64,000 bases of DNA from Cupriavidus sp. D39. GTDB taxonomy: Bacteria > Pseudomonadota > Gammaproteobacteria > Burkholderiales > Burkholderiaceae. The stretch spans positions 124,001 through 188,000 of the forward strand of contig NZ_JAPNLE010000009.1 in assembly GCF_026627925.1 (NCBI RefSeq). The letters run 5' to 3'. A model generated the notes under the pieces. It searched no databases and was not told the DNA's origin. It worked only from the letters and a program-made list of their open reading frames with translations. Both the position numbers and the translations under genes were made by a program. Below are positions 1-64,000 of this stretch, in pieces (within the stretch, counting starts at the first letter, position 1; each line of letters begins with the position of its first letter).

Positions 1-1
1 C

Positions 2-1165
2 CACCACGCCGATATCGGCGGCATCACGCCGGGTTCGATGCCGCCGGACTCCACGGTGGTGGAGGAAGAAGGCGTGATGATCGACAACTTCCCGCTGGTG
101 AAGGCCGGCGTGCTCGACGATGCCGGCATGCGCGCACTGCTGGCAGGCGCGCGCTACCCGGCCCGCAATATCGACCAGAACATGGCCGACCTGCGCGCCC
201 AGGTGGCGGCCAACGCCAAGGGCGTGGAAGAGCTGCGCAAGATGGTGGTGCAGTTTGGCCTGCCGGTGGTGCGCGCTTACATGGGCCACGTGCAGGACAA
301 CGCCGAGGAAGCGGTGCGCCGCGTCATCACCGCGCTGAAGGACGGCGCCTATCGCTACCCGCTGGACAATGGCGCGGAAATCCAGGTACGCGTGACCGTG
401 GACCAGGCCAGGCGCGAAGCCGTGGTGGACTTCACCGGCACTTCGGCGCAGCTGCCCAACAACTTCAACGCGCCGCGCGCGGTGTGCATGGCGGCCGTGC
501 TCTACGTGTTCCGCACGCTGGTGAACGAGGACATCCCGCTCAATGCCGGCTGCCTCAAGCCGATCAACGTGATCATCCCCGAAGGCTCGATGCTCAATCC
601 GCGCTATCCGGCCTCGGTGGTGTCCGGCAATGTGGAAACGTCATCGTGCATCACCAATGCACTGTATGGCGCGCTGGGCGTGGCGGCGGCCAGCCAGGGC
701 ACCATGAACAATTTCACCTTCGGCAACGCGCGCTACCAGTACTACGAGACCATCTCCGGCGGCAGCGGCGCGGGGCAGGGCTTCAACGGCTGCGACGTGG
801 TGCAGACCAATATGACCAACTCGCGCCTGACCGATCCGGAGGTGCTGGAATGGCGCTTCCCGGTGCGGCTGGAAAGCTATGAGATCCGGCCCGGCTCGGG
901 CGGCGCGGGACAGTGGCATGGCGGCAACGGCGGCATCCGCAAGGTGCGCTTCCTGGAGCCGATGACGGCGTCGATCCTGTCCAACAATCGCTTGCATGCG
1001 CCGTTCGGCATGGCCGGCGGCGAGCCTGGCGCCATGGGCCGCAACTACGTGGTGCGGGGTGATGGCACCGAGCAAGCGCTGGGCCATGTCGGGCGTTGCG
1101 AGATGGCGGCGGGCGACATCTTCGTGGTGGAAACGCCGGGCGGCGGGGGCTACGGCAAGGTGTAA
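2..1165 (+). CDS. Hydantoinase B / 5-oxoprolinase family protein, C-terminal part (5' end outside window)
   Basis: The reading frame is already open at base 2 and encodes HADIGG...PGSMPPDS before the first internal ATG at 38, so the gene starts upstream of the window. The HADIGG and PGSMPP stretches, a later [10 protein letters not shown] region and the closing glycine-rich [10 protein letters not shown] tail are typical of the HyuB half of ATP-dependent N-methylhydantoinases and 5-oxoprolinases, which open cyclic amide rings in the cytoplasm. The visible part is about 387 residues. Whether the HyuA half is fused or encoded by a separate upstream gene cannot be seen. Substrate is unknown. The bases 1166-1444 that follow hold no recognisable gene. 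Confidence 0.9.
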
Positions 1166-1444
1166 GGGCCGGGCAGGGCGAGCCGAGGCGCAATGCTTCG
1201 GCTCGTTGCAGGTGCGTCGCGGGCGCGACGAATTTTCATTTCCAACAGATCAGTCTTTCGTCACTTCCTGATTTTCCAATCCATCATTTTCGACAGATCC
1301 GGCACGCGCGGCGTTGCTGCCGGATACATCGCGTTGCAGCAATTTCCTTGACTTATCCTCAGGTGATTCCTAGGTTTATGAAGACCCTGGGATACGAGGC
1401 CATCGCAGCATGTGGTCCTTCCCGGGGGCAAGGGAGGGACCGCA

Positions 1445-3984
1445 GTGACGCCACGCAGCAGATCAATCGTTCTTGGTATCGTATTGATTGGCGCATTGAT
1501 CGGCGCGATCGCCGCGGGCGGGTGTTCCAGGCCGGAGCCTGGCTACGTTCTTGACGAAGCGCGGCAGGCCGGCCGTGGCCCGGAAACGTTCCGGCACGCC
1601 TCTGAAGACTATTTCCACGACATGGATCGTGGCGTCGCGCTGACCCAGGAAGAAATCGCCGGCCGCAATATGTGGCTGGTGTGGAGTGGCGGCAACGACA
1701 GGTTCTGGGACGACATGACGAACTTCACGTTCGGCGCGTTCGACCTGCTCAAGTCCATCAGCTCGCATCCGAGCCAGGGCTATTCCCGCGACACCCGCTG
1801 GCGCTATCTGGGCCTTCTCAACGAGCCCTGCTTCGAGATGCCCACCGGTCCCGATCCGAAACGCTTCAACCTGTGGCTGGATCAGCGGGTCAAGGATTGC
1901 CCGGCCGATCCCTTCGAGAACGAGCAGGCCTATCCCGGGGTCAAGACCGGCGCGCGGGGCACCACGTTCTCCAACGGCGAGAAGCTGCCCGTCGGCTCCT
2001 ACTACGGATACCCCACCGGCATCATCGGCTTGCGGCTGTTCCCCAACCCCGCCTTTGACGAAAAGGCCGCGAAAGCGTGGGATGCGCAACGCTATTACAC
2101 CGATCCGAAATACTACAACCGTGCCGATCTCGTGCGGCCCTACCGCGTTGGCATGGCCTGCGGTTTTTGCCACGCGGGCCCGAGCCCGATCCATCCGCCC
2201 GGGGATCCCGCGCATCCGCAATGGCCCGAGCTGAGTTCCACGGTAGGCGCGCAGTACATGTGGGTGGACCGGCTGTTCATCCATAACGCATCGACCCCCG
2301 AAGGCCGGCAGAACTTCATGTTCCAGCTCGTGCATACCTTCCGCCCGGGCACCATGGATACCTCGCTGGTGTCGACCGACAACATCAACAACCCCCGCAC
2401 CATGAACGCGCTCTACGACCTGATGTCGCGCATGGGCGTGGCCAGGCGCATCGGCGAAGAAAAGCTGGCCGGGGGCGAGCGGAACAACCGGCAGCTCAAC
2501 GACTTCGTCAAGTCCGGCGCGCTGACGCAGTTCTACGCGCCGCCCGACACGGTATGGACGCCGCATGTCCTCAAGGACGGCGCCGACTCGGTCGGCGTGC
2601 TCGGCGCCTTGAACCGGGTGTATTTGAACATCGGCCTGTTCAGCGAGGAATGGCTGTTGCACTTCAACCCCATCCTCGGCGGCAAGCCGATCTCGCCCAT
2701 CGCGCTCGCCGTGGCGCAGAAGAACTCAAGCTACTGGGGGCGACGGAAGCCGGCACGATCAACATGGCGCTGTTCCTGCTGAAGTCGACCCCGCCGGACC
2801 ACCTGGCCGATGCCCCGGGCGGCGCCGGCTTGCTGGCCGACCCCGCCACGCCGGCCGGTGCGCAGATGCTCGACCGGGGCAAGGCCGTGTTCGCCGACAC
2901 TTGCGCGCGCTGCCATTCCAGCAAGGCGCCGCCACCGCCGGCCAGCCTGAACCTGCAGCACTGCGCGGGCCCTAACTATCTCGCCTGCTTCATGCGGTAC
3001 TGGAAATGGACGCAGACTGACGAGTTCAAGACGCAGATGCGCGAGGTGGTCAAGGCGCCGGACTTCCTGGAGGGCAACTACCTGTCATCCGATGCGCGTA
3101 TTCCCGCCACGCTGCTGCGTACCAACGTGTGCAGCCCGCTCGCGACCAATGCGCTGCGCGGGAATATCTGGGACAACTTCTCGTCCGAGTCGTACAAGAC
3201 GCTGCCCTCGGTTGGCACCGTTACGCTGAACGACCCCTTCACCGGGGAGCGCTGGCAATACCGGATGCCGGCCGGCGGCCGTGGCTATACCCGCGTGCCG
3301 TCGCTGATCAGCGTGTGGTCGACGGCGCCGTTCCTGCTCAACAACGCGCTCGGGCCCTTCAGCGAGGATCCGTCGGTCGCCAGCCGCGTCAAGGTCTTCG
3401 ATGCGTCCATCGAGCAACTGCTGTGGCCGGACAAGCGCGTGCATGACGACATCCTGGGTGCCAAGGTACCTGGCACCATCGACCGCACCACCGAGCGTAG
3501 CCAGATCACCGTGCCGGAGGGCTTCGTGCCGGACGCGCTCAAGCCGTTGCAAGGCTTCATGCACCGCTATGCGCCGTGGCTGGTGGGGGCGGGCGGCGAC
3601 GTGACCATCGGCCCCGCACCCAAGCAGATGCCGGTCAACCTGCTGGCCAATATCCAGCCGCTGCCGGAGACCAGCGATGTCGGTGCCAAGGCCGAGCACG
3701 CGGCCAAGGTGGTGGGCCTGGCAGTCAAGCTGAGATCGGACCTGGCCTCGGTGCCGGAGGGCGCGAGCGACGCGGATCTGGGCAAGACCTACGCCAACCT
3801 GGTCAAGCCGATGCTGGAACTCAGCAAGTGTCCGGATTTCATCGTGAACCGCGGCCATTACTTCGGCACGGCGGAGTTCAACAACCAGGCCGGCCTGAGC
3901 GCCGATGAGCAGTCGTTCGGACAGGAGCCGGTATTGAGCGATGACGACAAACGGGCCTTGATAGCCTTTCTCAAGACGTTTTGA
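1445..3984 (+). CDS. Large di-heme c-type cytochrome (lipoprotein signal), interrupted by one apparent frameshift
   Basis: GTG at 1445 follows a strong GGGAGGG ribosome site and begins a signal peptide ending in a lipobox-like GGC, so export to the periplasm and membrane anchoring are likely. Two CxxCH heme motifs are visible: CGFCH near residue 239 and CARCH near residue 487. The frame breaks at the GGGGG run 2736-2740; adding one G joins SYWG to ATEAGTINM and gives an 846-residue protein ending at 3984. The size and two widely spaced hemes recall di-heme peroxidase or RoxA-like cytochromes, but the exact family is not certain. It leads a cluster with a GMC flavoprotein and a molybdenum hydroxylase, so it probably accepts their electrons. 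The break is probably a sequencing error. Confidence 0.8.
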
Positions 3985-4005
3985 AGAAGACGGCGCGGCG
4001 GGGAT

Positions 4006-5878
4006 ATGTCTGCTCCAGGCGAACCAGGGTGGGATTACGTGATCGTCGGTTCCGGCGCGGGGGCGGCACGCTCGCCGCGCGACTGGCGGAGGCAGGCATG
4101 CGCGTGTGCCTGCTCGAGGCAGGCAACGATGCGCGCGAGCCTGACACGGCTTGCATGCCGGAAGACTACGAGGTGCCCGCGTTTCACGCGTGCGCCTCCG
4201 AGAACCCGGCGATGAGCTGGAATTTTTCGTGCGCCACTACGCGGATGACGCGCAGCAGCGGCGGGACCCGAAGTACGGCAGCGAAGGCGTGCTCTATCCC
4301 CGGGCGGCGACGCTGGGCGGATGCACGGCGCACAACGCCATGATCTTTCTCTATCCGCATGATTCGGACTGGGACGGCGTTGCCGAGCTGACCGGCGACC
4401 CTTCGTGGAAGGCCGCCCACATGCGCCGGTACGCCAAGACGCTGGAGCAATGCCGGCACCGTCCGCTGTGGGCGCTCGCGCGCCGCCTTGGCATCGATCC
4501 CACGGCGCACGGCTGGGACGGATGGCTCAGCACCGAGCGCGCGTTTCCGCTGGAAGCGTTGACCGACAATGCGCTCACGCGCCTGATCCTCGGCTCGATG
4601 GAACTGGCGGCGCGCAGTGTGCCGCGGCGCCTGCACGCGTTCCTGAGCTTCTTGCGCTGGCAAGGCGATCCGAACTCCAGGATCTGGGGAAGGCGCTGCT
4701 TCAAAGGCGTTTGCTACACGCCGCTTTCCACGCGCGGGCATGCCCGCAACGGCGCGCGCGAAAGGGTGCTCGATGTGGCAACCCGTTTTCCTTCGCGCTT
4801 GCATATCGAGATGGACGCCCTGGCCACGCGCGTGCTGCTGGACGCGGATGGCACGGCGACCGGCGTCGAATACCTGAAGGGCAGGCGCCTCTACCAGGCG
4901 CATGTCTCGCCAAGCACGGCGCCCGGCGTGCGCCATGAGGTGCGCGCGCGCCGCGCGGTGATCCTTGCGGGCGGCGCGTTCAATACGCCGCAGTTGCTGA
5001 TGCTGTCGGGCGTCGGCCCGGCCGAGCACCTGCGCGCGCACGGCATTCCCGTGAAGGTGGACTTGCCGGGCGTCGGGCGCAATCTGCAGGATCGTTATGA
5101 GGTGGGCGTGGTGAGCCGGATGGCGCAGCCGTGGCGCATCCTCGATGGCGCCCGCTTCGTGAAGGATGATCCGGCCTATTGCAGCTGGCGCGATCGCCGG
5201 CATGGCGTCTACACCTCCAACGGCGTGGCGATCGCGGTGGCACGGCGCTCACACAAATCCGTGCCCGTGCCGGACGTGTTCTGCATGGCGCTGGTCGAGC
5301 ATTTCACCGGCTATTTCCCGGGTTACTCCAAGCTCTTCGCCCAGAGCGACGATGCGCTCACCTGGGCCATTCTCAAGGCGCACACGCAGAACCGCGCGGG
5401 CACGGTGCGGCTGCGCTCCGCGAATCCGCTCGAACCGCCCTTGATCAATTTCCACTATTTCGAAGAGGGCGGCGCCGGGGCGGATGAAGACCTGCGCGCG
5501 GTGATCGGCGCCATCCGGTTTGTGCGCAAGCTGGCAGCGCCGCTGGGCGAGCGCGGCGTGATCGCGCAGGAGCAGCTTCCTGGCGCTCACCTGCGCAGCG
5601 ACGATGAGCTGGGCGGCTATGTGCGCGATAACGCCTGGGGGCACCATGCCTCGTGCAGCTGCGCCATTGGCGCGCGCGAGGCGGGCGGCGTGCTGGGCAG
5701 CGATTTTTCAGTGCATGGCACGCGCGGGCTGCGGGTTGTCGACGCGTCGGTCTTCCCGCGGATTCCTGGCTTCTTCCTGGCCAGCGCGGTCTACATGATC
5801 GCCGAGAAGGCCGCCGATGTGCTCTTGCACGAAGCGAAGGCCGCGGCGAGAGCGCAAGCCACTGCGGCGGCAGCATAG
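4006..5878 (+). CDS. GMC family FAD-dependent oxidoreductase, two apparent frameshifts
   Basis: The start MSAPGEPGWDYVIVGSGAG is the FAD-binding Rossmann motif of glucose-methanol-choline oxidoreductases. The frame then breaks at the GGGGG run 4059-4063 and again at the TTTTT run 4223-4227. Adding one base at each gives a continuous 624-residue protein with GGGTLAARLAEAG, GGCTAHNAM, GGAFNTPQLLMLSGVGP and the C-terminal HHASCSCAIG...LRVVDASVFP block that carries the active-site His. These enzymes oxidise alcohols or sugars and pass electrons to oxygen, quinone or cytochrome. The gene lies 21 bases after the di-heme cytochrome, its probable electron partner. Substrate is not predictable. The two breaks in homopolymers look like sequence errors rather than decay. 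Confidence 0.88.
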
Positions 5879-5906
5879 ACAGGCGACCGATACTGGAGGT
5901 GCAAAC

Positions 5907-6338
5907 ATGGCATACGACACACGCACGCTGCTGGCGATGAGCCAGGAACAGCTTGACGACCTGTTCCGCAACAGCCCGGCCGGCGACATTCCGGACGGCG
6001 AGGCCACCGGCACCGCCATCATCTCGCCCGGCACGGTGTTTACCGAGAGCATCGCCAAGATGATCAACCTGTTTGCCTGGCAGGGAAAGGTCTTCGACGC
6101 CAAGCGAGGCGTCCTCAAGAACCGCATCTCCATCTTCGGGCTCGAGGCGATCCTGGCGAAGGTGTACAAGGGCGAGAGCTGGCTCGACCAGAAGGAATGC
6201 ATCGTCCTGGACTATTCCGCCACATCGCTGGTCGCGCACTGGATCCGTGACGAGATCCGCTGCATCGCGCCTGGCGTGTATCTCGGCAAGGTGTACTGGG
6301 ACAAGCATCGCCTGATCGATTTCTCCCTCGAGTTCTGA
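5907..6338 (+). CDS. Conserved small protein of unknown function in the cytochrome/GMC/molybdoenzyme cluster
   Basis: ATG at 5907 follows TGGAGG at a normal distance. The 143-residue product has no signal peptide or membrane segment, so it is probably cytoplasmic. I recognise no catalytic motif. Its stop overlaps the ATG of the molybdopterin subunit (TGATG), which implies translational coupling and a joint role, perhaps in substrate handling or maturation. It contains phrases such as ISPGTVFTESIAKMINLFAW and KNRISIFGLEAILAKVYKG that look like a compact fold. Function is open. Confidence 0.75.
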   Translation: MAYDTRTLLAMSQEQLDDLFRNSPAGDIPDGEATGTAIISPGTVFTESIAKMINLFAWQGKVFDAKRGVLKNRISIFGLEAILAKVYKGESWLDQKECIVLDYSATSLVAHWIRDEIRCIAPGVYLGKVYWDKHRLIDFSLEF

Positions 6339-8614
6339 TGAAGCGCAGAACGTTCCTGGTCGGTGGCATCGGCGGCATCGGGGCGGTCGGCGCATTGCTG
6401 ATCGGCTGGTCGGTGCTGCCGCCACGACAGCGCCTGGCCACATCGCAGCCCTTGCCCGCGGTCGGCACGCAGGTGGGGCTCAATGGCTGGGTCAAGGTGG
6501 CGGCGGACAACACCGTCACCATCATGATGTGCCGCTCCGAGATGGGGCAGGGCGTGCACACCGGCCTGGCCATGGTGCTGGCCGACGAGCTGGATGCCAA
6601 CTGGGCCCACGTGAAGGTCGAGCATGCGCCCGTGGACAAGATCTACAACAACCTGGAGGTCGTCGTCGACGATCTCCCGTTCCGCGCGGACGACGAAGGC
6701 GTGGCCAAACACCTGGCAGCCTGGCTGACCCGCAAGCTCATGCGCGAGATCGGCGAGATGGTGACAGGCGGCTCGTCGAGCCTCAACGACCTGTGGGACC
6801 CGATGCGCGAGGCCGGCGCATCCGCCCGCGCGATGCTGATCGGCGCCGCTGCCGCGCGCTGGAACGTGCCGGCGGGCGAGTGCCGCGCGCAGGACGGCAA
6901 GGTGCTGCACCCCTCGGGAAAAACAGCCACCTTCGGCGAACTGGCGGCGCAGGCCGGCAAGCTCCCGCTGCCGGCCAAGGTGGTGCTCAAGCAGCCATCC
7001 GAATTCAAGCTGATCGGCAAGGACATACACCGCATCGAGGCCGCGTCCAAGATCGACGGCACGGCGCGCTTTGGCATCGACGTGCTGCCCGAGGGCCTGC
7101 TGTACGCCAGCGTGACGATGTGCCCGACGCTGGGCGGTACGGTGGCGAGCTTCGATGGCGCGGCTGCCACCGCGTTGCCGGGCATCGTCAAGGTGCTCGC
7201 GGTCGATGCCTACAACGGAGGCACCGGCGGGGTGGCGGTCATCGCGGACAATGCGCACCGGGCCATGAAGGCGCTGGATGCGGTCAAGATCGTATGGAAC
7301 CCCGGCCCGGCCGCCTCACTGTCCAGCCCGGAGGTGAGCCGCCGTCTCGCGCAGGCGCTGGACGCCTCCGACGGCCACGCCTACTACCGGCACGGCGATG
7401 TCGAGGCGGCATTGAAGTCCGCCGCGAAGCCCGTCAACGCCGAGTACAGCGCGCCCTACCTCGCGCATGGGGCGGTGGAACCCATCAACTGCACGGTGCA
7501 GGTGCGCGACGGCGCGGCCAGGGTCTGGGTCTCGACGCAGTTGCCGGGCCTGGCGCGCCGGGCGGTCTCGAAGGTGCTCGGGATCGATGCCGACAAGGTC
7601 GACGTGCAGCCGCAACTGATCGGTGGCGCGTTCGGACGGCGGCTGGAGGTGGATTTCATCTCCCAGGCGGCGGCGATCGCGCGCGAGGGCGGTGGGCGGC
7701 CGGTGCAGACGATCTGGTCGCGCATCCAGGACACCACGCACGACTTCTATCGGCCGGCCTGCCTTTCGCGCTTCAAGGCCGGGCTCGATGGCGCGGGCAA
7801 CCTGGTGGCATGGCACAACACGTCGGCCAGCCAGGCCATCGTGCCCGCCATGCTGGCACGCTTGCTTGGCCTGCCTGGCCTGGGCATCGACAAGACCACC
7901 ACGGAAGGCGCGTTCGACCGGCCCTACGAATGGCCGAACGCGCGCGTCGGGCACGTGATTGTCGACCTGCCGGTGCCGGTGGGCTTCTGGCGCTCGGTTG
8001 GCCACTCGCACCAGGCATTTTTCACCGAGAGCTTTATCGACGAACTGGCGGCAGCCGCTGGCAAGGATCCCGTCGCCTTCCGTGCCGGCCTGTTGGCCAA
8101 GCATCCGCGCCATCTGGCCGTGTTGCACAAGGCTGCGGACAAGGCCGGCTGGGGAAAGCCGCCAGGGAAGACGGCAGACGGCGCCGCGCTCGCACGCGGG
8201 GTGGCGCTGCACGAGGCATACGGCAGCTTCGTCGCGCAGGTGGCGGAGGTATCCGTGGCGCCGGACAAGGCCGTGCGTGTGCACCGGGTGGTCTGCGCGA
8301 TCGATTGCGGGATGCCGGTGAACCCGAACCTGATCCGCCAGCAGATGGAGAGCGCGATCATCTTTGGATTGTCGGCCGCGCTGTTCGAGGAGGTCACGAT
8401 CGTCGACGGCCAGGTGCACCAGAAAACGTTTGGCGATTTCCCCGTCATCTTCATGAACAACTGCCCGGCGATCGAAACCTACATCATGCCAAGCCAGGCG
8501 CATCCCCAGGGTGTGGGAGAAACTGGCACGCCGCCGATTGCGCCGGCGGTGGCCAATGCCCTGTTTGCGCTGACGGGACAACGCCTGCGCGCGTTGCCCT
8601 TGAAACTGGCCTGA
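6338..8614 (+). CDS. Xanthine dehydrogenase family molybdopterin-binding subunit (IorB-like), Tat-exported
   Basis: The N-terminus KRRTFLVGG followed by a hydrophobic stretch is a twin-arginine signal, so the 758-residue enzyme is exported folded, as known for isoquinoline 1-oxidoreductase-type and aldehyde-oxidising relatives. Molybdopterin-hydroxylase motifs are in place: GQGVHTG near residue 70, GGAFGRRLEVDF in the middle and the C-terminal GVGETGTPPIAPAVANAL block, whose Glu is the catalytic base of the family. It pairs with the 2Fe-2S protein encoded 16 bases downstream and has no FAD subunit nearby. This fits a periplasmic aldehyde or N-heterocycle dehydrogenase that passes electrons to the cytochrome at 1445-3984. 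Substrate is unknown. Confidence 0.9.
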   Translation: MKRRTFLVGGIGGIGAVGALLIGWSVLPPRQRLATSQPLPAVGTQVGLNGWVKVAADNTVTIMMCRSEMGQGVHTGLAMVLADELDANWAHVKVEHAPVDKIYNNLEVVVDDLPFRADDEGVAKHLAAWLTRKLMREIGEMVTGGSSSLNDLWDPMREAGASARAMLIGAAAARWNVPAGECRAQDGKVLHPSGKTATFGELAAQAGKLPLPAKVVLKQPSEFKLIGKDIHRIEAASKIDGTARFGIDVLPEGLLYASVTMCPTLGGTVASFDGAAATALPGIVKVLAVDAYNGGTGGVAVIADNAHRAMKALDAVKIVWNPGPAASLSSPEVSRRLAQALDASDGHAYYRHGDVEAALKSAAKPVNAEYSAPYLAHGAVEPINCTVQVRDGAARVWVSTQLPGLARRAVSKVLGIDADKVDVQPQLIGGAFGRRLEVDFISQAAAIAREGGGRPVQTIWSRIQDTTHDFYRPACLSRFKAGLDGAGNLVAWHNTSASQAIVPAMLARLLGLPGLGIDKTTTEGAFDRPYEWPNARVGHVIVDLPVPVGFWRSVGHSHQAFFTESFIDELAAAAGKDPVAFRAGLLAKHPRHLAVLHKAADKAGWGKPPGKTADGAALARGVALHEAYGSFVAQVAEVSVAPDKAVRVHRVVCAIDCGMPVNPNLIRQQMESAIIFGLSAALFEEVTIVDGQVHQKTFGDFPVIFMNNCPAIETYIMPSQAHPQGVGETGTPPIAPAVANALFALTGQRLRALPLKLA

Positions 8615-8630
8615 GTCCCGGGAGAAAGTC

Positions 8631-9089
8631 ATGCTGCCCCTGAACATCAATGGCAAGACGGTGTCCGTGCAGTCCGATCCGGACACCCCGCTGCTGTGGG
8701 TACTCCGGTGCGAACTGGGGTTGACCGGCACCAAGTATGGCTGCGGCATCGGCGTTTGCCGGGCCTGCACGGTGCAGTTGAACGGCGAGCCGCAGGTCGC
8801 CTGCATGAACCCGATCTCCGGGCTGGCAACTACCAGGATCGTGACCATCGAAGGCTTGCGGGGCCCGCAGGCGCAGGCTTTGAAGGCTGCCTGGATCGAT
8901 CTGGACGTGGTGCAGTGCGGCTACTGCCAGAGCGCGCAGCTCATGACGGCCAGCGCGCTCCTGAAACGCATCTCAAAGCCCAGCGATGCCGACATCGACA
9001 AGGCGATGGAGCACATCGTCTGCCGCTGCGGCACCTACCCGCGGATCCGCGCTGCGATCCACCAAGCCGCCGGACAGCCACGCACCTGA
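8631..9089 (+). CDS. 2Fe-2S subunit of molybdenum hydroxylase (IorA/CoxS-like)
   Basis: The 152-residue protein has the two-cluster pattern of molybdenum hydroxylase small subunits. A plant-ferredoxin-like cluster site lies at KYGCGIGVCRACTV near residues 38-50, with its fourth Cys in VACMNP. The helical C-terminal domain has VQCGYCQSAQ and VCRCGTYPRI. It carries electrons from the molybdopterin centre of the preceding gene product to an external acceptor, probably the cluster's cytochrome c. It has no signal peptide and would be co-exported with the Tat-bearing large subunit. It is the last gene of the cluster. Confidence 0.93.
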   Translation: MLPLNINGKTVSVQSDPDTPLLWVLRCELGLTGTKYGCGIGVCRACTVQLNGEPQVACMNPISGLATTRIVTIEGLRGPQAQALKAAWIDLDVVQCGYCQSAQLMTASALLKRISKPSDADIDKAMEHIVCRCGTYPRIRAAIHQAAGQPRT

Positions 9090-9373
9090 GGCAGCCCCGC
9101 CCGGCGAGGGATCGGCAAATCGCGGCCGTCCTGGCCGGCTGTTCAAGGTGGCGGGGTGACGCTGGAGGCATAGCAGGCGCTGGGCGGCGATGCGTTGGGG
9201 CGGCGGAGATGGCGCGGCGGTAGGGCGCTGGGGGAGATCCGGGTGCTTTTCGCGGCACGACGAGGCCGGGCGCCGGGCGTTGCGCGTGATGGCTGCGGAG
9301 CTTGTCCGGGCCGCGGCCGCCTTTGTCCATCAAGCCGCCTCTGCTGCAACGCGGGAAACCCCCTTCGACAAGG

Positions 9374-9379
9374 TATAAT
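9374..9379 (+). promoter_or_regulatory. Likely -10 box of the purL promoter
   Basis: A perfect TATAAT lies 86 bases before the purL ATG. The matching -35 is weak. The spacer 9090-9464 otherwise contains no convincing gene; the open frames there are GC-driven. Confidence 0.55.
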
Positions 9380-9464
9380 CCCGGTTTCCCGCCAGCACGG
9401 CGCCCCAACCAGCGGCGCCGGCCGGTAGCAGCCCCTACCTCCTGCCCTCCCGACCGCTCAGACC

Positions 9465-12400
9465 ATGGCGCATTTCTCGTGCTTCCCCGGTGCATTGGCG
9501 CTTTCCGCCTTTCGCCAGCAACGCCTGCTCACCGCCCTCAAGCAGATCGACGCCGACATCGAGTCGGTGCACGGCCAGTTCCTGCATTTTGTCGACACCG
9601 ACGTGCCGCTGTCGCAAGACGACAGCGCCCGCATTGCCGCGCTGCTGACCTATGGCGCGCCTTTCGAGGCACAAACCGACGGTGATCGCTTTGTGGTGAT
9701 CCCGCGCTTCGGCACCATTTCGCCGTGGGCCAGCAAGGCAACCGACATTGCGCATAACTGCGGCTTCGAGCACGTGCACCGCATCGAGCGCGGCATCGAG
9801 ATCACCGTGATCTGCAAGAAGGGCCTGCTGCGCGGGCGCAAGACGCTGGATGCCGGCACCCGTGCCGCGGTAGCCGCCCACCTGTTCGATCGCATGACCG
9901 AAAGCGTGGTGGCTTCGCGTGAAGACGCCGCCGGCCTGTTCCAGGAACTGCCCGCCAAGCCGCTGCGCTTCATCGACATCTCCGGTGGCCGCGCCGCGCT
10001 GGCGCAAGCCAATACCGAGATGGGCCTGGCCCTGTCGGAAGACGAGATCGACTACCTGGTCGACGCCTACGCCAAGCTGGAGCGCAACCCGACCGACGTC
10101 GAACTGATGATGTTCGCGCAGGCCAACAGCGAGCACTGCCGCCACAAGATCTTCAACGCCACCTGGACCATCGACGGCGTGCAGCAGGACAAGTCCCTGT
10201 TCGCCATGATCCGCAATACCCACCAGCTCAACCCGCAAGGGTCGATCGTGGCGTACTCGGACAACTCCGCGGTGATGGAAGGCGACGTGGCCGAGCGCTG
10301 GTTCCCGCGCGGCACCGAGCAGAAGTACGGCCGCCATGAGGCGCTGACCCACACGCTGATGAAGGTGGAAACGCACAACCACCCGACCGCCATCTCGCCG
10401 TTCCCCGGTGCCTCCACCGGCGCCGGCGGTGAAATCCGCGACGAAGGCGCCACCGGCCGTGGCGGCAAGCCCAAGGCTGGCCTGACCGGCTTCACGGTCT
10501 CCAACCTGATGCTGCCCGACGCCGTGGAAGGCTGGGAGAATGCGCGCGACGCCGCCCAGCCGGTGGCGCACCGCAACCCGGACGACAAGGCCAGCGTGAC
10601 CGGCAAGCCGGACCGCATCGCCTCGCCGCTGCAGATCATGACCGAAGGCCCGCTCGGCGGCGCCGCGTTCAACAACGAATTCGGCCGCGCCATCCTGGGC
10701 GGTTACTTCCGCGTCTACGAGCAAAACGTGGGCGGCACCGTGCGCGGCTATCACAAGCCGATCATGATCGCCGGCGGCATCGGCAACATCGACGCCGGCC
10801 ACACGCACAAGAAGGCGCTGCCGGCAGGCTCCCTGCTGATCCAGCTGGGCGGCCCGGGCATGCGCATCGGCATGGGCGGCAGCGCCGCCAGCTCGATGGC
10901 GACCGGCACCAATACCGCCGACCTGGACTTCGATTCGGTCCAGCGCGGCAACCCGGAAATGGAGCGGCGCGCGCAGGAAGTCATCAACGCCTGCTGGCAG
11001 CTCGGCGATGACAACCCCATCCTGTCGATCCACGACGTGGGCGCGGGCGGCATCTCCAATGCCTTCCCCGAACTGGTGGACGGCGCGGGCCGCGGCGCGC
11101 GCTTCGACCTGCGCCAGGTGCACCTGGAAGAGTCGGGCATGAGCCCGGCCGAGATCTGGTGCAACGAGTCGCAGGAACGCTATGTGATGGCGGTGGCGCC
11201 GGAATCCTTCCCGCTGTTCCAGACCATGTGCCAGCGCGAGCGTTCGCCGTTGCCGTGGTGGGCATCGCCACCGAAGAGCAGCAGCTGCAACTGGTTGACG
11301 CGCACGTCGACGCGGCGCTCAAGGAACACTATGCCGTGAACATGCCGATGGACGTGCTGCTGGGCAAGCCGCCGCGCATGCACCGCGACGTCAAGCATGT
11401 CGAGCAAAGCCTGCCCCCGGTGGACGTGACCGGCATCGCGCTGGACAAGGCCGTGCGTGACGTGCTGCGCCACCCGACCGTAGCCAGCAAGTCCTTCCTG
11501 ATCACCATCGGCGACCGCACCGTCGGCGGCATGAACGCGCGCGACCAGATGGTCGGCCCCTGGCAGGTGCCGGTGGCCGACGTGGCCGTGACCACGCTCG
11601 ACTACAAGGGCCGCGCCGGCGAAGCCATGACCATGGGCGAGCGCACGCCGCTGGCCGTGATCAACGCCCCCGCCTCGGGCCGCATGGCCATCGGCGAGGC
11701 GCTGACCAACCTGGCCGCCGCGCCGGTCAAGGACCTGGGCAAGGTCAAGCTGTCTGCCAACTGGATGGCCGCCTGCGGCGTGGAAGGCGAGGACGCCAAG
11801 CTGTACGACACCGTGCACGCGGTTGGCATGGAATTGTGCCCGGCGCTCGGCATCAGCATCCCGGTGGGCAAGGATTCGCTGTCGATGCGCACCAAGTGGC
11901 AGGACAACGGCGTCGACAAGGAAGTGGTCGCGCCGGTCTCGCTGATCATCTCGGCGTTTGCCGCCGTGGATGACACCGACCGCACCCTGACCCCGCAACT
12001 GCGCACCGATGCGGGCGACAGCGTGCTGATCGCCATCGACCTCGGCCGCGGCAAGAACCGCCTCGGCGGCAGCATCCTGGCCCAGGTGACGCAGCAGGTG
12101 GGCGACACCACGCCGGACGTGGACAGCGCCGAGGACCTGAAGAACTTCTTCAACGTGATCCAGCGCCTGAACCGCGACGGCAAGCTGCTGGCCTACCACG
12201 ACCGCTCCGACGGCGGCTTCATGGCAGCGCTGGCCGAGATGGCCTTTGCCGGCCATTGCGGCCTGTCGCTCAACGTCGACATGCTGGCGCTGGACCCGGT
12301 GCAGGAACAGGACTTCGGCGACGCCAAGAACTGGACCCAGCAAATCTCCGGCCGCCGCGACGACCAGACCCTGCGCGCGCTGTTCTCGGAAGAGCTCGGC

Positions 12401-13510
12401 GCGGTCATCCAGGTCCGCCTGGAAGAGCGCGATGCCGTGTTCGCCGTGCTGCGCGAGGTTGGCCTGTCGGCCTGCAGCCACGTGGTCGGCAAGCCCAGCG
12501 CCACCGACCAGATCGAGATCTACCGCGACGCCAAGAAGGTCTTCGGCGCCGCGCGCAGCGAGCTGCAGCGCACCTGGAGCGAAGTCAGCTGGCGCATCGC
12601 GCGCCTGCGCGACAACCCGGCCTGCGCCGACAGCGAATACGACCGCGTGCTCGACGCAGCGGACCCGGGCATCTCGCCGGTGCTGACCTTCGATCCGGCA
12701 GAAGACATCGCCGCGCCGTTCGTGGCCACCGGCGCGCGTCCGCGCGTGGCGATCCTGCGCGAGCAGGGCGTCAACTCGCAGATCGAAATGGCGTACAGCA
12801 TGGACCGCGCTGGCTTCGACACGCACGACGTCCACATGAGCGACCTGATCGCCGGGCGCGCCAACCTGGCCGACTTCTCCGGCTTTGTCGCCTGCGGCGG
12901 CTTCAGCTACGGCGATGTGCTGGGCGCCGGCGAAGGCTGGGCCAAGACCATCCTGTTCAACGCGCAGATGGCCGAGCAGTTCGCCGCCTTCTTCAACCGC
13001 CAGGACACCTTCGCGCTGGGCGTGTGCAACGGCTGCCAGATGATGAGCAACCTCGCCCCGATCATCCCGGGCGCGGGCGCATGGCCCAAGTTCACCCGCA
13101 ACCAGTCCGAGCAGTACGAAGCGCGCTACGTCACCGTGGAAGTGCAATCCTCGCCGTCGATCTTCTTCGCCGGCATGGAAGGCAGCCGCATCCCCATCGT
13201 GGTGGCGCACGGCGAAGGTTTCGCCGACTTCTCGCAGCAAGGCGACAAGAGCCAGGCCCAGGTGGCACTGCGCTTCGTGGACAACCGCGGCGCGCCGACG
13301 CAAACCTACCCGCTGAACCCGAACGGCTCGCCGGACGGCATCACCTCGGTGACCACCACCGACGGCCGCTTCACCGTGCTGATGCCGCACCCGGAACGCG
13401 TGTTCCGCACCGCCACCATGAGCTGGGCGCCGGACGCCTGGAAGCAGGTGGAAGATGGCGGCAGCCCGTGGATGCGCATGTTCCGCAATGCACGGAAATG
13501 GGTGGGTTGA
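9465..13510 (+). CDS. purL: Phosphoribosylformylglycinamidine synthase (single-chain PurL), one apparent frameshift
   Basis: This enzyme makes formylglycinamidine ribonucleotide from FGAR, glutamine and ATP in step four of purine synthesis. The first frame runs from MAHFSCFPG at 9465 to just past 11250. The second resumes with [16 protein letters not shown] and runs to 13510. Restoring one C near 11250 (TTGCC to TTCGCC) gives RERSPFAVVGIA and a 1348-residue protein, the usual length of the large proteobacterial form. Both ATP-grasp-like synthetase halves are present. The C-terminal glutaminase domain has GVNSQIEMA, the nucleophile in GVCNGCQMM and PHPERVFR. A defect in this essential-for-prototrophy gene would be surprising, so a sequence error is the best explanation. 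A strong terminator follows. Confidence 0.96.
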
Positions 13511-13536
13511 ACGGCTTGCTGTTCTTCACGCTGTAG

Positions 13537-13570
13537 AAAGACAAAAGCCCGCAAGCGGGCTTTTGTCTTT
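13537..13570 (+). terminator. Rho-independent terminator after purL
   Basis: AAAGACAAAAGCCCGC and GCGGGCTTTTGTCTTT form a near-perfect inverted repeat with a U-rich 3' arm, 26 bases after the purL stop. The A-rich 5' arm makes it bidirectional, so it could also end transcripts arriving from the minus-strand gene at 13712. Confidence 0.9.
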
Positions 13571-13587
13571 GCTGACAGGGACATTTG

Positions 13588-13667
13588 CCGAAGCCGGGGA
13601 ACGGGCCAAAGCCGCGTGCCATGACGACGGCTGTTACTCCCTCTCCCCTCATGGGGAGAGGGGAGCG
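13588..13667. repeat. Dispersed intergenic repeat, copy 1
   Basis: This stretch of about 80 bases (CCGAAGCCGGGGAACGGGCC...) closely matches 31457-31536, including a shared GCCATGACGACG core and a CCCTCTCCCCTC / GGGGAGAGGGG hairpin arm. Both copies lie in intergenic DNA next to a terminator. It may act as an RNA hairpin or a REP-like element. Confidence 0.7.
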
Positions 13668-13711
13668 CGAAAGCTGACACGCCATTGCCGGTCCCGCGCT
13701 GAAGGAGCCGC

Positions 13712-14014
13712 TCAAGCCACCAACTGCGTACTCCAAGCCTGATAAACGTAATACAACGGCCGCTGCGGATCGGACTGCTTTGCCGATGCAGGCGCAGCGC
13801 CGCGGATCTGCATGGTGACCAGCACCATGCGCGCGGCTTTCACGGGAGAGTAGCGGTCGCGCAGCGGCAGCATGGGCAGTACGGCGCGCCACTCCGGGGG
13901 CAGGCCGTCGTGGCTGAAGGTGCCGAGCGCGCAGTAGCCCCATCCTTCCGAGGTGAGGTGCCAGAGTTGCCGGTAGGGGCTGCCGCCCGATGCCAATGAA
14001 GCCAATGGAGCCAT
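13712..14014 (-). CDS. Conserved hypothetical protein, about 100 residues
   Basis: ATG at 14014 is preceded on the minus strand by a good GAGGGAGA ribosome site. The product reads MAPLASLASGGSPYRQLWHL and ends with YVYQAWSTQLVA. It has several Trp and Tyr residues, no signal peptide and no transmembrane helix. I do not recognise the family. It lies alone between the purL terminator and the molybdoenzyme operon. The 227 bases upstream of it (14015-14241) hold no other gene that I can support. Confidence 0.6.
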   Translation of the reverse strand: MAPLASLASGGSPYRQLWHLTSEGWGYCALGTFSHDGLPPEWRAVLPMLPLRDRYSPVKAARMVLVTMQIRGAAPASAKQSDPQRPLYYVYQAWSTQLVA

Positions 14015-14241
14015 GGTCTCCCTCGTTCGCGTGCTGGTGCCCGCGGCTTGCGCTATCCAGACTGCGCACCGGCCAGGGTGGCGGCGCGCATGGTCTTGAT
14101 ATTACCCATGTGTGGCGACGGTGGGAATGCTTGGCGCCCTTCGTGAGTGTGGCAATGCGCACACCAGACACCGTGTTTGGTGCCCGGCATACAGTGCATC
14201 ACCCGGAGTTCGTCACTTGCCGGCGGCGGTGCTTTATTGTC

Positions 14242-15027
14242 CTACAGCCCGCTGAACCAGTTGTAGCCCTGGTCTTCCCAATAACCACCCGGATTCTCGT
14301 TGGTCACGAAGAGCGCGGCGATATGCTTGGGGTTCTTGAAGCCAAGCTTGGTCGGTACCCGCAGCTTGAGCGGGTAGCCATACTTGGCGGGCAGCGGCTC
14401 GCTGCCAAAATCCAGCGCCAGCATGGTCTGCGGGTGCAGCGCGGTTTCCATGTCGAGGCTGGAGTAATAGCGGTCCGCGCATTTGAAGCCGATATAGCGG
14501 GCGGTGGTGTCCGCGCCGATGCGCTCCAGGAAGGTGCGCAGTGGCACGCCGCGCCATTCGCCGACCGCGCTCCAGCCTTCGATGCAGATATGCCGCGTGA
14601 TCTGCCCTGCCTGCGGCAGCGCGCGCAGTTGCGCCAGGCTCCATGCGCGCTTGTCGGCAACCAGCCCGGAAACTTCGAGGCGGTAGTCGGTGCCGTCGAC
14701 CTCGGGTACGTCGTACTCGGGATAGAAGGCGTTGAACGGGAAGGGCTGCGTGATCTGGCTGCGCGCATAGGTGGGGGCGAGCCGGTTACGGTTGAACAGC
14801 CAGGCCTGCACGCGATCGTTCCAGCGCGACATGGACCACAGCACCTTGTCCACGGCATCGCCATCCTGCAAGGTGCAGCCCGCCAGCATGGACAGGGCGC
14901 CTAGCGATAGCGAAGAGCGCAGGAACAAGCGCCGCTGGAGCTGCGCGAGCTGGGGCTTGAAATCGGCCGCGCGCAGGGGTTCCGAGGCCGGCATGACGAT
15001 CCGCTTGTCATCGTTGGGGGCGCTCAT
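14242..15027 (-). CDS. Molybdopterin-dependent oxidoreductase, sulfite-oxidase/MsrP-like, Tat signal
   Basis: The N-terminus has RRLFLRSSLSLGALSMLAGC, a twin-arginine signal ending in a lipobox-like LAGC, so the protein is probably exported folded and may be membrane-anchored. The SUOX-type core includes HICIEGWSAVGEWRGVPL, where the Cys should ligate molybdenum, followed by YGYPLKLRVPTKLGFKNPKH. At 261 residues it matches a single SUOX catalytic domain without a dimerisation domain. Its start overlaps the stop of the cytochrome b561 gene by four bases (ATGA), so the two are co-translated and probably form a reductase or dehydrogenase exchanging electrons with the quinone pool. Substrate is unknown; sulfoxide or sulfite-like compounds are possible. 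Confidence 0.88.
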   Translation of the reverse strand: MSAPNDDKRIVMPASEPLRAADFKPQLAQLQRRLFLRSSLSLGALSMLAGCTLQDGDAVDKVLWSMSRWNDRVQAWLFNRNRLAPTYARSQITQPFPFNAFYPEYDVPEVDGTDYRLEVSGLVADKRAWSLAQLRALPQAGQITRHICIEGWSAVGEWRGVPLRTFLERIGADTTARYIGFKCADRYYSSLDMETALHPQTMLALDFGSEPLPAKYGYPLKLRVPTKLGFKNPKHIAALFVTNENPGGYWEDQGYNWFSGL

Positions 15028-15671
15028 GCTTTTACGTCTCCATGGCCAGCGCGCCCGGCGCGTCCGGTCAGCATTGGCAACAAGGTGGCCGGCACCAGGA
15101 TGACCAGCGCCAGGTGAACCACCACAAAGCCGACGATCCCCGCCATGGCGAAGAAATGCACATGGCGCGCCGTGTCGAACCCGCCAAACAGCGCCGCCAG
15201 CCAGTCCAGCTGGACGGGCTTCCAGATGGCCAGCCCGGACGCCACCACCAGCACGCTCAGCAGTAGCACGCTCACATACATCAGCCGCTGCACCGCGTTG
15301 TAGGCACCGGGCCGATGCGGCAGGCGCAGGCGGATGGCCAGTAATGCATCACGCAAGACGCCGCGCGCGCCAAGCGGCAGGAAGTGGCGCCGGAAATGCC
15401 GCGTAGCGAGGCCATAAACCAGGTAGACGAGGCCATTTGCAAACAGCAGCCACATGGCCGCCAAATGCCATGCGATCGAGCCACCCAGCCAGCCGCCCAC
15501 GGTCGCCCATGCCGGAAACTTGAAGGCAAACAGCGGCGAGGCGTTGTAGATCGCCCAGCCGCTCATCACCATGCAGGTCATGGCGAAGGCGTTGACCCAG
15601 TGCGTGGCGCGTACCACCAGCGGGTGGACGATGGCGCGCCGCGCGGGTTTGGAGGAGGGTAGCTTGCGCAT
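15024..15671 (-). CDS. Cytochrome b561-type membrane subunit
   Basis: This 215-residue protein has four to five hydrophobic segments. Histidines sit at HPLVVRATHWVNAF in the first segment, HLAAMWLL in the second and HVHFFAMAGIVGFVVVHLAL near the C-terminus, the pattern of b-type heme ligands in cytochrome b561 / formate-dehydrogenase-gamma-like quinone oxidoreductases. It is encoded directly upstream of, and overlaps, the SUOX-like gene. It most likely wires that periplasmic enzyme to the quinone pool. Confidence 0.88.
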   Translation of the reverse strand: MRKLPSSKPARRAIVHPLVVRATHWVNAFAMTCMVMSGWAIYNASPLFAFKFPAWATVGGWLGGSIAWHLAAMWLLFANGLVYLVYGLATRHFRRHFLPLGARGVLRDALLAIRLRLPHRPGAYNAVQRLMYVSVLLLSVLVVASGLAIWKPVQLDWLAALFGGFDTARHVHFFAMAGIVGFVVVHLALVILVPATLLPMLTGRAGRAGHGDVKA

Positions 15672-15683
15672 GGCTAGCAGGCC

Positions 15684-16325
15684 TTACATCGGCGGGACGA
15701 CGCCGCCCTTGCCCGCGGAGATGAAACGCGCGGTCAGCGCACCGTCGGCGCCCTTGCTGGCAAACAGCACGATATGCGCGCCGGGAACCAGCAAGGAGCG
15801 GTCGCCGGGATCCAGGTTGACGATGGGCACGTCGTTGGGGATCACGATGCGCTTCTCGCCGTCGGGGTACTTCACGGTGATGGTGCGGCCGTTGCTGACC
15901 ACCACGTTGCCCACGGTGCCGTTGGTCATGCTGCTGTTCTTGCCGAGATCCCACGCTCGGTGGCCTTCGCCGCTGCCGCGCATGCTGGGCGGGAACACGT
16001 GCACCTCGAGCGCCTTGAGCGAGCCGTCCGCCTGAGGCACGGCGGCCGAGCCAATGTAGCTGCCGGCCTTGATCTCATCGACCTTGGACAGCGTCACCGC
16101 CCGCACCGCCGTGTCCTTGGTCAGGCCCACTTCCAGGTCCTGTCCCGAGCGCGTGTGCACCTTCAGCGTGTCGCCGGCGAAGGCGGTCACGGTGCCGCGC
16201 ACGCCGATGGGCGTGGCGGCGGGAGCGGGCTGGGCCAGCACTGCAGGGGCTGCGGCAAACATGGCGCCGGCGAGCAGCGCCGGGGCAACCAAGGTACGCG
16301 TCAAACTGCTCGAAACGATCTTCAT
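15684..16325 (-). CDS. Periplasmic DUF5666-like protein, first gene of the molybdoenzyme operon
   Basis: A Sec signal peptide (LVAPALLAGAMFAAAPAVLA, cleaved after AQA or ALA) is followed by beta-rich sequence with IGVRGTVTAFAGDTLKVHT and a repeated GNVVVSNGRTITVKYPDGEK motif. These resemble the OB-like repeats of DUF5666 proteins. The function of such proteins is not established. It lies 12 bases upstream of the cytochrome b561 gene in the same direction and 147 bases from the divergent response regulator, which probably controls the operon. Confidence 0.78.
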   Translation of the reverse strand: MKIVSSSLTRTLVAPALLAGAMFAAAPAVLAQPAPAATPIGVRGTVTAFAGDTLKVHTRSGQDLEVGLTKDTAVRAVTLSKVDEIKAGSYIGSAAVPQADGSLKALEVHVFPPSMRGSGEGHRAWDLGKNSSMTNGTVGNVVVSNGRTITVKYPDGEKRIVIPNDVPIVNLDPGDRSLLVPGAHIVLFASKGADGALTARFISAGKGGVVPPM

Positions 16326-16472
16326 CCTGGAACTCCTGGTGCGTGGAAAGTGCTACGTAGGTTAGGGTAGTGGGCAGGTCGCCCGAGTGACTTTTTGATG
16401 ACCAAAATGTCATAAACCGCGGCTCCGGCCGCCGCTAGAATGGCAGCATACCGTTGAATGGCATTGCGCATC

Positions 16473-17143
16473 ATGAGCATCCTCGTCATCGAAGACGACC
16501 CCAAGACCGGCGATTACCTCAAGAAGGGGTTGCGCGAAAGCGGCTACGCCGTGGATCTCGCGCGTACCGGCACGGACGGCCTGCACATGGCGCTGGAGCA
16601 TTCCTACGACCTCGTCGTGCTCGATGTGATGCTGCCCGGCATCGACGGCTGGGAAATCATGCGCACGCTGCGCGCGCGGCGCGACCTGCCGGTGATCTTC
16701 CTGACCGCGCGCGACCACGTCAACGACCGCATCCACGGGCTTGAGCTCGGTGCCGACGATTACCTGGTCAAGCCGTTCTCGTTCATCGAGCTGGTGCTGC
16801 GCATCCGCACGCTGCTGCGGCGCGGCGTGGTGCGCGAGGCGGAGCTGTTCGAGTTCGCCGACCTCAAGCTCGACGTGCTGCGCCGCAAAGTGACGCGCCA
16901 GGGCGTGGAGATTGTACTGACCAACAAGGAATTCCTGCTGCTGCACCTGCTGGTCAAGCGCCAGGGGAGGCGCTGTCACGCACGCTGATTGCCGCCGAGG
17001 TGTGGGACATGAACTTCGACAGCGACACCAATGTCGTCGACGTGGCCATCAAGCGGCTGCGCGCCAAGGTCGATCTGCCCTTCGACAAGAAGCTCATCCA
17101 TACGGTGCGCAGCATCGGCTATACCTTTGGCGAGGGCGCGTGA
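16473..17143 (+). CDS. OmpR/CusR-type response regulator, one apparent frameshift
   Basis: [20 protein letters not shown] opens a receiver domain with the phospho-acceptor Asp in [14 protein letters not shown] and Lys in YLVKPFSF. A winged-helix DNA-binding domain follows. The frame breaks at the GGGG run 16964-16967 inside VKRQG; adding one G gives [28 protein letters not shown] and a normal 223-residue protein ending at 17143. ATG 16473 is chosen over 16458 because MSILVIEDD is the family start. The stop overlaps the GTG start of the kinase gene. It is the partner of that kinase and probably regulates the divergent molybdoenzyme operon. Confidence 0.9.
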
Positions 17144-18564
17144 AAGCCTGGTCCTCGCGCTCGCTGACCGCGCGCACCACATTGTCGTTCGCGGCGATTG
17201 CCTGCGTGGTGATCGGTGCGCTGGGCATGTATTTCTACCAGTCCGCCAAGACCTCGATGGAAGCCCGTGCCGATCTGCAGCTGATCGGCCGCGTGGCGCA
17301 TTTCCGCCGGCTGGCCAGCGATGTGTACACGGTCGGAGAGCTCAAGGACCGGCCCTTGCTGTTCGAATCCATGCTTGGCGCCGAGCGCGACGTGCTGATC
17401 TTCCGCAAGCCGGGAGAACCGCCGTTTATCCACGTCAACCCGGACAACCTGCCGGTGCCGGCAAAGCTCGGCGCCTGGGCGCCGGGCGATGGCGCCGGCC
17501 CGACCGCGGCCAGCATCCTGCGCACCCGGCTGGACAACGGCGTGCCGGTGCACTGGGCGGCCGCGATGGCGCGCTCCAATGAGGACGGCAGCGTGGTCGA
17601 GGTGATCGCCGCGCATCCGATGAGTAACGAAGTGCAGATGCTCGCCGCCTACCGCGACCGCGTGGTGCTGGCCGCGCTGGTCGGCATGCTGGCGGCGACC
17701 GCGCTCGCGTTCTTCGCCATCCGGCGCGGACTCAAGCCGGTTGGCAGCATCGCCGCGCGCGCCGCCGAGATCAGCCCCGCCAGCCTCGCGGTGCGCCTTG
17801 ACGAGCGGGATGCTCCGGCCGAGCTGCGAAGCCTCGTCGGCGCATTCAACGCCATGCTGGACCGCCTGGCCGATGGCTACGAGCGGCTATCCCAGTTCTC
17901 CGCCGACCTCGCCCACGAAATCCGCACGCCCGTGGGCGCGCTGATCGGCCAGACCCAGGTGACGTTGAGCCAGTCGCGCCATCCCGAGGAGTACCAGGAA
18001 GTCCTCGAGTCCAACCTGGAGGAACTGAACCGGCTCGGCCATATCGCCGAGAACATCCTGTTCCTGGCGCAGGCCGACCACGCCGGCCTGGTCATCGAGC
18101 GCGCCCAGGTGTCGCTGCCCGATGAGCTCAACAAGATCGCCGAGTATTTCGAAGGGCCGGCGGACGAGAAGGCGATGACATTCGAGGTGGAGGCGCTCGG
18201 CACGCTCTGGGCCAATCCGCTGCTGTGCCGCCGCGCCATCAACAACCTCGTGGTCAATGCCGTGCGCTATGGCGCGCCGGGCAGCGTGGTGCGGCTCAGC
18301 GGCACCGAGCAGCTTGATGGGATCGTCATCTCGGTGGAGAACCAGGGCGAGGCCATTCCACAGGGCCAGCTGGACCGGCTGTTCGACCGCTTTTATCGCG
18401 GCGACGCAGCGCGCAGCCGGGTCACCGAATCCAATGGCCTCGGGCTGGCCATCGTGAAGGCCATCATGGCGCTGCATGGCGGCGGCGTGGAGGCCAGCTG
18501 CCCAACGCCCGGGCTGGTGCGGTTTGCGCTGCGGTTCCCGCGGCAGCAAGGGCTGGCTTCCTGA
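17140..18564 (+). CDS. Heavy-metal-type sensor histidine kinase (CusS/IrlS-like)
   Basis: The GTG at 17140 overlaps the regulator stop (GTGA). The 474-residue product has a first membrane segment [20 protein letters not shown], a periplasmic domain of about 150 residues and a second segment [25 protein letters not shown] region follows, then the H-box [19 protein letters not shown] and the ATPase with [18 protein letters not shown]. It senses a periplasmic signal and phosphorylates the preceding response regulator. The architecture is that of copper or heavy-metal kinases, but the divergent SUOX-like operon suggests that the signal could instead be an oxidised sulfur compound or hypochlorite-like stress. 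Confidence 0.92.
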
Positions 18565-18605
18565 GGTTGTGAGGGCCGGCGCCTGCCAGCCATGCGCTTT
18601 TGGCG

Positions 18606-19817
18606 TTACACCAACCCATCCAGCAAATCCGGCCCAAACACCTCCCGGTGCACCCGTTCCGCCTTTACCCCACGCGCGTGCAGCGCCGCCCGCTGTGCCT
18701 GCATGAACGGCAGCGGCCCGCACAGGTAGAAGTCCGCATCGGCAAGATCGTCGTCGGCCAGGATCACGTCGATATCCATGCGGCCGGGCAGGGCGGGTTG
18801 CGCCAGGAATTCCGCCGGCTCTGCGGACTCCAGGAAGAAGTGCGTGCGCAGCCTGGGCAGCTTGCGGGCGGCATGCTTGATGTCCTTCAGGTGCGCCACG
18901 TGCGAGACCATGCGCGCGGCGTGGCCGAACACGACCTTGCGTGAAGGGTTGCGCTGCGCGACGGCGTTCAGCGCGCAGATCATGGGCGTGACGCCGACGC
19001 CCGCCGAGAGCAGCACGATGGGCGTGCTGGGCTCGATGCGCGGGGCGAAGTCGCCGAAGGGCTGGCTGACCATCAGCACGTCGCCTTCGCGGGCGTTTTC
19101 GTGCAGCCAGTTCGAGACCGCGCCGGCGGGCAGGTCCTCCCCATTGCCGCGGTCGCGCTTGACCGAGATGCGCCAGGTGCTGCCGTTGGGTGCGTCGGAC
19201 AAACTGTACTGGCGTTGCTGGAAGGCGCCGGGCGTGAGTTCCACCACGACCGAGATGTACTGGCCGGGCAGGAAGTCGGCCAGCGTGGTGCCGCCGATGG
19301 CTTCGAGCGTGAAGGCGGTGATGTCGGCGCTTTGCGCTTCGCGCTCAACGATGCGCACGGGCTGGCGGTGATCGGGGCCGGTCTGCGCGCGCTCGTAGAG
19401 GCGGGATTCCGCGGCGATCAGTTCGGCGGCGAGCAGCCAGTAGGCTTCGTCCCATGCGGCGACCAGCGCCGGGGTGGCGGCGTTGCCAAGCACTTCGCCG
19501 ATGGCACCGAGCAGGTGGCGGGCGACGATGGCGTAGTGGCTGGGCTTGATGCCGACCGAGGCGTGCTTGTGCACGATGCGGCTGACGACCGGGGCCAGGG
19601 CGCTGTTGTCGCCATAGTTGGCGGCGTAGGCGAATACGGCGGAGGCGAGCGACTGCTGCTGCGAGCCGTTGGCCTGGTTGCCCATGTTGAACAGATTGGT
19701 CAGCTCGGGCCGATCGGCAAACATGTTGCGATAGAAGGCCTGGGTAATGGCCAGGCCATGTTCGCGCAGCACGGGGACGCTCGCGTCGATCAGGGGTTTC
19801 GATTGTTCAGACAGCAC
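18606..19817 (-). CDS. hmp: Flavohemoglobin, nitric oxide dioxygenase
   Basis: GTG at 19817 follows GGAGG at five bases and gives a 403-residue protein, the standard length. The globin domain (residues 1-140) has the proximal His in HKHASVGIKPSHY. The FAD domain has RQYSLSDAP and the NAD domain has SAGVGVTPMICALNAV and YLCGPLPFM. The enzyme converts NO to nitrate with oxygen and NAD(P)H in the cytoplasm. It is divergent from nsrR across a 301-base spacer containing GATGCA-type sites, the usual arrangement of NsrR-repressed hmp. Confidence 0.97.
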   Translation of the reverse strand: MLSEQSKPLIDASVPVLREHGLAITQAFYRNMFADRPELTNLFNMGNQANGSQQQSLASAVFAYAANYGDNSALAPVVSRIVHKHASVGIKPSHYAIVARHLLGAIGEVLGNAATPALVAAWDEAYWLLAAELIAAESRLYERAQTGPDHRQPVRIVEREAQSADITAFTLEAIGGTTLADFLPGQYISVVVELTPGAFQQRQYSLSDAPNGSTWRISVKRDRGNGEDLPAGAVSNWLHENAREGDVLMVSQPFGDFAPRIEPSTPIVLLSAGVGVTPMICALNAVAQRNPSRKVVFGHAARMVSHVAHLKDIKHAARKLPRLRTHFFLESAEPAEFLAQPALPGRMDIDVILADDDLADADFYLCGPLPFMQAQRAALHARGVKAERVHREVFGPDLLDGLV

Positions 19818-19960
19818 GGCAACCTCCAAAGATGTACAGATAATGCAACAAAAAAGATAAAAGACGCCTCACCTTGGTGCGGTTGCGGCGCGCGGTCCAT
19901 GTGCAATCTTGGTGCAGTGTGGATGCGGCCAGGGGGCGACGCCTTGGCGCTCATTTTATT

Positions 19961-20014
19961 AAACATGCATTTGCGATGCAACATAAAATTTGCGGCGGCG
20001 CGCAAAGATGCATC
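19961..20014. promoter_or_regulatory. Candidate NsrR operator region between hmp and nsrR
   Basis: An AACATGCATTTGCGATGCAACAT segment (19962-19984) and AAAGATGCATC (20004-20014) resemble the AAGATGCATTT half-sites bound by NsrR. They sit in the AT-rich part of the divergent spacer. The symmetry is imperfect, so the exact operator is uncertain. Confidence 0.45.
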
Positions 20015-20118
20015 GGGGGTCCATGTTAGACTGCGACGGCCATCACAGTCAGGCGCAATGTCCGCCGGAACCCCATCCTGGCTGCCCCGTACATCACCGC
20101 CGCGAACCGGACTTTTCC

Positions 20119-20643
20119 ATGAGACTGACCGACTACACCGACTACAGTCTGCGGACCCTGATCTATGTCGCGGTCCATCCGGGCGAGCTAGTCACCATCC
20201 AGCGCATCGCGGATGCGTTCGGCATTCCCAAGAACCACCTGATCAAGATCGTGCAAAAGCTTGGCCAGGCGGGTTTCCTGCATACGGTGCGCGGGCGCGC
20301 CGGCGGCATCGAGCTGGGCCGGCCGGCGTCGGAGATCAATGTGGGCGAGGTGATCCGGGCCATGGAGTCGGATTTCAACCTGGTGGAGTGCTTCCAGGGC
20401 GACGACAACCACTGCATCATCACCCGTGTGTGCGGCTTGCGCGGCGTGCTGTCCGCGGCATTGCGGGCCTATTTCGAGGTGCTGGACGCATATAGCCTGC
20501 AGGATCTGGTGGAGAGGCCCGCCGCGCTCACCCGGGCGCTTGGCGACGGCGGCGCGGCCACCATGATCGGCATCCCGGTCAGGAGCGTGACGCGCAAGGC
20601 CAGGGCTTCGCAGGCGGCATCCGAGGACGCCGGCGAGCACTAA
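20119..20643 (+). CDS. nsrR: Rrf2-family nitric-oxide-sensing repressor NsrR
   Basis: MRLTDYTDYSLRTLIYVAV is the characteristic NsrR start. A winged-helix follows (TIQRIADAFGIPKNHLIKIVQKL), and three Cys lie in VECFQGDDNHC...RVCGL near residues 94-108, the ligands of the NO-sensitive iron-sulfur cluster. The 174-residue length is slightly long because of a Lys/Ala-rich tail. It is divergent from hmp, its expected target. Confidence 0.95.
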   Translation: MRLTDYTDYSLRTLIYVAVHPGELVTIQRIADAFGIPKNHLIKIVQKLGQAGFLHTVRGRAGGIELGRPASEINVGEVIRAMESDFNLVECFQGDDNHCIITRVCGLRGVLSAALRAYFEVLDAYSLQDLVERPAALTRALGDGGAATMIGIPVRSVTRKARASQAASEDAGEH

Positions 20644-20653
20644 GCCCCTCCTG

Positions 20654-20701
20654 CCACTGGCTACCTGCATCGGCGTAAAAATGGCTATTGTTTGCACCGG
20701 T
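20654..20701 (+). promoter_or_regulatory. MocR-type regulatory element upstream of AhpD-like gene A
   Basis: CCACTGGCTACCT, then 14 bases, then ATGGCTATT, then ACCGGT. The same arrangement, with the same 14-base spacing, occurs inverted at 21967-22015 upstream of the second AhpD-like gene. The direct repeat of TGGCTA plus a partly inverted third arm fits MocR/PdxR operators. Confidence 0.7.
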
Positions 20702-20762
20702 CGGCAGCTCTAGCCTGTGGCATGGGTCCTGCCGTCCGGCCGGGCCGGCAGGGGAGATCGGC

Positions 20763-21199
20763 ATGACATTGCGGCTCGACAGCCACCGGGCCAACCGGCT
20801 CAGCACCGAACTATTGCTTCGGCTCGACAGACGCAGCGAGCGCTACCGGCTCGAGCATTCGCTGGTGGACCTTGTGCGCCTGCGCGTGTCGCAGATCAAC
20901 GGCTGCCCGTACTGCGTGGACCTGCATTCGGCGCGGGCGCGCAAGGACGGCGAGATGGCGGCGCGGCTGGAGATGCTGGAAGTCTGGCGCGAGACCACGC
21001 TCTACACGGATCGCGAGCGGGCGGCACTGGCGTGGGCCGAGGCGGTGACGGACATCGCCGGCACGGGGGTGCCGAACGCCGTGTGGGAAGCGGTGAGGCG
21101 GGTTTTTCGGAGCGGGAGATCGTGGACCTGACCTTGCTGGTCACCGCGGTCAATAGCCTCAACCGCTTTGGCATCGCGTTCCGTCGGTCTCCCGGGTAG
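20763..21199 (+). CDS. Carboxymuconolactone decarboxylase / AhpD-like protein A, one apparent frameshift
   Basis: ATG at 20763 follows AGGGGAGA. The AhpD redox motif is in RVSQINGCPYCVDLHSARARK. The frame breaks at the TTTTT run 21103-21107; adding one T joins EAVRRVF to SEREIVDLTLLV and gives 145 residues, exactly the length of the intact paralogue at 21461-21898. AhpD-fold proteins reduce peroxidase partners through the CxxC pair. No AhpC or other partner is nearby. The shared upstream element suggests control by the MocR protein encoded at 22027-23457. Confidence 0.85.
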
Positions 21200-21257
21200 G
21201 GGACGGCGGGGACGGCGAGCTGGGGGATTGCGGCTGCGGCCGGGGCTGGCCGCCGGT

Positions 21258-21443
21258 TCACTGGGGCAGCGGCAGCTTGATCGGCTGCTTCATCAGCGGC
21301 TGCACGGTTTCCTCGGCTTTGCCAGGCTGGCCGTCCGGCGTATGGGCAAGCACGGTGCCCGGGCCCAGCAGTGCCAGTACGACCGGCATCATGCTGGCGA
21401 TCGCCAGGCGGGACACGGCCTGCCCAATCTTTGAATGGGTCAT
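21258..21443 (-). CDS. Small exported protein, unknown function
   Basis: This 61-residue product begins MTHSKIGQAVSRLAIASMMP, a signal peptide with likely cleavage after VLA, leaving a mature peptide of about 28 residues rich in Pro and Lys (HTPDGQPGKAEETVQP...). GGAGACG precedes the ATG. It lies 17 bases downstream of AhpD-like gene B in the same direction, so it is probably the second gene of that transcript. Confidence 0.6.
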   Translation of the reverse strand: MTHSKIGQAVSRLAIASMMPVVLALLGPGTVLAHTPDGQPGKAEETVQPLMKQPIKLPLPQ

Positions 21444-21460
21444 GTTTTTCGTCTCCCCGG

Positions 21461-21898
21461 TCAGGCCGGCGTCTTGCGAAACGAGATGGCGAAGCGGTTC
21501 CAGCTATTGATCGCGGAGATCAGCAGGGTCAGGTCGACCAGTTCGGCGTCGCCGAAGTGGGGGCGGACCGCTTCCCATGCGGCATCGGGCACATGGTCCT
21601 GGGCGACCAGCGTGACGGCTTCCGTCCAGGCCAGCGCGGCACGTTCGCGTTCGGAGAAAAAGGGCGTTTCGCGCCAGACCGACAGGGTGGCCAGGCGGCG
21701 GTCGTCTTCGCCGCCCTTGCGCGCGTCGGTGGTGTGCAGGTCGATGCAATAGGCGCAGCCGTTGATCTGCGAGGCGCGCAGGCGCACCAGCTCCACCAGC
21801 GGCTGTTCCAGGCCGCTCTTGCCGATGCGTTCTTCCACGCCGATCAGGGCCTTGATGGCGGCGGGGCTGGCTTTGTAGAAGTCGAGGCGTTGTTCCAT
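21461..21898 (-). CDS. Carboxymuconolactone decarboxylase / AhpD-like protein B
   Basis: The 145-residue AhpD-fold protein has the motif RASQINGCAYCIDLHTTDARK, with the CxxC pair and downstream His needed for thiol redox chemistry. It is paralogous over its whole length to the product of 20763-21199 (shared VELVRLR/SQINGC/RERAALAW blocks). It lies downstream of the MocR regulator gene in the same direction. The conserved TGGCTA element lies 69-117 bases before its start, so it is probably a direct MocR target. Confidence 0.92.
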   Translation of the reverse strand: MEQRLDFYKASPAAIKALIGVEERIGKSGLEQPLVELVRLRASQINGCAYCIDLHTTDARKGGEDDRRLATLSVWRETPFFSERERAALAWTEAVTLVAQDHVPDAAWEAVRPHFGDAELVDLTLLISAINSWNRFAISFRKTPA

Positions 21899-21966
21899 GG
21901 TTTGCTCCTGTCTTTGTGCTTTGCGCCGCAGGGTGGGGGCGCGACAGGAACAAGATTAGGACGGCA

Positions 21967-22015
21967 ACTGGTTATGTAAAATAGCCAGTTTTCTCTAATT
22001 TGAGGTAGCCAGTGG
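21967..22015 (-). promoter_or_regulatory. MocR-type regulatory element upstream of AhpD-like gene B
   Basis: Read on the minus strand it is CCACTGGCTACCT, 14 bases, CTGGCTATT, then ACCAGT. It shares both boxes and their spacing with 20654-20701. AACTGG...CCAGTT also makes an inverted repeat here. Its position is about the same distance from the start codon as in copy A (roughly 65 bases). Confidence 0.72.
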
Positions 22016-22026
22016 GGAGCTGTCCG

Positions 22027-23457
22027 CTAGCCGGCCGCCGCTAGCGCCCCGGCCAGCTTTTCCATGCCGGCGTGGATGTCCGCCACGCTGATGCCACCGT
22101 AGCCAAACAGGATCCCTGGCGCCCGGGGCTGCCCGCCATACATGCCTGCGATGCCGTAAAGACCGATCGAAGCGGCAGCGGCGCGCGCGATCAGCGCCCG
22201 TTCGTCCAGCGGCGTCTTGAGGTGCGCCACCATGTGGATCCCCGCGGCCGGCGCGTGGGCCGTGAACCACTGGCTCAGCGGGCCTTCCAGGTGCTCGAGC
22301 AGCTTGGCGCGGCGCGCGGCGTATTCCTTGTGCATGCGCCGCAGGTGCTTGGCGAAGTAGCCGTCGAGCATGAACTTGGCCAGCGCCGTCTGTGTCATGG
22401 TGCAGCTGTGCCAGTCGCCGACCTGCTTGGCCCGGCGCACGGCGGTGCCCAGCGGCGCAGGAGGAATCACGTAGCCAATGCGCAGCTCCGGGAAGATCGT
22501 CTTGGAGAAGGTGCCCACGTACGCCACCACCCCCGTCTTGTCCAGGCTCTTGAGCGACTCCATCGGGCGGCCCATGAAGCGGTACTCGCCGTCGTAGTCG
22601 TCCTCCAGCACCAGCGCGCCGCGGCGTTGCGCCCACTCGAGCAGCGCCACGCGCCGCTCCAGGCTCATGGCCATGCCCAGCGGAAACTGGTGGGACGGCG
22701 TGACGTAGACAATGCGCGCGTTGTCCGGCAGGGCGTCCACCACCAGCCCCTGCGCGTCCACCGGGACATAGGCCAGTTGCGCGCCCAGCGCGGAGCACGC
22801 AATGCGCGCGGGCGGATAGCCGGGATCCTCCACCGCCACCACATCGCCCGGGCGGATGACCACCCGCGCCATCAGGTCGATCGCCTGCTGCGCGCCCTGC
22901 GTGATGATGACGTCCTGCCAGTTGCTCACCACGGCACGGCTGAACGCCAGGTAGCGCGACACGGCAAGCCGCAGCTCCTGCTCCCCGGCGGGGTCGCGGT
23001 AGCTGCCGAGCCCGCGGGCCTGCACGCGTAGCGCGTGGCTCACGCAGCTGCGCCATTTGTCGAACGGGAACAAGCCCTTGTCGGTGACGCCGCCCACGAA
23101 GTCGAACGCGGGCGCGGCGCCGGGCGCGGTCCTGGGCAAGACGTCGGGCAGGTGCTTCCAGATCGAGCCGGCGCCGGGGCTGGGGGACAGCGGCGACGGC
23201 GAGGGCGCCAGGCCCGTCATCTCGTGGGCGACGAAGGTGCCGTCGCCGGCGCGGGCGCGCAGATAGCCCTCGGCAATCAGCCGCTCGAACACGTCGAGCG
23301 TGGTCTTGCGCGATACGCCAAGCTGGGTGGCGAGGTCGCGGGTCGACGGCAGCCGTTCGCCCGGCGCCAGCCGGCCGTCGACGATGCCCGCCCGCAACTG
23401 GCGATAGAGTTGGCCGGCCAGGCCCTGCCGGCCGTGCATGCTCACATGGATATCCAT
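22027..23457 (-). CDS. MocR/PdxR-family transcription regulator (GntR helix plus aminotransferase-like domain)
   Basis: The 476-residue product has an N-terminal GntR winged helix (LPSTRDLATQLGVSRKTTLD) and a fold-type I aminotransferase domain from about residue 110. PLP-site features are ITQGAQQAIDLMARV, VEDPGYPPAR and the likely PLP-lysine in VGTFSKTIFPELRIGY. MocR proteins sense a PLP-bound or amino compound and act on nearby promoters. Its probable targets are the two AhpD-like genes, which share an upstream element. No pdxST genes are present, so this is not obviously PdxR. Confidence 0.92.
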   Translation of the reverse strand: MDIHVSMHGRQGLAGQLYRQLRAGIVDGRLAPGERLPSTRDLATQLGVSRKTTLDVFERLIAEGYLRARAGDGTFVAHEMTGLAPSPSPLSPSPGAGSIWKHLPDVLPRTAPGAAPAFDFVGGVTDKGLFPFDKWRSCVSHALRVQARGLGSYRDPAGEQELRLAVSRYLAFSRAVVSNWQDVIITQGAQQAIDLMARVVIRPGDVVAVEDPGYPPARIACSALGAQLAYVPVDAQGLVVDALPDNARIVYVTPSHQFPLGMAMSLERRVALLEWAQRRGALVLEDDYDGEYRFMGRPMESLKSLDKTGVVAYVGTFSKTIFPELRIGYVIPPAPLGTAVRRAKQVGDWHSCTMTQTALAKFMLDGYFAKHLRRMHKEYAARRAKLLEHLEGPLSQWFTAHAPAAGIHMVAHLKTPLDERALIARAAAASIGLYGIAGMYGGQPRAPGILFGYGGISVADIHAGMEKLAGALAAAG

Positions 23458-23642
23458 CTCTTGATCTTGTGTTGGCGGTTACCTGAAGCGTCGGGGATTG
23501 GATCGGATTCTAGTACCAGTGCTGCCCGGCTTGCAGCGGCGCTGCGCGGCTTTGCTGCTTGTGCGCCATTGCGCACTGACGCTTTGTCCTTCCCGTCGAT
23601 CGGCCCGGGGGCCGGGTCAGGTCATTCAAGCCCCCGCCACCT

Positions 23643-25208
23643 TCAGTGCGCGGCCGCAGCGGCGGCAGCATTGCCGCCCTTGGCCGGCTTGGTGAACCAG
23701 ATCAGCGGGATGATCACGATGAAGATCACGCCCGAGATCCAGAAGATATCGTTCAAGCCGAGCATGGTCGCTTGCGTGGTGAGGCTGCGCTCGAAGAACG
23801 CCATCGCCTGGTCATGGCTGAAGCCGGCCGTGGCCTGCAAGGCTTCCAGCGAGTGCACGAAGACCGGGTTGTGCTGGCTGGCCTGCTCCGCGAGTTGCGC
23901 GTGATGCAGGATGTTGCGGTCGTTCCAGGCTGTACTGGCCAGCGACGTGCCTACGGCGCCGGTGAACACGCGAGCGAAGTTCGACAGGCCCGCGGCGGCA
24001 GGGATCTTGTCGGGCGACAGACCGGACAGGAGGATGGCGGTCAACGGCACGAAGAACAGCGCGGTCGGGATGCCTTGCAACAGCGTGGGCAGCACCAGCG
24101 TCCAGGTGTCGACGGTGGTGGTGTAGCCCGCGCGCATGAAGAACACCGCGGCGAAGCCGGCAAAGGCCATGGTCGCCAGCACCCGCGCATCGGAGCGCGG
24201 CATGATCTTGCCCAGCACCGGCGCCAGGATCACGGCGAAGATGCCCAGCGGTGCGGTCACCAGCCCGGCGTTCACGGCCGGGTAGCCGAGGTATTGCTGC
24301 ATCCATTGCGGCAACAGGACCAGGTTAGCGAAGAACACGCCGTAAGCCACCGAGATCGCCACGGTCCCGCCCAGGAAGTTGCGGCCGGCAAACAGCTTGA
24401 GGTCGACGATCGGATGTTCCTCGGTCAGCTCCCAGATCACGAAGAAGATGAAGCTGATCAGGGCCACCACGCCGAGGCCGACGATCAGCGGCGAATGGAA
24501 CCAGTCGAGATCCTTGCCCTTGTCCAGCATGATCTGCAGCGAAGCCACCCAGGTGATGAGCGACGCCAGCCCAACCTTGTCGATCGGCAGCGCGCGGGTA
24601 GGTGTTTCACGCGAACGGTAGATGATCCAGGTGACGGCCGCGGCGAACAGGCCCACGGGAATGTTGATATAGAAGATCCACGACCAGGAGTAGCGATCGG
24701 TCATCCAGCCGCCCAGCGCCGGGCCGGCAATCGGGCCAACGGTGGCCGTCATGGCCCACAGCGCCAGCGCGGTGGAGCTGCGTTGCTTGGGATACGAGCC
24801 AAGCAGGATCGCCTGGGAGAGCGGAATCAAGGGGCCGGCCACGGCGCCTTGCAGTACGCGCGCGGCCAACAGGATGGGCAGGGTGGGCGCGATGCCGCAC
24901 AGCCACGACGACAGCACGAACAGCAGGATGGCGCCGACGAACAAGCGGACCTGGCCGATGCGCTGGGTCAGCCAGCCCGTGAGCGGGATCGATACCGCGT
25001 TGGCTGCGGCGAACAGCGTGATGACCCACGTGCCTTCGTCCACCGAAACACCGAGGTTGCCGGAGATGGTGGGAATGGCCACGTTGGCGATCGACGAGTC
25101 GAGCACGTTCATGAAGGTGGCAAGCGCTACCGCGAAGGTGGCGAGCACCAGCTTGGCGCCGGAGAGCGGCGGGGGCTGGAGCTGATCGGCTGTGTTGGCG
25201 TTTTCCAT
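23643..25208 (-). CDS. emrB: EmrB/QacA-type (DHA2) multidrug efflux transporter
   Basis: The 521-residue protein has about 14 hydrophobic segments. It carries the DHA2 motifs LDSSIANVAIPTISGNL in the first helix, GWLTQRIGQ between helices 2 and 3, and LGGWMTDRYSWSWIFYINIP. It uses the proton gradient to export drugs through the EmrA adaptor and the outer-membrane factor encoded upstream. It sits 110 bases after emrA and has its own copy of the ATCTGA/TCAGAT palindrome, so it may be transcribed both from the operon promoter and from an internal one. Confidence 0.94.
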   Translation of the reverse strand: MENANTADQLQPPPLSGAKLVLATFAVALATFMNVLDSSIANVAIPTISGNLGVSVDEGTWVITLFAAANAVSIPLTGWLTQRIGQVRLFVGAILLFVLSSWLCGIAPTLPILLAARVLQGAVAGPLIPLSQAILLGSYPKQRSSTALALWAMTATVGPIAGPALGGWMTDRYSWSWIFYINIPVGLFAAAVTWIIYRSRETPTRALPIDKVGLASLITWVASLQIMLDKGKDLDWFHSPLIVGLGVVALISFIFFVIWELTEEHPIVDLKLFAGRNFLGGTVAISVAYGVFFANLVLLPQWMQQYLGYPAVNAGLVTAPLGIFAVILAPVLGKIMPRSDARVLATMAFAGFAAVFFMRAGYTTTVDTWTLVLPTLLQGIPTALFFVPLTAILLSGLSPDKIPAAAGLSNFARVFTGAVGTSLASTAWNDRNILHHAQLAEQASQHNPVFVHSLEALQATAGFSHDQAMAFFERSLTTQATMLGLNDIFWISGVIFIVIIPLIWFTKPAKGGNAAAAAAAH

Positions 25209-25273
25209 GGTGAACTCGGCGGGTCTCTTACTTGTGTCGGCCGGCGCTTGCCGGATTTAATTGCTATATAAAA

Positions 25274-25289
25274 ATCTGAGTTATCAGAT
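25274..25289. promoter_or_regulatory. MarR-type operator, copy 1 (upstream of emrB)
   Basis: ATCTGAGTTATCAGAT has 6-base inverted arms around a 4-base spacer. It is followed by AAATGG and preceded by an AT-rich TATATAAAA that could be a minus-strand -10 region. The same arms recur at 28179 and 28690. Confidence 0.65.
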
Positions 25290-25318
25290 AAATGGCGCAG
25301 AAAAATCTCGGCAAGGCA

Positions 25319-26596
25319 TTACAGGGCTGCAGCCTTTGCCGGCTTTTCCACCGTCTTCGCGGCAACCGCCGTGGCTTGCGCGCCCGACGTGCTGGCGGTG
25401 CTGGAGGTGCCGGCGGTGCTGTTGAGCGCGATGATGCGTGCGATCTCGGCGTCTGCCTGTTCGCCGTACGCACGGTAGACATTGGTGCTGTACGTGGTCT
25501 TCTTGACCGCGCCGAGTTGCGCGCCGCTGCGGTCCTTGGTGTCGACGTCGACCTGCATCGACAAGCCGATCTGCAGCGGGTGGGCACGGAGCTCCGCCGG
25601 ATCGAGCTCGATGCGGGCGGGCAGGCGTTGCACCACCTTGATCCAGTTGCCGGTGGCGTTCTGCGCGGGCAGGGCCGAGAACGCGCTGCCGGTGCCGGCC
25701 GAGAAGCCCACCACGCGGCCGTGGTAGCGCACGCTGCTGCCGTACACGTCCGCGCGCAGCTCAACCGGCTGGCCGATGCGCATATGCTGGAGCTGCACTT
25801 CCTTGAAGTTCGCGTCCACCCAGACGCCGTCCAGCGGGACGATGGCCATCATCGGGGCGCCCGGGGCCACGCGCTGGCCGACCTGCACCGAGCGGCGTGC
25901 CACATAGCCCGTGACCGGCGCAGGCAGCGTGTTGCGGGCAAGGGCGAGGTGCGCATCGCGCAGCTTGGCCGCTGCGGCCTGCACGGCGGGGTGCTCGGCG
26001 ACCGTGGTCTGGTCGGTCATGGTGCGGTTGGACGCAAGTTGCTGGCGGGCGGCTTCGAGCGCGGCCTCGGCGGTCTTGACCGCGTCGCGGGCATGGGCCA
26101 CGTCCTCCGCGGAGACGGCGCCGGTTTCCGTCACCTGGCTGCGGCGCTGGAAGTCGTCGCGGGCCTTGGCCAGGTCGGCCTGGCGCTGCTGGATCGCGGC
26201 CTGGTAGACGTTGTTGTTGACGTAGAGGGCGCTCACCTGGCGCACCGTTTGCGCGAGCTGGGCCTGGGCGTTGCCCAGTGCGACCTGCGCATCGGCCGGG
26301 TCGAGGTTGACCACGGCTTCGCCGGCCTTGACGATCTGCGTGTCGTCGGCGTTGACGCTGATCACGGTGCCGCTGACCTGCGGGGTGAGTTGCACGAGGT
26401 TGCCATTGACATAGGCGTCGTCGGTGTCTTCGTGATGCACGGCGTAGGTGAAGTAGTAGGCCGCGTAGCCGCCGGCGGCAATCAGGGAGACCATGCCCAG
26501 CGCGGCGAGCAAGCGTTTGCGGGTGGCCATCTTGCCGGCGGGGGCGTTGCTGCTGTTGTCGCCGGCGGTGGTTTCGGTCTGGGTAGCTTCGGTCAT
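25319..26596 (-). CDS. emrA: EmrA-type membrane fusion protein (HlyD family)
   Basis: ATG 26596 (MTEATQTETT) follows GAGGTG and is preferred over a GTG three codons upstream. One N-terminal membrane segment (LLAALGMVSLIAAGGYAAYYFT) precedes HHEDTDDAYVNGNLVQLTPQ, the EmrA lipoyl-domain signature. A coiled-coil hairpin and the C-terminal beta-barrel follow (RRSVQVGQRVAPGAPMMAIV). It connects the EmrB pump to the outer-membrane factor across the periplasm. It lies 54 bases downstream of the outer-membrane factor gene. Confidence 0.94.
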   Translation of the reverse strand: MTEATQTETTAGDNSSNAPAGKMATRKRLLAALGMVSLIAAGGYAAYYFTYAVHHEDTDDAYVNGNLVQLTPQVSGTVISVNADDTQIVKAGEAVVNLDPADAQVALGNAQAQLAQTVRQVSALYVNNNVYQAAIQQRQADLAKARDDFQRRSQVTETGAVSAEDVAHARDAVKTAEAALEAARQQLASNRTMTDQTTVAEHPAVQAAAAKLRDAHLALARNTLPAPVTGYVARRSVQVGQRVAPGAPMMAIVPLDGVWVDANFKEVQLQHMRIGQPVELRADVYGSSVRYHGRVVGFSAGTGSAFSALPAQNATGNWIKVVQRLPARIELDPAELRAHPLQIGLSMQVDVDTKDRSGAQLGAVKKTTYSTNVYRAYGEQADAEIARIIALNSTAGTSSTASTSGAQATAVAAKTVEKPAKAAAL

Positions 26597-26608
26597 TTTG
26601 AACACCTC

Positions 26609-26644
26609 GGTAGCGGTATCGGTAGCGGAGTTGGTAGCGGAGTT
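26609..26644. repeat. 12-bp tandem repeat, three units, leader of emrA
   Basis: GGTAGCGGTATC, GGTAGCGGAGTT and GGTAGCGGAGTT are contiguous. The array fills most of the gap between the outer-membrane factor stop and the emrA ribosome site. It is one of seven short-period arrays in intergenic spacers of this window. Confidence 0.85.
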
Positions 26645-26650
26645 GAGCGG

Positions 26651-28176
26651 TTATTGCGGCTGTACGGGAGCGCCCGGCGCGGCGGGGCTAAGGACCGGCG
26701 ACTGCATGGCCACTGCCGCAGGCGCGGCGCTGGACGTATCCGTGTAGCCGCCGCCAAGCGACGCCGCCAGCGCGATCTGGCGGTCGCGGCGCGTCATGCG
26801 CAGTTGGGCGACTGCCTCGGTGCGGGCCAGCGCGTTGGTTTCCGCGTTCAGCACGGTGAGCTGGGTCGTCAGGCCCTGGCGATACTGCGCAAGGGCCAGG
26901 TCGCGGGCACGGCGGCTGTTTTGCTCGGCGCGCAATGCGTCGACCAGTTGCGCATCGATCGTGCGGATCTGGGCCAGTTGCGTGGCGACGTCGGTCAGGG
27001 CGCCGATCAGCGTCTGGTTGTAGTTTGCCACCGCCAGGTCGAATTCCGCGTAGCGGCCTCGAGTTGCGCGCGCAGCGCGCCGGCATCGAAGATCGGCAGG
27101 TGGATCGCCGGGCCAGCGTTGGCGGTGCGGCTGGCGGCGGTGAGAAAGCGGCCAAAGCCGAAGGCATCCAGGCCAATCGCGGCGCTCAGGTTGATGTCGG
27201 GGTAGAAGCCGGCCTTCGCCACCTTGATGTCGTGGGTGCTGGCGTCCACGCGCCACCGTGCGGCGACGATGTCGGGGCGGCGCGAGACCAGGTCGGCCGG
27301 GAGGTTGTCTGGCAGGCGCACTTCGTCGCCGGGGCTCAGCGTGGGGCGCGCGACGGCCAGCCCGCGGTCCGGGCCGCGGCCGAGCAGGGCGCCCAACTGG
27401 TAGCGAGTGTTGAGGACGGCGCCGTTAAGCGCCGTGACCGCCGCGTTGCTGGCGTCGAGGTTGGCGTCGGCGGTGCGTTGTTCCACTTCGGTGTCCAGGC
27501 CGGAGGCGGCGCGGGCGTGGGTGATACGGGCCAGCGCGGTGCGCTGCCTGACTTCGTCCTGGGCGATGTCGAGCAGGGCGTACAGGCGGGCCAGTTCGTT
27601 GTAGGCGCGGGCCACGGCCGAGCTGACGGACAGGCGGACCTGTTCCGATTCCGCCTCGGCGGCACGGCGTGCCGAAATCGAGGAGGCCAGGGCTTCGCGG
27701 TTCTTGCCCCACAGGTCGAGTTCATAGCTGGCGCTGATCACGCCACGGTTTTCGGTTTGCCAGGAGCCGGCGATGGGCGGGGGCGCGAGGGCGGTGCCCG
27801 AGTATTGCTGGCGGGTCAGCGTGTAACCGGCGTCCACGCGCGGCAAGGTGTTGGCATTGGCGCCTTCGCTGTAGGCCGCGGCGGCGGCCAGGCGTGCCTT
27901 GGCCATGTCGATCGACGGACTGCCTTCGAGCGCTTCTGCAATCAGCGCACGCAACTGCGCGTCGCCGAACTGGGCGGCCCAGTCGGCCGCGGGCCAGTGG
28001 CCTTGCTCGGCGGGCAGGCTGGCGGTGGTTTCCAGCGCGGTGGGTGCGGTGACGTGCTTGTCGCTGGAGATGCCCGCGTAGCTGGCGCAACCGGCCAGCC
28101 AGGCGCTGAGCAGCAGGGGCAGGACCTTGGTGGAGCGCAGGGCGCGGCCGGTCATTCGAGAAGTCTGCGTTTTCAT
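26651..28176 (-). CDS. NodT-family outer-membrane efflux lipoprotein, one apparent frameshift
   Basis: The signal peptide ends in LLLSAWLAGCASYAG, a lipobox, and two OEP domains follow. Conserved pieces include ALIAEALEGSPSIDMAKARL, SYELDLWGKNR and RRPDIVAARWRVDASTHDIKVAKAGFYPDI. The frame breaks near 27057 within QLE/GRYAEFDLAV. One extra C in the plus-strand CC at 27057-27058 restores AQLEGRYAEFDLAVANYNQTL and a 508-residue protein ending at 26651. It forms the outer-membrane channel for EmrAB. It is first in the efflux operon and has a MarR-type palindrome immediately before its start. Confidence 0.9.
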
Positions 28177-28178
28177 TT

Positions 28179-28192
28179 TCTGATTTGTCAGA
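28179..28192. promoter_or_regulatory. MarR-type operator, copy 2 (upstream of the efflux operon)
   Basis: TCTGATTTGTCAGA is a 5-base inverted repeat with a 4-base spacer. It is followed by TAAATGG as in copy 1. It lies three bases before the outer-membrane factor start codon, where binding would block expression. Confidence 0.65.
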
Positions 28193-28215
28193 TAAATGGT
28201 TAAAAAGACGCGCGC

Positions 28216-28653
28216 TCAGGCGGCCGAAAATTTGTCGAGCAGGCGCAACAATTCGTCGAACTCGCTTTTGCTGAAATCCTTGAGGCGCGCATTCAGCACC
28301 TCGGGGGCAATCTCCGGAATCTGGTTGGCAACGCTGTGGCCCTTGGCGGTGAGCTCCAGGTTCACCACGCGGCGGTCATCCACGCTGCGCGAGCGGGTCA
28401 GCAGGCCCTTGCGCTCCAGCTTGTCGAGGATGCGGGTCATCAGGCCGGTGTCGATCGCCAGCAGCTTGCTCAGCTCGAACGGGGTGGTGGCCGTGCCGAG
28501 CGACAGCGACAGCAGGATGCCCATCTGCTGGGCGGTGATATCGAGTTCCTTCAGGGCGGCGTCCATCTCCATCAGCACAAGATTGCGGGCCCTGTTGAGG
28601 TAGAACCCGACGCTCTGCGTCAGGTTATAGGTCTCTTTCGTGTAGTGCTTCAT
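28216..28653 (-). CDS. MarR-family regulator of the Emr efflux operon
   Basis: The 145-residue winged-helix protein has DITAQQMGILLSLSLG, FELSKLLAIDTGLMTRILDKLERKGLL and the wing RSRSVDDRRVVNLELTAKG. It is encoded 40 bases upstream of the operon in the same direction. Matching palindromes lie before it, before the outer-membrane factor and before emrB. It most likely represses all three and is released by a small hydrophobic or phenolic ligand, as known for EmrR/MprA. Confidence 0.92.
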   Translation of the reverse strand: MKHYTKETYNLTQSVGFYLNRARNLVLMEMDAALKELDITAQQMGILLSLSLGTATTPFELSKLLAIDTGLMTRILDKLERKGLLTRSRSVDDRRVVNLELTAKGHSVANQIPEIAPEVLNARLKDFSKSEFDELLRLLDKFSAA

Positions 28654-28689
28654 GTTGGCTCCTGTCTTCCGTCTGCTGGCTGGATAGTA

Positions 28690-28708
28690 TTTGATAAGTC
28701 AGATAAAT
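28690..28708. promoter_or_regulatory. MarR-type operator, copy 3 (upstream of the regulator)
   Basis: TTTGATAAGTCAGATAAA keeps the TCAGATAAA half exactly and a degenerate left arm. Its place, 37 bases before the regulator start codon, fits autoregulation. The bases from here to 29067 contain no gene I can support; a short open frame at 28691-28891 has no recognised homology or ribosome site. Confidence 0.55.
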
Positions 28709-29067
28709 TCAAGGTCAGAATCTACATTTTTTAGAGGGTGCCGAACGTGCCGCTTGCCGGCTACCGCCTGGGCATGCCCGACGACAAGCTTCTACTGGGC
28801 CATCGTCGGCGCGCGCGAAGCATCGCAGCGGGGCACGGACGTGTTGCTCGGCACCAGCGGCCGGCACCCGGAGCGGATCCTGGCCGGCTAGGCGTGATTA
28901 ACGGGGAGGGGGTGACTAGCTTGCGCACGCAAGCGTATCCCGCGCGGCCAAGGCAGGGGCCGCGCGGGTTTGCCGTTTCAAAGGCTCCGGGCCGGGGCTC
29001 TGCCCCGGGTCAGCATCGCCGCGTAGCGGCGACAACGACGTGGGTGGCCGCGTCCAGCGGCTGCTCG

Positions 29068-29427
29068 CTACTTCGATTTCGCGCCGTCCGTGTACGGGTC
29101 GGCCTTGCCGGCCTTGGCGCCATCGGTATAGGGATCTGCCTTGCCTGCCTTGGCCCCGTCCGTATAGGGGTCGGTCTTGCCGACCTTGGCTCCGTCCGTG
29201 TAGGGATCGGGCTTGCCCTGCGTGGCATTCAGGTCCATTTGCGTGGATTTCTTCGCGCCATCCGTGTACGGGTCGAACTTGCCGGACTTGGCGCCATCCG
29301 TATAAGGATCGGCCTTGCCGGCCTTGGCACCGTCGGTGTATGGGTCGAACTTCTTTTGCTGGCCATAACTCAAGCCTGAAGCCGTTGCGGCGGCGACAAG
29401 TAACGTCAACGTGAGTACTCTGCGCAT
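29068..29427 (-). CDS. Exported protein made of seven DPYTDGAK repeats
   Basis: ATG 29427 follows GGAGCAAGAG and begins a Sec signal peptide (RRVLTLTLLVAAATASGLSYG), cleaved near YGQ. The mature region of about 95 residues is almost entirely a tandem repeat of 12 residues, FDPYTDGAKAGKA, in seven copies. A single longer spacer, KSTQMDLNATQ, lies between the third and fourth. The repeats are acidic/Tyr/Gly followed by Lys pairs and have no Cys or His, so metal binding through thiols is unlikely. A divergent gene at 30080 encodes a second protein of the same design. I know no function; a surface, periplasmic buffer or stress role is inference only. Confidence 0.82.
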   Translation of the reverse strand: MRRVLTLTLLVAAATASGLSYGQQKKFDPYTDGAKAGKADPYTDGAKSGKFDPYTDGAKKSTQMDLNATQGKPDPYTDGAKVGKTDPYTDGAKAGKADPYTDGAKAGKADPYTDGAKSK

Positions 29428-29847
29428 CTCTTGCTCCGGTGGTAAGGAGGTGGTCGCCTGTGGCTCAGCCAGGGAACGCACGGGCACAGGCTGGCTGGAT
29501 TAGCTGGCATCTGCGCCACGCCAGACAAACTGGGGCGGTAACCTCGGTGGGGCCAGCGGGGCACGCAAGCGAAGGCAGGCCAGGGCGCATGAATACTCGC
29601 CCCACGCCTGCTTATGCCGCGTCCCGCACAGTTCATCCTAGGAGTGAATACGCAGAGGCCGTAGTAAAACGTTGTAAATCCTTGTTGCGTTTTTTCCTTT
29701 CAGCCGCGTCCTTTCCCGGTGCGTGAAAAATGTGCAACGACCGGTGCTTTTTCCGGTCTTTCCGACTTTTTCTTCGAGCGTCTCTCCCTAGTTGATATGC
29801 GCTTTACGCCATATTATGGGCATCTGACATCCGGCCTGAAAAACTCA

Positions 29848-29876
29848 TTGACTATCTATCTACCAGTAGATAATAT
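29848..29876 (+). promoter_or_regulatory. Strong sigma70-like promoter with a TetR palindrome between the -35 and -10
   Basis: TTGACT (29848-29853), 17 bases, TAATAT (29871-29876). The palindrome TATCTACCAGTAGATA occupies 29857-29872, exactly between the boxes, a classic repression geometry. About 75 bases downstream, GGGGAGTCCCC followed by seven T could end a short transcript. The rest of the 650-base spacer 29428-30079 is AT-richer and shows no gene. Confidence 0.7.
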
Positions 29877-29966
29877 TCAGCGCATGGAAGCCGCTGCTCC
29901 GCCCCAGCAAGGAAAGCTGAAGCAGGAAAGAGGATCCAACGCAGCACCCGGGGAGTCCCCGTTTTT

Positions 29967-29996
29967 TTGGCCAGCTTATCTATCTACTGGTAGATA
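29967..29996 (+). promoter_or_regulatory. Promoter and TetR operator directly upstream of the second YTDG-repeat gene
   Basis: TATCTACTGGTAGATA (29981-29996) is a perfect palindrome apart from its central TG. It overlaps a TTGGCC, 18 bases, TAGATA promoter whose layout is identical to that of the tetR promoter (TTGGCT, 18 bases, TAGATA at 30824-30853). Confidence 0.65.
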
Positions 29997-30079
29997 ACAG
30001 CCAGTCAAAGCAAGGGTTCCAAAGCGTACTGAATCGATTCCGCCCGAAGCGCGGATCCTCAATGTGAATGGAGAACATC

Positions 30080-30553
30080 ATGACCTCGAACCTCTTCGCC
30101 AAGACCCTCATCACCGCGGCCGCCCTTGCTGCCGCCTTCGTGGCGGGTACCGCCCAGGCTTCGGGCCCGAAGGACAGCACGTTCTCGGGTGACAAGTACG
30201 GCTACGTGTTCCGCACCACCACACCCGACGCTTATACCGATGGCGCCCGCACCGGCAAGTTCGACCCGTACGCCGACGATTTGCGCGTTGGCAAGGCCGA
30301 CCCGTACACGGACGGTGCCCGCATCGTGGCCGGCCTGGACCGTACCGGGGTGTCGGCTAGCCCGGCCCGCAGCGTTGACGCTTATACCGATGGCGCGCGC
30401 ACCGGCAAGTTCGACCCGTTCACGGACGGTGCCCGCACCGTGGCCGGCCTGGACCGCAGCGGGGTGTCCGCTAGCCCGGCCCGCAGCGTTGACGCCTACA
30501 CCGATGGCGCGCGTGGCAAGTTCGACGTGTTCACCGATGGCGCCAATGCGTGA
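30080..30553 (+). CDS. Exported protein with seven D-[APV]-[YF]-T-D-G-A repeats
   Basis: ATG 30080 follows TGGAGAAC and is preferred to 30068. A signal peptide ends at GTAQA/SGPKD. The 157-residue product carries seven repeat units: DAYTDGARTGK, DPYADDLRVGK, DPYTDGAR, DAYTDGARTGK, DPFTDGAR, DAYTDGARGK and DVFTDGAN. Two copies of a long spacer, AGLDRTGVSASPARSV (Thr or Ser variant), separate three groups, and that longer unit is itself duplicated at DNA level. It is the partner in style of the divergent gene at 29068-29427 and lies downstream of a TetR-type palindrome. The function is not known to me. Confidence 0.85.
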   Translation: MTSNLFAKTLITAAALAAAFVAGTAQASGPKDSTFSGDKYGYVFRTTTPDAYTDGARTGKFDPYADDLRVGKADPYTDGARIVAGLDRTGVSASPARSVDAYTDGARTGKFDPFTDGARTVAGLDRSGVSASPARSVDAYTDGARGKFDVFTDGANA

Positions 30554-30642
30554 GCGCTGCCAGGGCCTCCCGGCGATCGCCACCTGGATGCCTGATAGCG
30601 GTTGGGAAACAGAGTGAGAGTGAAATAGAGTGGGAGTGCATC

Positions 30643-30744
30643 ATGAATTTACGGGACAGTTTCCTGATCCTGGCTGGCTGGGTGGTTCTGTGCCTTGCTA
30701 GTGGCTCTGCGGTCACCGTGGTGGCGCAAGTGCTTCCGGCGTGA
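30643..30744 (+). CDS. Possible small membrane protein, 33 residues
   Basis: MNLRDSFLILAGWVVLCLAS opens a single hydrophobic segment, followed by a short tail ending VAQVLPA. GGGAG lies upstream at a slightly long distance. It sits between the repeat-protein gene and tetR, perhaps in the same transcript. Only the hydrophobic pattern supports it. Confidence 0.4.
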   Translation: MNLRDSFLILAGWVVLCLASGSAVTVVAQVLPA

Positions 30745-30763
30745 GCCGACATAGGGCCTTTTA

Positions 30764-30796
30764 AGCGCAACTAAGGCGCAACTTAGGCCCAACTAA
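30764..30796. repeat. 11-bp tandem repeat, three units, upstream of tetR
   Basis: AGCGCAACTAA, GGCGCAACTTA and GGCCCAACTAA are contiguous. They precede the tetR promoter by 27 bases. Confidence 0.8.
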
Positions 30797-30823
30797 GCCG
30801 GCTTGTTGCGACTGCACATGAAA

Positions 30824-30853
30824 TTGGCTTGAGGATCTATCGATAGATAGATA
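30824..30853 (+). promoter_or_regulatory. tetR promoter with overlapping palindrome
   Basis: ATCTATCGATAGAT (30835-30848) is a perfect palindrome between TTGGCT and TAGATA spaced by 18 bases. Initiation about seven bases after the -10 would fall almost at the ATG (30864). No ribosome site is visible, so the tetR mRNA may be leaderless. Confidence 0.62.
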
Positions 30854-30863
30854 AGATCGCGCT

Positions 30864-31430
30864 ATGAAAACGCAATCCGTACGCGAACAACTGCTCGAAC
30901 ACACGCTGGTGCTGATCCGCCGGCGCGGTTTCAATGGTTTCAGCTACCGCGACCTGGCCGAGCTGGTCGGCGTGAAGACGTCGAGCATCCACTATTACTT
31001 CCCCGCCAAGGACGACCTGGTGCTGGAGGCAGTGAAGGAATACAGCGCCCGTATCTCCGAACGGCTGCGCAGCGTGGACGCCTCGCTTGCCCCTGCCGTG
31101 CAGGCCGGGGGTTACCTTAACTTCCTGCGTACCGCGGCCTGCGGCGACCAGATCTGCCTCGCGGGCATGTTGTCCACCGAGACGCTGTGCCTGCCGGAAT
31201 CGGTCCACGCCGAGCTCAAGGCGTTCTACCGCATGAACGAGAACTGGCTGATGGGGTTGATCGAGCGTGCGCAGAAGGAGTACGGCAAGGTCTATCCGGT
31301 GACGCCACGCGCGCTGGCGCAGGTGATCTATGGCGCGCTGCAGAACGGCTTGATCGTAGCGCGGCTGTTCGGGGCGCCCGAGCGGCTGGAGTCCGCCGCG
31401 GACCTGCTGATGGCTTCGGTATCCGAGTAA
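30864..31430 (+). CDS. TetR-family regulator of the YTDG-repeat genes
   Basis: The 188-residue protein has the TetR helix-turn-helix FSYRDLAELVGVKTSSIHYYFPAK at residues 25-50 and an all-helical ligand domain with DQICLAGMLSTETLCLP, a Cys-containing stretch seen in NemR/YkgD-like electrophile or oxidant sensors. Related TATCTA/TAGATA palindromes lie before it and, twice, before the repeat-protein gene, so autorepression and control of that gene are likely. The ligand is unknown; the Cys residues make a reactive electrophile plausible. Confidence 0.9.
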   Translation: MKTQSVREQLLEHTLVLIRRRGFNGFSYRDLAELVGVKTSSIHYYFPAKDDLVLEAVKEYSARISERLRSVDASLAPAVQAGGYLNFLRTAACGDQICLAGMLSTETLCLPESVHAELKAFYRMNENWLMGLIERAQKEYGKVYPVTPRALAQVIYGALQNGLIVARLFGAPERLESAADLLMASVSE

Positions 31431-31456
31431 GACGTCTAGCAAACCTGAAGCACAAG

Positions 31457-31545
31457 CCGAAGCCGCCGAACAGGCCAAAGCCGCGCGCCATGACGACGTC
31501 TGTCTCTCCCTCTCCCCTCAGGGGAGAGGGCCGGGGAGAGGGGTG
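31457..31545. repeat. Dispersed intergenic repeat, copy 2
   Basis: It matches 13588-13667 over about 65 bases with few differences (shared GGCCAAAGCCGCG and GCCATGACGACG) and ends in a CCCTCTCCCCTC / GGGGAGAGGG hairpin. A second CTCTCCC / GGGAGAG hairpin follows at about 31617-31652. The spacer 31431-31733 holds only these repeats and the terminator below. Confidence 0.7.
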
Positions 31546-31688
31546 GCTTAGCTAGGAGCCACTTCAAGCGAAGCCCGTGGTGTTGTCCAGCACGCGGGCA
31601 TATCGAGCGCCCGCCCTCTCCCCCAGCCCCTCTCCCGCGCGCGGGAGAGGGAGCACGACAACGCCGAGCCGGCTTTGTCGGCAAGCTG

Positions 31689-31718
31689 AGCCGACCTATC
31701 GAGGTCGGCTTTTTGTTT
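31689..31718 (+). terminator. Rho-independent terminator after tetR
   Basis: AGCCGACCT and AGGTCGGCT form a 9-base stem with a 4-base loop, followed by TTTTGTTT. It separates tetR from the convergent NUDIX/metallo-beta-lactamase gene. Confidence 0.85.
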
Positions 31719-31733
31719 GCATTCCGCGGCGTT

Positions 31734-33439
31734 TCAGCCTGCTGCGTTCTCCACTATCTTCCACTGCTCGTCGACCTCCTGCACGCGGCCGTCCTGCACC
31801 AGCTTGAGCAGGTGCGCCAGCAGCGAGCGCTTTGCCACCGGGAGCATGCGTTCCGGCACGTCGTCGTAGACGCGCAGGAGCAAGGCATCGATGCCGGTTT
31901 CGCCAAGCTCGCGCAGCGCGTTGAGCACCTTTGCCTCGCGCTGCATGCGATGGCGGATCAGGGTGCGGATGGCATCGGCTGGCCGGGGCATCAGGAAGCC
32001 GTGGCCGGGCGCGAGCCATTCCAGGTCCTCGTCCTGCAGCGCGGCCAGCGAGGCCAGGTATGCGTACATGTCGCCGTCGGGTGGATTGATGACGACGGTG
32101 GAACCCTGCATCACGTGGTCGCCGGTGAACAAGGTCTTTTCTTCCTCAAGCAGGAAGCAAAGATGATTGGATGCATGTCCCGGCGTGTGAACGACGCGCA
32201 GCGTGCAGCCTTCGCCCAGCGCCAGGCGCTCGCCGTGCGCCAGGATGCGCTCGGGCTGGAAGGTCTGGTCCTGGCGTGGCGTTGGCGGCGCGGGGCGGCC
32301 CAGCACCGGCGCGCCGGTGGCGGCCTTGAGCCTTGGCGTTGCCGGCGAGTGGTCGATATGGGTGTGGGTGGCCAGGATCCAGCGGATCGGGCCGGGTGCG
32401 GCCACCAGCACGGCGGCCACATGGGCTTCGTCGTCGGGGCCTGGATCGATCACGGCCCATTCGTTGCGCGCGGGGTCCCCCACAAAGTACGTGTTGGTGC
32501 CGGGCCCGGTCATCACGCTGCCATTGCCGGCGGTGACGCGCCAGACGCGCTCGGACAGCCGCACCGCGGCGCCGGTCGCCAGCTCATAGCGCGCATGGCC
32601 CTGGCCTTGCGGGTCGATGCGCTCGATCTCGGCATAGGCAGGCTCAGAGGGCAGCACGGGCCGCAGGCCGCCACCGCCCTGGGCCAGGCGCGGCATGATG
32701 CGCGCAATGTCGCGCAGCTGCGCCGCATGGTCAAAGCAGGCCTGGGCGGTGTCGAAGCGGGCAATCGAGGCTAGCGTGCGCCGCGTCACTGCCACCAGCT
32801 TCAGGCCGCGCGCCGGATCGATGGCATCGCTCGGGCGTACCCAGAGATGCTCCACGGCTTCGTCGCCATCGTGCGTGGCGGACTGGCCGGCGGGCGCCAC
32901 GGCCACGAAAAAGCGTGTGTCGAAGCGCTTGGGCAAGCCGGGTGGCGTCAGCCAGTGGCTGTGATACGCCAGGCGGTCCACCGCCAGGCGCACACCAAGC
33001 CGCTCGCAGAGCTGCGCCATGCCCGGGCCGCCGCGCCGCGCGGATTGCCGCAGCCATGCCTGCTGCGTGGCATCCAGCGTGTCCAGCGCGATCAGCTTGC
33101 CGCTGGCATCGCTCGCAAACAGCAGGCCGGCTTCCTCGAAACACTCGCGCACGGCTGCCAGGTAGAAATCCAGGCCGCCGTCAGGCAGCTTGAGACGCTT
33201 GCTGGCCGCGGCATCGTCCAGGCCGGCGCAGGCATCGTGCAGGGTTCTGTCTTGAGGGTCGAGCGTGCCGCCGGGAAAGACGAAGGCGCCGCTGCTGCGG
33301 TCGTCGTTGCGCTCGGGGCGGCGCACCAGGAGCACTTCCATGCCGGCCGCGCCATCGCGCACGACCAGGATGCTTGCGGCTTGGCGCAGCGAGGGGATCG
33401 TAAAGGAGGGGTGCTTCCGCTCTGTTCTTGTTCGTGCAT
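31734..33439 (-). CDS. Fusion of NUDIX hydrolase and metallo-beta-lactamase domains
   Basis: The N-terminal half is a NUDIX domain with GGTLDPQD and AAVRECFEEAGLLF, the REx2EExG core. The C-terminal half is a metallo-beta-lactamase hydrolase with HTHIDHS, HTPGHASNH and FTGDHVMQGSTVV, followed by a winged-helix-like tail as in LACTB2-type proteins. The open frame extends to an ATG at 33491 without a ribosome site. MHEQEQ at 33439 has AGGAA upstream and joins the frame if one base is added at the run 33408-33411, giving 568 residues. I prefer that start but it is not proven. Substrates are unknown. Confidence 0.88.
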
Positions 33440-33540
33440 GTGGGGCGGTTCCTGATGGACTGGCTGGGATCAGGCGACAGTGTAGCGGCATCGCACGGTT
33501 ATGCCACCGAGGGATAGCGAGACGGTAAGCCTCCCGCGGG

Positions 33541-33568
33541 GCCGTCCCGCCCTCGCAGGCGGGACGGC
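33541..33568. terminator. Perfect hairpin between fliD and the NUDIX gene
   Basis: GCCGTCCCGCC and GGCGGGACGGC form an 11-base stem with a 6-base loop, 11 bases after the fliD stop. No T run follows, so termination is possible but not certain. Confidence 0.5.
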
Positions 33569-33579
33569 AATGGTGCCGT

Positions 33580-35010
33580 TCACTTCGTGGACGTGTTGTT
33601 CATCGCCGCGAATTGTTGCGTGAGGTAGCTGGCGGTGGAGTTCAGCCGGTTGATCATCAGGTCAAGCTGCTGGAACTGCGCCCGATAGCGCGACATCGTG
33701 GCGTCGATGCCCGCGGAGGTGCGGGTATAGGCGCTGTCGAGGTCCTTCAGGTTGGTGTTGATGCCTTCGGTGGCCGTCGTCAGCGCGCCCTTCGTGGCGC
33801 TGAACGACTTCGCCATTTCCGCCAGCTGATTGCCATAGCCGGACTTGCCGTCGACCCCGCTGAACAGCTGCGCCACGCCGGTCCGGTTGCTGGCGAGCGC
33901 CTTGTTCAGCTTGGCGGTGTCGAGCCCCATGGAGCCGTCGGCCTTGAACGAGATCCCGATCTGGGTCAGGTTGACCAGGCTGGAGTCGCTGGCGCCGGTT
34001 TGCGGCGTGTTGAACACGGAGCGCAACTGGTTCTGGATCGTGCGCAGGGTCGCGTCGCCCAGCAGCGGAGACTGGGTGCCCTTGTTGGACTTGTCGAAGG
34101 CGGACAGCTTCGCGGCGGTGCTCTGCAGCGTGTTGTAGGCCGTGACAAAGCCCTGCACGGCGCCAGCCATCGTCGCGGTGTCGGTGACGGCGGTCACCGT
34201 GCTGTCGCCCTTGCTCAGCAGGTTCAGCGTCAGGCCCGGCGCGGCGCCTTGCACCGAGTTGGTCGGGCTGCTCACGTCGATGCCGTTGATGGTCAGCTTG
34301 GCGTCGAGGGCCTCGATGTTCTGCTTCATCGCCTTGGTGCCGGCCGGGTCATACGCGAGCAAGCCGGCAATGGTGCTGGGGTCGCCGGCGCCGTTGCTTT
34401 CCACCGAGATGCGCATGCTGGACTTGGCGCCCGTGGCGTTGGACGTCAGCACCATGCGGTACGGCGTGCTGCCGCCATCGTTGACGATGCTGGCGGTCAC
34501 GCCCGAATTGGACGCGTTGATCGCATCGCGGATGCCGGTCAGCGTGTTGTTGGTGCCATTGATGTTGATCGAGGCGGGCGTGCCGGTGCCGGGCGTGAAG
34601 ACGGCGCCCTCGGTGGTCCCGAACTCGATCTTGATCTTGGCGCTGCCCAGCAACTGGCCCGTACTGTCGGTGATGCCGTTGGACACCAGCGTCTGCGATT
34701 GCGCCAGTTGCGTCACCTTGACCGCATAGCTGCCCGCCATCGCGGACTTGTCGGCCACGACGCCCAGCACGTTGGTGCTGCTGGACGTGGTGGTGGTGCT
34801 GTTGTACAGGCTCGCCGTGCCAAGCGCGCTGGCGGCATTCTGGAACGAAGCCAGCGCCCCTTGCAGCAGACCATAAGCGGAGAGCTTGGTGGTGTGGACG
34901 GTGGCCTTCTTGGTCAGGGCGGTGAGCTTGGTCTCTTCCGCCTTTTGCAGATTGTCCAGCAAGGTGCTCAGTTCCAGCTTGGACCCGACACCTATCGAGG
35001 AAATAGCCAT
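33580..35010 (-). CDS. fliD: Flagellar hook-associated protein 2 (filament cap)
   Basis: The 476-residue product begins AISSIGVGSKLELSTLLDNLQ, the FliD N-domain, and ends with the coiled-coil FQQLDLMINRLNSTASYLTQQF. The middle has variable beta-rich domains with many Ser, Thr and Gly. FliD caps the flagellar filament and folds flagellin; it is exported by the flagellar type III system without a cleaved signal. No other flagellar gene lies in the window (no fliC, fliS or fliT), so this copy is separated from the usual cluster. GGGAT is the likely ribosome site. Confidence 0.95.
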   Translation of the reverse strand: MAISSIGVGSKLELSTLLDNLQKAEETKLTALTKKATVHTTKLSAYGLLQGALASFQNAASALGTASLYNSTTTTSSSTNVLGVVADKSAMAGSYAVKVTQLAQSQTLVSNGITDSTGQLLGSAKIKIEFGTTEGAVFTPGTGTPASININGTNNTLTGIRDAINASNSGVTASIVNDGGSTPYRMVLTSNATGAKSSMRISVESNGAGDPSTIAGLLAYDPAGTKAMKQNIEALDAKLTINGIDVSSPTNSVQGAAPGLTLNLLSKGDSTVTAVTDTATMAGAVQGFVTAYNTLQSTAAKLSAFDKSNKGTQSPLLGDATLRTIQNQLRSVFNTPQTGASDSSLVNLTQIGISFKADGSMGLDTAKLNKALASNRTGVAQLFSGVDGKSGYGNQLAEMAKSFSATKGALTTATEGINTNLKDLDSAYTRTSAGIDATMSRYRAQFQQLDLMINRLNSTASYLTQQFAAMNNTSTK

Positions 35011-35610
35011 GGTTGCAATCCCTTAATTGCATGTTGGAGGAGGTCGGCCCGCCGAAGCGGCCCGGCTAGTCAGGAGAGCCAGTTGCGCGCGGATGCTACG
35101 GCCGGCACGCAGGGCTTCCTCGGGCGAAGTACTGATCGATGGCGTCGCCATTGGCGTGCGCTGTATTGCGACAAGCCGATGGTTCCCGGGCAGGAAATCC
35201 GGTGCCCGTCGCCTGGCTGTCGCGTCGCCCTTGATGCTGTCGCCACGAGGGTAGTACGGGTACGCCGGGACGGCCGTGGGAGGCCACGGGCCATTAAGAT
35301 GCTGACTTCACCCCGATCGCTGATCTGTCGGCTGTGTGCGCCGATCTTGCCCTCGTTTCGCGCAGAAGATGTGCGCACCGACCGGGAACCAGGGGTAGTC
35401 CCGATCGTGTGCTTCACTCTTCACGTTCGAGATCGTAGCGGCGTGGGTCAGGGTCTAATTGAGAGAATAAGAGGTGAAAGTCCGCGCATATCGTCTGGGT
35501 TGGCGCCGCGCCCGGCGCGTTGCCAACGACAGCGAAATCCATCGTCCGGTCTGCAAAAAAACACTGCGGGACTGGTCATTTGCCATCAAGTTCGAGAGGG
35601 AGATGCCGAT
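35011..35610. other. Gene-free stretch
   Basis: About 600 bases between fliD and the small ORF at 35611. Open frames exist on both strands but have Arg/Ser-rich translations without motifs or ribosome sites. I see no terminator, repeat or RNA gene. Confidence 0.5.
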
Positions 35611-35874
35611 ATGAACCGCAAGGGTTTGCTCGACGCAGCGGCGGTACTGGAAGACCTGGCGGCAGGGCTGCAGCCCGACCCGCAGCGCCTGGCGGCCGGC
35701 GCGCAGGCGCTCGAGGCCATGCACGCCGATCACCCGTCGTGGCGCGACATGACCGACGCCGCGTTCGGCCTGCAGGCGCTGGCCGCGGGCGGCGCGCTTG
35801 GCCTGGACGCGAAGGGGCGCGCACGCGCGGCCCGCCTGGCGGACGTTATCCGCAGCCTGGTCGATCCTTTATAG
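35611..35874 (+). CDS. Small hypothetical protein, 87 residues
   Basis: ATG at 35611 follows GAGAGGGAGATG at a suitable distance. The product is Ala/Leu-rich and helical (MNRKGLLDAAAVLEDLAAGL...), with no signal peptide or membrane helix. I do not recognise it. It is convergent with the DUF4126 gene. Confidence 0.6.
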   Translation: MNRKGLLDAAAVLEDLAAGLQPDPQRLAAGAQALEAMHADHPSWRDMTDAAFGLQALAAGGALGLDAKGRARAARLADVIRSLVDPL

Positions 35875-35892
35875 GCCGGCTGGCATCGCTGC

Positions 35893-36357
35893 CTAAGCCA
35901 GCGACAGCACCATGACCGCCGCGCCGATGACGGCAACCAGGTCTTCGATCACCGCCGCCGGCCGGTCCCTGCCAAATATCGCCGCAAGGCGCGCGCGCAC
36001 AGCCGCGCCGCCGAGCGTGCCGATCACGGCGCCCACGGCGCCAAGAATGGCCCCTCCTACCAGCAAGCCGCCACCCGCCCCGATCGTGGCCCCGCACAAC
36101 GCCCCCGAAAGGATGCGCGCGCCGAACTGCTGCGGCACCTTGCGGCTCGGCGTGCCGGGCAGCTTGTCGGTGATGAGTTCCACCGCGGCCAGCACGCTGA
36201 AGATCCAGGGCGTGAACCGATAGCCCATGAAGGCAAGCCAGCTGCCCGACAGGTCCAGCAAGCCTGCGTGGACCGCCCAGCTGACGGCGGCGGGTGCCGT
36301 CATGGCGCGCAGGCCAGCCACGATGCCGATAAAAAGCGAGAGCAAGTACAGGGTCAT
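35893..36357 (-). CDS. DUF4126 family membrane protein
   Basis: The 154-residue protein has four to five hydrophobic segments and the family features LFIGIVAGLRAMTAPAAVSW at the start, ELITDKLPGTPSR in the middle and a Gly-rich ARILSGALCGATIGAG stretch. ATG 36357 (MTLYLL) is preferred to an upstream codon at 36372. DUF4126 proteins have no established function. The spacer 36373-36709 contains only the porin's regulatory region. Confidence 0.8.
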   Translation of the reverse strand: MTLYLLSLFIGIVAGLRAMTAPAAVSWAVHAGLLDLSGSWLAFMGYRFTPWIFSVLAAVELITDKLPGTPSRKVPQQFGARILSGALCGATIGAGGGLLVGGAILGAVGAVIGTLGGAAVRARLAAIFGRDRPAAVIEDLVAVIGAAVMVLSLA

Positions 36358-36576
36358 GTCGTCTGTTCTCAATCAGGGCTGACAAAGGTGGCACGGCTGA
36401 CGCGATGAGCTTAAGCCCGTGCCATGCGCGGGCACGTGCGCTAACCCGCATGGCGAGTATGCCAGCGGCGCATGGCGAAGCAAGCGTTTGAGCGTCGCGG
36501 GCCGGCCCCGAGGCTTGCGCAGCGTCTGCCTGGCATGCCGTGCACCGGGAAAACCATTATTTAACACCATATCAAA

Positions 36577-36597
36577 ACTCAATAGTATTTATTGAGT
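36577..36597. promoter_or_regulatory. Palindromic operator upstream of the porin
   Basis: ACTCAATAGTATTTATTGAGT has 8-base inverted arms around 5 bases. It lies 113 bases before the porin ATG in an AT-rich island followed by ATCAATTGATTGGG. Confidence 0.6.
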
Positions 36598-36709
36598 GTA
36601 TATCAATTGATTGGGTGAGCATTCGTCGTCGAGGCTGCCTGTCAGGAGACCGCACGACCAGACGCAGGCCGATCGCAGCTTGCGGACAAGACCCAATCAA
36701 GGAGACGTA

Positions 36710-37776
36710 ATGAACAAAGCACTGGCCATGGCCGCGGCGACACTCGCGGCACTGACCCACGGGCAAGCGCAAGCCCAATCGTCCGTCACGATGTATGGCG
36801 TGGTGGATGCCGGCATCGAATACGTAAACCGCGTGCCGAACGCGGCAAAGCAGGGCGACAGCCTCTTGCGCATGACCTCCGGCAATATTGCCGGCAGCCG
36901 CTGGGGCATGCGTGGCGTGGAGGATCTCGGTGGCGGCCTAAAGGGCGTGTTCGTGCTCGAAGGCGGCATGGTGCTCGATACCGGATCGTCCTCCCAGGGC
37001 GGCCGGATCTTTGGGCGCAAGGCCTATGTCGGCGTCGACAGCAGCGCCTATGGCCAGTTCACGCTGGGCCGGCATCACAACCTGATGTTCGACCTGATCA
37101 TCGCGTTCGATCCCATGTTCTTCGCGCCGAAGTACTCGTCGTTCAGCCACGACAACTGGCTGGCGGGACGCGTGGACAACGCGGCCAAGTACACCGGCAA
37201 GTTTGGCGGGCTGACGGTAGCGGCGCTGTACAGCTTCGGGGTGGATTCCACCGTGGCCAATGGCTCGGAAGTGCCGGGCAACAGCCGTGTGGGGCGCGAC
37301 ATGAGCGCCGGCTTTACCTACCAGAGCGGCCGTTTTCGCGTGGGGGCGCGTACGACCAGCTCAATGGCAGCAGCGTGGCCACGGCCGGCAAGACCGAGCG
37401 GCGCTATGTCGGCGCGGCCGCGGTGGATCTGGAGGCGGTCAGCGTCTACGTGGGCTACCGCCGGCTGGCGAGCCAGTTGCTGGCGTCGATGTCGCGCACG
37501 GACCTGATGTGGACCGGCGTGAACTGGAACCTGGCGCCGGCCGTTGCGCTGACCGGCGCCGTGTACAAGACCAATGACCGCACCTCGGCCAAGGATCCCA
37601 TCTCCTTTGTGCTGTCGGCCGGCTATCGGTTCTCCAAGCGCACCGACGCCTACCTGACGGCTTCCTACACGAAGAACAAGGGTGGGTCCGCGCTCAGTGC
37701 CAACGGCTACGACGGCTCGATCGTGCCTGGCGCCAACCAGCTGGGCGCGGTGGTGGGTCTGCGGCATAGCTTCTGA
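36710..37776 (+). CDS. Gram-negative porin (Burkholderiales type), one apparent frameshift
   Basis: ATG 36710 follows AAGGAGACG. A signal peptide ends at AQAQ and SSVTMYGVVDAGIEYVN starts the barrel, as in Omp32/OpcP-type general porins. The frame breaks at the GGGGG run 37342-37346. One added G joins RFRVGGAYDQLNGSS to the second frame and restores 355 residues ending in the outer-membrane signature VVGLRHSF. It probably admits the aromatic acid degraded by the genes downstream. Confidence 0.92.
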
Positions 37777-37923
37777 GCGGCGGCTAGCGCGCTTTTCACC
37801 TGGCACTTTCCTGTGCGGCTAACGCCGACACTTGGCGGCTGCCCATCGACTTGACGGTGCAGCCGCTTTCCTTTTGCGCGCATCGTGGGGTGGGTGCAGT
37901 GTTGGCGCGAGACAAGGTTTACC

Positions 37924-37957
37924 ATTAATTGACATGCAATCAAATAACGCCTAAATT
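37924..37957 (+). promoter_or_regulatory. Promoter of the aromatic-acid cluster with a shared element
   Basis: TTGACA (37929-37934), 17 bases, TAAATT (37952-37957). The overlapping ATTAATTGACATGCAATCAA continues with ATAACGCC and is closely matched by 46490-46517, at the other end of the cluster, suggesting control by one regulator. Confidence 0.65.
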
Positions 37958-37991
37958 ATTGAGACGGTAGCATTTAATCAAAGGAGACGCC

Positions 37992-39245
37992 GTGACGGAG
38001 CAGATCAAGGCACAGGTAACAGCAGGCATGCGTGGCGCATCGTGGGATGCGCGCCTGATGACGCGCCCTTACCAGATGGTCCCCTATGCGCTGGGTACCG
38101 CGGATGGCCAGCGCACGCTCGGCTTTCTCTTCACGGCGACCGGCAAGGAAAAGACCGTCGTCTCGGTGATGCACCCCCGCGAGATGGCGATCACGCATTA
38201 CCTCGTGCCGTTCATCCTCGACGCCGGTTGCGCCTGCTGGGTGCAGGGCCCCCGCTCGATCGGCAACGACCTGCGCCTGGAGCATGAGATCGCGCTGTTC
38301 GACGTGGCGGCCGGCATGGCGCACCTGCGCGAGCTGGGCTTTGAGCGCATCGTGCTGCTGGGCAACTCCGGCGGCGCATCGCTCTACACCTTCTACAACC
38401 AGCAGGCGCTCACGCCGGCATCGCAGCGCATCGCCAGGACCCCGGGCGGGCGGCCGACCAACCTGGCAGAGCTGCAGATGCCCACCGTCGACGGCATGAT
38501 CCTGGTGTCGCCGCATCCGGGGCAGGGCAAGCTGCTGATGACCGGGCTCGATCCTTCCGTTGTCGACGAGAACGATCCGATGCAGACCGATGCCTCGCTC
38601 GACCCGTTCTGCGCGGCAAACGGCTTCGAGGCCGCCAGCGGGCGCGGCAGTTATGCGCCGGATTTTGTCGCGCGTTATCGTGCCGCGCAGGAAGAGCGGG
38701 TCAGGCGGATCGACGAGCATGCCAGGCAGTTGCTGCACACCAAGCAAGACGCCCGCCAGCGCATCAAGGCAGGCGGCGGCACCGATCTGGACCGGCGCGT
38801 GGCCGCGCATGCGCCTATCTTCCACGTCTGGCGCACGGACGCCGACCTGCGATCCTGGGACATCACGCTGGACCCGTCGGACCGCAAGACGGGCTCGCTG
38901 TGGGGCGAGGATCCCTTTGTCTCCAACTGGGGCAGCGTTGGCTTTGCCCGCGTGGTAACGCCGGAATCCTGGCTGTCGACCTGGTCGGGCCTGACTTCCA
39001 ATGCGTCGCTGGACAAGACCATCGGCGCGGTGCACCAGCCCACGCTGCTGCTGGAGTACACCGGAGACCAGTGCACGTTCCCCGCCGATATCGAGTCAGT
39101 CTACGAGCAGATCGGCAGCACGGAAAAGCGCCATATCCGCGTGCGCGGCAATCACCATGGCATGGCATTGAGCCGCGACGAAGAGCCGGGCCAGCGTATC
39201 GCCGGGGCGCACATCGTCGAGTGGCTGCGCGAGCTGATGGTGTAA
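37992..39245 (+). CDS. Alpha/beta hydrolase of the aromatic-acid cluster
   Basis: GTG at 37992 follows AAAGGAGACG. The 417-residue protein has the nucleophile elbow LLGNSGGASLY near residue 125 and a C-terminal HHGMALS that can supply the catalytic His, with an acid in EYTGDQCTFP. It lacks a signal peptide. In this cluster, beside a CoA/AMP ligase and a ring-activating flavoprotein, it could cleave a thioester, ester or ring-fission product. Family members are usually annotated only as alpha/beta hydrolase. Confidence 0.85.
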   Translation: MTEQIKAQVTAGMRGASWDARLMTRPYQMVPYALGTADGQRTLGFLFTATGKEKTVVSVMHPREMAITHYLVPFILDAGCACWVQGPRSIGNDLRLEHEIALFDVAAGMAHLRELGFERIVLLGNSGGASLYTFYNQQALTPASQRIARTPGGRPTNLAELQMPTVDGMILVSPHPGQGKLLMTGLDPSVVDENDPMQTDASLDPFCAANGFEAASGRGSYAPDFVARYRAAQEERVRRIDEHARQLLHTKQDARQRIKAGGGTDLDRRVAAHAPIFHVWRTDADLRSWDITLDPSDRKTGSLWGEDPFVSNWGSVGFARVVTPESWLSTWSGLTSNASLDKTIGAVHQPTLLLEYTGDQCTFPADIESVYEQIGSTEKRHIRVRGNHHGMALSRDEEPGQRIAGAHIVEWLRELMV

Positions 39246-39317
39246 GGCAAGTCATCCGGCGCGTCGGGCCACGTTCGGCGCGCCAGCAAAAAAACAGACA
39301 AGCAAGGGTAGACAGAC

Positions 39318-41017
39318 ATGTTGCAATCCCAATCGGTACGGCCCCCGGAGCTACTGGCGGGCGTCAGGTACCCCGACGAAGACCGGCTGCGGCGCAATGT
39401 TGCCGAAGGCGTGCTGACGCAAGAAACCTTGGTCGGCGCATTTCGCGCGTCGTTCCAGGCCAACGCGGACCGGCTCGCGCTGGTGGGCCCGGAGGGCAGG
39501 CTGACCTACCGCGAACTGGACGAGAAAACCGAGCGCCTTGGCGCCGCGCTGCTGGCGCTGGGCCTGCGGCCGCTGGATCGCGCGGTGTTCCAGTGCGGCA
39601 ACAGCAACGAGCTGCTGCTGGCATTCTTTGGCTGCCTGAAGGCGGGCATCATTGCGCTTTGCTCGCTGCAGGCGTTCCGCAAGCTGGAGATCGGCTATCT
39701 CGGCAATCTTTGCGAAGCGCGCCTGCACGTGGTGCAGGGCGACGATGCCAAGTTCGACGACGTGGCCTTTGCGCAGGAGATGCAGGCGGAAGTGCCGAGC
39801 CTTTCCATCATCCTGCAGGCGCGTGGCGAGCGTCGTGGCAGCGCGGTGCTGCTGGCCGACCTGATCGAGGAAATGCCGCTGGCCAGGGCGCGCGCGATCC
39901 TGGCGGGCGTCAAGCCCCATCCCTTCCAGGCTGCCGTGTTCCAGCTCTCCGGCGGCACCACGGGCGTGCCCAAGATCATCCCGCGCTTCCAGAACGAATA
40001 CCTGTACAACATGCGCGCGGTGGCGGCTTGCAATGGCTATACGAAGGACGACGTGCTGTTCTTCCCCACGCCGTACATGCACAACCTCAACATGGGCTGC
40101 TTCTTCGGGCCGTTCCTGCTGACCGGCGCCACGTTGACGGTCACCCCGGATCTCGGCGAGGAGAACCTGCGCGGCTTGGTGCGCGACTACCAGCCTACCT
40201 GGTTCGGCGTGGCGGGCCCGATCCTGACGCGCATTGCGCCGGAGCTGGCGCAGTCCGATGCCAGCGCACGCTCGCGCAGGAATTTCATCGCGACGAAGAA
40301 CGCCGCCGGCCTCACGCGGCTGACCGGCTCGCCCACGCACCACATTTTCGGCATGACCGAAGGCGTGATCATGTTCGCCCGCAAGCACGACCCGCAAGAG
40401 ATCCGCGACACCTCCGTCGGCAGTCCGGTGTCCACGCATGACGAGGTCAAGCTTGTGTACCCCGGCACGGAGGATCCCGTGGCCGACGGCGAGCCCGGCG
40501 AAGCCCTGTTCCGCGGGCCTTACACCATCCGCGGCTACTACAAGTCCGAGCAGGAAGACGTGACCCGCTTTACCGCGGACGGCTTCTACCGCTCCGGCGA
40601 CCTGATGACCTCGCGCGTGGTGGACGGCAAGCGCTACTACTTTTCTGCGGCCGCATCAAGGATGTGGTGGACCGCGGCGGCGAGAAGATCAACGCCGAGG
40701 AACTGGAAAACGTCATCAACCTGCACCCGGGCGTGCTGGCCTCGGCCGTGGTGGGCATGCCGGATCGCGTCTATGGCGAGCGCGTGTGCGCCTTCGTCAT
40801 TCCCGAGCCGCCGGCAACCGATCTCACGTTGGCGCAACTGACCCAATACCTGCAGGAAGCCGGGCTGGCCAAGTTCAAGTGGCCCGAACGGCTGGAAGTC
40901 ATCCGAGAGTTCCCGCTGACCGCATCCGGCAAGCTCAGCAAGGTGCTGCTGCGCCAGCAGATCATCCAGTTGCTCGAGGCCGAGACGGCCGGCAACACCG
41001 TAACCGAAGGGAAGTGA
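39318..41017 (+). CDS. Acyl-AMP/CoA ligase (salicylate- or 2,3-dihydroxybenzoate-AMP-ligase-like), one apparent frameshift
   Basis: The adenylation motifs are present in order: FQLSGGTTGVPKIIPR (P-loop), FGMTEG, FYRSGDL, CGRIKDVVDRGGEKINAEE and PLTASGKLSK with the catalytic Lys. The frame breaks at the TTTT run 40641-40644. One extra T gives KRYYFFCGRIKDVV and a 566-residue enzyme. It resembles EntE/DhbE and the salicylate ligases, so it should activate an aromatic acid with ATP, perhaps passing it to CoA. The next gene starts two bases after its stop, indicating an operon. Confidence 0.88.
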
Positions 41018-41018
41018 A

Positions 41019-41890
41019 ATGACCGAAGCGAAACACCTTGTCGGCGTGCCGTCCGTGCAACTGCACGGCGTGCACCACACCGCGCGTCCCACCTGGAAGC
41101 TGGCCGAGACCGTGCATTTCTACCGCGACCTGCTTGGCCTGCCGCTGGTCCACGCCATTTCGGCCAAGGGCTGGGGCCCGGACAACCATGCGGACTTCCT
41201 GCACTTCTTCTTCGATAGCGGCAACAGCAGCACCATTGCCTTCTTCTACTACATCGGCACCGAGCGGCCGGACTGGCTGGCGGTACGCGAGCACTACCAG
41301 GACCGCGCCACGCACACCGCCTGGCGCGTGCGCGACGAAGCGGAGCTGCTGGCATGGCGCCAGCGCGTGGAGGCGGTCGGCATTCCGGTGCGCTACCAGA
41401 TCCGCCACGAGGTCATCGAGTCGATCTACTTCAACGATCCCAACGGCTATCCGATCGAGATCACCTGGCAGCTGCGCCCGTTCAGCGAGGCCGATGCGCT
41501 TGACGCCAGGCTGACCATCGAGTCCGCCATGGCGCTGGAGCAAGCCGCCGACGCCGCCACGGCCTTTACTTCCATTGAACCCGTCTGGCAGGCCAAGGCC
41601 GCGCAGATCGGCACGGCGCCGGAGCAGGCCGGCCGCGCATCGGTCTATGTGCTGGACGTGCCGGAATTCGCCGCGCTGATCGACGTGGCGCGCACCACAG
41701 AAGGCTATGCCACCACGCCGCTGCCAAACGGCTATGTGCGCATCGACGGCAATCCGCAGATCCACTTCCGGCGCAAGGCGCTCGGCTTCAAGCCGGCAGT
41801 CTGGTACGGCGCGCTGACCGGCGGCCTGGCCGGGCGCATCGTCCAGTTCGACATGGACGCGCTGGTGATTTCCCCGGGGAGGCGCAATGA
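41019..41890 (+). CDS. VOC-family (glyoxalase/extradiol dioxygenase fold) protein, apparent frameshift at the 3' end
   Basis: Two VOC modules are visible. The first has VQLHGVHHTARPTWKLAETV, THTAWRV and a Glu in GYPIEITWQL, the His/His/Glu set that binds a divalent metal. The second, from about residue 205, is degenerate. The frame runs past its natural end because of the GGGG run 41876-41879; one extra G gives ISPGEAQ and a stop at 41888-41890, overlapping the next ATG (ATGA) and leaving 290 residues. In this context it may be a ring-cleaving dioxygenase, but lyase or isomerase roles are also known in the family. Confidence 0.85.
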
Positions 41891-43068
41891 AAGCCGCCAT
41901 GAAGGCCGCCATGAAAGTCGCCATCATCGGAGGCGGCCCCTCGGGGCTCTTCCTCTCCATCCTGCTCAAGGAGCGGCTGGCGTCGGTGGAGATCGACATC
42001 TACGAGCAAAACCCGGAGAACACCACCTTTGGTTTCGGCGTGGTGCTGGCCGACACCGGGCTGTCCAACCTGCGTGCTGCCTCGCCGGCAGTGGTCGACG
42101 AGCTCGCAAAGGCGATGCGCTTCAGCGACCAGCACACCATCGTGAGCCATGAGGCCCCGATCACCATGAAGCGCCCCGGCGCGGGCGGCGGCGCGATTCC
42201 GCGCATCCAGCTGCTGTCGGTGCTGCAGGCGCGAGCCCGCGAGCTGGGTGTGCGCGTGACGTACAACCAGCGGATCAGCGACTTCTCGGCCATCGACGCC
42301 GACCTGGTCGTGGGCGCGGACGGCGTCAACTCGCTGCTGCGGGCGTCCAACGAGGAGGGCTTTGGCACCACGCGCCGCAACCTGACCAACCACTTTGCCT
42401 GGTACGGCGTGGAGAAGGCGTTCCCCAACCCGGCCCTGGTGTTCCGGCAGTACAAGGGTGGCTATCTTGTAGCGCACTACTACCCGTACTCGGACTCCAT
42501 GAGCACCTTCGTGGCCGAGTGCGATCACCAGACCTGGCAGGAATTCGCCATGGACGCGATGTCCAACGAGGCGCGCCAGGCCTTGTTCGAGACGGTGTTC
42601 GCCGCGGAGCTGGGTGGCTACAAGCTGGTCTCCAATCATTCGAACTGGCGCCAGTTCCCGGTCGTGGTCAACCGGACCTGGCACGTTGGCAACCAGGTGC
42701 TGATTGGCGATGCGCTGACCAGCGCCCACTTCTCGATCGGCTCGGGCACCCGCATCGCCATGGAAGACGCGATCGCGCTGGCCGAGGCCATCGTGGCGTT
42801 CCCCGATGACGTGCCGGCGGCGCTGCAGCGCTACGATGACGTGCGCCGCCCGCAAAAGGCCAAGCTGATCCACGCATCGGAGGCTTCGTACAACTGGTAT
42901 GAGCGCATCCGCGAGTGGATGAACGTGGCGACGCCGCATGAGTTCGTCTACCGCTTCATGACCCGCACCGGTCGCGTGGATGTGAACCGGCTGCGCGAGC
43001 AGTATCCCATCCTGATCGCCGAGCTGGCGGCCGCGGGCGTCTCCGATCTCACCGCGCCGCAGCCATGA
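41887..43068 (+). CDS. FAD-dependent monooxygenase, salicylyl-CoA 5-hydroxylase / anthraniloyl-CoA monooxygenase-like
   Basis: The N-terminal FAD motif AIIGGGPSGLFLSILLKER, the DG motif DLVVGADGVNSLLR and GDALTSAHFSIGSGTRIAMEDA mark a group A flavoprotein hydroxylase. The FSIGSGTRIAMEDA form is typical of enzymes acting on aryl-CoA thioesters (known for SdgC and 2-aminobenzoyl-CoA monooxygenase). At 393 residues it corresponds to the hydroxylase part only. It is translationally coupled to the VOC gene. Together with the upstream ligase it suggests a CoA-dependent hydroxylation of an aromatic acid such as salicylate; the true substrate is inference. Confidence 0.88.
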   Translation: MKAAMKAAMKVAIIGGGPSGLFLSILLKERLASVEIDIYEQNPENTTFGFGVVLADTGLSNLRAASPAVVDELAKAMRFSDQHTIVSHEAPITMKRPGAGGGAIPRIQLLSVLQARARELGVRVTYNQRISDFSAIDADLVVGADGVNSLLRASNEEGFGTTRRNLTNHFAWYGVEKAFPNPALVFRQYKGGYLVAHYYPYSDSMSTFVAECDHQTWQEFAMDAMSNEARQALFETVFAAELGGYKLVSNHSNWRQFPVVVNRTWHVGNQVLIGDALTSAHFSIGSGTRIAMEDAIALAEAIVAFPDDVPAALQRYDDVRRPQKAKLIHASEASYNWYERIREWMNVATPHEFVYRFMTRTGRVDVNRLREQYPILIAELAAAGVSDLTAPQP

Positions 43069-43093
43069 TGCGTGCCACCGAGTATGTGCTCAT

Positions 43094-44092
43094 GTGATCG
43101 ACATCGAGTGCTTTGTCGAAGCCATCCGCACGCGCGCCTATGACATCCGCTGCATCGCCCGCCGCCCCGACGGTGCGCTGGTGTTCGATGCCATGTTCTC
43201 CCCGATCTGCGTGCGGCTGGACGCGCGCGTGGGCACGCCCATCCCGGATTCCCTGCGCGCCGCGCTCAGCGTTTTCCTGCGCAAGCCGGCCACCGTCCCC
43301 GCCCGGACCGAGCCTCAGACCCAAAGCGAACCCAAGATGAATTACCGAATTGGCCAGATTGTCCCCAGCTCCAACATCACCATGGAGCGCGAAGTGCCGG
43401 CCATCTTTGCCGGGCGCATGCAGCGATTGCCGGAGCGTTTCTCCTTTCATTCAAGCCGCGTGCGCATGCACCGCGTGGTGGCGGAGGAGCTGGAGCGCAT
43501 GAACCGCGACATGGGCCGCTGCGCGCTGGAGCTCGCCGATGCGCGCGTGGACGTGATGAGCACCGCCTGCCTGGTGGCCACGATGTGCATGGGCCGTGGC
43601 TACCACCGGCAAGTGATCGAAGACCTGAACGCGGCCATTGCCGACGCGCCTTACCGGCCCGCGATCATGACCTCGGCCGGCGCGCTGGTCGAGGAGCTGA
43701 AGGACTTTGGCGCCAGGCGCATCTCGCTGATGGCGCCCTACAGCGACGCGCTGACGCGCACCGTGGTCGAGTACATCGAGAGCGAGGGCATCGAGGTCAA
43801 GGATGCGATCAACTTCTCCATCCTCGACAACCTGGAAGTCGGCGAGCGCGACCCGCTGCAGTTGCTGCAGGACATGAAGCGCCTGGACACCGCCGGCGTG
43901 GACACGGTGGTGCTGTCCGCGTGCGTGCAGATGCCGTCTTTCGCCGCGATCGAGCGCGCGCAGCTGGCGCTGGGCGTGCCTGTCACCTCGACGGCCATCT
44001 GCACGGCGCGGCAGATGCTGCGGCGCCTGGGCCTCGATGCGGTGGCGCCGGGTTCCGGCGCGTATCTTGGCAGCAAGACCGGGCTGGCGTAG
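43094..44092 (+). CDS. Maleate cis-trans isomerase / Asp-Glu racemase family protein with N-terminal extension
   Basis: From MNYRIGQIVPSSNITMEREV (43337) on, the 251-residue core matches maleate isomerases such as NicE, with the two catalytic Cys in MSTACLVATM and VVLSACVQMPSF. The same frame is open 81 codons further upstream to a GTG at 43094, encoding a well-formed IECFVEAIRTRAYDIRCIAR segment. Neither start has a good ribosome site. The extension may be a real domain, or a small gene fused through a sequence error. The enzyme would turn maleate from ring cleavage into fumarate. It closes the catabolic operon before the transporter. Confidence 0.85.
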   Translation: MIDIECFVEAIRTRAYDIRCIARRPDGALVFDAMFSPICVRLDARVGTPIPDSLRAALSVFLRKPATVPARTEPQTQSEPKMNYRIGQIVPSSNITMEREVPAIFAGRMQRLPERFSFHSSRVRMHRVVAEELERMNRDMGRCALELADARVDVMSTACLVATMCMGRGYHRQVIEDLNAAIADAPYRPAIMTSAGALVEELKDFGARRISLMAPYSDALTRTVVEYIESEGIEVKDAINFSILDNLEVGERDPLQLLQDMKRLDTAGVDTVVLSACVQMPSFAAIERAQLALGVPVTSTAICTARQMLRRLGLDAVAPGSGAYLGSKTGLA

Positions 44093-44134
44093 GCAACGAG
44101 CGCAACGAAAGCACAACGAAGGCGCAACGAAAGG
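44093..44134. repeat. 11-bp tandem repeat, about four units, between isomerase and MFS genes
   Basis: GCAACGAGC, GCAACGAAAGC, ACAACGAAGGC and GCAACGAAAGG are contiguous and end 24 bases before the MFS start codon. Confidence 0.8.
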
Positions 44135-44158
44135 GCCATCAGCGCCCGAGGAGACAAC

Positions 44159-45424
44159 ATGATTCAGGAAGCCCATCGCGCACCGTCCCCCGCCGGAAGG
44201 TGGACCTATATCGCGGTAGTGCTAGGCGCGGCGCTCGGCATGCTGGCCGGCTATGCGCCGCTGTTCAACGCGACCGCCGGCGTGTTCGTGCGGCCGCTGG
44301 CCACCGAGTTCGGCTGGGGCCGCTCGGAGGCGTCGCTGTCCTACGCGGCCTCGATGTTCGGGCTGGCGGTGGTCAGCCCGCTGGTGGGCACCATGATGGA
44401 TCGCTATGGCGTGCGGCGCGTGATCGCCGTGTCCGCGGTGGTCTTCGGCATTGCCACCGCCTGCATGGCGCTGCAGAACGGCAGCAAGGCCATGTGGGTC
44501 GGCTTGTCGGTGGTGGTTGGCGTGTTCGGCGCGGCCACGTCGGTGCTTGGCTATCTCGCCGTGCTGCCGCAGTGGTTCGACCGCCGTCTTGGCCTCGCAC
44601 TTGGCGTGGCCATGTGCGGGCTGGGGGCGGGCACCGTGCTGATGCCCGCCACGGCGCAGTATCTTATGGCCGGATACGGCTGGCGCACTGCCTATGTTGT
44701 GCTCGGCGCGGGATCGATCGCCTTGTCCTTGCTGGCATGCTCGCTGTTGCGTGAGCGCAAGACGGCCGGACGGGCGCTGGGCGCCGCCCGTGGCCAGGCC
44801 GTGGATGGCGTCCCGTTTGGTGAAGCACTGCGCAGCTATCGCCTGTGGGCCATCTGGGCGGTATTCGTGCTGGCGTCCTCCGCCACGCTGTCGCTAGGTC
44901 CCCATCTGCCGGCGATGTTCGCCGACCGCGGCTTCAGCCCGGCGGATGCGGCGCGCAGCGCCTCGATGGTGGGCATCGGCCTGCTGATCGGCCGTATCCT
45001 GACCGGGGTGCTGATCGACCGGATCCACGCCCCGTTCGTCGCCTGCGTGTTCTTTGGCGGTGGCGCGCTGGGCATCTTCCTGCTGCGCTCGGCGCATGAC
45101 TACCAGGCATTGCTGCTGGCCACCACGCTGATCGGCCTCACCATCGGCGCGGAGGGTGATCTGATCTCCTACCTGGTGCGTTCGTACTTCGGCTTGCGAT
45201 CCTTTGGCGCCTTGTTTGGCATTGCGTTCTCGGGCTACGGATTTGGCGCGGTGATCGGCCCGATCGGGCTTGGCGCCTGGTTCGACCGCCACGGCAGCTA
45301 CGATGCGCCGCTGCTGGTACTGTCCTTCATGTTGCTGCTGGCCGGCGCGCTGACGCTTTCCCTTGGCCGGTACCGGCGTGCGGGCGATCTACCGGCCGTG
45401 GCGCCGGCAGCCGCCAGCGCATGA
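44159..45424 (+). CDS. MFS transporter, probable aromatic-acid/monocarboxylate importer
   Basis: The 421-residue protein has 12 predicted hydrophobic segments. It has the MFS loop motif MMDRYGVRR after helix 2 and RILTGVLIDRIHAP in the matching second-half position. The pattern resembles MCT/oxalate-formate-type carriers. It is downstream of the aromatic-acid catabolic genes and upstream of a TetR gene in the same direction, so it probably imports the pathway substrate. Confidence 0.88.
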   Translation: MIQEAHRAPSPAGRWTYIAVVLGAALGMLAGYAPLFNATAGVFVRPLATEFGWGRSEASLSYAASMFGLAVVSPLVGTMMDRYGVRRVIAVSAVVFGIATACMALQNGSKAMWVGLSVVVGVFGAATSVLGYLAVLPQWFDRRLGLALGVAMCGLGAGTVLMPATAQYLMAGYGWRTAYVVLGAGSIALSLLACSLLRERKTAGRALGAARGQAVDGVPFGEALRSYRLWAIWAVFVLASSATLSLGPHLPAMFADRGFSPADAARSASMVGIGLLIGRILTGVLIDRIHAPFVACVFFGGGALGIFLLRSAHDYQALLLATTLIGLTIGAEGDLISYLVRSYFGLRSFGALFGIAFSGYGFGAVIGPIGLGAWFDRHGSYDAPLLVLSFMLLLAGALTLSLGRYRRAGDLPAVAPAAASA

Positions 45425-45497
45425 GCACGGGCTTGGGGCCAGGCCGGGACCGTTGACGGGTAGAATTAGCACTGGCGCAATTATCAAGCCGCGCCAT

Positions 45498-45528
45498 CTG
45501 CACCGATCTGCACCGATCTGCCACCGAC
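45498..45528. repeat. 10-bp tandem repeat directly before the TetR start
   Basis: CTGCACCGAT, CTGCACCGAT and CTGCCACCGAC are contiguous and stop two bases before the ATG at 45531. They replace any recognisable ribosome site. Confidence 0.8.
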
Positions 45529-45530
45529 CT

Positions 45531-46361
45531 ATGCCAGCCGCCAAGAAAATCGCCACCGTAGCCGAAAGCCCTCCCGCCACGCCGCGCCGCCGGGGCCGTC
45601 CGCCCAAGACGGACTCGCCCATCGGCGCGGAGGCCACGCTGAGCCGGTTCGCCATCCTGCAGCGCGCCATCGAGCTGACCAAGACCATGCCGCTGGACCA
45701 GATTTCCATGGTCCAGCTGGCCAAGGATTTCGGCGTGGCACCCGGGCTGATCCACTATTACCTTGGCGGGCGGGATCAACTGGTTTCCGGCGTGCTGAAT
45801 GACTACTACCGGCAGCGGCTGGCCCGGCTCTCGTCGCTTACCGGAGACTGGCGCCACGACGTGGAGTCCTTCGCGCGGCTGAGCTTCCAGGTGGCGATCG
45901 AAAACCCCGGCGTGAGCATCTATGTGGCCTCGCACAACCGCTTCCGGCTGTTCCAGGACGTGCAGCCGGGCGAGACCGACTACGGGATGGAGTTCTTCAA
46001 CCGGATGACGTCGGCCCTCATGCAGGGCGGATTCAATGCTGACCAGGTCGCGCTTGGCTACCATCTGCTGGCGCAATACCTTGTGTCCGCCAGCATGGCG
46101 GAAGCCTCCCGCCAGTTGCCGGTCCACCACCAGCGTTTTATCGAGAGCAAGCTGGATGCCGTGTCGCCGCTGCAGTATCCCGGCGCCCGCTTTGTCAGCA
46201 AGTCGTTCTCGCGCCTGAGTTCGGAGATTGCGTTCGAGGAAGGGCTGCGCATTACGCTGGATGGCATCGAGGGCTGGAAGCGGGGCGCGGGCCTTGCCGC
46301 CGCCCCCGTGGCCAGCCCCAGCGCCGCCGCGCCGCGCAAGCCCCGCGCCAGGAAAGCCTGA
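45531..46361 (+). CDS. TetR-family regulator of the aromatic-acid cluster
   Basis: ATG 45531 opens a 276-residue protein. A basic AT-hook-like tail, TPRRRGRPPKTD, precedes the helix-turn-helix MVQLAKDFGVAPGLIHYYLGGRD. A helical ligand domain follows, and the protein ends in a low-complexity Ala/Pro/Lys/Arg tail. It lacks a convincing ribosome site. Its likely targets are the similar elements at 37924 and 46490 that flank the cluster. The ligand is probably a pathway intermediate. Confidence 0.88.
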   Translation: MPAAKKIATVAESPPATPRRRGRPPKTDSPIGAEATLSRFAILQRAIELTKTMPLDQISMVQLAKDFGVAPGLIHYYLGGRDQLVSGVLNDYYRQRLARLSSLTGDWRHDVESFARLSFQVAIENPGVSIYVASHNRFRLFQDVQPGETDYGMEFFNRMTSALMQGGFNADQVALGYHLLAQYLVSASMAEASRQLPVHHQRFIESKLDAVSPLQYPGARFVSKSFSRLSSEIAFEEGLRITLDGIEGWKRGAGLAAAPVASPSAAAPRKPRARKA

Positions 46362-46489
46362 TTCTGGTGCCCTCGTTCCGCTTGCCTTTCGTGACGGCGA
46401 GCCGCACCCTGCGCATTCCCGCCTCCGGCTGTTGCTCTCCCCAGTAGCGGAAATTCCTTATTTGGCTTGTTGTCAATTAACTTGCGATC

Positions 46490-46517
46490 ATTAATTAACT
46501 GTGCATCAAATAATACC
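46490..46517 (+). promoter_or_regulatory. Second copy of the cluster regulatory element and a remnant gene start
   Basis: ATTAATTAACTGTGCATCAA plus ATAATACC closely matches 37924-37951. Sixty bases on, GGGAGACACC precedes ATG at 46558 (MQRRACLRGG), a start typical of exported proteins, but the frame runs straight into the 3' end of the minus-strand MarR gene. A deletion appears to have removed the rest of a former target gene. Confidence 0.5.
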
Positions 46518-46589
46518 GGGCGGGCTTCGCGCAGCCCGGCAATCAATGGGAGACACCATGCAACGTCGCGCCTGCCTCCGCGGTGGCCG

Positions 46590-47066
46590 CTACCCAGCGT
46601 CAATAGCCCGTGCGTCGTCCTGCAGCATCGACTCCACCTGCGTCAGCAGCTTGCCCAGCGCGAGCTCCATCACCGCGCGCTCCTGGGGAGAAAGCGCGGA
46701 CATCAGCGTCTCGTGCCGGCTGGAGGCGATCCGCATGATCTTCTGGTACAGCGGCTTGCCCTCGGCGGACAAGGAGATCAGCACCGCGCGGCCATCGGTG
46801 GGCGAGGGCTCGCGCTTGACCAGGCCTTGCTTGATGAGGTGATCGGCGGCGCGGCTGGCCTGGCTTTTGTCCAGGTTGGCGAACCGTGCCAGGTCGATGA
46901 CCAGGAAGGGGCCGAACTCGCCGATAGCGGCGAGCGTCCTGGCTTCGCTCAGCGAGAGGTCCAGCGCTTCCGAGTACGCCTGCGCGATGCCGCGGTCGAA
47001 CTGCTTGACGATGCGGTGCAGGCGGTAGGTGGCGAACCCGGAGAGGGAGGGCTTGGGGCTCGTCAT
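46590..47066 (-). CDS. MarR-family regulator of the FAD monooxygenase operon
   Basis: The 158-residue winged-helix protein has LSLSEARTLAAIGEFGP, DLARFANLDKSQASRAADHLIKQGLV and the wing EPSPTDGRAVLISLSAEG. Its start overlaps the DUF2783 gene stop (ATGA), so it is the third gene of the monooxygenase transcript. The paired TGGTTG/CAACCA palindromes upstream of the operon are its likely sites, giving autoregulation. Confidence 0.92.
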   Translation of the reverse strand: MTSPKPSLSGFATYRLHRIVKQFDRGIAQAYSEALDLSLSEARTLAAIGEFGPFLVIDLARFANLDKSQASRAADHLIKQGLVKREPSPTDGRAVLISLSAEGKPLYQKIMRIASSRHETLMSALSPQERAVMELALGKLLTQVESMLQDDARAIDAG

Positions 47067-47281
47067 GATGCGCGCTCCGGGTTGTTGTCCGTTTCCTCGA
47101 AGCTCTGCGACACCTCATCGAGCAATCGCGTGGCATCGGCAAAGCCGGCATGGCGGCTGAGCGCCAGCAGCGCCACCCGGGCCAGGTAGAGCGAGGCGTT
47201 GGGCTCGCCGAGCGCGGTCATGCGGTAGCACATCGCCGTGTAGATCTCATCGAGCTCGCTCGGGCTCATGGTCGTTTGCAT
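47063..47281 (-). CDS. DUF2783 family small protein
   Basis: ATG 47281 follows GGAGAACAAA. The 72-residue helical protein (MSPSELDEIYTAMCYRM...) matches DUF2783, which is typically encoded next to FAD-dependent aromatic monooxygenases. It lies 14 bases after the monooxygenase stop and overlaps the MarR start. A role as a stability or coupling factor for the monooxygenase is inference. Confidence 0.8.
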   Translation of the reverse strand: MQTTMSPSELDEIYTAMCYRMTALGEPNASLYLARVALLALSRHAGFADATRLLDEVSQSFEETDNNPERAS

Positions 47282-47295
47282 TTTGTTCTCCGGCT

Positions 47296-48951
47296 TCAAT
47301 CGATCTGCATGGCAAGGGCGATGGCAGCCCGCACATCGCTGGCGCGGGCTTGTCTCCAGCGGCCGCTGACGTAGCCGTCCGGGCGGACCAGGTACAGCGT
47401 ACCGTCCACCGCGTCCAGCGCCCGTCGCACAGCATCTTGCGGGTCATTGAGACTGCCCGCGGCAGGCGCCGTGCCCGCGATCAAGTGGCAATCCAGTGCA
47501 AGGCCGCTGGCGCAAAGCTGGCGCAGCCCGGGCACGGTGTCCTCCAGGTCCTGGCCGGCGCCGGCTAAGCAGAAGGCGGTAAAGCCCGTGCCGATGCAGC
47601 GGACCAGCGAAGTCGGCGTGGCGTCCGGGCCGACCAGCGGCATGTCCGGCAGCGTGGCGCCCGGCGCCGGCCCGGCTTTGAAGCCGGGGTCGTCCGCCGC
47701 GGCAATCGGCGAGTCGGCAAACACCGCGGGACTGGTCTGGCGCGGGTTGATCAGCGAGCGCAGCTCGCGTGCGCGGCCGATAGCCCCAGCACGGCTTCAC
47801 GCATCAGGGCGAAGGCGGGCGAGGGCGGGGCCATGAACTCCGTGCTCTTCGCGCCGAAGCGCATGTTCTCGCGCGCGGCCGCCACGCGTTCGGTGGAGTA
47901 GGAGGGCAGCAAGCCGGGGAGGCCTTGCCGCGCACGGCAAGGGCGAGCTTCCAGGCCAGGTTGAAGGCGTCGTCGAAGCCGCTGTTCAGGCCGCGCACGC
48001 CAAAGATGGGCACCAGGTGCGCGGCGTCGCCGGCAAACAGCGTGCGGCCGTGCACGTAGCTATCCAGCGTCAGGCACTTCGCGTTGTAGATCGAGATCCA
48101 CAGCGGCTCCCACGGTGCGCTCACGCCCATCATCTTGAGGTGGCTCGCCACGCGCGGCAGCACATTTTCCGGCTTGACCGCCTGCTCGGCATCCTCGTGC
48201 TCGCCGACCTGGTAGTCGATGCGCCATACCTTGTCCGGCTGCTGGTGCAGCAGGATGGTGGAGCCGGGGTTGGATGGCGGATCGAACCACGCCAGCCGCT
48301 CGACCTCGCGCGGGGCGTCGATGGCGATATCCACGATGACGTAGCGGCCCTCGTACTGCATGCCGCGCAGCGACAGGCCTAGCGCATCGCGCACGGCGCT
48401 GCGGCCGCCGTCGGCCGCCACCAGCCAGTCCGCGCGTACCGTGTAGGCGTGGTCGCCCGCGGCCACCGCCAGCGTCACGCCGTTGCTGTCCTGCGCGGCG
48501 TCGGTAACGCGGTTCTGCCAACGGACTTCGATCAGGCCAGGGTAACGCGCGATGGCGTCGAGCAGGAATTGCTCGATGTAGTACTGCTGGATGTTGACCA
48601 TAGGCGGGAAGGCCTGGCCCGGCTCGTGCGGCATGGTGAAGTGCAGCACTTCCTCGTTGCGGTAGTAGCTGCGTCCCCCGCCCATGCCAGGCCTTTCTCC
48701 AGCACCGGGGCGGCAACCCCGAGCGCGTCGAGGATTTCCAGCGAGCGCCGGGAGATGCAGATGGCGCGGCTGCCTTCGCAGGTGCCGTCGTCCGCCTCCA
48801 GGACCACGCTGGGAATGCCGTGGCGGGCCAGGGCCAGCGCGGCAGCGAGCCCGACCGGCCCGCCGCCGGCGATGACAACCTGGCGCGGCGTATCCATGCC
48901 GTCGGGGTTCAGCACCGGCAGGGATGCGGCGTGGACTTCGCGCTGGTACAT
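47296..48951 (-). CDS. FAD-dependent aromatic monooxygenase (MhpA/phenol-hydroxylase type), three apparent frameshifts
   Basis: ATG 48951 follows AGGAGACAAG. The FAD motif VVIAGGGPVGLAAALALARHG, the DG motif WLVAADGGRSAVRDALG and GDAAHLVPIFGVRGLNSGFDDA are clear. A thioredoxin-like C-terminal domain with LYLVRPDGYVSGRWR ends the protein. The frame breaks at CCCCC 48675-48679 (to give GLAWAGGRSYYRNEE), GGGG 47916-47919 (KASPGLLPSYSTERV) and CCCC 47784-47787 (GAIGRARELRSLINPRQTSP). One base at each restores 552 residues. Such enzymes hydroxylate phenolic acids with NAD(P)H. Expression is probably MarR-controlled. Confidence 0.9.
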
Positions 48952-48961
48952 GTCTTGTCTC

Positions 48962-49016
48962 CTGGTTGTGTGCGCAACCAGTTCAAGATACTCCAAAATG
49001 GTTGCGTTCACAACCA
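48962..49016. promoter_or_regulatory. Two TGGTTG-N6-CAACCA palindromes upstream of the monooxygenase operon
   Basis: CTGGTTGTGTGCGCAACCAG (48962-48981) is immediately before the ribosome site. TGGTTGCGTTCACAACCA (48999-49016) is centred 36 bases further out. Identical arms and 6-base spacers indicate a dimeric regulator, most likely the MarR protein of this operon. Confidence 0.75.
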
Positions 49017-49032
49017 GATTGATCAGCCCCGC

Positions 49033-49458
49033 TCAGAACTCCACCATGGCAAAGTCTTCCTTGCCCACGTCGCACAACGGGCAGCGCCAGTCGTCGGGGA
49101 TGTCCTCCCAGCGGGTGCCGGGCGCGATGCCGTCGTCGGGAAGGCCGGCGGCTTCGTCGTAGACCCAGCCGCAGATGATGCACACCCATTGCTTGAACTC
49201 GTCGGTGGCGGCGGACGTGACTTTTGCCGCGGCGGGGGCTTCCGGCTGCCCGGCAGCGTTCTCTTGTTCCGGCTCGTCCAAGCTGAAGACAAGCGGCGCG
49301 GCCGTGGCTTCGCCGCTGGGCGCCAGGCGCGCCTGCAACTGCACAAGCAGCCGTTGCGCCTCTTCCGTGGTCAGGTCGATCCAGTACGGATCGCCCGCGC
49401 CGTCGTTCAAGCGCTGCGGGGAAAACTGGATCTCTACTGCGGTGCCTTTCTTGTACAT
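49033..49458 (-). CDS. Rubredoxin-domain protein with N-terminal extension
   Basis: The C-terminal 55 residues are a rubredoxin: WVCIICGWVYDEAAGLPDDG and WRCPLCDVGKEDFAMVEF supply two CxxC iron-ligand pairs. The first 80 residues (MYKKGTAVEIQFSPQRLNDG...) are a separate, linker-rich region with an LTTEEAQRLLVQLQARL helix. The start at 49458 is chosen because the frame further upstream overlaps the hydrolase gene. Rubredoxins pass single electrons to oxygenases or peroxide-reducing enzymes. The gene lies beside the monooxygenase but outside its operator-controlled unit. Confidence 0.9.
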   Translation of the reverse strand: MYKKGTAVEIQFSPQRLNDGAGDPYWIDLTTEEAQRLLVQLQARLAPSGEATAAPLVFSLDEPEQENAAGQPEAPAAAKVTSAATDEFKQWVCIICGWVYDEAAGLPDDGIAPGTRWEDIPDDWRCPLCDVGKEDFAMVEF

Positions 49459-49499
49459 GCGGGTGGGGGCGGGTATTGGGGTTTTGTTCAGGCTATCGA

Positions 49500-50198
49500 T
49501 CAGACAGGAAAAAGCACGCCGGCCAGCCATTGCTGGAAATCTGCTACCACGTCGGCATTCAGCTCATGGCCGATGGGGTAGCGCCGCGACTGGCGCGGCA
49601 CGCCCAGCGCATCCAGCCACTGGTCCGCGCGCTCGGCCCACGCGACGGGCAGCTTGTTGTCGAACTCGCCATGCGCGATGAACGCCGACAGGCCGGCAAG
49701 CGCCTCGCGCGGGGCGAGTTGCGGCTCGATCTCCGGCAGGATGCGTCCGCTCAGCACGGCAAAGCCGGCCACGTCGGCCGGCGCGCTCAGGCCAACGCTG
49801 GCGCTGAGGATGCCGCCCTGGCTGAAGCCGGCGATGACGGTGCGCGCTGGCTGGGCCCCGTCCTGCGCATGGAGGGCGCGGATGAAGGCAATCAGTTGCT
49901 GGCGGCTGCGCTCCGCCTGGCCCGCGTTGATGGCGGGCGCGCCACCCGCGAAGCTGACCTCGAAAAAGCCATGCTGGCCGGGCCCGAAGGTGAGCGGGCC
50001 TTGCACCAGCAGCACTTCAACGCGCGGGTCGATACGGGTGGCCACGGGCGCGAGGCTGGTCTCGTTGCTGCCTACACCGTGCAGCAGCAGGAGCCGCGCG
50101 GCGGGCGCGGCGGCCGTTTCCGCCTTGCGCAAGCGATAGCGAAGGCCGCTTGCGGGGTCTTCGGTCAGCGGGCTGATTTCAGTGCGGGTGGTGTTCAT
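49500..50198 (-). CDS. Phospholipase/carboxylesterase-type alpha/beta hydrolase
   Basis: The 232-residue protein has LLLLHGVGSNETSL, the nucleophile elbow VIAGFSQGGILSASVG, an Asp in HGEFDNKLPV and His in YPIGHELNADV. This is the catalytic set and layout of bacterial carboxylesterases related to acyl-protein thioesterase. It is cytoplasmic. It lies 63 bases downstream of the DODA dioxygenase gene in the same direction, a pair often found together. Confidence 0.9.
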   Translation of the reverse strand: MNTTRTEISPLTEDPASGLRYRLRKAETAAAPAARLLLLHGVGSNETSLAPVATRIDPRVEVLLVQGPLTFGPGQHGFFEVSFAGGAPAINAGQAERSRQQLIAFIRALHAQDGAQPARTVIAGFSQGGILSASVGLSAPADVAGFAVLSGRILPEIEPQLAPREALAGLSAFIAHGEFDNKLPVAWAERADQWLDALGVPRQSRRYPIGHELNADVVADFQQWLAGVLFPV

Positions 50199-50261
50199 GT
50201 CGCCTCGGGATGCTGTGGATAGGGATCAGGCCGCAACGGGCTGGGCGGCTTCTGCCTTGGC

Positions 50262-51056
50262 CTAGCCAATCACATACGACTCCATCGACAAGATGCCGTA
50301 GGTGATGCCGCCGTCGATGACCGCCAGCGGCTCGCCTGCCTCGGCCGCGCCGATGGCCACCAGCAGCGGCAGGAAATGCTCGTCGGTCGGGTGCGCGCGC
50401 GCCGCGTCCGGGGCCAGCCGGCGGTAATCGATCAGCGGCTGCACGTCACCCGTGCGCATGGTGTTGCGCACCGCCTCGCGCACCCACTGCGTGAACGCCA
50501 CCACGTACGGTGCATCGCTGCCGGTCTGGCCGCGGAATTCATAAAGATTGTGCGTCATGCTGCCGGAGGCGACGATCAGCACGCCTTGCTCGCGCAGCGG
50601 CGCCAGCGCACGGCCCAGCGCCAGCGCGCCGGCCGGGTCTAGCGGCTGCGGCAGCGACACCTGGAACACCGGCACCTGCGCATCGGGATACAGGTGGCGC
50701 ACCGGCACCCACGCGCCGTGATCCAGCCCGCGCTGCGGATCCAGCCCGGCGTTGAACCCGGCCTGTGCCAGCAGCGCCACCGTGCGCTCGGCCAATGCCG
50801 GATGCCCGGCCGCCGGGTAGCGGATCTCGTACAGGGCACGCGGGAAACCACCGAAATCGTGGATGGTCTCGGGCTGCGCGCTTGCCGTCACGCGCACGCC
50901 GCCGCGTGTTTCCCAGTGCGGCGAAACCACCAGCACGGCCTTGGGCGCCGGCAGCGTGCGGCCCAGCGCGGTGAGCTGCGGGCCGGCCAGGCCCGGCTCG
51001 ATGGCGAAGGTGGGCGCGCCATGGGAGACAAACAGGACGGGAAGTGCGGTAGACAT
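50262..51056 (-). CDS. DODA-type extradiol aromatic dioxygenase (YgiD-like)
   Basis: The 264-residue LigB-fold protein has LFVSHGAPTFAIEPG, VVSPHWETRGGVRV, LDHGAWVPVRHLYPDA and ASGSMTHNLYEF, which carry the His residues that bind the active-site metal in 4,5-DOPA dioxygenases. It opens catechol-type rings with oxygen. It is divergent from the LysR gene at 51209, the probable activator. Confidence 0.92.
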   Translation of the reverse strand: MSTALPVLFVSHGAPTFAIEPGLAGPQLTALGRTLPAPKAVLVVSPHWETRGGVRVTASAQPETIHDFGGFPRALYEIRYPAAGHPALAERTVALLAQAGFNAGLDPQRGLDHGAWVPVRHLYPDAQVPVFQVSLPQPLDPAGALALGRALAPLREQGVLIVASGSMTHNLYEFRGQTGSDAPYVVAFTQWVREAVRNTMRTGDVQPLIDYRRLAPDAARAHPTDEHFLPLLVAIGAAEAGEPLAVIDGGITYGILSMESYVIG

Positions 51057-51208
51057 CTCGATTCTCCGTTGGCCACGGCAAAAACCGCAGCCTGCAACGA
51101 CATATGGAATGTTGCTAGTCTATTGATTCATTCGATGCAGATAAACTGCCGGTCGCGTGATATATAGTCCCGATTATCGAGACAATCAGCCGAAAGCGAG
51201 GCAATCCC

Positions 51209-52105
51209 ATGGACCGCGCCCTGGAAATGACCGTATTCACCGCCGTGGTCGACGCCGGCAGCTTCGTCGGCGCGGTCGAAGGCTTGCGCATGTCCAAGGC
51301 CGCGGTCTCGCGCCATGTGGATGCGCTGGAACAGCGCCTGGGCGTGCGCCTGCTACAGCGCACCACGCGCCGGCTGTCGCTGACCGAGGAAGGGCGCATC
51401 TTCTACCAGCGCGCGCGGGAAGTGCTGGCGGCGCTGGACGATGCCGAATCCGAGATCACGTCCCGCACGCACGAGCCGAGCGGGCTGATCCGCATCAACG
51501 TGCCGCTCACGTTCGGCATCGTGCACCTCGCGCCGCTCTGGAGCACTTTCATGGCGGCGTATCCCCAGGTCGACCTGGACATCACCCTCAACGACCGCGT
51601 GGTGGACCTCGTCGACGAAGGCTACGACCTGGCGGTGCGCATCGGCGACATGCCCAGCTCCGCGCTGATCAGCCGCAAGCTGGTCGCCACCCGCATGGTG
51701 CTATGCGCCTCGCCCACCTACCTGGCGCGGCACGGCGCGCCAACCCATCCGCATGAACTGGCCGAGCACCGCGTGCTGGCCTATACCAACTGGTCCGGCC
51801 GCGACGAGTGGCAGTTCGATGGCCCGCACGGCAAGGTCAGCGTGAGCACGCGCGCCCGGGTGTACTCCAACAACGGCGACACCTGCCGCGCCATTGCGCT
51901 GGCACATGGCGGCATCATGCTGCAGCCGAGCTTCATGCTGCAGGACGAGCTGCGGCGCGGAGACCTGGTTGAACTGATGCCCGAGTTCCGCGCGATCGAG
52001 TTCGGCGTCTACGCCGTGTATCCGACGCGCAAGCAGTTGCCGCTCAAGGTGCGCCGGCTGGTGGATTTTCTGGTGGAGGCGTTCCGGGATGTGTCTTGGG
52101 GGTAG
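51209..52105 (+). CDS. LysR-family transcriptional regulator
   Basis: The N-terminal helix-turn-helix is SFVGAVEGLRMSKAAVSRHVDALEQRLGVRLLQRTTRRLSLTEEG. The periplasmic-binding-like effector domain follows, with VDLVDEGYDLAVRIGDMPSS, giving 298 residues. It is divergent from the DODA dioxygenase across 152 bases that include GATTATCGAG and ATATAT segments where it could bind. Regulation of the dioxygenase and esterase pair is the usual arrangement. Confidence 0.92.
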   Translation: MDRALEMTVFTAVVDAGSFVGAVEGLRMSKAAVSRHVDALEQRLGVRLLQRTTRRLSLTEEGRIFYQRAREVLAALDDAESEITSRTHEPSGLIRINVPLTFGIVHLAPLWSTFMAAYPQVDLDITLNDRVVDLVDEGYDLAVRIGDMPSSALISRKLVATRMVLCASPTYLARHGAPTHPHELAEHRVLAYTNWSGRDEWQFDGPHGKVSVSTRARVYSNNGDTCRAIALAHGGIMLQPSFMLQDELRRGDLVELMPEFRAIEFGVYAVYPTRKQLPLKVRRLVDFLVEAFRDVSWG

Positions 52106-52179
52106 GGGGCGACGGACGCGGGATCTGCGCAAAAGCTAGCGCAATGCCATGTGTGTGTAGTATTTTGCAAAAAGCTAAA

Positions 52180-52272
52180 TTAGCTAGCTAATACAGCAGC
52201 TAGCAGAGTAACTAGCAGCGCAACTAGCAGCGCAACTAGCAGCGCAACTAGCTGAGTAACTAACAGTGTATC
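52180..52272. repeat. Palindrome plus six-unit 12-bp tandem array in the leader of a MarR gene
   Basis: TTAGCTAGCTAA (52180-52191) is a perfect 12-base palindrome. From 52201 the unit TAGCAGCGCAAC is repeated: one TAGCAGAGTAAC, three exact copies, then TAGCTGAGTAAC and TAACAGTGTATC. The array ends 22 bases before the MarR start codon, so it would be part of the mRNA leader. Confidence 0.9.
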
Positions 52273-52294
52273 GGGATAAGGGAGTCAACAAGGC

Positions 52295-52837
52295 ATGGTA
52301 ACCAACACGAAGGGCAAGGCGCTGACGATCACCCATCCGGCTTGTCTGGTCGACGGCTCGGATAGTGAATTCCGGCACCTGGTAAGCGGCCTGCTGCCGT
52401 TCGCCGCCCGCCTGCTTTCCGTGCGCGACGGGTTCGGCAGCCTGATCGGCCTGACGGGCGTCCAGTATTCCTTGATACGATCCATTGCACATCTCTCGCA
52501 ACAGGGCGAAGTGACGGTGAACCAATTGGCGGAGCATCTTCATTTGAGCGGGCCCTTCGTCACTGTCGAAACCGGCAAGCTCAAGCAGCTCGGGCTGATC
52601 GACAAGAAAGCCCACCCAGAAGACAAGCGCAAGATGCTGCTCACCGTGGCCGCGGCTGGCTCCAGGCTCCTGAACGAGCTGACTCCCGTGCAGCAGCGCA
52701 TCAATGACGTCCTCTTCGAGGGCGTCACCCGCACTGAGTTCAAGGTGCTGTGCTCGGTGGTGGATCGCCTTGTTGTCAACGGGGATCGCGCCGCGCTCGA
52801 TCTGGCGCACCTGCTGGCGCGGCAGCAAAAAGCATGA
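52295..52837 (+). CDS. MarR-family regulator, probable controller of the HpaB-type cluster
   Basis: The 180-residue protein has TGVQYSLIRSIAHLSQQGEV, VNQLAEHLHLSGPFVTVETGKLKQLGLI and the wing KKAHPEDKRKMLLTVAAAG. It is slightly longer than usual at the N-terminus. AAGGG is the only ribosome-like site and lies far upstream, so the start could be further in. It is convergent with the cysteine desulfurase gene. No operator is proved; the palindrome at 52180 fits autoregulation. Confidence 0.85.
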   Translation: MVTNTKGKALTITHPACLVDGSDSEFRHLVSGLLPFAARLLSVRDGFGSLIGLTGVQYSLIRSIAHLSQQGEVTVNQLAEHLHLSGPFVTVETGKLKQLGLIDKKAHPEDKRKMLLTVAAAGSRLLNELTPVQQRINDVLFEGVTRTEFKVLCSVVDRLVVNGDRAALDLAHLLARQQKA

Positions 52838-52871
52838 CGGTTCACTCCAAGGCGCTGCGCGGTTACCGTGG

Positions 52872-54095
52872 TCAGTGGGCTGCCCACTTGATAGAGCCGA
52901 TGTCGATGCCTTCGCAATGCATGTCCCACAGCGGGCTGAGGTGGCGCAGCTTGGTGACCGTGGCCAGCAACATCTGAATCACTTGCTCCACTTCCGCCTG
53001 GGTCGTGTACCGCCCAAGCGTGAAGCGAATCGAGCTGTGCGCCAGTTCATCGCTGCGCCCCAATGCGCGCAGCACGAAGGACGGCTCAAGCGACGCGGAT
53101 GTGCAAGCCGAGCCGGAGGACACGGCCACACCCTTGATGCCCATGATCAGGGATTCCCCCTCAACGAAGTTAAAGCTGACGTTGAGGTTGTGGGGGATGC
53201 GGTTTGCCATGCCGCCGTTGACATAGACCTCGTCGAGTTGCCTGAGCCCGGCCAGCAGCTGGTCCCGCAGGCCCGCAACCCGGCGAGATTCGTCGGCTAG
53301 TTCCAGCCTGGCGATGCGGAAAGCCTCACCCATGCCGACGATCTGGTGCGTTGCCAGCGTACCGGATCGCATCCCCCGCTCATGCCCGCCGCCGTGCATC
53401 TGCGCCTCGATGCGGATCCGCGGCTTACGCCGCACGTAGAGCGCCCCGATGCCTTTGGGCCCGTACACCTTATGCGCGGTCACGGTGAGCAGGTCGATCT
53501 TGAGTGCATCGAGATCGATGGGGATCTTCCCGGCAGCCTGCACGGCGTCGCAATGAAAGAGGATGCCCATTGCCCGGCATAGCTCCCCGATCTGCGCCAC
53601 TGGCTGGATGACGCCAATCTCGTTGTTGACCATCATCACGGATACGAGGATGGTGTCTTGACGCAGCGCCGCGCGCAGGGCGTCAAGGTCTAGCAGGCCA
53701 TCCTTCCCGACGTCGAGGTACGTGACCTCGAAGCCCTGGCGCTCCAGTTCACGGCAAGTGTCGAGCACCGCCTTGTGCTCCGTCTTCACCGTAACGATGT
53801 GTTTCCCCTTGCCGCTGTAGAAATGGGCCGCGCCCTTGATCGCCAGGTTGTTCCCTTCGGTCGCACCCGACGTCCAGACGATCTCGCGAGGATCCGCGTT
53901 CAGCAGCGCCGCAACCTGCGCGCGCGCCGTCTCCACGGCCTGTTCGGCATGCCATCCATGGCTATGGCTGCGTGAAGCGGGATTGCCGAAGTGCTGGTAC
54001 AGGAACGGCACCATCTTGTCGACTACCCGAGGGTCGACAGGCGTGGTGGCGCTGTAGTCCATGTAGATGGGGGCTGCGGTGGGTTCGCCTTGCAT
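52872..54095 (-). CDS. IscS-type cysteine desulfurase, orphan copy
   Basis: ATG 54095 follows AGGAGAACAAAGG. The 407-residue enzyme has the PLP-site [10 protein letters not shown], the PLP-lysine in [20 protein letters not shown] and the persulfide Cys loop in [14 protein letters not shown]. It ends with the typical IscS tail [11 protein letters not shown]. It liberates sulfur from cysteine for iron-sulfur cluster or other sulfur transfer. No iscU, iscA, hscBA or fdx lies nearby, so this is an additional copy outside the isc operon. It is divergent from the flavin-monooxygenase operon and shares a repeated upstream element with it. Confidence 0.93.
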
Positions 54096-54182
54096 TCCTT
54101 TGTTCTCCTGAAGCGTGTCGATGCGCCTGCTGCCCTGCGATGGCAGAGCCCGTTCAATGGTTTCAGTCAGGCAGATATCGTT

Positions 54183-54342
54183 CAATAGTAGCATTTATTA
54201 ATAGGTAAGTTGCAAAGATAAAAGCACGGTACGCGTAGCGTGAGCCGTGTGCCCGCTGCGGCATATGGGTTCCCAAGGGTTTTCACTAACTTGAACTGCA
54301 ATCCGCAATAGCATTCAATACTACCTAAGTTACAAAGGTAAA
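54183..54342. promoter_or_regulatory. Two direct copies of a 40-base element in the divergent iscS/monooxygenase spacer
   Basis: TAGGTAAGTTGCAAAGATA (54202-54220) and TACCTAAGTTACAAAGGTA (54322-54340) share 15 of 19 bases, and CAATAG/GCATT matches extend the similarity leftwards. The second copy has inverted TACCT/AGGTA arms. They are centred 120 bases apart, one near each start. No gene lies in the spacer 54096-54408. Confidence 0.65.
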
Positions 54343-54408
54343 TAACAAAGGCAAATGAATGGCGGATCGCAGTGAAAGGATCCGCGGTTCGGATTCTGTA
54401 CAGGAGGG

Positions 54409-54952
54409 ATGATGACCGAAACCTATGCAAAGCGCGAAGTGGATTCCGATGCCGGTGCCGATGAGCAGCGGCGCTTCAGAAGCACGCTCGCCATGTTCGC
54501 CACAGGCGTGGCCGTGATCACCGCGCCCCGAAAGCAAGGGGTGCCCGTTGGCATCACGGTGGCGTCGTTCAACTCGGTCTCGCTCGATCCGCCCTTGATC
54601 CTGTTCTCGGTGGATCGGCGTTGCCTGAGCCTGGAGGATCTTTGTTCGACCCCCGGTATGCCGTCAACGTGCTCGATGAACGCCAGCAAGACATTTCCAA
54701 CCGCTTTGCCAAGGCGCACTCCGGCAAATGGGATGGCCTCGGCATGGCGGCCGACAGTGGAGAAGACCCGGTGCTGCTGCCAGATGCGCTTGCCACGTTC
54801 GAGTGCGAGCCCTATGCGCAACACGACGGTGGCGACCACGTCATCTTTATCGGGCGCGTCATTCGCCACCAGGCCCGGCCGGACGGCAGGCCACTGGTTT
54901 TTTCGGAGGCAGGTATCGCGCGCTGGAACAGTCGCCCGCTGCCCCCGTGTGA
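54409..54952 (+). CDS. Flavin reductase component (HpaC/DIM6-NTAB family), two apparent frameshifts
   Basis: ATG 54409 (or 54412) follows AGGAGGG. FATGVAVITAPRKQGVPVGITVASFNSVSLDPPLILFSVD is the flavin-binding start of the family. The frame breaks at TTT 54641-54643 and at TTTTTT 54898-54903. One T at each joins SLEDLLFDPRYAVNVL and LVFFGGRYRALEQ, giving 181 residues that end at 54952 with the expected GRYRAL motif. It supplies reduced FAD to the oxygenase encoded 33 bases downstream. Confidence 0.9.
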
Positions 54953-54985
54953 GTCAACGACAGGTACGTATTCAGGAGAGAAGAC

Positions 54986-56467
54986 ATGGTCAAGACTGGT
55001 AGCCAGCATATCGAGATGCTGCGTGACGGCAGAGAGGTTTACCTGGACGGCAAACGCGTGACGGATGTCACAACGCACCCGGCTTTCCGCAACTCGATCC
55101 GTAGTTACGCCAACCTTTACGACTTTCAGGCCCGCCCCGAGAACATCGAGAAGATGACATTCGAGTCGCCGGATACCGGCGACAACGTGAGCCGGATCTG
55201 GCAACTGCCGCAGAGCTATGACGACCTGGTCGAGCGCCGGATGGCGCTCGAGGCCTGGACGGAATTGCACTACGGCTTCATGGGCCGCTCGCCGGATCAC
55301 GTAGCTTCGTGCATCTCCGGGATGTATATGGGGATCGACGTCTTCGAGCAGCATGACCGTGCGCGAGCCGGCGCCCTGCGCGAGTACTACAAGTACGCCC
55401 GGGACAACGACCTCTTCCTGACGTACGTCATCGTCAACCCGCAAGCCAACCAGTCGAAGGCGGCGCACGAGCAGGAGGACAAATATCTGGCCGTGGGCAT
55501 CGTCGACCAGGATGCCGAAGGCATCACGGTGCGCGGCGCGAAGATGCTGGCCACCAGCGGCATCATGGCCAACGAGGTGTTCTGCAGTTGCATCCAGCCC
55601 CTGCGCGAGGGCGACGAGATGTACGCGCTGTCGTTCGCGGTGCCCATGAACATCAAGGGGCTGAAAGTCATGTCGCGCAAGTCGTACGAGGCCAACGCGA
55701 CTTCGGTGTTCGACAACCCGCTGTCGAGCCGCTACGACGAGAACGATGCGGTGCTGTACTTCGACGACGTCAAGGTGCCATGGGAGCGCGTCTTTATCGC
55801 GGGCGATGTCGGCATGTGCGCCAGGCAGTTTCATGCCACGCCGGCGCATAGCTACCAGAACTACCAGTGCCAGGTACGGCTGATGGTGAAGCTGCGCTTC
55901 CTGGTAGGCATTGCGCAAAAGATTACCGAGGTCAACGGCACCAACGGCTTCCCCCAGGTCAGGGAGATGCTGGGCCAGCTCGCTGCCGAGGCAGGGATGG
56001 TGGAGGCCTTCGTCTACGGCATGGAATCCAAGGGACGCATGGAGCGAGGCTACTTCATGCCGGACCGCAACCTCCTGTACGGGTCGCAGGTGATCACCCA
56101 GCAGCTCTATGCCAAGGTGCTCAATACCCTGCGTGAGCTGGCAGGCGGCGGGATGATCATGCTGCCGTCGAGCCTTCACGATTTCGAGAATCCGGAGCTG
56201 GCCAGGATCATCGAGAAGACGCAGAAATCCCCGGCCTGCAGCCCTGAAGAGCGCGTCAAGTTCTTCAAGCTGGCGTGGGATGCCGTTGGGTCCGAGTTTG
56301 CATCGCGCCATAACCAATACGAGATGTTCTATGCGGGCGCGGGCTTCGTGACCAAGGGGCACACCTATCGGACCTATGACTGGAAGAAGGCCACGGGCCT
56401 GGTCGACAACATCCTGGACAGCTATTCGCTCGGCGCGGAGCTGGGCCAGCTGGCACGCGCTGCCTGA
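54986..56467 (+). CDS. 4-Hydroxyphenylacetate 3-hydroxylase family oxygenase (HpaB-like)
   Basis: The 493-residue protein has the family blocks RSYANLYDFQ, GRSPDHVASCISGMYMG, ARDNDLFLTYVIVNPQ and VPWERVFIAGDVGMC. The last precedes the FAD-binding region. The C-terminal half ends with an EFASRHNQYEMFYAG signature. It is an acyl-CoA-dehydrogenase-like monooxygenase that uses free reduced flavin to hydroxylate phenolic rings ortho to the hydroxyl. Its partner reductase is encoded just upstream. The neighbouring cupin, amidase and importer show that its substrate may carry an amide group. Confidence 0.93.
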   Translation: MVKTGSQHIEMLRDGREVYLDGKRVTDVTTHPAFRNSIRSYANLYDFQARPENIEKMTFESPDTGDNVSRIWQLPQSYDDLVERRMALEAWTELHYGFMGRSPDHVASCISGMYMGIDVFEQHDRARAGALREYYKYARDNDLFLTYVIVNPQANQSKAAHEQEDKYLAVGIVDQDAEGITVRGAKMLATSGIMANEVFCSCIQPLREGDEMYALSFAVPMNIKGLKVMSRKSYEANATSVFDNPLSSRYDENDAVLYFDDVKVPWERVFIAGDVGMCARQFHATPAHSYQNYQCQVRLMVKLRFLVGIAQKITEVNGTNGFPQVREMLGQLAAEAGMVEAFVYGMESKGRMERGYFMPDRNLLYGSQVITQQLYAKVLNTLRELAGGGMIMLPSSLHDFENPELARIIEKTQKSPACSPEERVKFFKLAWDAVGSEFASRHNQYEMFYAGAGFVTKGHTYRTYDWKKATGLVDNILDSYSLGAELGQLARAA

Positions 56468-56513
56468 GCGGGCAATCGCGCTCTGACATTCCTTGACACG
56501 CACGGAGATAACG

Positions 56514-56894
56514 ATGGCGATCAACAAGCTTCACGATGAGTTCCACACCATTGACATGGCGAGCGGCTGGGAGGTGCCTCCGGGCTATCCCGCGGGCATC
56601 CAGCAAAAGATCCTTTCCGGCTCGCTCGACGAGAGCGGCGGCCGCGGCAGCCGCACGCGCCTGCTGCGCTTCCAGCCCGGTGTCTTTACCACCGCGCCGT
56701 TCGTGCATCGCTACTGGGAGGAGGTGTATCTGCTCAGCGGTGACCTGACCGTCGGTAACGACGAACAGGGCGAGGGCGGGCAGGCGTTCGATCCGCACAC
56801 CTATGCCTGCCGTCCGCCGGGCGCCTATCACGGTCCCTTCAAGTCGAATGCGGGCTGCATGTTGCTGGAAATCCACTACTTCGACCCGGCCTGA
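56514..56894 (+). CDS. Cupin-fold protein
   Basis: The 126-residue protein has the cupin pattern PFVHRYWEEVYLLSGDLTVGN and PHTYACRPPGAYHGPFKS, with His, Glu and His residues suitable for metal binding. Single-domain cupins of this type act as dioxygenases, isomerases or ligand sensors. It starts 46 bases after the oxygenase and ends two bases before the amidase, so it belongs to the same operon. Confidence 0.85.
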   Translation: MAINKLHDEFHTIDMASGWEVPPGYPAGIQQKILSGSLDESGGRGSRTRLLRFQPGVFTTAPFVHRYWEEVYLLSGDLTVGNDEQGEGGQAFDPHTYACRPPGAYHGPFKSNAGCMLLEIHYFDPA

Positions 56895-56896
56895 TC

Positions 56897-58242
56897 ATGG
56901 TGGCGACCGTGGATTCCGTGATGCGCCAGCTCTCGGCGGGCACCGCCGATGCGGCGTCGCTGCTGGCGGGCTGTGTCGAGCGCGCCTGCAATCCGGGCGG
57001 GGAGGGCGCACGCGTCTTCCCGCATGGCGTGAGCATGGCCGCATCAAAGCAGGCCAGGGCCAGCGACATATTGCGCGGGCAGGGGTGGCCGGGCCGCTGT
57101 CGGGCCTGCCGATCTCGGTCAAGGACCTGTTCGACGTGCAGGGCGACGTCACGCGGGCCGGGGCGCGCGTGCTGCCCGAGCAGGCTGCCACGGCCGATGC
57201 GCTCGCCATTGCACGATTGCGCGCGGCCGGCGCGGTCTTTGTCGGCCGCACCAATATGACCGAGTTCGCGTACTCCGGGGTTGGCATCAATCCGCACTAC
57301 GGGACGCCCCGCAATCCGTTCGAGCGTGCGGTTGGCCGCATTCCCGGCGGCTCCTCGTCCGGGGCCGCCGTTTCGGTGACGGACGGCATGGCCGTGGCCG
57401 CGATCGGCTCGGATACGGGCGGCTCGTGCCGGATTCCCGCGGCGCTCTGCGGCATCACGGGGTTCAAGCCCACGGCGCGCCGGGTGCCGCTGCAGGGAAC
57501 GGTGCCGCTGTCGCCCAGCTATGACTCGATCGGTTGCCTGGCACAAACGGTTGCCTGTTGCGCCGCGCTCGACGGGGTCATGGCGGGCGAGCCAGATGGG
57601 CCGCTGGCAGCGCGTCCGGTGCGTGGCCTTCGGCTGGCCGTGGCAAGGAACGTGGTGCTCGACGGCCTTTCCCGGGAAGTTGCCAGCGCCTATGAGCGCG
57701 CTCTTGGCCGGCTGGCCGCAGCCGGCGCCGTGCTGCGGGAAGTTGCCTTCGATAGCTGGGACCAGTTGCCGGAACTGAGCATCAACGGGGGCCTGGTGGC
57801 GGCGGAGGCAAGCGCGTGGCACGCCGAACTGGTTGCCGCCCAGGCGGATCGCTATGACCCGCGCGTGCTGTCGCGTATCCGGATGGGCGAGCAGCAGGGC
57901 GCCGCGGACTACCTGCGCACGCGCGCCCGGCGGCTGGCTTTGTGCCGGGAGGCTCAAGGCGAAATGGAAGGGTTCGACGCCGTGCTGCTGCCGACGGTGC
58001 CGATCGCGGCGCCGAGGATTGCCGACCTGGCCGATGACGCTGCGTTCTTCAACGCTAACCGGCTGTTGTTGCGCAATCCTGCCATCGCCAATGTGCTCGA
58101 CTTGTGCGCATTGACCCTGCCATGCCATGAAGCCGGACAAGCGCCGGTCGGGTTGATGCTGTTCGGGCCGCCCATGGCGGACCGGCAACTGCTCGGCATC
58201 GGCATGGGCATGGAGGAAGTCCTGCGTAGCCACGAGACGTAG
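56897..58242 (+). CDS. Amidase-signature family hydrolase, one apparent frameshift
   Basis: The Ser-cisSer-Lys triad is visible: ISVKDLFDVQG supplies Lys, GGSSSGAAVSV the cis-Ser and GSDTGGSCRIPAALCG the nucleophilic Ser. The frame breaks at the GGGG run 57082-57085; one added G joins RGQG to VAGPLSGLPISVKD and gives 448 residues. It hydrolyses an amide in the cytoplasm. In this operon it could release ammonia from an aromatic amide or from a ring-cleavage product. Confidence 0.9.
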
Positions 58243-58260
58243 ACGCTTTGTAGACGCGTT
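58239..58260. repeat. 11-bp repeat, two units, over the amidase stop
   Basis: GTAGACGCTTT and GTAGACGCGTT are contiguous. The first contains the amidase stop codon. Confidence 0.65.
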
Positions 58261-58319
58261 ATCCGCCGACAAGACCTTGTCGCGGCTTCTAGCAGTCCAG
58301 CAATGGAGAGGAGAGAACA

Positions 58320-59545
58320 TGTTCCGCTTTCGATTCAAGCCGATGTTCCTGGCCAGCACGATGTTGGGGTTTTCGGCGATTGCCGCGGCACAGCCGGGCA
58401 AGATCAGCGACGGCGTGGTGAAGATCGGCGTCCTGACCGATATGTCGTCGATATTTTCCGATATCGGCGGAAAAGGGTCGCTGGTGGCGGCCCAGATGGC
58501 GGTGGACGATTTCGGCGGGAAGGTGCTGGGATCCGACATCAAGGTGGTCAGCACCGATCACCAGAACAAGACCGATGTGGCCGGGACCATCGCGCGCGAC
58601 TGGTTCGATAACCAGAAGGTGGACGTCATCCAGGACGTCTTGCCGTCCTCGGTGGCGCTCGCGGTGTCCAACCTCGGCAGGGAGAAGCACAAGCTGGTGA
58701 TTGCCAGCGGTGCCGGCACGACAAGGCTGACCAACGAGGATTGCTCGCCCTACACCATCCAGTATTCCTATGACACCTACGCCTTTGCGGCCAACACGGT
58801 AAAGGCGCTGTCAAAGGGTGGCGACAACAGCTGGTACTTCCTGACGGTCGACTATGCGCTGGGTGCATCCCTGGAGAAAGACGCGACGGACGCCCTGGCC
58901 TCGGCAGGCGGGAAGATCGTCGGGAAGGCGAAGCATCCCATCAACTCCCCCGACCTCTCGTCCTACCTGCTGCAGGCCCAGGCATCGGGCGCCAAGGTGA
59001 TCGGCCTGGCCAATGCCGGCAGCGATACCGTCAACGCACTGAAGACCGCCCGGGACTTCGGCATTGGCGGCACGGGAAAACAGAAGCTGGCGGGCCTGCA
59101 CATGTTCATCAGCGACATCCATAGCCTTGGCCTGCAAGCGGCGCAAGGGATGATGCTGACCACCTCGTTCTATTGGGACCGTGACGACGCGACCCGCGCG
59201 TGGTCGCAGCGCTTCTTCGACAAGACCAGGAAGATGCCCACGCTGGTGCAGGCCGGCGTGTACTCGTCGACGATGCATTACTTGAAGGCCGTCCAGGCCG
59301 CGGGAACCGACGAGACCGATGCAGTGGTGGCGAAGATGAAGGCCAGCCCCGTCAATGATTTCTTCGCGGCCAGCGGAAAGATCCGCGCCGACGGGTTGAT
59401 GGTGCATGACATGTATCTCGTCGAGGTCAAGACCCCGCAGGAATCCAGAAAGCCGTGGGACTACTACAAGATCAAGCAGGTCATTCCAGCCAGCGAGGCG
59501 TTCCGCCCAATTGCCGCAAGCAAATGCGCGCTGCTCAAGAAATAG
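58320..59545 (+). CDS. Liv-type ABC transporter substrate-binding protein
   Basis: ATG 58320 follows GGAGAGGAGAG. A signal peptide is cleaved at AIAAA/QPGKI. The type I periplasmic-binding fold (408 residues) shows VKIGVLTDMSSIFSDIGGKGSLVAAQMAVDDFGG and a ligand loop VIASGAGTTRLTNEDC. The subgroup binds aromatic or amide-like solutes rather than leucine. It is the periplasmic receptor for the permease and ATPases encoded downstream. Confidence 0.92.
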
Positions 59546-59550
59546 CGACT

Positions 59551-59594
59551 AGCCACTGCAAAGCCACTACAAGGCCACTACATAGCCATTACGG
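59551..59594. repeat. 11-bp tandem repeat, four units, between binding-protein and DUF2848 genes
   Basis: AGCCACTGCAA, AGCCACTACAA, GGCCACTACAT and AGCCATTACGG are contiguous. The last unit runs into the ribosome site of the next gene. Confidence 0.85.
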
Positions 59595-59604
59595 AGAACG
59601 GAAC

Positions 59605-60288
59605 ATGCTGACATTCGATATCGAGACACGCACCGGCAGGTGGCAGCGCGTTGTGACCATCAAGCAGCTCGTCATCGCGGGCTGGACGGGACGGGACACC
59701 GACGCGATGGAGAAGCACATCCGCGAGCTGGAGGCGCTGGGTGTCAAGCGGCCGGCGGCCACCCCGGTCTTCTACCGGGTCGCGGCGCAGCGTCTGCAAT
59801 CGCAACCCGCTATCCAGGTCAGCGGGGATGCCAGCAGCGGCGAAGTGGAGTTCCTGCTGCTCAAGGACCAGGGCGAGATCTATGTCGGCATTGCCTCGGA
59901 CCACACCGACCGGGAGGCGGAGACCTACGGCATCACGGTGTCCAAGCAGATGTGCGACAAGCCCTGCGCGCAAGTGCTCTGGCGCCTGGCGGACGTCGGC
60001 AAGCACTGGGACCAGCTTGTCCTGCGTGCCTACGCGACCATCGACGGCGAGCGTGTGCTGTACCAGCAAGGGCCGGTGACGGCGATGCGTTCGCCCCAGG
60101 ACCTGCTCGACAGGTTTGCGGAGCACGGAGGCAGTTTCGACGACGGGACTGCCATGCTGTGCGGCACGCTGGCCGCGATCGGCGGCATCCGGTCGGCGGA
60201 TCGTTTCGAGATCGAACTGGAGGATCCGGTCCTTGCCCGCTCGCTGCACCACGCCTACGCCGTAGAGACGTTGCCTGTCCACGGCTAG
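59605..60288 (+). CDS. DUF2848 family protein
   Basis: ATG 59605 follows GGAGAACGG. The 227-residue protein has VVTIKQLVIAGWTGRDTDAMEKHIRELEALGV and FLLLKDQGEIYVGIASDHTDRE, features of DUF2848, a family related to fumarylacetoacetate hydrolase-like folds and often encoded within Liv-transporter operons. It is cytoplasmic. A hydrolase or isomerase step in the same pathway is plausible. Confidence 0.85.
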   Translation: MLTFDIETRTGRWQRVVTIKQLVIAGWTGRDTDAMEKHIRELEALGVKRPAATPVFYRVAAQRLQSQPAIQVSGDASSGEVEFLLLKDQGEIYVGIASDHTDREAETYGITVSKQMCDKPCAQVLWRLADVGKHWDQLVLRAYATIDGERVLYQQGPVTAMRSPQDLLDRFAEHGGSFDDGTAMLCGTLAAIGGIRSADRFEIELEDPVLARSLHHAYAVETLPVHG

Positions 60289-60337
60289 GGCCGCTGGCCA
60301 GATCCGTATTCCGATGCATGCCAAAGGCGACAAAGCG

Positions 60338-61114
60338 ATGCCCCACGAAGATTCCATACTAGAAACGCGCAGCCTGACCAAGTCGTTCCGCGGCTTCACC
60401 GCCGTGTGCGACGTCAACCTCAAGGTGCGGCGCGGCGCCATCCATGCCTTGATCGGCCCCAACGGCGCCGGCAAGACCACCTGCTTCAACCTGCTGACCA
60501 AGTTCCTCGAGCCGACCACGGGCACGATCCTGTTCAACGGCATCGACATCACCCGCGAAAAGCCGGCGCAGATCGCCCGGCGCGGCGTGATCCGGTCGTT
60601 CCAGATCTCTGCTGTGTTCCCGCACCTGACGGTGCTGGAGAACGTGCGTATCGGGCTGCAGCGGCAACTTGGCACTTCCTATCATTTCTGGCGCAGCGAG
60701 GGCACGCTCGACACGCTCAACGCACGCGGCATGGAACTGCTCGAGCAGGTCGGGCTGACCGATGTCGCGCAGACGGTGACGGTCAACCTGCCGTACGGCC
60801 GCAAGCGCGCGCTCGAGATCGCCACCACGCTGGCGATGGAGCCGGAGATGATGCTGCTGGACGAGCCCACCCAGGGCATGGGCCACGAAGACGTGGCGCG
60901 CGTCACCGAGCTGATCCGCAAGGTGGCGGTGGGGCGCACCATCCTGATGGTCGAGCACAACATGAACGTGGTCTCGTCGATTGCCGACAAGATCACGGTA
61001 TTACAGCGCGGCGCGATCCTGGCCGAGGGGCCGTACGCCGAGGTATCGAAAGACCCGCGCGTGATGGAGGCCTACATGGGCACCGTCGAAACTGCATTGC
61101 AGGGCGCGCACTGA
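60338..61114 (+). CDS. livG: Liv-type ABC transporter ATPase (LivG-like)
   Basis: The 258-residue ATPase has Walker A GPNGAGKTTCFN, the Q-loop region VIRSFQISAVFPHLTVLENV, a signature region NLPYGRKRALEIATTLA and Walker B MMLLDEPTQGMG, then a His switch in MVEHNM. ATG 60338 is chosen; an upstream in-frame ATG at 60314 is possible. The signature reads PYGRKR instead of LSGGQ-like, as is common in LivG. Confidence 0.92.
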   Translation: MPHEDSILETRSLTKSFRGFTAVCDVNLKVRRGAIHALIGPNGAGKTTCFNLLTKFLEPTTGTILFNGIDITREKPAQIARRGVIRSFQISAVFPHLTVLENVRIGLQRQLGTSYHFWRSEGTLDTLNARGMELLEQVGLTDVAQTVTVNLPYGRKRALEIATTLAMEPEMMLLDEPTQGMGHEDVARVTELIRKVAVGRTILMVEHNMNVVSSIADKITVLQRGAILAEGPYAEVSKDPRVMEAYMGTVETALQGAH

Positions 61115-61123
61115 GGAGCCAGG

Positions 61124-61849
61124 ATGAGCACAACGCCCGCACTAGACATCAAGGACCTGCACGCCTGGTACAGCGAATCGCACATCCTGCATGGCGTGGA
61201 CCTGACCGTGAATCCCGGCGAGGTGGTGACGCTGCTGGGCCGCAACGGCGCCGGGCGCACCACCACGCTGCGCGCCATCATGGGCCTGACCGGCCAGCGC
61301 AAGGGCTCGATCCGCGTCAACGGCACCGAGACCATCGGCATGCCGACGCACAAGATCGCGCACTGCGGCATCGGCTATTGCCCGGAAGAGCGGGGCATCT
61401 TCGCCAGCCTGTCGTGCGAGGAAAACCTGATGCTGCCGCCGCTGTTGAAAGGGCAGGGCACCAGCGCGCTCACCGGCATGAGCGAGGCCGAGATCTACGA
61501 GATGTTCCCTAACCTGAAGGAGCGCCGCCAGAGCCAGGGCACGCGCCTGTCGGGCGGCGAGCAGCAGATGCTTGCCGTCGGGCGCATCCTGCGCACCGGG
61601 GCCAACCTGCTGCTGCTCGACGAGATCTCCGAGGGCCTCGCGCCCGTGATCGTGCAAGCGCTGGCGCGGATGATCCTGATGCTCAAGAAAAAGGGCTACA
61701 CGGTGGTGATGGTGGAGCAGAACTTCCGCTTTGCCGCGCCGCTGGCAGATCGCTTTTATGTGATGGAACACGGCGCCATCGTCGAGCGTTTCGCGGCCGC
61801 GGAGCTGCAGGCCAGGATGCCGGTGCTGAACGCGTTGCTGGGGGTATGA
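61124..61849 (+). CDS. livF: Liv-type ABC transporter ATPase (LivF-like) with Arg in Walker A
   Basis: The 241-residue ATPase has GRNGAGRTTTLRAIMGL as Walker A, where Arg replaces the usual Lys. The signature RLSGGEQQMLAVGRIL, Walker B LLLLDEISEGLAP and His-switch Glu in MVEQNF are otherwise normal (Gln replaces His in that switch, frequent in LivF). It pairs with the LivG-like subunit to drive uptake. The Arg substitution could weaken ATP turnover in one site of the heterodimer. Confidence 0.92.
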   Translation: MSTTPALDIKDLHAWYSESHILHGVDLTVNPGEVVTLLGRNGAGRTTTLRAIMGLTGQRKGSIRVNGTETIGMPTHKIAHCGIGYCPEERGIFASLSCEENLMLPPLLKGQGTSALTGMSEAEIYEMFPNLKERRQSQGTRLSGGEQQMLAVGRILRTGANLLLLDEISEGLAPVIVQALARMILMLKKKGYTVVMVEQNFRFAAPLADRFYVMEHGAIVERFAAAELQARMPVLNALLGV

Positions 61850-61859
61850 GGACCGCTTT

Positions 61860-62744
61860 ATGACGATACTGAATTTTCCCCTTTCCGCCTTGCTGTCCCA
61901 ACTGCTGCTGGGGCTGGTCAATGGTGCTTTCTATGCGATGTTGAGCCTTGGCCTTGCGGTCATCTTCGGGCTGCTCAACGTCATCAATTTTGCCCACGGG
62001 GCGCTGTTCATGCTCGGTGCGGTGCTGGCCTGGATGGGCATGGAGTACGCCGGGCTCAACTACTGGGTGATGCTGGTGCTGTCGCCGCTGGCGGTGGCGC
62101 TGATCGGCATCGTGATCGAGCGCACCATGCTGCGCTGGATCTACAAGCTCGACCATATCTACGGCTTGCTGCTGACGCTTGGCATCACGCTGGTGATCGA
62201 AGGTATCTTCCGCTCGGTGTACGGCGTGTCCGGGCTGCCGTACTCCGCGCCGCAGGCGCTGGGCGGCGCCACCAGCCTGGGCTTCATGATGCTGCCCAAC
62301 TACCGCGCCTGGGTGGTGGCTGCCTCGCTGGTGGTGTGCTTCTCCACCTGGTACCTGATCGAGAGGACCAAGCTGGGCGCCTACCTGCGCGCCGGCACGG
62401 AGAACCCCAAGATGGTCGAGGCGTTCGGCGTCAACGTGCCGCTGATGGTGACGCTGACCTATGGCTTCGGCGTGGCGCCGGCGGCGTTTGCCGGCGTGCT
62501 GGCGGCGCCGGTGATGCAGGTCTCGCCGCTGATGGGGCAGAACCTGATCATCATCGTGTTTGCGGTAGTGGTGATCGGCGGGATGGGATCCATCATGGGC
62601 TCGATCCTGACCGGCCTCGGCCTGGGCGTGATCGAGGGCTTGACCAAGATGTTTTACCCCGAGGCCTCGGCCACGGTGGTGTTCCTCATCATGGCGATCG
62701 TGTTGATGTTGCGCCCGTCGGGGCTGTTTGGAAGGAGTCAATGA
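61860..62744 (+). CDS. livH: Liv-type ABC transporter permease (LivH-like)
   Basis: The 294-residue membrane protein has LVNGAFYAMLSLGLAVIFGLLNVINFAHGALFMLGA, the standard LivH start, and about eight helices. The EAA-like loop is ERTKLGAYLRAGTENPKMVEAFGVNV. Its stop overlaps the LivM start (ATGATG). It forms the translocation pore with LivM. Confidence 0.94.
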   Translation: MTILNFPLSALLSQLLLGLVNGAFYAMLSLGLAVIFGLLNVINFAHGALFMLGAVLAWMGMEYAGLNYWVMLVLSPLAVALIGIVIERTMLRWIYKLDHIYGLLLTLGITLVIEGIFRSVYGVSGLPYSAPQALGGATSLGFMMLPNYRAWVVAASLVVCFSTWYLIERTKLGAYLRAGTENPKMVEAFGVNVPLMVTLTYGFGVAPAAFAGVLAAPVMQVSPLMGQNLIIIVFAVVVIGGMGSIMGSILTGLGLGVIEGLTKMFYPEASATVVFLIMAIVLMLRPSGLFGRSQ

Positions 62745-63760
62745 TGGGTCAGTCAACCAGGAAACTGGGGTACGGATTGCTGCTGGCAGCGCTGGTGCTG
62801 GCGCCGATGGCCGGGGCGTATCCGGTGTTTGTGCTCAAGGTGCTGTGCTTCGCGCTGTTCGCGTGCGCGTTCAACCTGCTGGTCGGCTATACCGGGCTGC
62901 TGTCGTTCGGGCATGCGGCCTTCTTCGGCGGCGCGGGCTATGCAGCGGGCCATGCCATGAAAGTATGGGGCGTCACGCCGGAAGCGGGCATGGTGCTGGG
63001 GACGCTGGCCGGCGGCCTGGCCGGCTATGTGGTGGGGTCGCTGGCGATCCGCCGCCAGGGCATCTATTTCTCGATGATCACGCTGGCATTGGCGCAGATG
63101 CTGTTCTTTGTCTGCCTGCAGGCGCCAGCCACGGGCGGCGAGGATGGCCTGCAGGCGATTCCGCGCGGCAAGCTGTTCGGCGTGCTGCCGCTGGCCGACG
63201 ACCTGACGCTGTACTACGTGGCGCTGGCGGTCATCGTGGCGGCGTTCGCGCTGATCGTGCGCACGGTGCATTCTCCGTTCGGCCAGATCCTCAAGGCGAT
63301 CAAGGAGAACGAGCCGCGCACCATCTCGCTGGGCTACGACACCGACCGCTACAAGCTGATGGCGTTCGTGCTCTCCGCCGCGCTGTCCGGGCTGGCCGGG
63401 TCGATCAAGGCGCTGGTGCTGGGCTTTGCCACGCTGACCGACGTGCACTGGTCGATGTCGGGCTCGGTGATCCTGATGACGCTGGTGGGCGGGCTGGGCA
63501 CGCTGTCCGGCCCGCTGGTCGGCGCCTTCGTGGTGGTCGCGCTGGAAACCCGGCTGGGCGCCATCGGCAATTTCCTGGCTTCCGCCACGGGCATTGCATG
63601 GTTCGGCTCGCTGGGCGAGTCGGTGACCATGGTAACGGGCGTCATCTTTATTGCCTGCGTCTTGCTGTTCCGCCGGGGCCTTGTGGGCCAGCTTGAATTG
63701 CTGGCGGGCAGCCAGGTCTTTAGCCGAAGGCTGCGCGCGCCGCGCGCAGCCCCCGCCTGA
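62744..63760 (+). CDS. livM: Liv-type ABC transporter permease (LivM-like)
   Basis: Start codons at 62741 or 62744 overlap the LivH stop. The 338-residue protein has YPVFVLKVLCFALFACAFNLLVGYTGLLSFGHAAFFG, the LivM hallmark, about ten helices and the cytoplasmic loop PFGQILKAIKENEPRTISLGYD. It completes the importer and ends the operon. The following 73 bases contain no terminator that I can see before the transposase gene. Confidence 0.94.
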   Translation: MGQSTRKLGYGLLLAALVLAPMAGAYPVFVLKVLCFALFACAFNLLVGYTGLLSFGHAAFFGGAGYAAGHAMKVWGVTPEAGMVLGTLAGGLAGYVVGSLAIRRQGIYFSMITLALAQMLFFVCLQAPATGGEDGLQAIPRGKLFGVLPLADDLTLYYVALAVIVAAFALIVRTVHSPFGQILKAIKENEPRTISLGYDTDRYKLMAFVLSAALSGLAGSIKALVLGFATLTDVHWSMSGSVILMTLVGGLGTLSGPLVGAFVVVALETRLGAIGNFLASATGIAWFGSLGESVTMVTGVIFIACVLLFRRGLVGQLELLAGSQVFSRRLRAPRAAPA

Positions 63761-63833
63761 AGCCGGACTAAACATGACGACATAAGTATTGCAGCATGTA
63801 TGATTGCGTGGTTACTCTAATGGAGAGGCAGCC

Positions 63834-64000
63834 ATGCGCAGACTCGAGATTGCAGACGCACAGATCATGCAGTTGGCGATTCGACAGGAGATCGAGCGAA
63901 GCGAGGAGTCGCGGTATGACCACCGCCTGCACGGGGTGCTGCTGGTCAGCATCGGTTACTCGTGCACTGAAGTGGGCCAGATGTTCGGTCAAGCGGCCAC
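63834..64000 (+). mobile_element. Start of an IS630-type transposase / helix-turn-helix protein, cut by the window edge
   Basis: ATG 63834 follows TGGAGAGG. The 55 visible residues, MRRLEIADAQIMQLAIRQEIERSEESRYDHRLHGVLLVSIGYSCTEVGQMFGQAA, have the helix-turn-helix lead-in of IS630-family transposases. The left inverted repeat should lie in 63761-63833 but cannot be defined without the right end. It marks the boundary of the Liv operon. Confidence 0.7.

Follow-up and report, generated by a model that had tools for sequence, protein, structure and literature searches.

In Cupriavidus sp. D39, two divergently oriented genes for repeat proteins lie beside a TetR-family regulator, which raises the question of what these proteins are and how they are controlled. 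In the 64,000-nucleotide stretch of DNA analyzed here (the window), gene A (29068..29427, minus strand) encodes 119 amino acids and gene B (30080..30553, plus strand) encodes 157 amino acids, each with a signal-like N terminus. A sequence-only reading had described seven units of the DPYTDGA type in each protein, and we confirmed this: gene A has seven exact copies of DPYTDGA and gene B has seven units, one of them degenerate (DPYADDL), the unit common to both being D-x-[YF]-x-D-[GD]. The regular 12-residue spacing that it had noted holds in gene A except at one longer interval, and its statement that the proteins consist of repeats and nothing else is not exact, because gene B also carries a GDKYGY motif and VAGLDRxGVSASPARS spacers. 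At the DNA level, TRF found a period of 36 nt in gene A and a 114-nt repeat in gene B. The likelier start codons are ATG 29427 for gene A (rather than GTG 29487), with a Shine-Dalgarno-like GGAG present, and ATG 30080 for gene B (rather than 30068).

The pair had been called unassigned, which proved wrong, since a CopQ family with an RDXXTDG motif and metal-induced members has been published (PMC2864759, available in part). Both proteins have the repeated D-x-x-T-D-G motif with spacers, and a database search with gene B returned 447 relatives at an E value of ≤0.001. Among the 120 matches listed, the names were mostly “hypothetical protein” or “copper resistance protein CopQ,” and the organism labels, where given, were mostly Cupriavidus; the match to P0009, which is named CopQ, had an E value of 4e-49. 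In its own genome, gene B matched 23 places, counted as about 20 loci with gene A included (E 7e-15, gene B as the query). At 1e-5, 38 of 200 genomes from the taxonomic family had a match, and these belong to 2 of 25 genera; a second sample gave matches in 1 of 13 genera. Other families were barely represented in the sampling. This distribution agrees with a restriction to Cupriavidus and Ralstonia, if the second genus is taken, as we infer, to be Ralstonia. No Pfam or NCBIfam family scored over its cutoff for either protein, and plasmid records, searched at the nucleotide level, yielded matches in four Cupriavidus entries that were short and partial, none reaching 80% coverage. Judged by their sequences, genes A and B are thus new members of the known CopQ/MmsQ/PrsQ family, and they resemble CopQ, MmsQ, MmtQ and PrsQ of Cupriavidus metallidurans in their signal-like N termini, their D-x-x-T-D-G repeats with spacers, their roughly 20 paralogs per genome and their occurrence in Cupriavidus and a single further genus of the sampled family. 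The accessible part of PMC7563307 counts 21 poorly characterized CopQ-family homologs in C. metallidurans CH34, and that of PMC7380067, citing Mijnendonckx 2019, reports that mutant NA4S lost its silver resistance in derivatives deleted for prsQ1 and for prsQ2 and that AgrR has prsQ2 among its targets.

Upstream of gene B we found a set of putative control elements, which, together with the small gene described below, are additional to what the sequence-only reading had noted. A predicted sigma-70-like promoter, P1 (29848..29876, plus strand; TTGACT and TAATAT separated by 17 nt; promoter scan 9/12), has its spacer filled by a palindrome, putative operator 1 (29854..29871, no strand; ATCTATCTACCAGTAGAT; strict 14-mer 29858-29871). 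Putative operator 2 (29982..29995, no strand; ATCTACTGGTAGAT) lies between a terminator-like element and gene B, and putative operator 3 (30835..30848, no strand; ATCTATCGATAGAT) precedes tetR within the spacer of a possible tetR promoter (30829..30857, plus strand; TTGAGG and TAAGAT separated by 17 nt), which was recognized by eye and scored 8/12, below the scan threshold. Within the genome there are five copies of the palindrome ATCTAYYRRTAGAT, three of them here and two before the nearest paralog, compared with zero for the control. Counted genome-wide across 60 genomes, there were 113 sites in 45 genomes versus 2 for the reversed pattern, the exact palindrome being absent from 15 of the 60. 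The two palindromes before gene B are 123 to 126 bp apart at the six loci of the window clade that have both, and 124 bp apart at both own-genome loci (29858/29982 in the window and 8384/8508 in L070), a near constancy that is compatible with looping; in another module, in genome G061, the spacing is 131.

P1, the terminator-like element and operator 2 are all kept in an alignment of seven close sequences, in which L064 has an operator 2 that deviates from the strict form. A further 40 modules (an alignment that excludes L053) keep the order of −35 element, operator-like spacer, −10 element, C[AG]TGG, leader, T-run and operator, the spacer element there being a variant of the palindrome that misses the strict 14-mer. 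An inverted repeat, CTATC....CGATAG, precedes the −35 element in most of the 40; inspection of the window clade by eye did not reveal it. In many genomes, copQ-tetR modules occur as tandem pairs (L039-L061).

The predicted leader (29883..29968, plus strand) would start near 29884 and run for about 85 nt to a stem (29949-29961) and a T-run (29962-29968). In the scanned stretch, 1.4 terminator-like stems are expected by chance, so that the case for a terminator is one of conservation. A search of 29400-30900 against Rfam returned nothing, and the predicted folding of the window leader is no better than that of shuffled sequences (z 0.21). In a subset of 28 of the 50 distinct leaders collected (41 of which are of the general type), 87.7% of cells pair versus ≤58% when the sequences are slid, and the pairing or covariation score was reached by only 1 of 500 shuffles; covariation itself is weak, the three pairs changed on both sides being equalled by 250 of 500 shuffles. 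The leader set excludes 25 rows that have no T-run, namely, 24 ohr-linked TetR loci and one contig end. We also considered a leader peptide from ATG 29884 and rejected it because its frame and stop vary among relatives.

This arrangement could be read in another way, namely, that P1 and its 85-nt leader constitute a stand-alone small RNA and that gene B is transcribed from a different promoter near operator 2. In favor of it, a T-run ends all 50 leaders, though it was itself a selection criterion, and operator 2 usually begins 86 to 98 nt before the gene start. The promoter scan, however, lists none at operator 2 in the window. Moreover, the leader model R1, built from the 28 sequences, gave 32 matches, two in each of 16 genomes out of the 40 searched, and by coordinates every one lies ≤2 kb upstream of a TetR gene (113 candidates were scored per genome, and some matched sequences had also built the model; R1 did not match the diverged leaders of the window clade, its own genome included). 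We therefore consider the small RNA somewhat unlikely and prefer to regard the leader as part of the transcript of gene B.

Downstream of gene B lies a small gene (30643..30744, plus strand) for a hydrophobic 33-amino-acid microprotein, MNLRDSFLILAGWVVLCLASGSAVTVVAQVLPA, which, judged from its sequence, probably spans the membrane once. Its pattern was found at 29 of the 30 loci L032-L061, its profile matched in 30 of 30 Cupriavidus genomes, and dN was 0.058 to 0.089 against a dS of 0.43 to 0.87 among three sequences. By coordinates in genomes G000-G018, 44 of 50 stronger matches have a copQ-like match no more than 500 bp upstream; the 50 come from 62 rows, of which 12 with E values of 3.1e-5 to 0.0074 were left out, and the copQ-like side is a subset of the gene B matches. 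Among nine loci inspected, L146 (one of the 44) has no copQ-like open reading frame (ORF) and L151 (one of the other six) has one, so the loss is offset by the gain and the total after correction stays at 44 of 50; L147-L150 show none. At L152 (1094-1316, minus strand, genome G016), the microprotein and a TetR gene are immediately preceded by two palindromes, one strict and the other near, and no copQ-like ORF was found within 800 bp.

The TetR-family regulator (30864..31430, plus strand; 188 amino acids; Pfam TetR_N, 39.8 bits against a cutoff of 24) is present at an E value of ≤1e-20 in 59 of 60 Cupriavidus genomes, mostly twice. When the best match from each of 30 genomes was taken (L032-L061), a copQ-like ORF lay upstream on the same strand, 129 to 367 bp away, at all 30 loci; the neighborhood and the operators strongly support the earlier suggestion of a regulated system with this TetR. 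The ligand domain had been called Cys rich, and it does have Cys93, Cys98 and Cys109, but only Cys98 is invariant among 64 TetRs. An identification as the acrylate regulator AcuR (NF051457) was rejected at 32.7 bits against a curated cutoff of 247. NemR of Escherichia coli, an electrophile- and hypochlorite-responsive TetR, is 21% identical to the window TetR. At the nearest own-genome paralog, the TetR gene is split over two frames (L070 7014-7573; C9:1865013-1865572) while both palindromes are intact, so the window TetR may control both modules; the microprotein is absent there. Beyond tetR, we noted by eye an ORF reading like a NUDIX plus metallo-beta-lactamase-fold hydrolase (31734-33491, minus strand) and a FliD-like flagellar ORF (33580-35010).

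Related modules were recognized in C. metallidurans CH34. The gene at 1.57 Mb is followed by a TetR gene, an exonuclease-III-family gene and two NosL genes, and these neighbors identify it as mmsQ, which the available part of PMC2864759 lists as Rmet_4908, with xthA3 as Rmet_4910 and nosL as Rmet_4912. A copy at 2.35 Mb differs from it, by eye, by one residue, as published for mmsQ1; for the gene at 0.77 Mb, interpolation of locus numbers alone points to mmtQ as the probable identity. Inspection of the CH34 genes by eye showed a T-run terminator flanked on both sides by operator-like sites, those of mmtQ being variants that miss the strict 14-mer. Also by eye, the microprotein follows mmsQ and mmsQ1 and is absent at mmtQ and at L053; neither of the record's two TetR places adjoins mmsQ1.

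What might the TetR sense? In other genera of the family, related TetRs, found with a Paraburkholderia TetR as the query (the window TetR was searched in plasmid records), lie before ohr at 29 of 30 loci with a like promoter-operator. The window locus shares with these operons an operator in the spacer of a TTGACw promoter, a pattern missed by 8 of 32 ohr-linked loci, and has no ohr directly downstream; indeed, ohr had no match at 1e-8 in the 30 Cupriavidus TetR loci, the window locus included, with flanks of up to 1.5 kb. Promoter-operator layout, recognition region and Cys98 are common to the Cupriavidus and ohr-linked groups. The TetR-ohr-lipase operon BCAS0084-0086 of Burkholderia cenocepacia is induced by H2O2 and hypochlorite (NaOCl) according to the available part of PMC2830190, and from gene order and from Burkholderia pyrrocinia and Paraburkholderia records its TetR would be orthologous, with Cys98 and a like spacer-operator promoter. 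The target there is ohr plus a hydrolase, whereas in Cupriavidus it would be a copQ-like gene plus the microprotein, with a leader and a second operator.

It could instead be argued that metal ions (Hg, Cd, Pb, Cu/Ag) are the direct signal for the TetR, with no role for peroxide and with the ohr link reflecting ancestry alone. The Cupriavidus neighbor is copQ-like, ohr had no match at the 30 loci, and published CopQ-family genes are metal induced: mmtQ answers Cd, Hg and Pb, with details not shown, and the inducers published for mmsQ and mmtQ are metals, in part as “data not shown,” with no mention of peroxide in the accessible part of that paper (PMC2864759). Against this reading stand the layout, recognition region and Cys98 held in common with the ohr-linked group, whose matching operon answers H2O2 and NaOCl, and we judge exclusive metal sensing to be unlikely.

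The repeat proteins themselves offer few clues to a ligand. With cleavage assumed after residues 22 and 27 of A and B, respectively, the mature parts contain no Cys or His, and Met occurs once in A and is absent from B; a conventional Cys/His/Met metal scavenger is unlikely on this composition, as had been concluded. The proposal that the repeats form an array binding calcium or other divalent cations, or the cell surface, draws on a superficial resemblance of the Asp- and Gly-rich units to an acidic loop. Against it, charges are balanced (17 positive and 15 negative in gene A, 17 and 19 in gene B), and a PDB profile search found no credible relative, only 7pvp (SAKe6BC; E 2.9e-4, with no stretch passing alone) and 5ej3 (E 0.29). 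The structure prediction that had been suggested for the array was run for gene B with AF2 and returned an unfolded, low-confidence model (mean pLDDT 50.6) with a signal-like hydrophobic N-terminal helix (residues 3-23), although an ion-free model leaves binding possible. The proposal thus finds no support and seems to us very unlikely; the model fits, without proving, an unfolded periplasmic protein.

Conservation bears on whether the genes are real. Gene A orthologs are present at all five close loci with enough sequence (L064, L065, L066, L068 and L069; the sequence of L067 ends too early), and in 15 pairs among six sequences dN was 0.004 to 0.14 and dS 0.08 to 1.08 (window versus L064, 0.011 and 0.420, the differences falling mostly at third codon positions), so gene A is a protein gene under strong purifying selection. 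Long ORFs on the opposite strand overlap both genes, but the idea that A and B are chance repeats or artefacts of GC-rich DNA can be dismissed, being refuted for gene A by this codon-level selection and countered for gene B by its many relatives. The divergent gene A, present here and in the close relatives, did not turn up at any of 11 modules from other Cupriavidus that offered at least 3.5 kb of upstream sequence; it is a divergent paralog kept in close relatives and a candidate TetR target only. Adjoining gene A is an EmrAB-like efflux set (23643-28653, minus strand) of MFS transporter, membrane fusion protein, outer-membrane factor and MarR ORFs, MarR having been profiled with Pfam and the rest read by eye; within the MarR gene, 28411-28625 is about 82% identical to C. 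metallidurans DNA.

On balance, we think it probable that gene B, as an exported and disordered stress protein, and the membrane microprotein are both under a TetR repressor that senses thiol oxidants or soft metals. The sequence supports the regulatory wiring well. It shows the family membership of the repeat proteins, the palindromes, the promoter-like and terminator-like elements, the synteny, the microprotein and the conserved Cys; binding, repression, the inducer, read-through and a periplasmic function we infer. TetR would bind ATCTAYYRRTAGAT in the P1 spacer and block RNA polymerase; at operator 2, behind the leader terminator, it would likely act as a roadblock or an additional point of control, and binding within the spacer of the tetR promoter would give autoregulation. 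Oxidation of Cys98 (by organic peroxide, H2O2 or hypochlorite) or metal capture (soft metals Hg, Cd and Pb) would release it. P1 would then make the leader RNA, and read-through would yield gene B and the 33-amino-acid microprotein. The gene B protein, exported and disordered, would, like PrsQ1 and PrsQ2, help the envelope survive metal or oxidant stress, and the microprotein, in the inner membrane, would perhaps be its partner. A broader picture is tentative, its chances falling short of even. In it, the module would serve against redox stress of the envelope throughout the genus, a thiol-switch TetR of the ohr type having been rewired in Cupriavidus so that it drives gene B, as a disordered protein of the periplasm, together with the conserved and so far unannotated microprotein; the two would act as a functional pair, and the leader RNA would add a second layer of control.

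The control module of TetR, palindromes, leader and microprotein beside a known type of gene seems to be the new part. The CopQ-family descriptions, as available in part (PMC2864759, PMC7563307 and PMC7380067), differ in placing PrsQ2 under the two-component regulator AgrR and in making no mention of a TetR, an operator, a leader or a microprotein. In the open-access literature, we found no description of a TetR beside copQ-like genes and, by title, no relevant article on a YTDGA repeat; the accessible parts of PMC7060636, PMC5663122 and PMC9045368 hold nothing decisive on the module.

CopQ-type genes are among the metal-induced genes of a model metal-resistant bacterium, and PrsQ1 and PrsQ2 are reported to be needed for evolved silver resistance. 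A dedicated repressor, a defined palindrome, a likely class of inducer and a small membrane partner provide testable handles on them. The comparison suggests that one regulator-operator pair was kept across genera while its neighbor changed from ohr to a copQ-like gene, and the module could explain the metal response of genes that are not linked to any metal locus.
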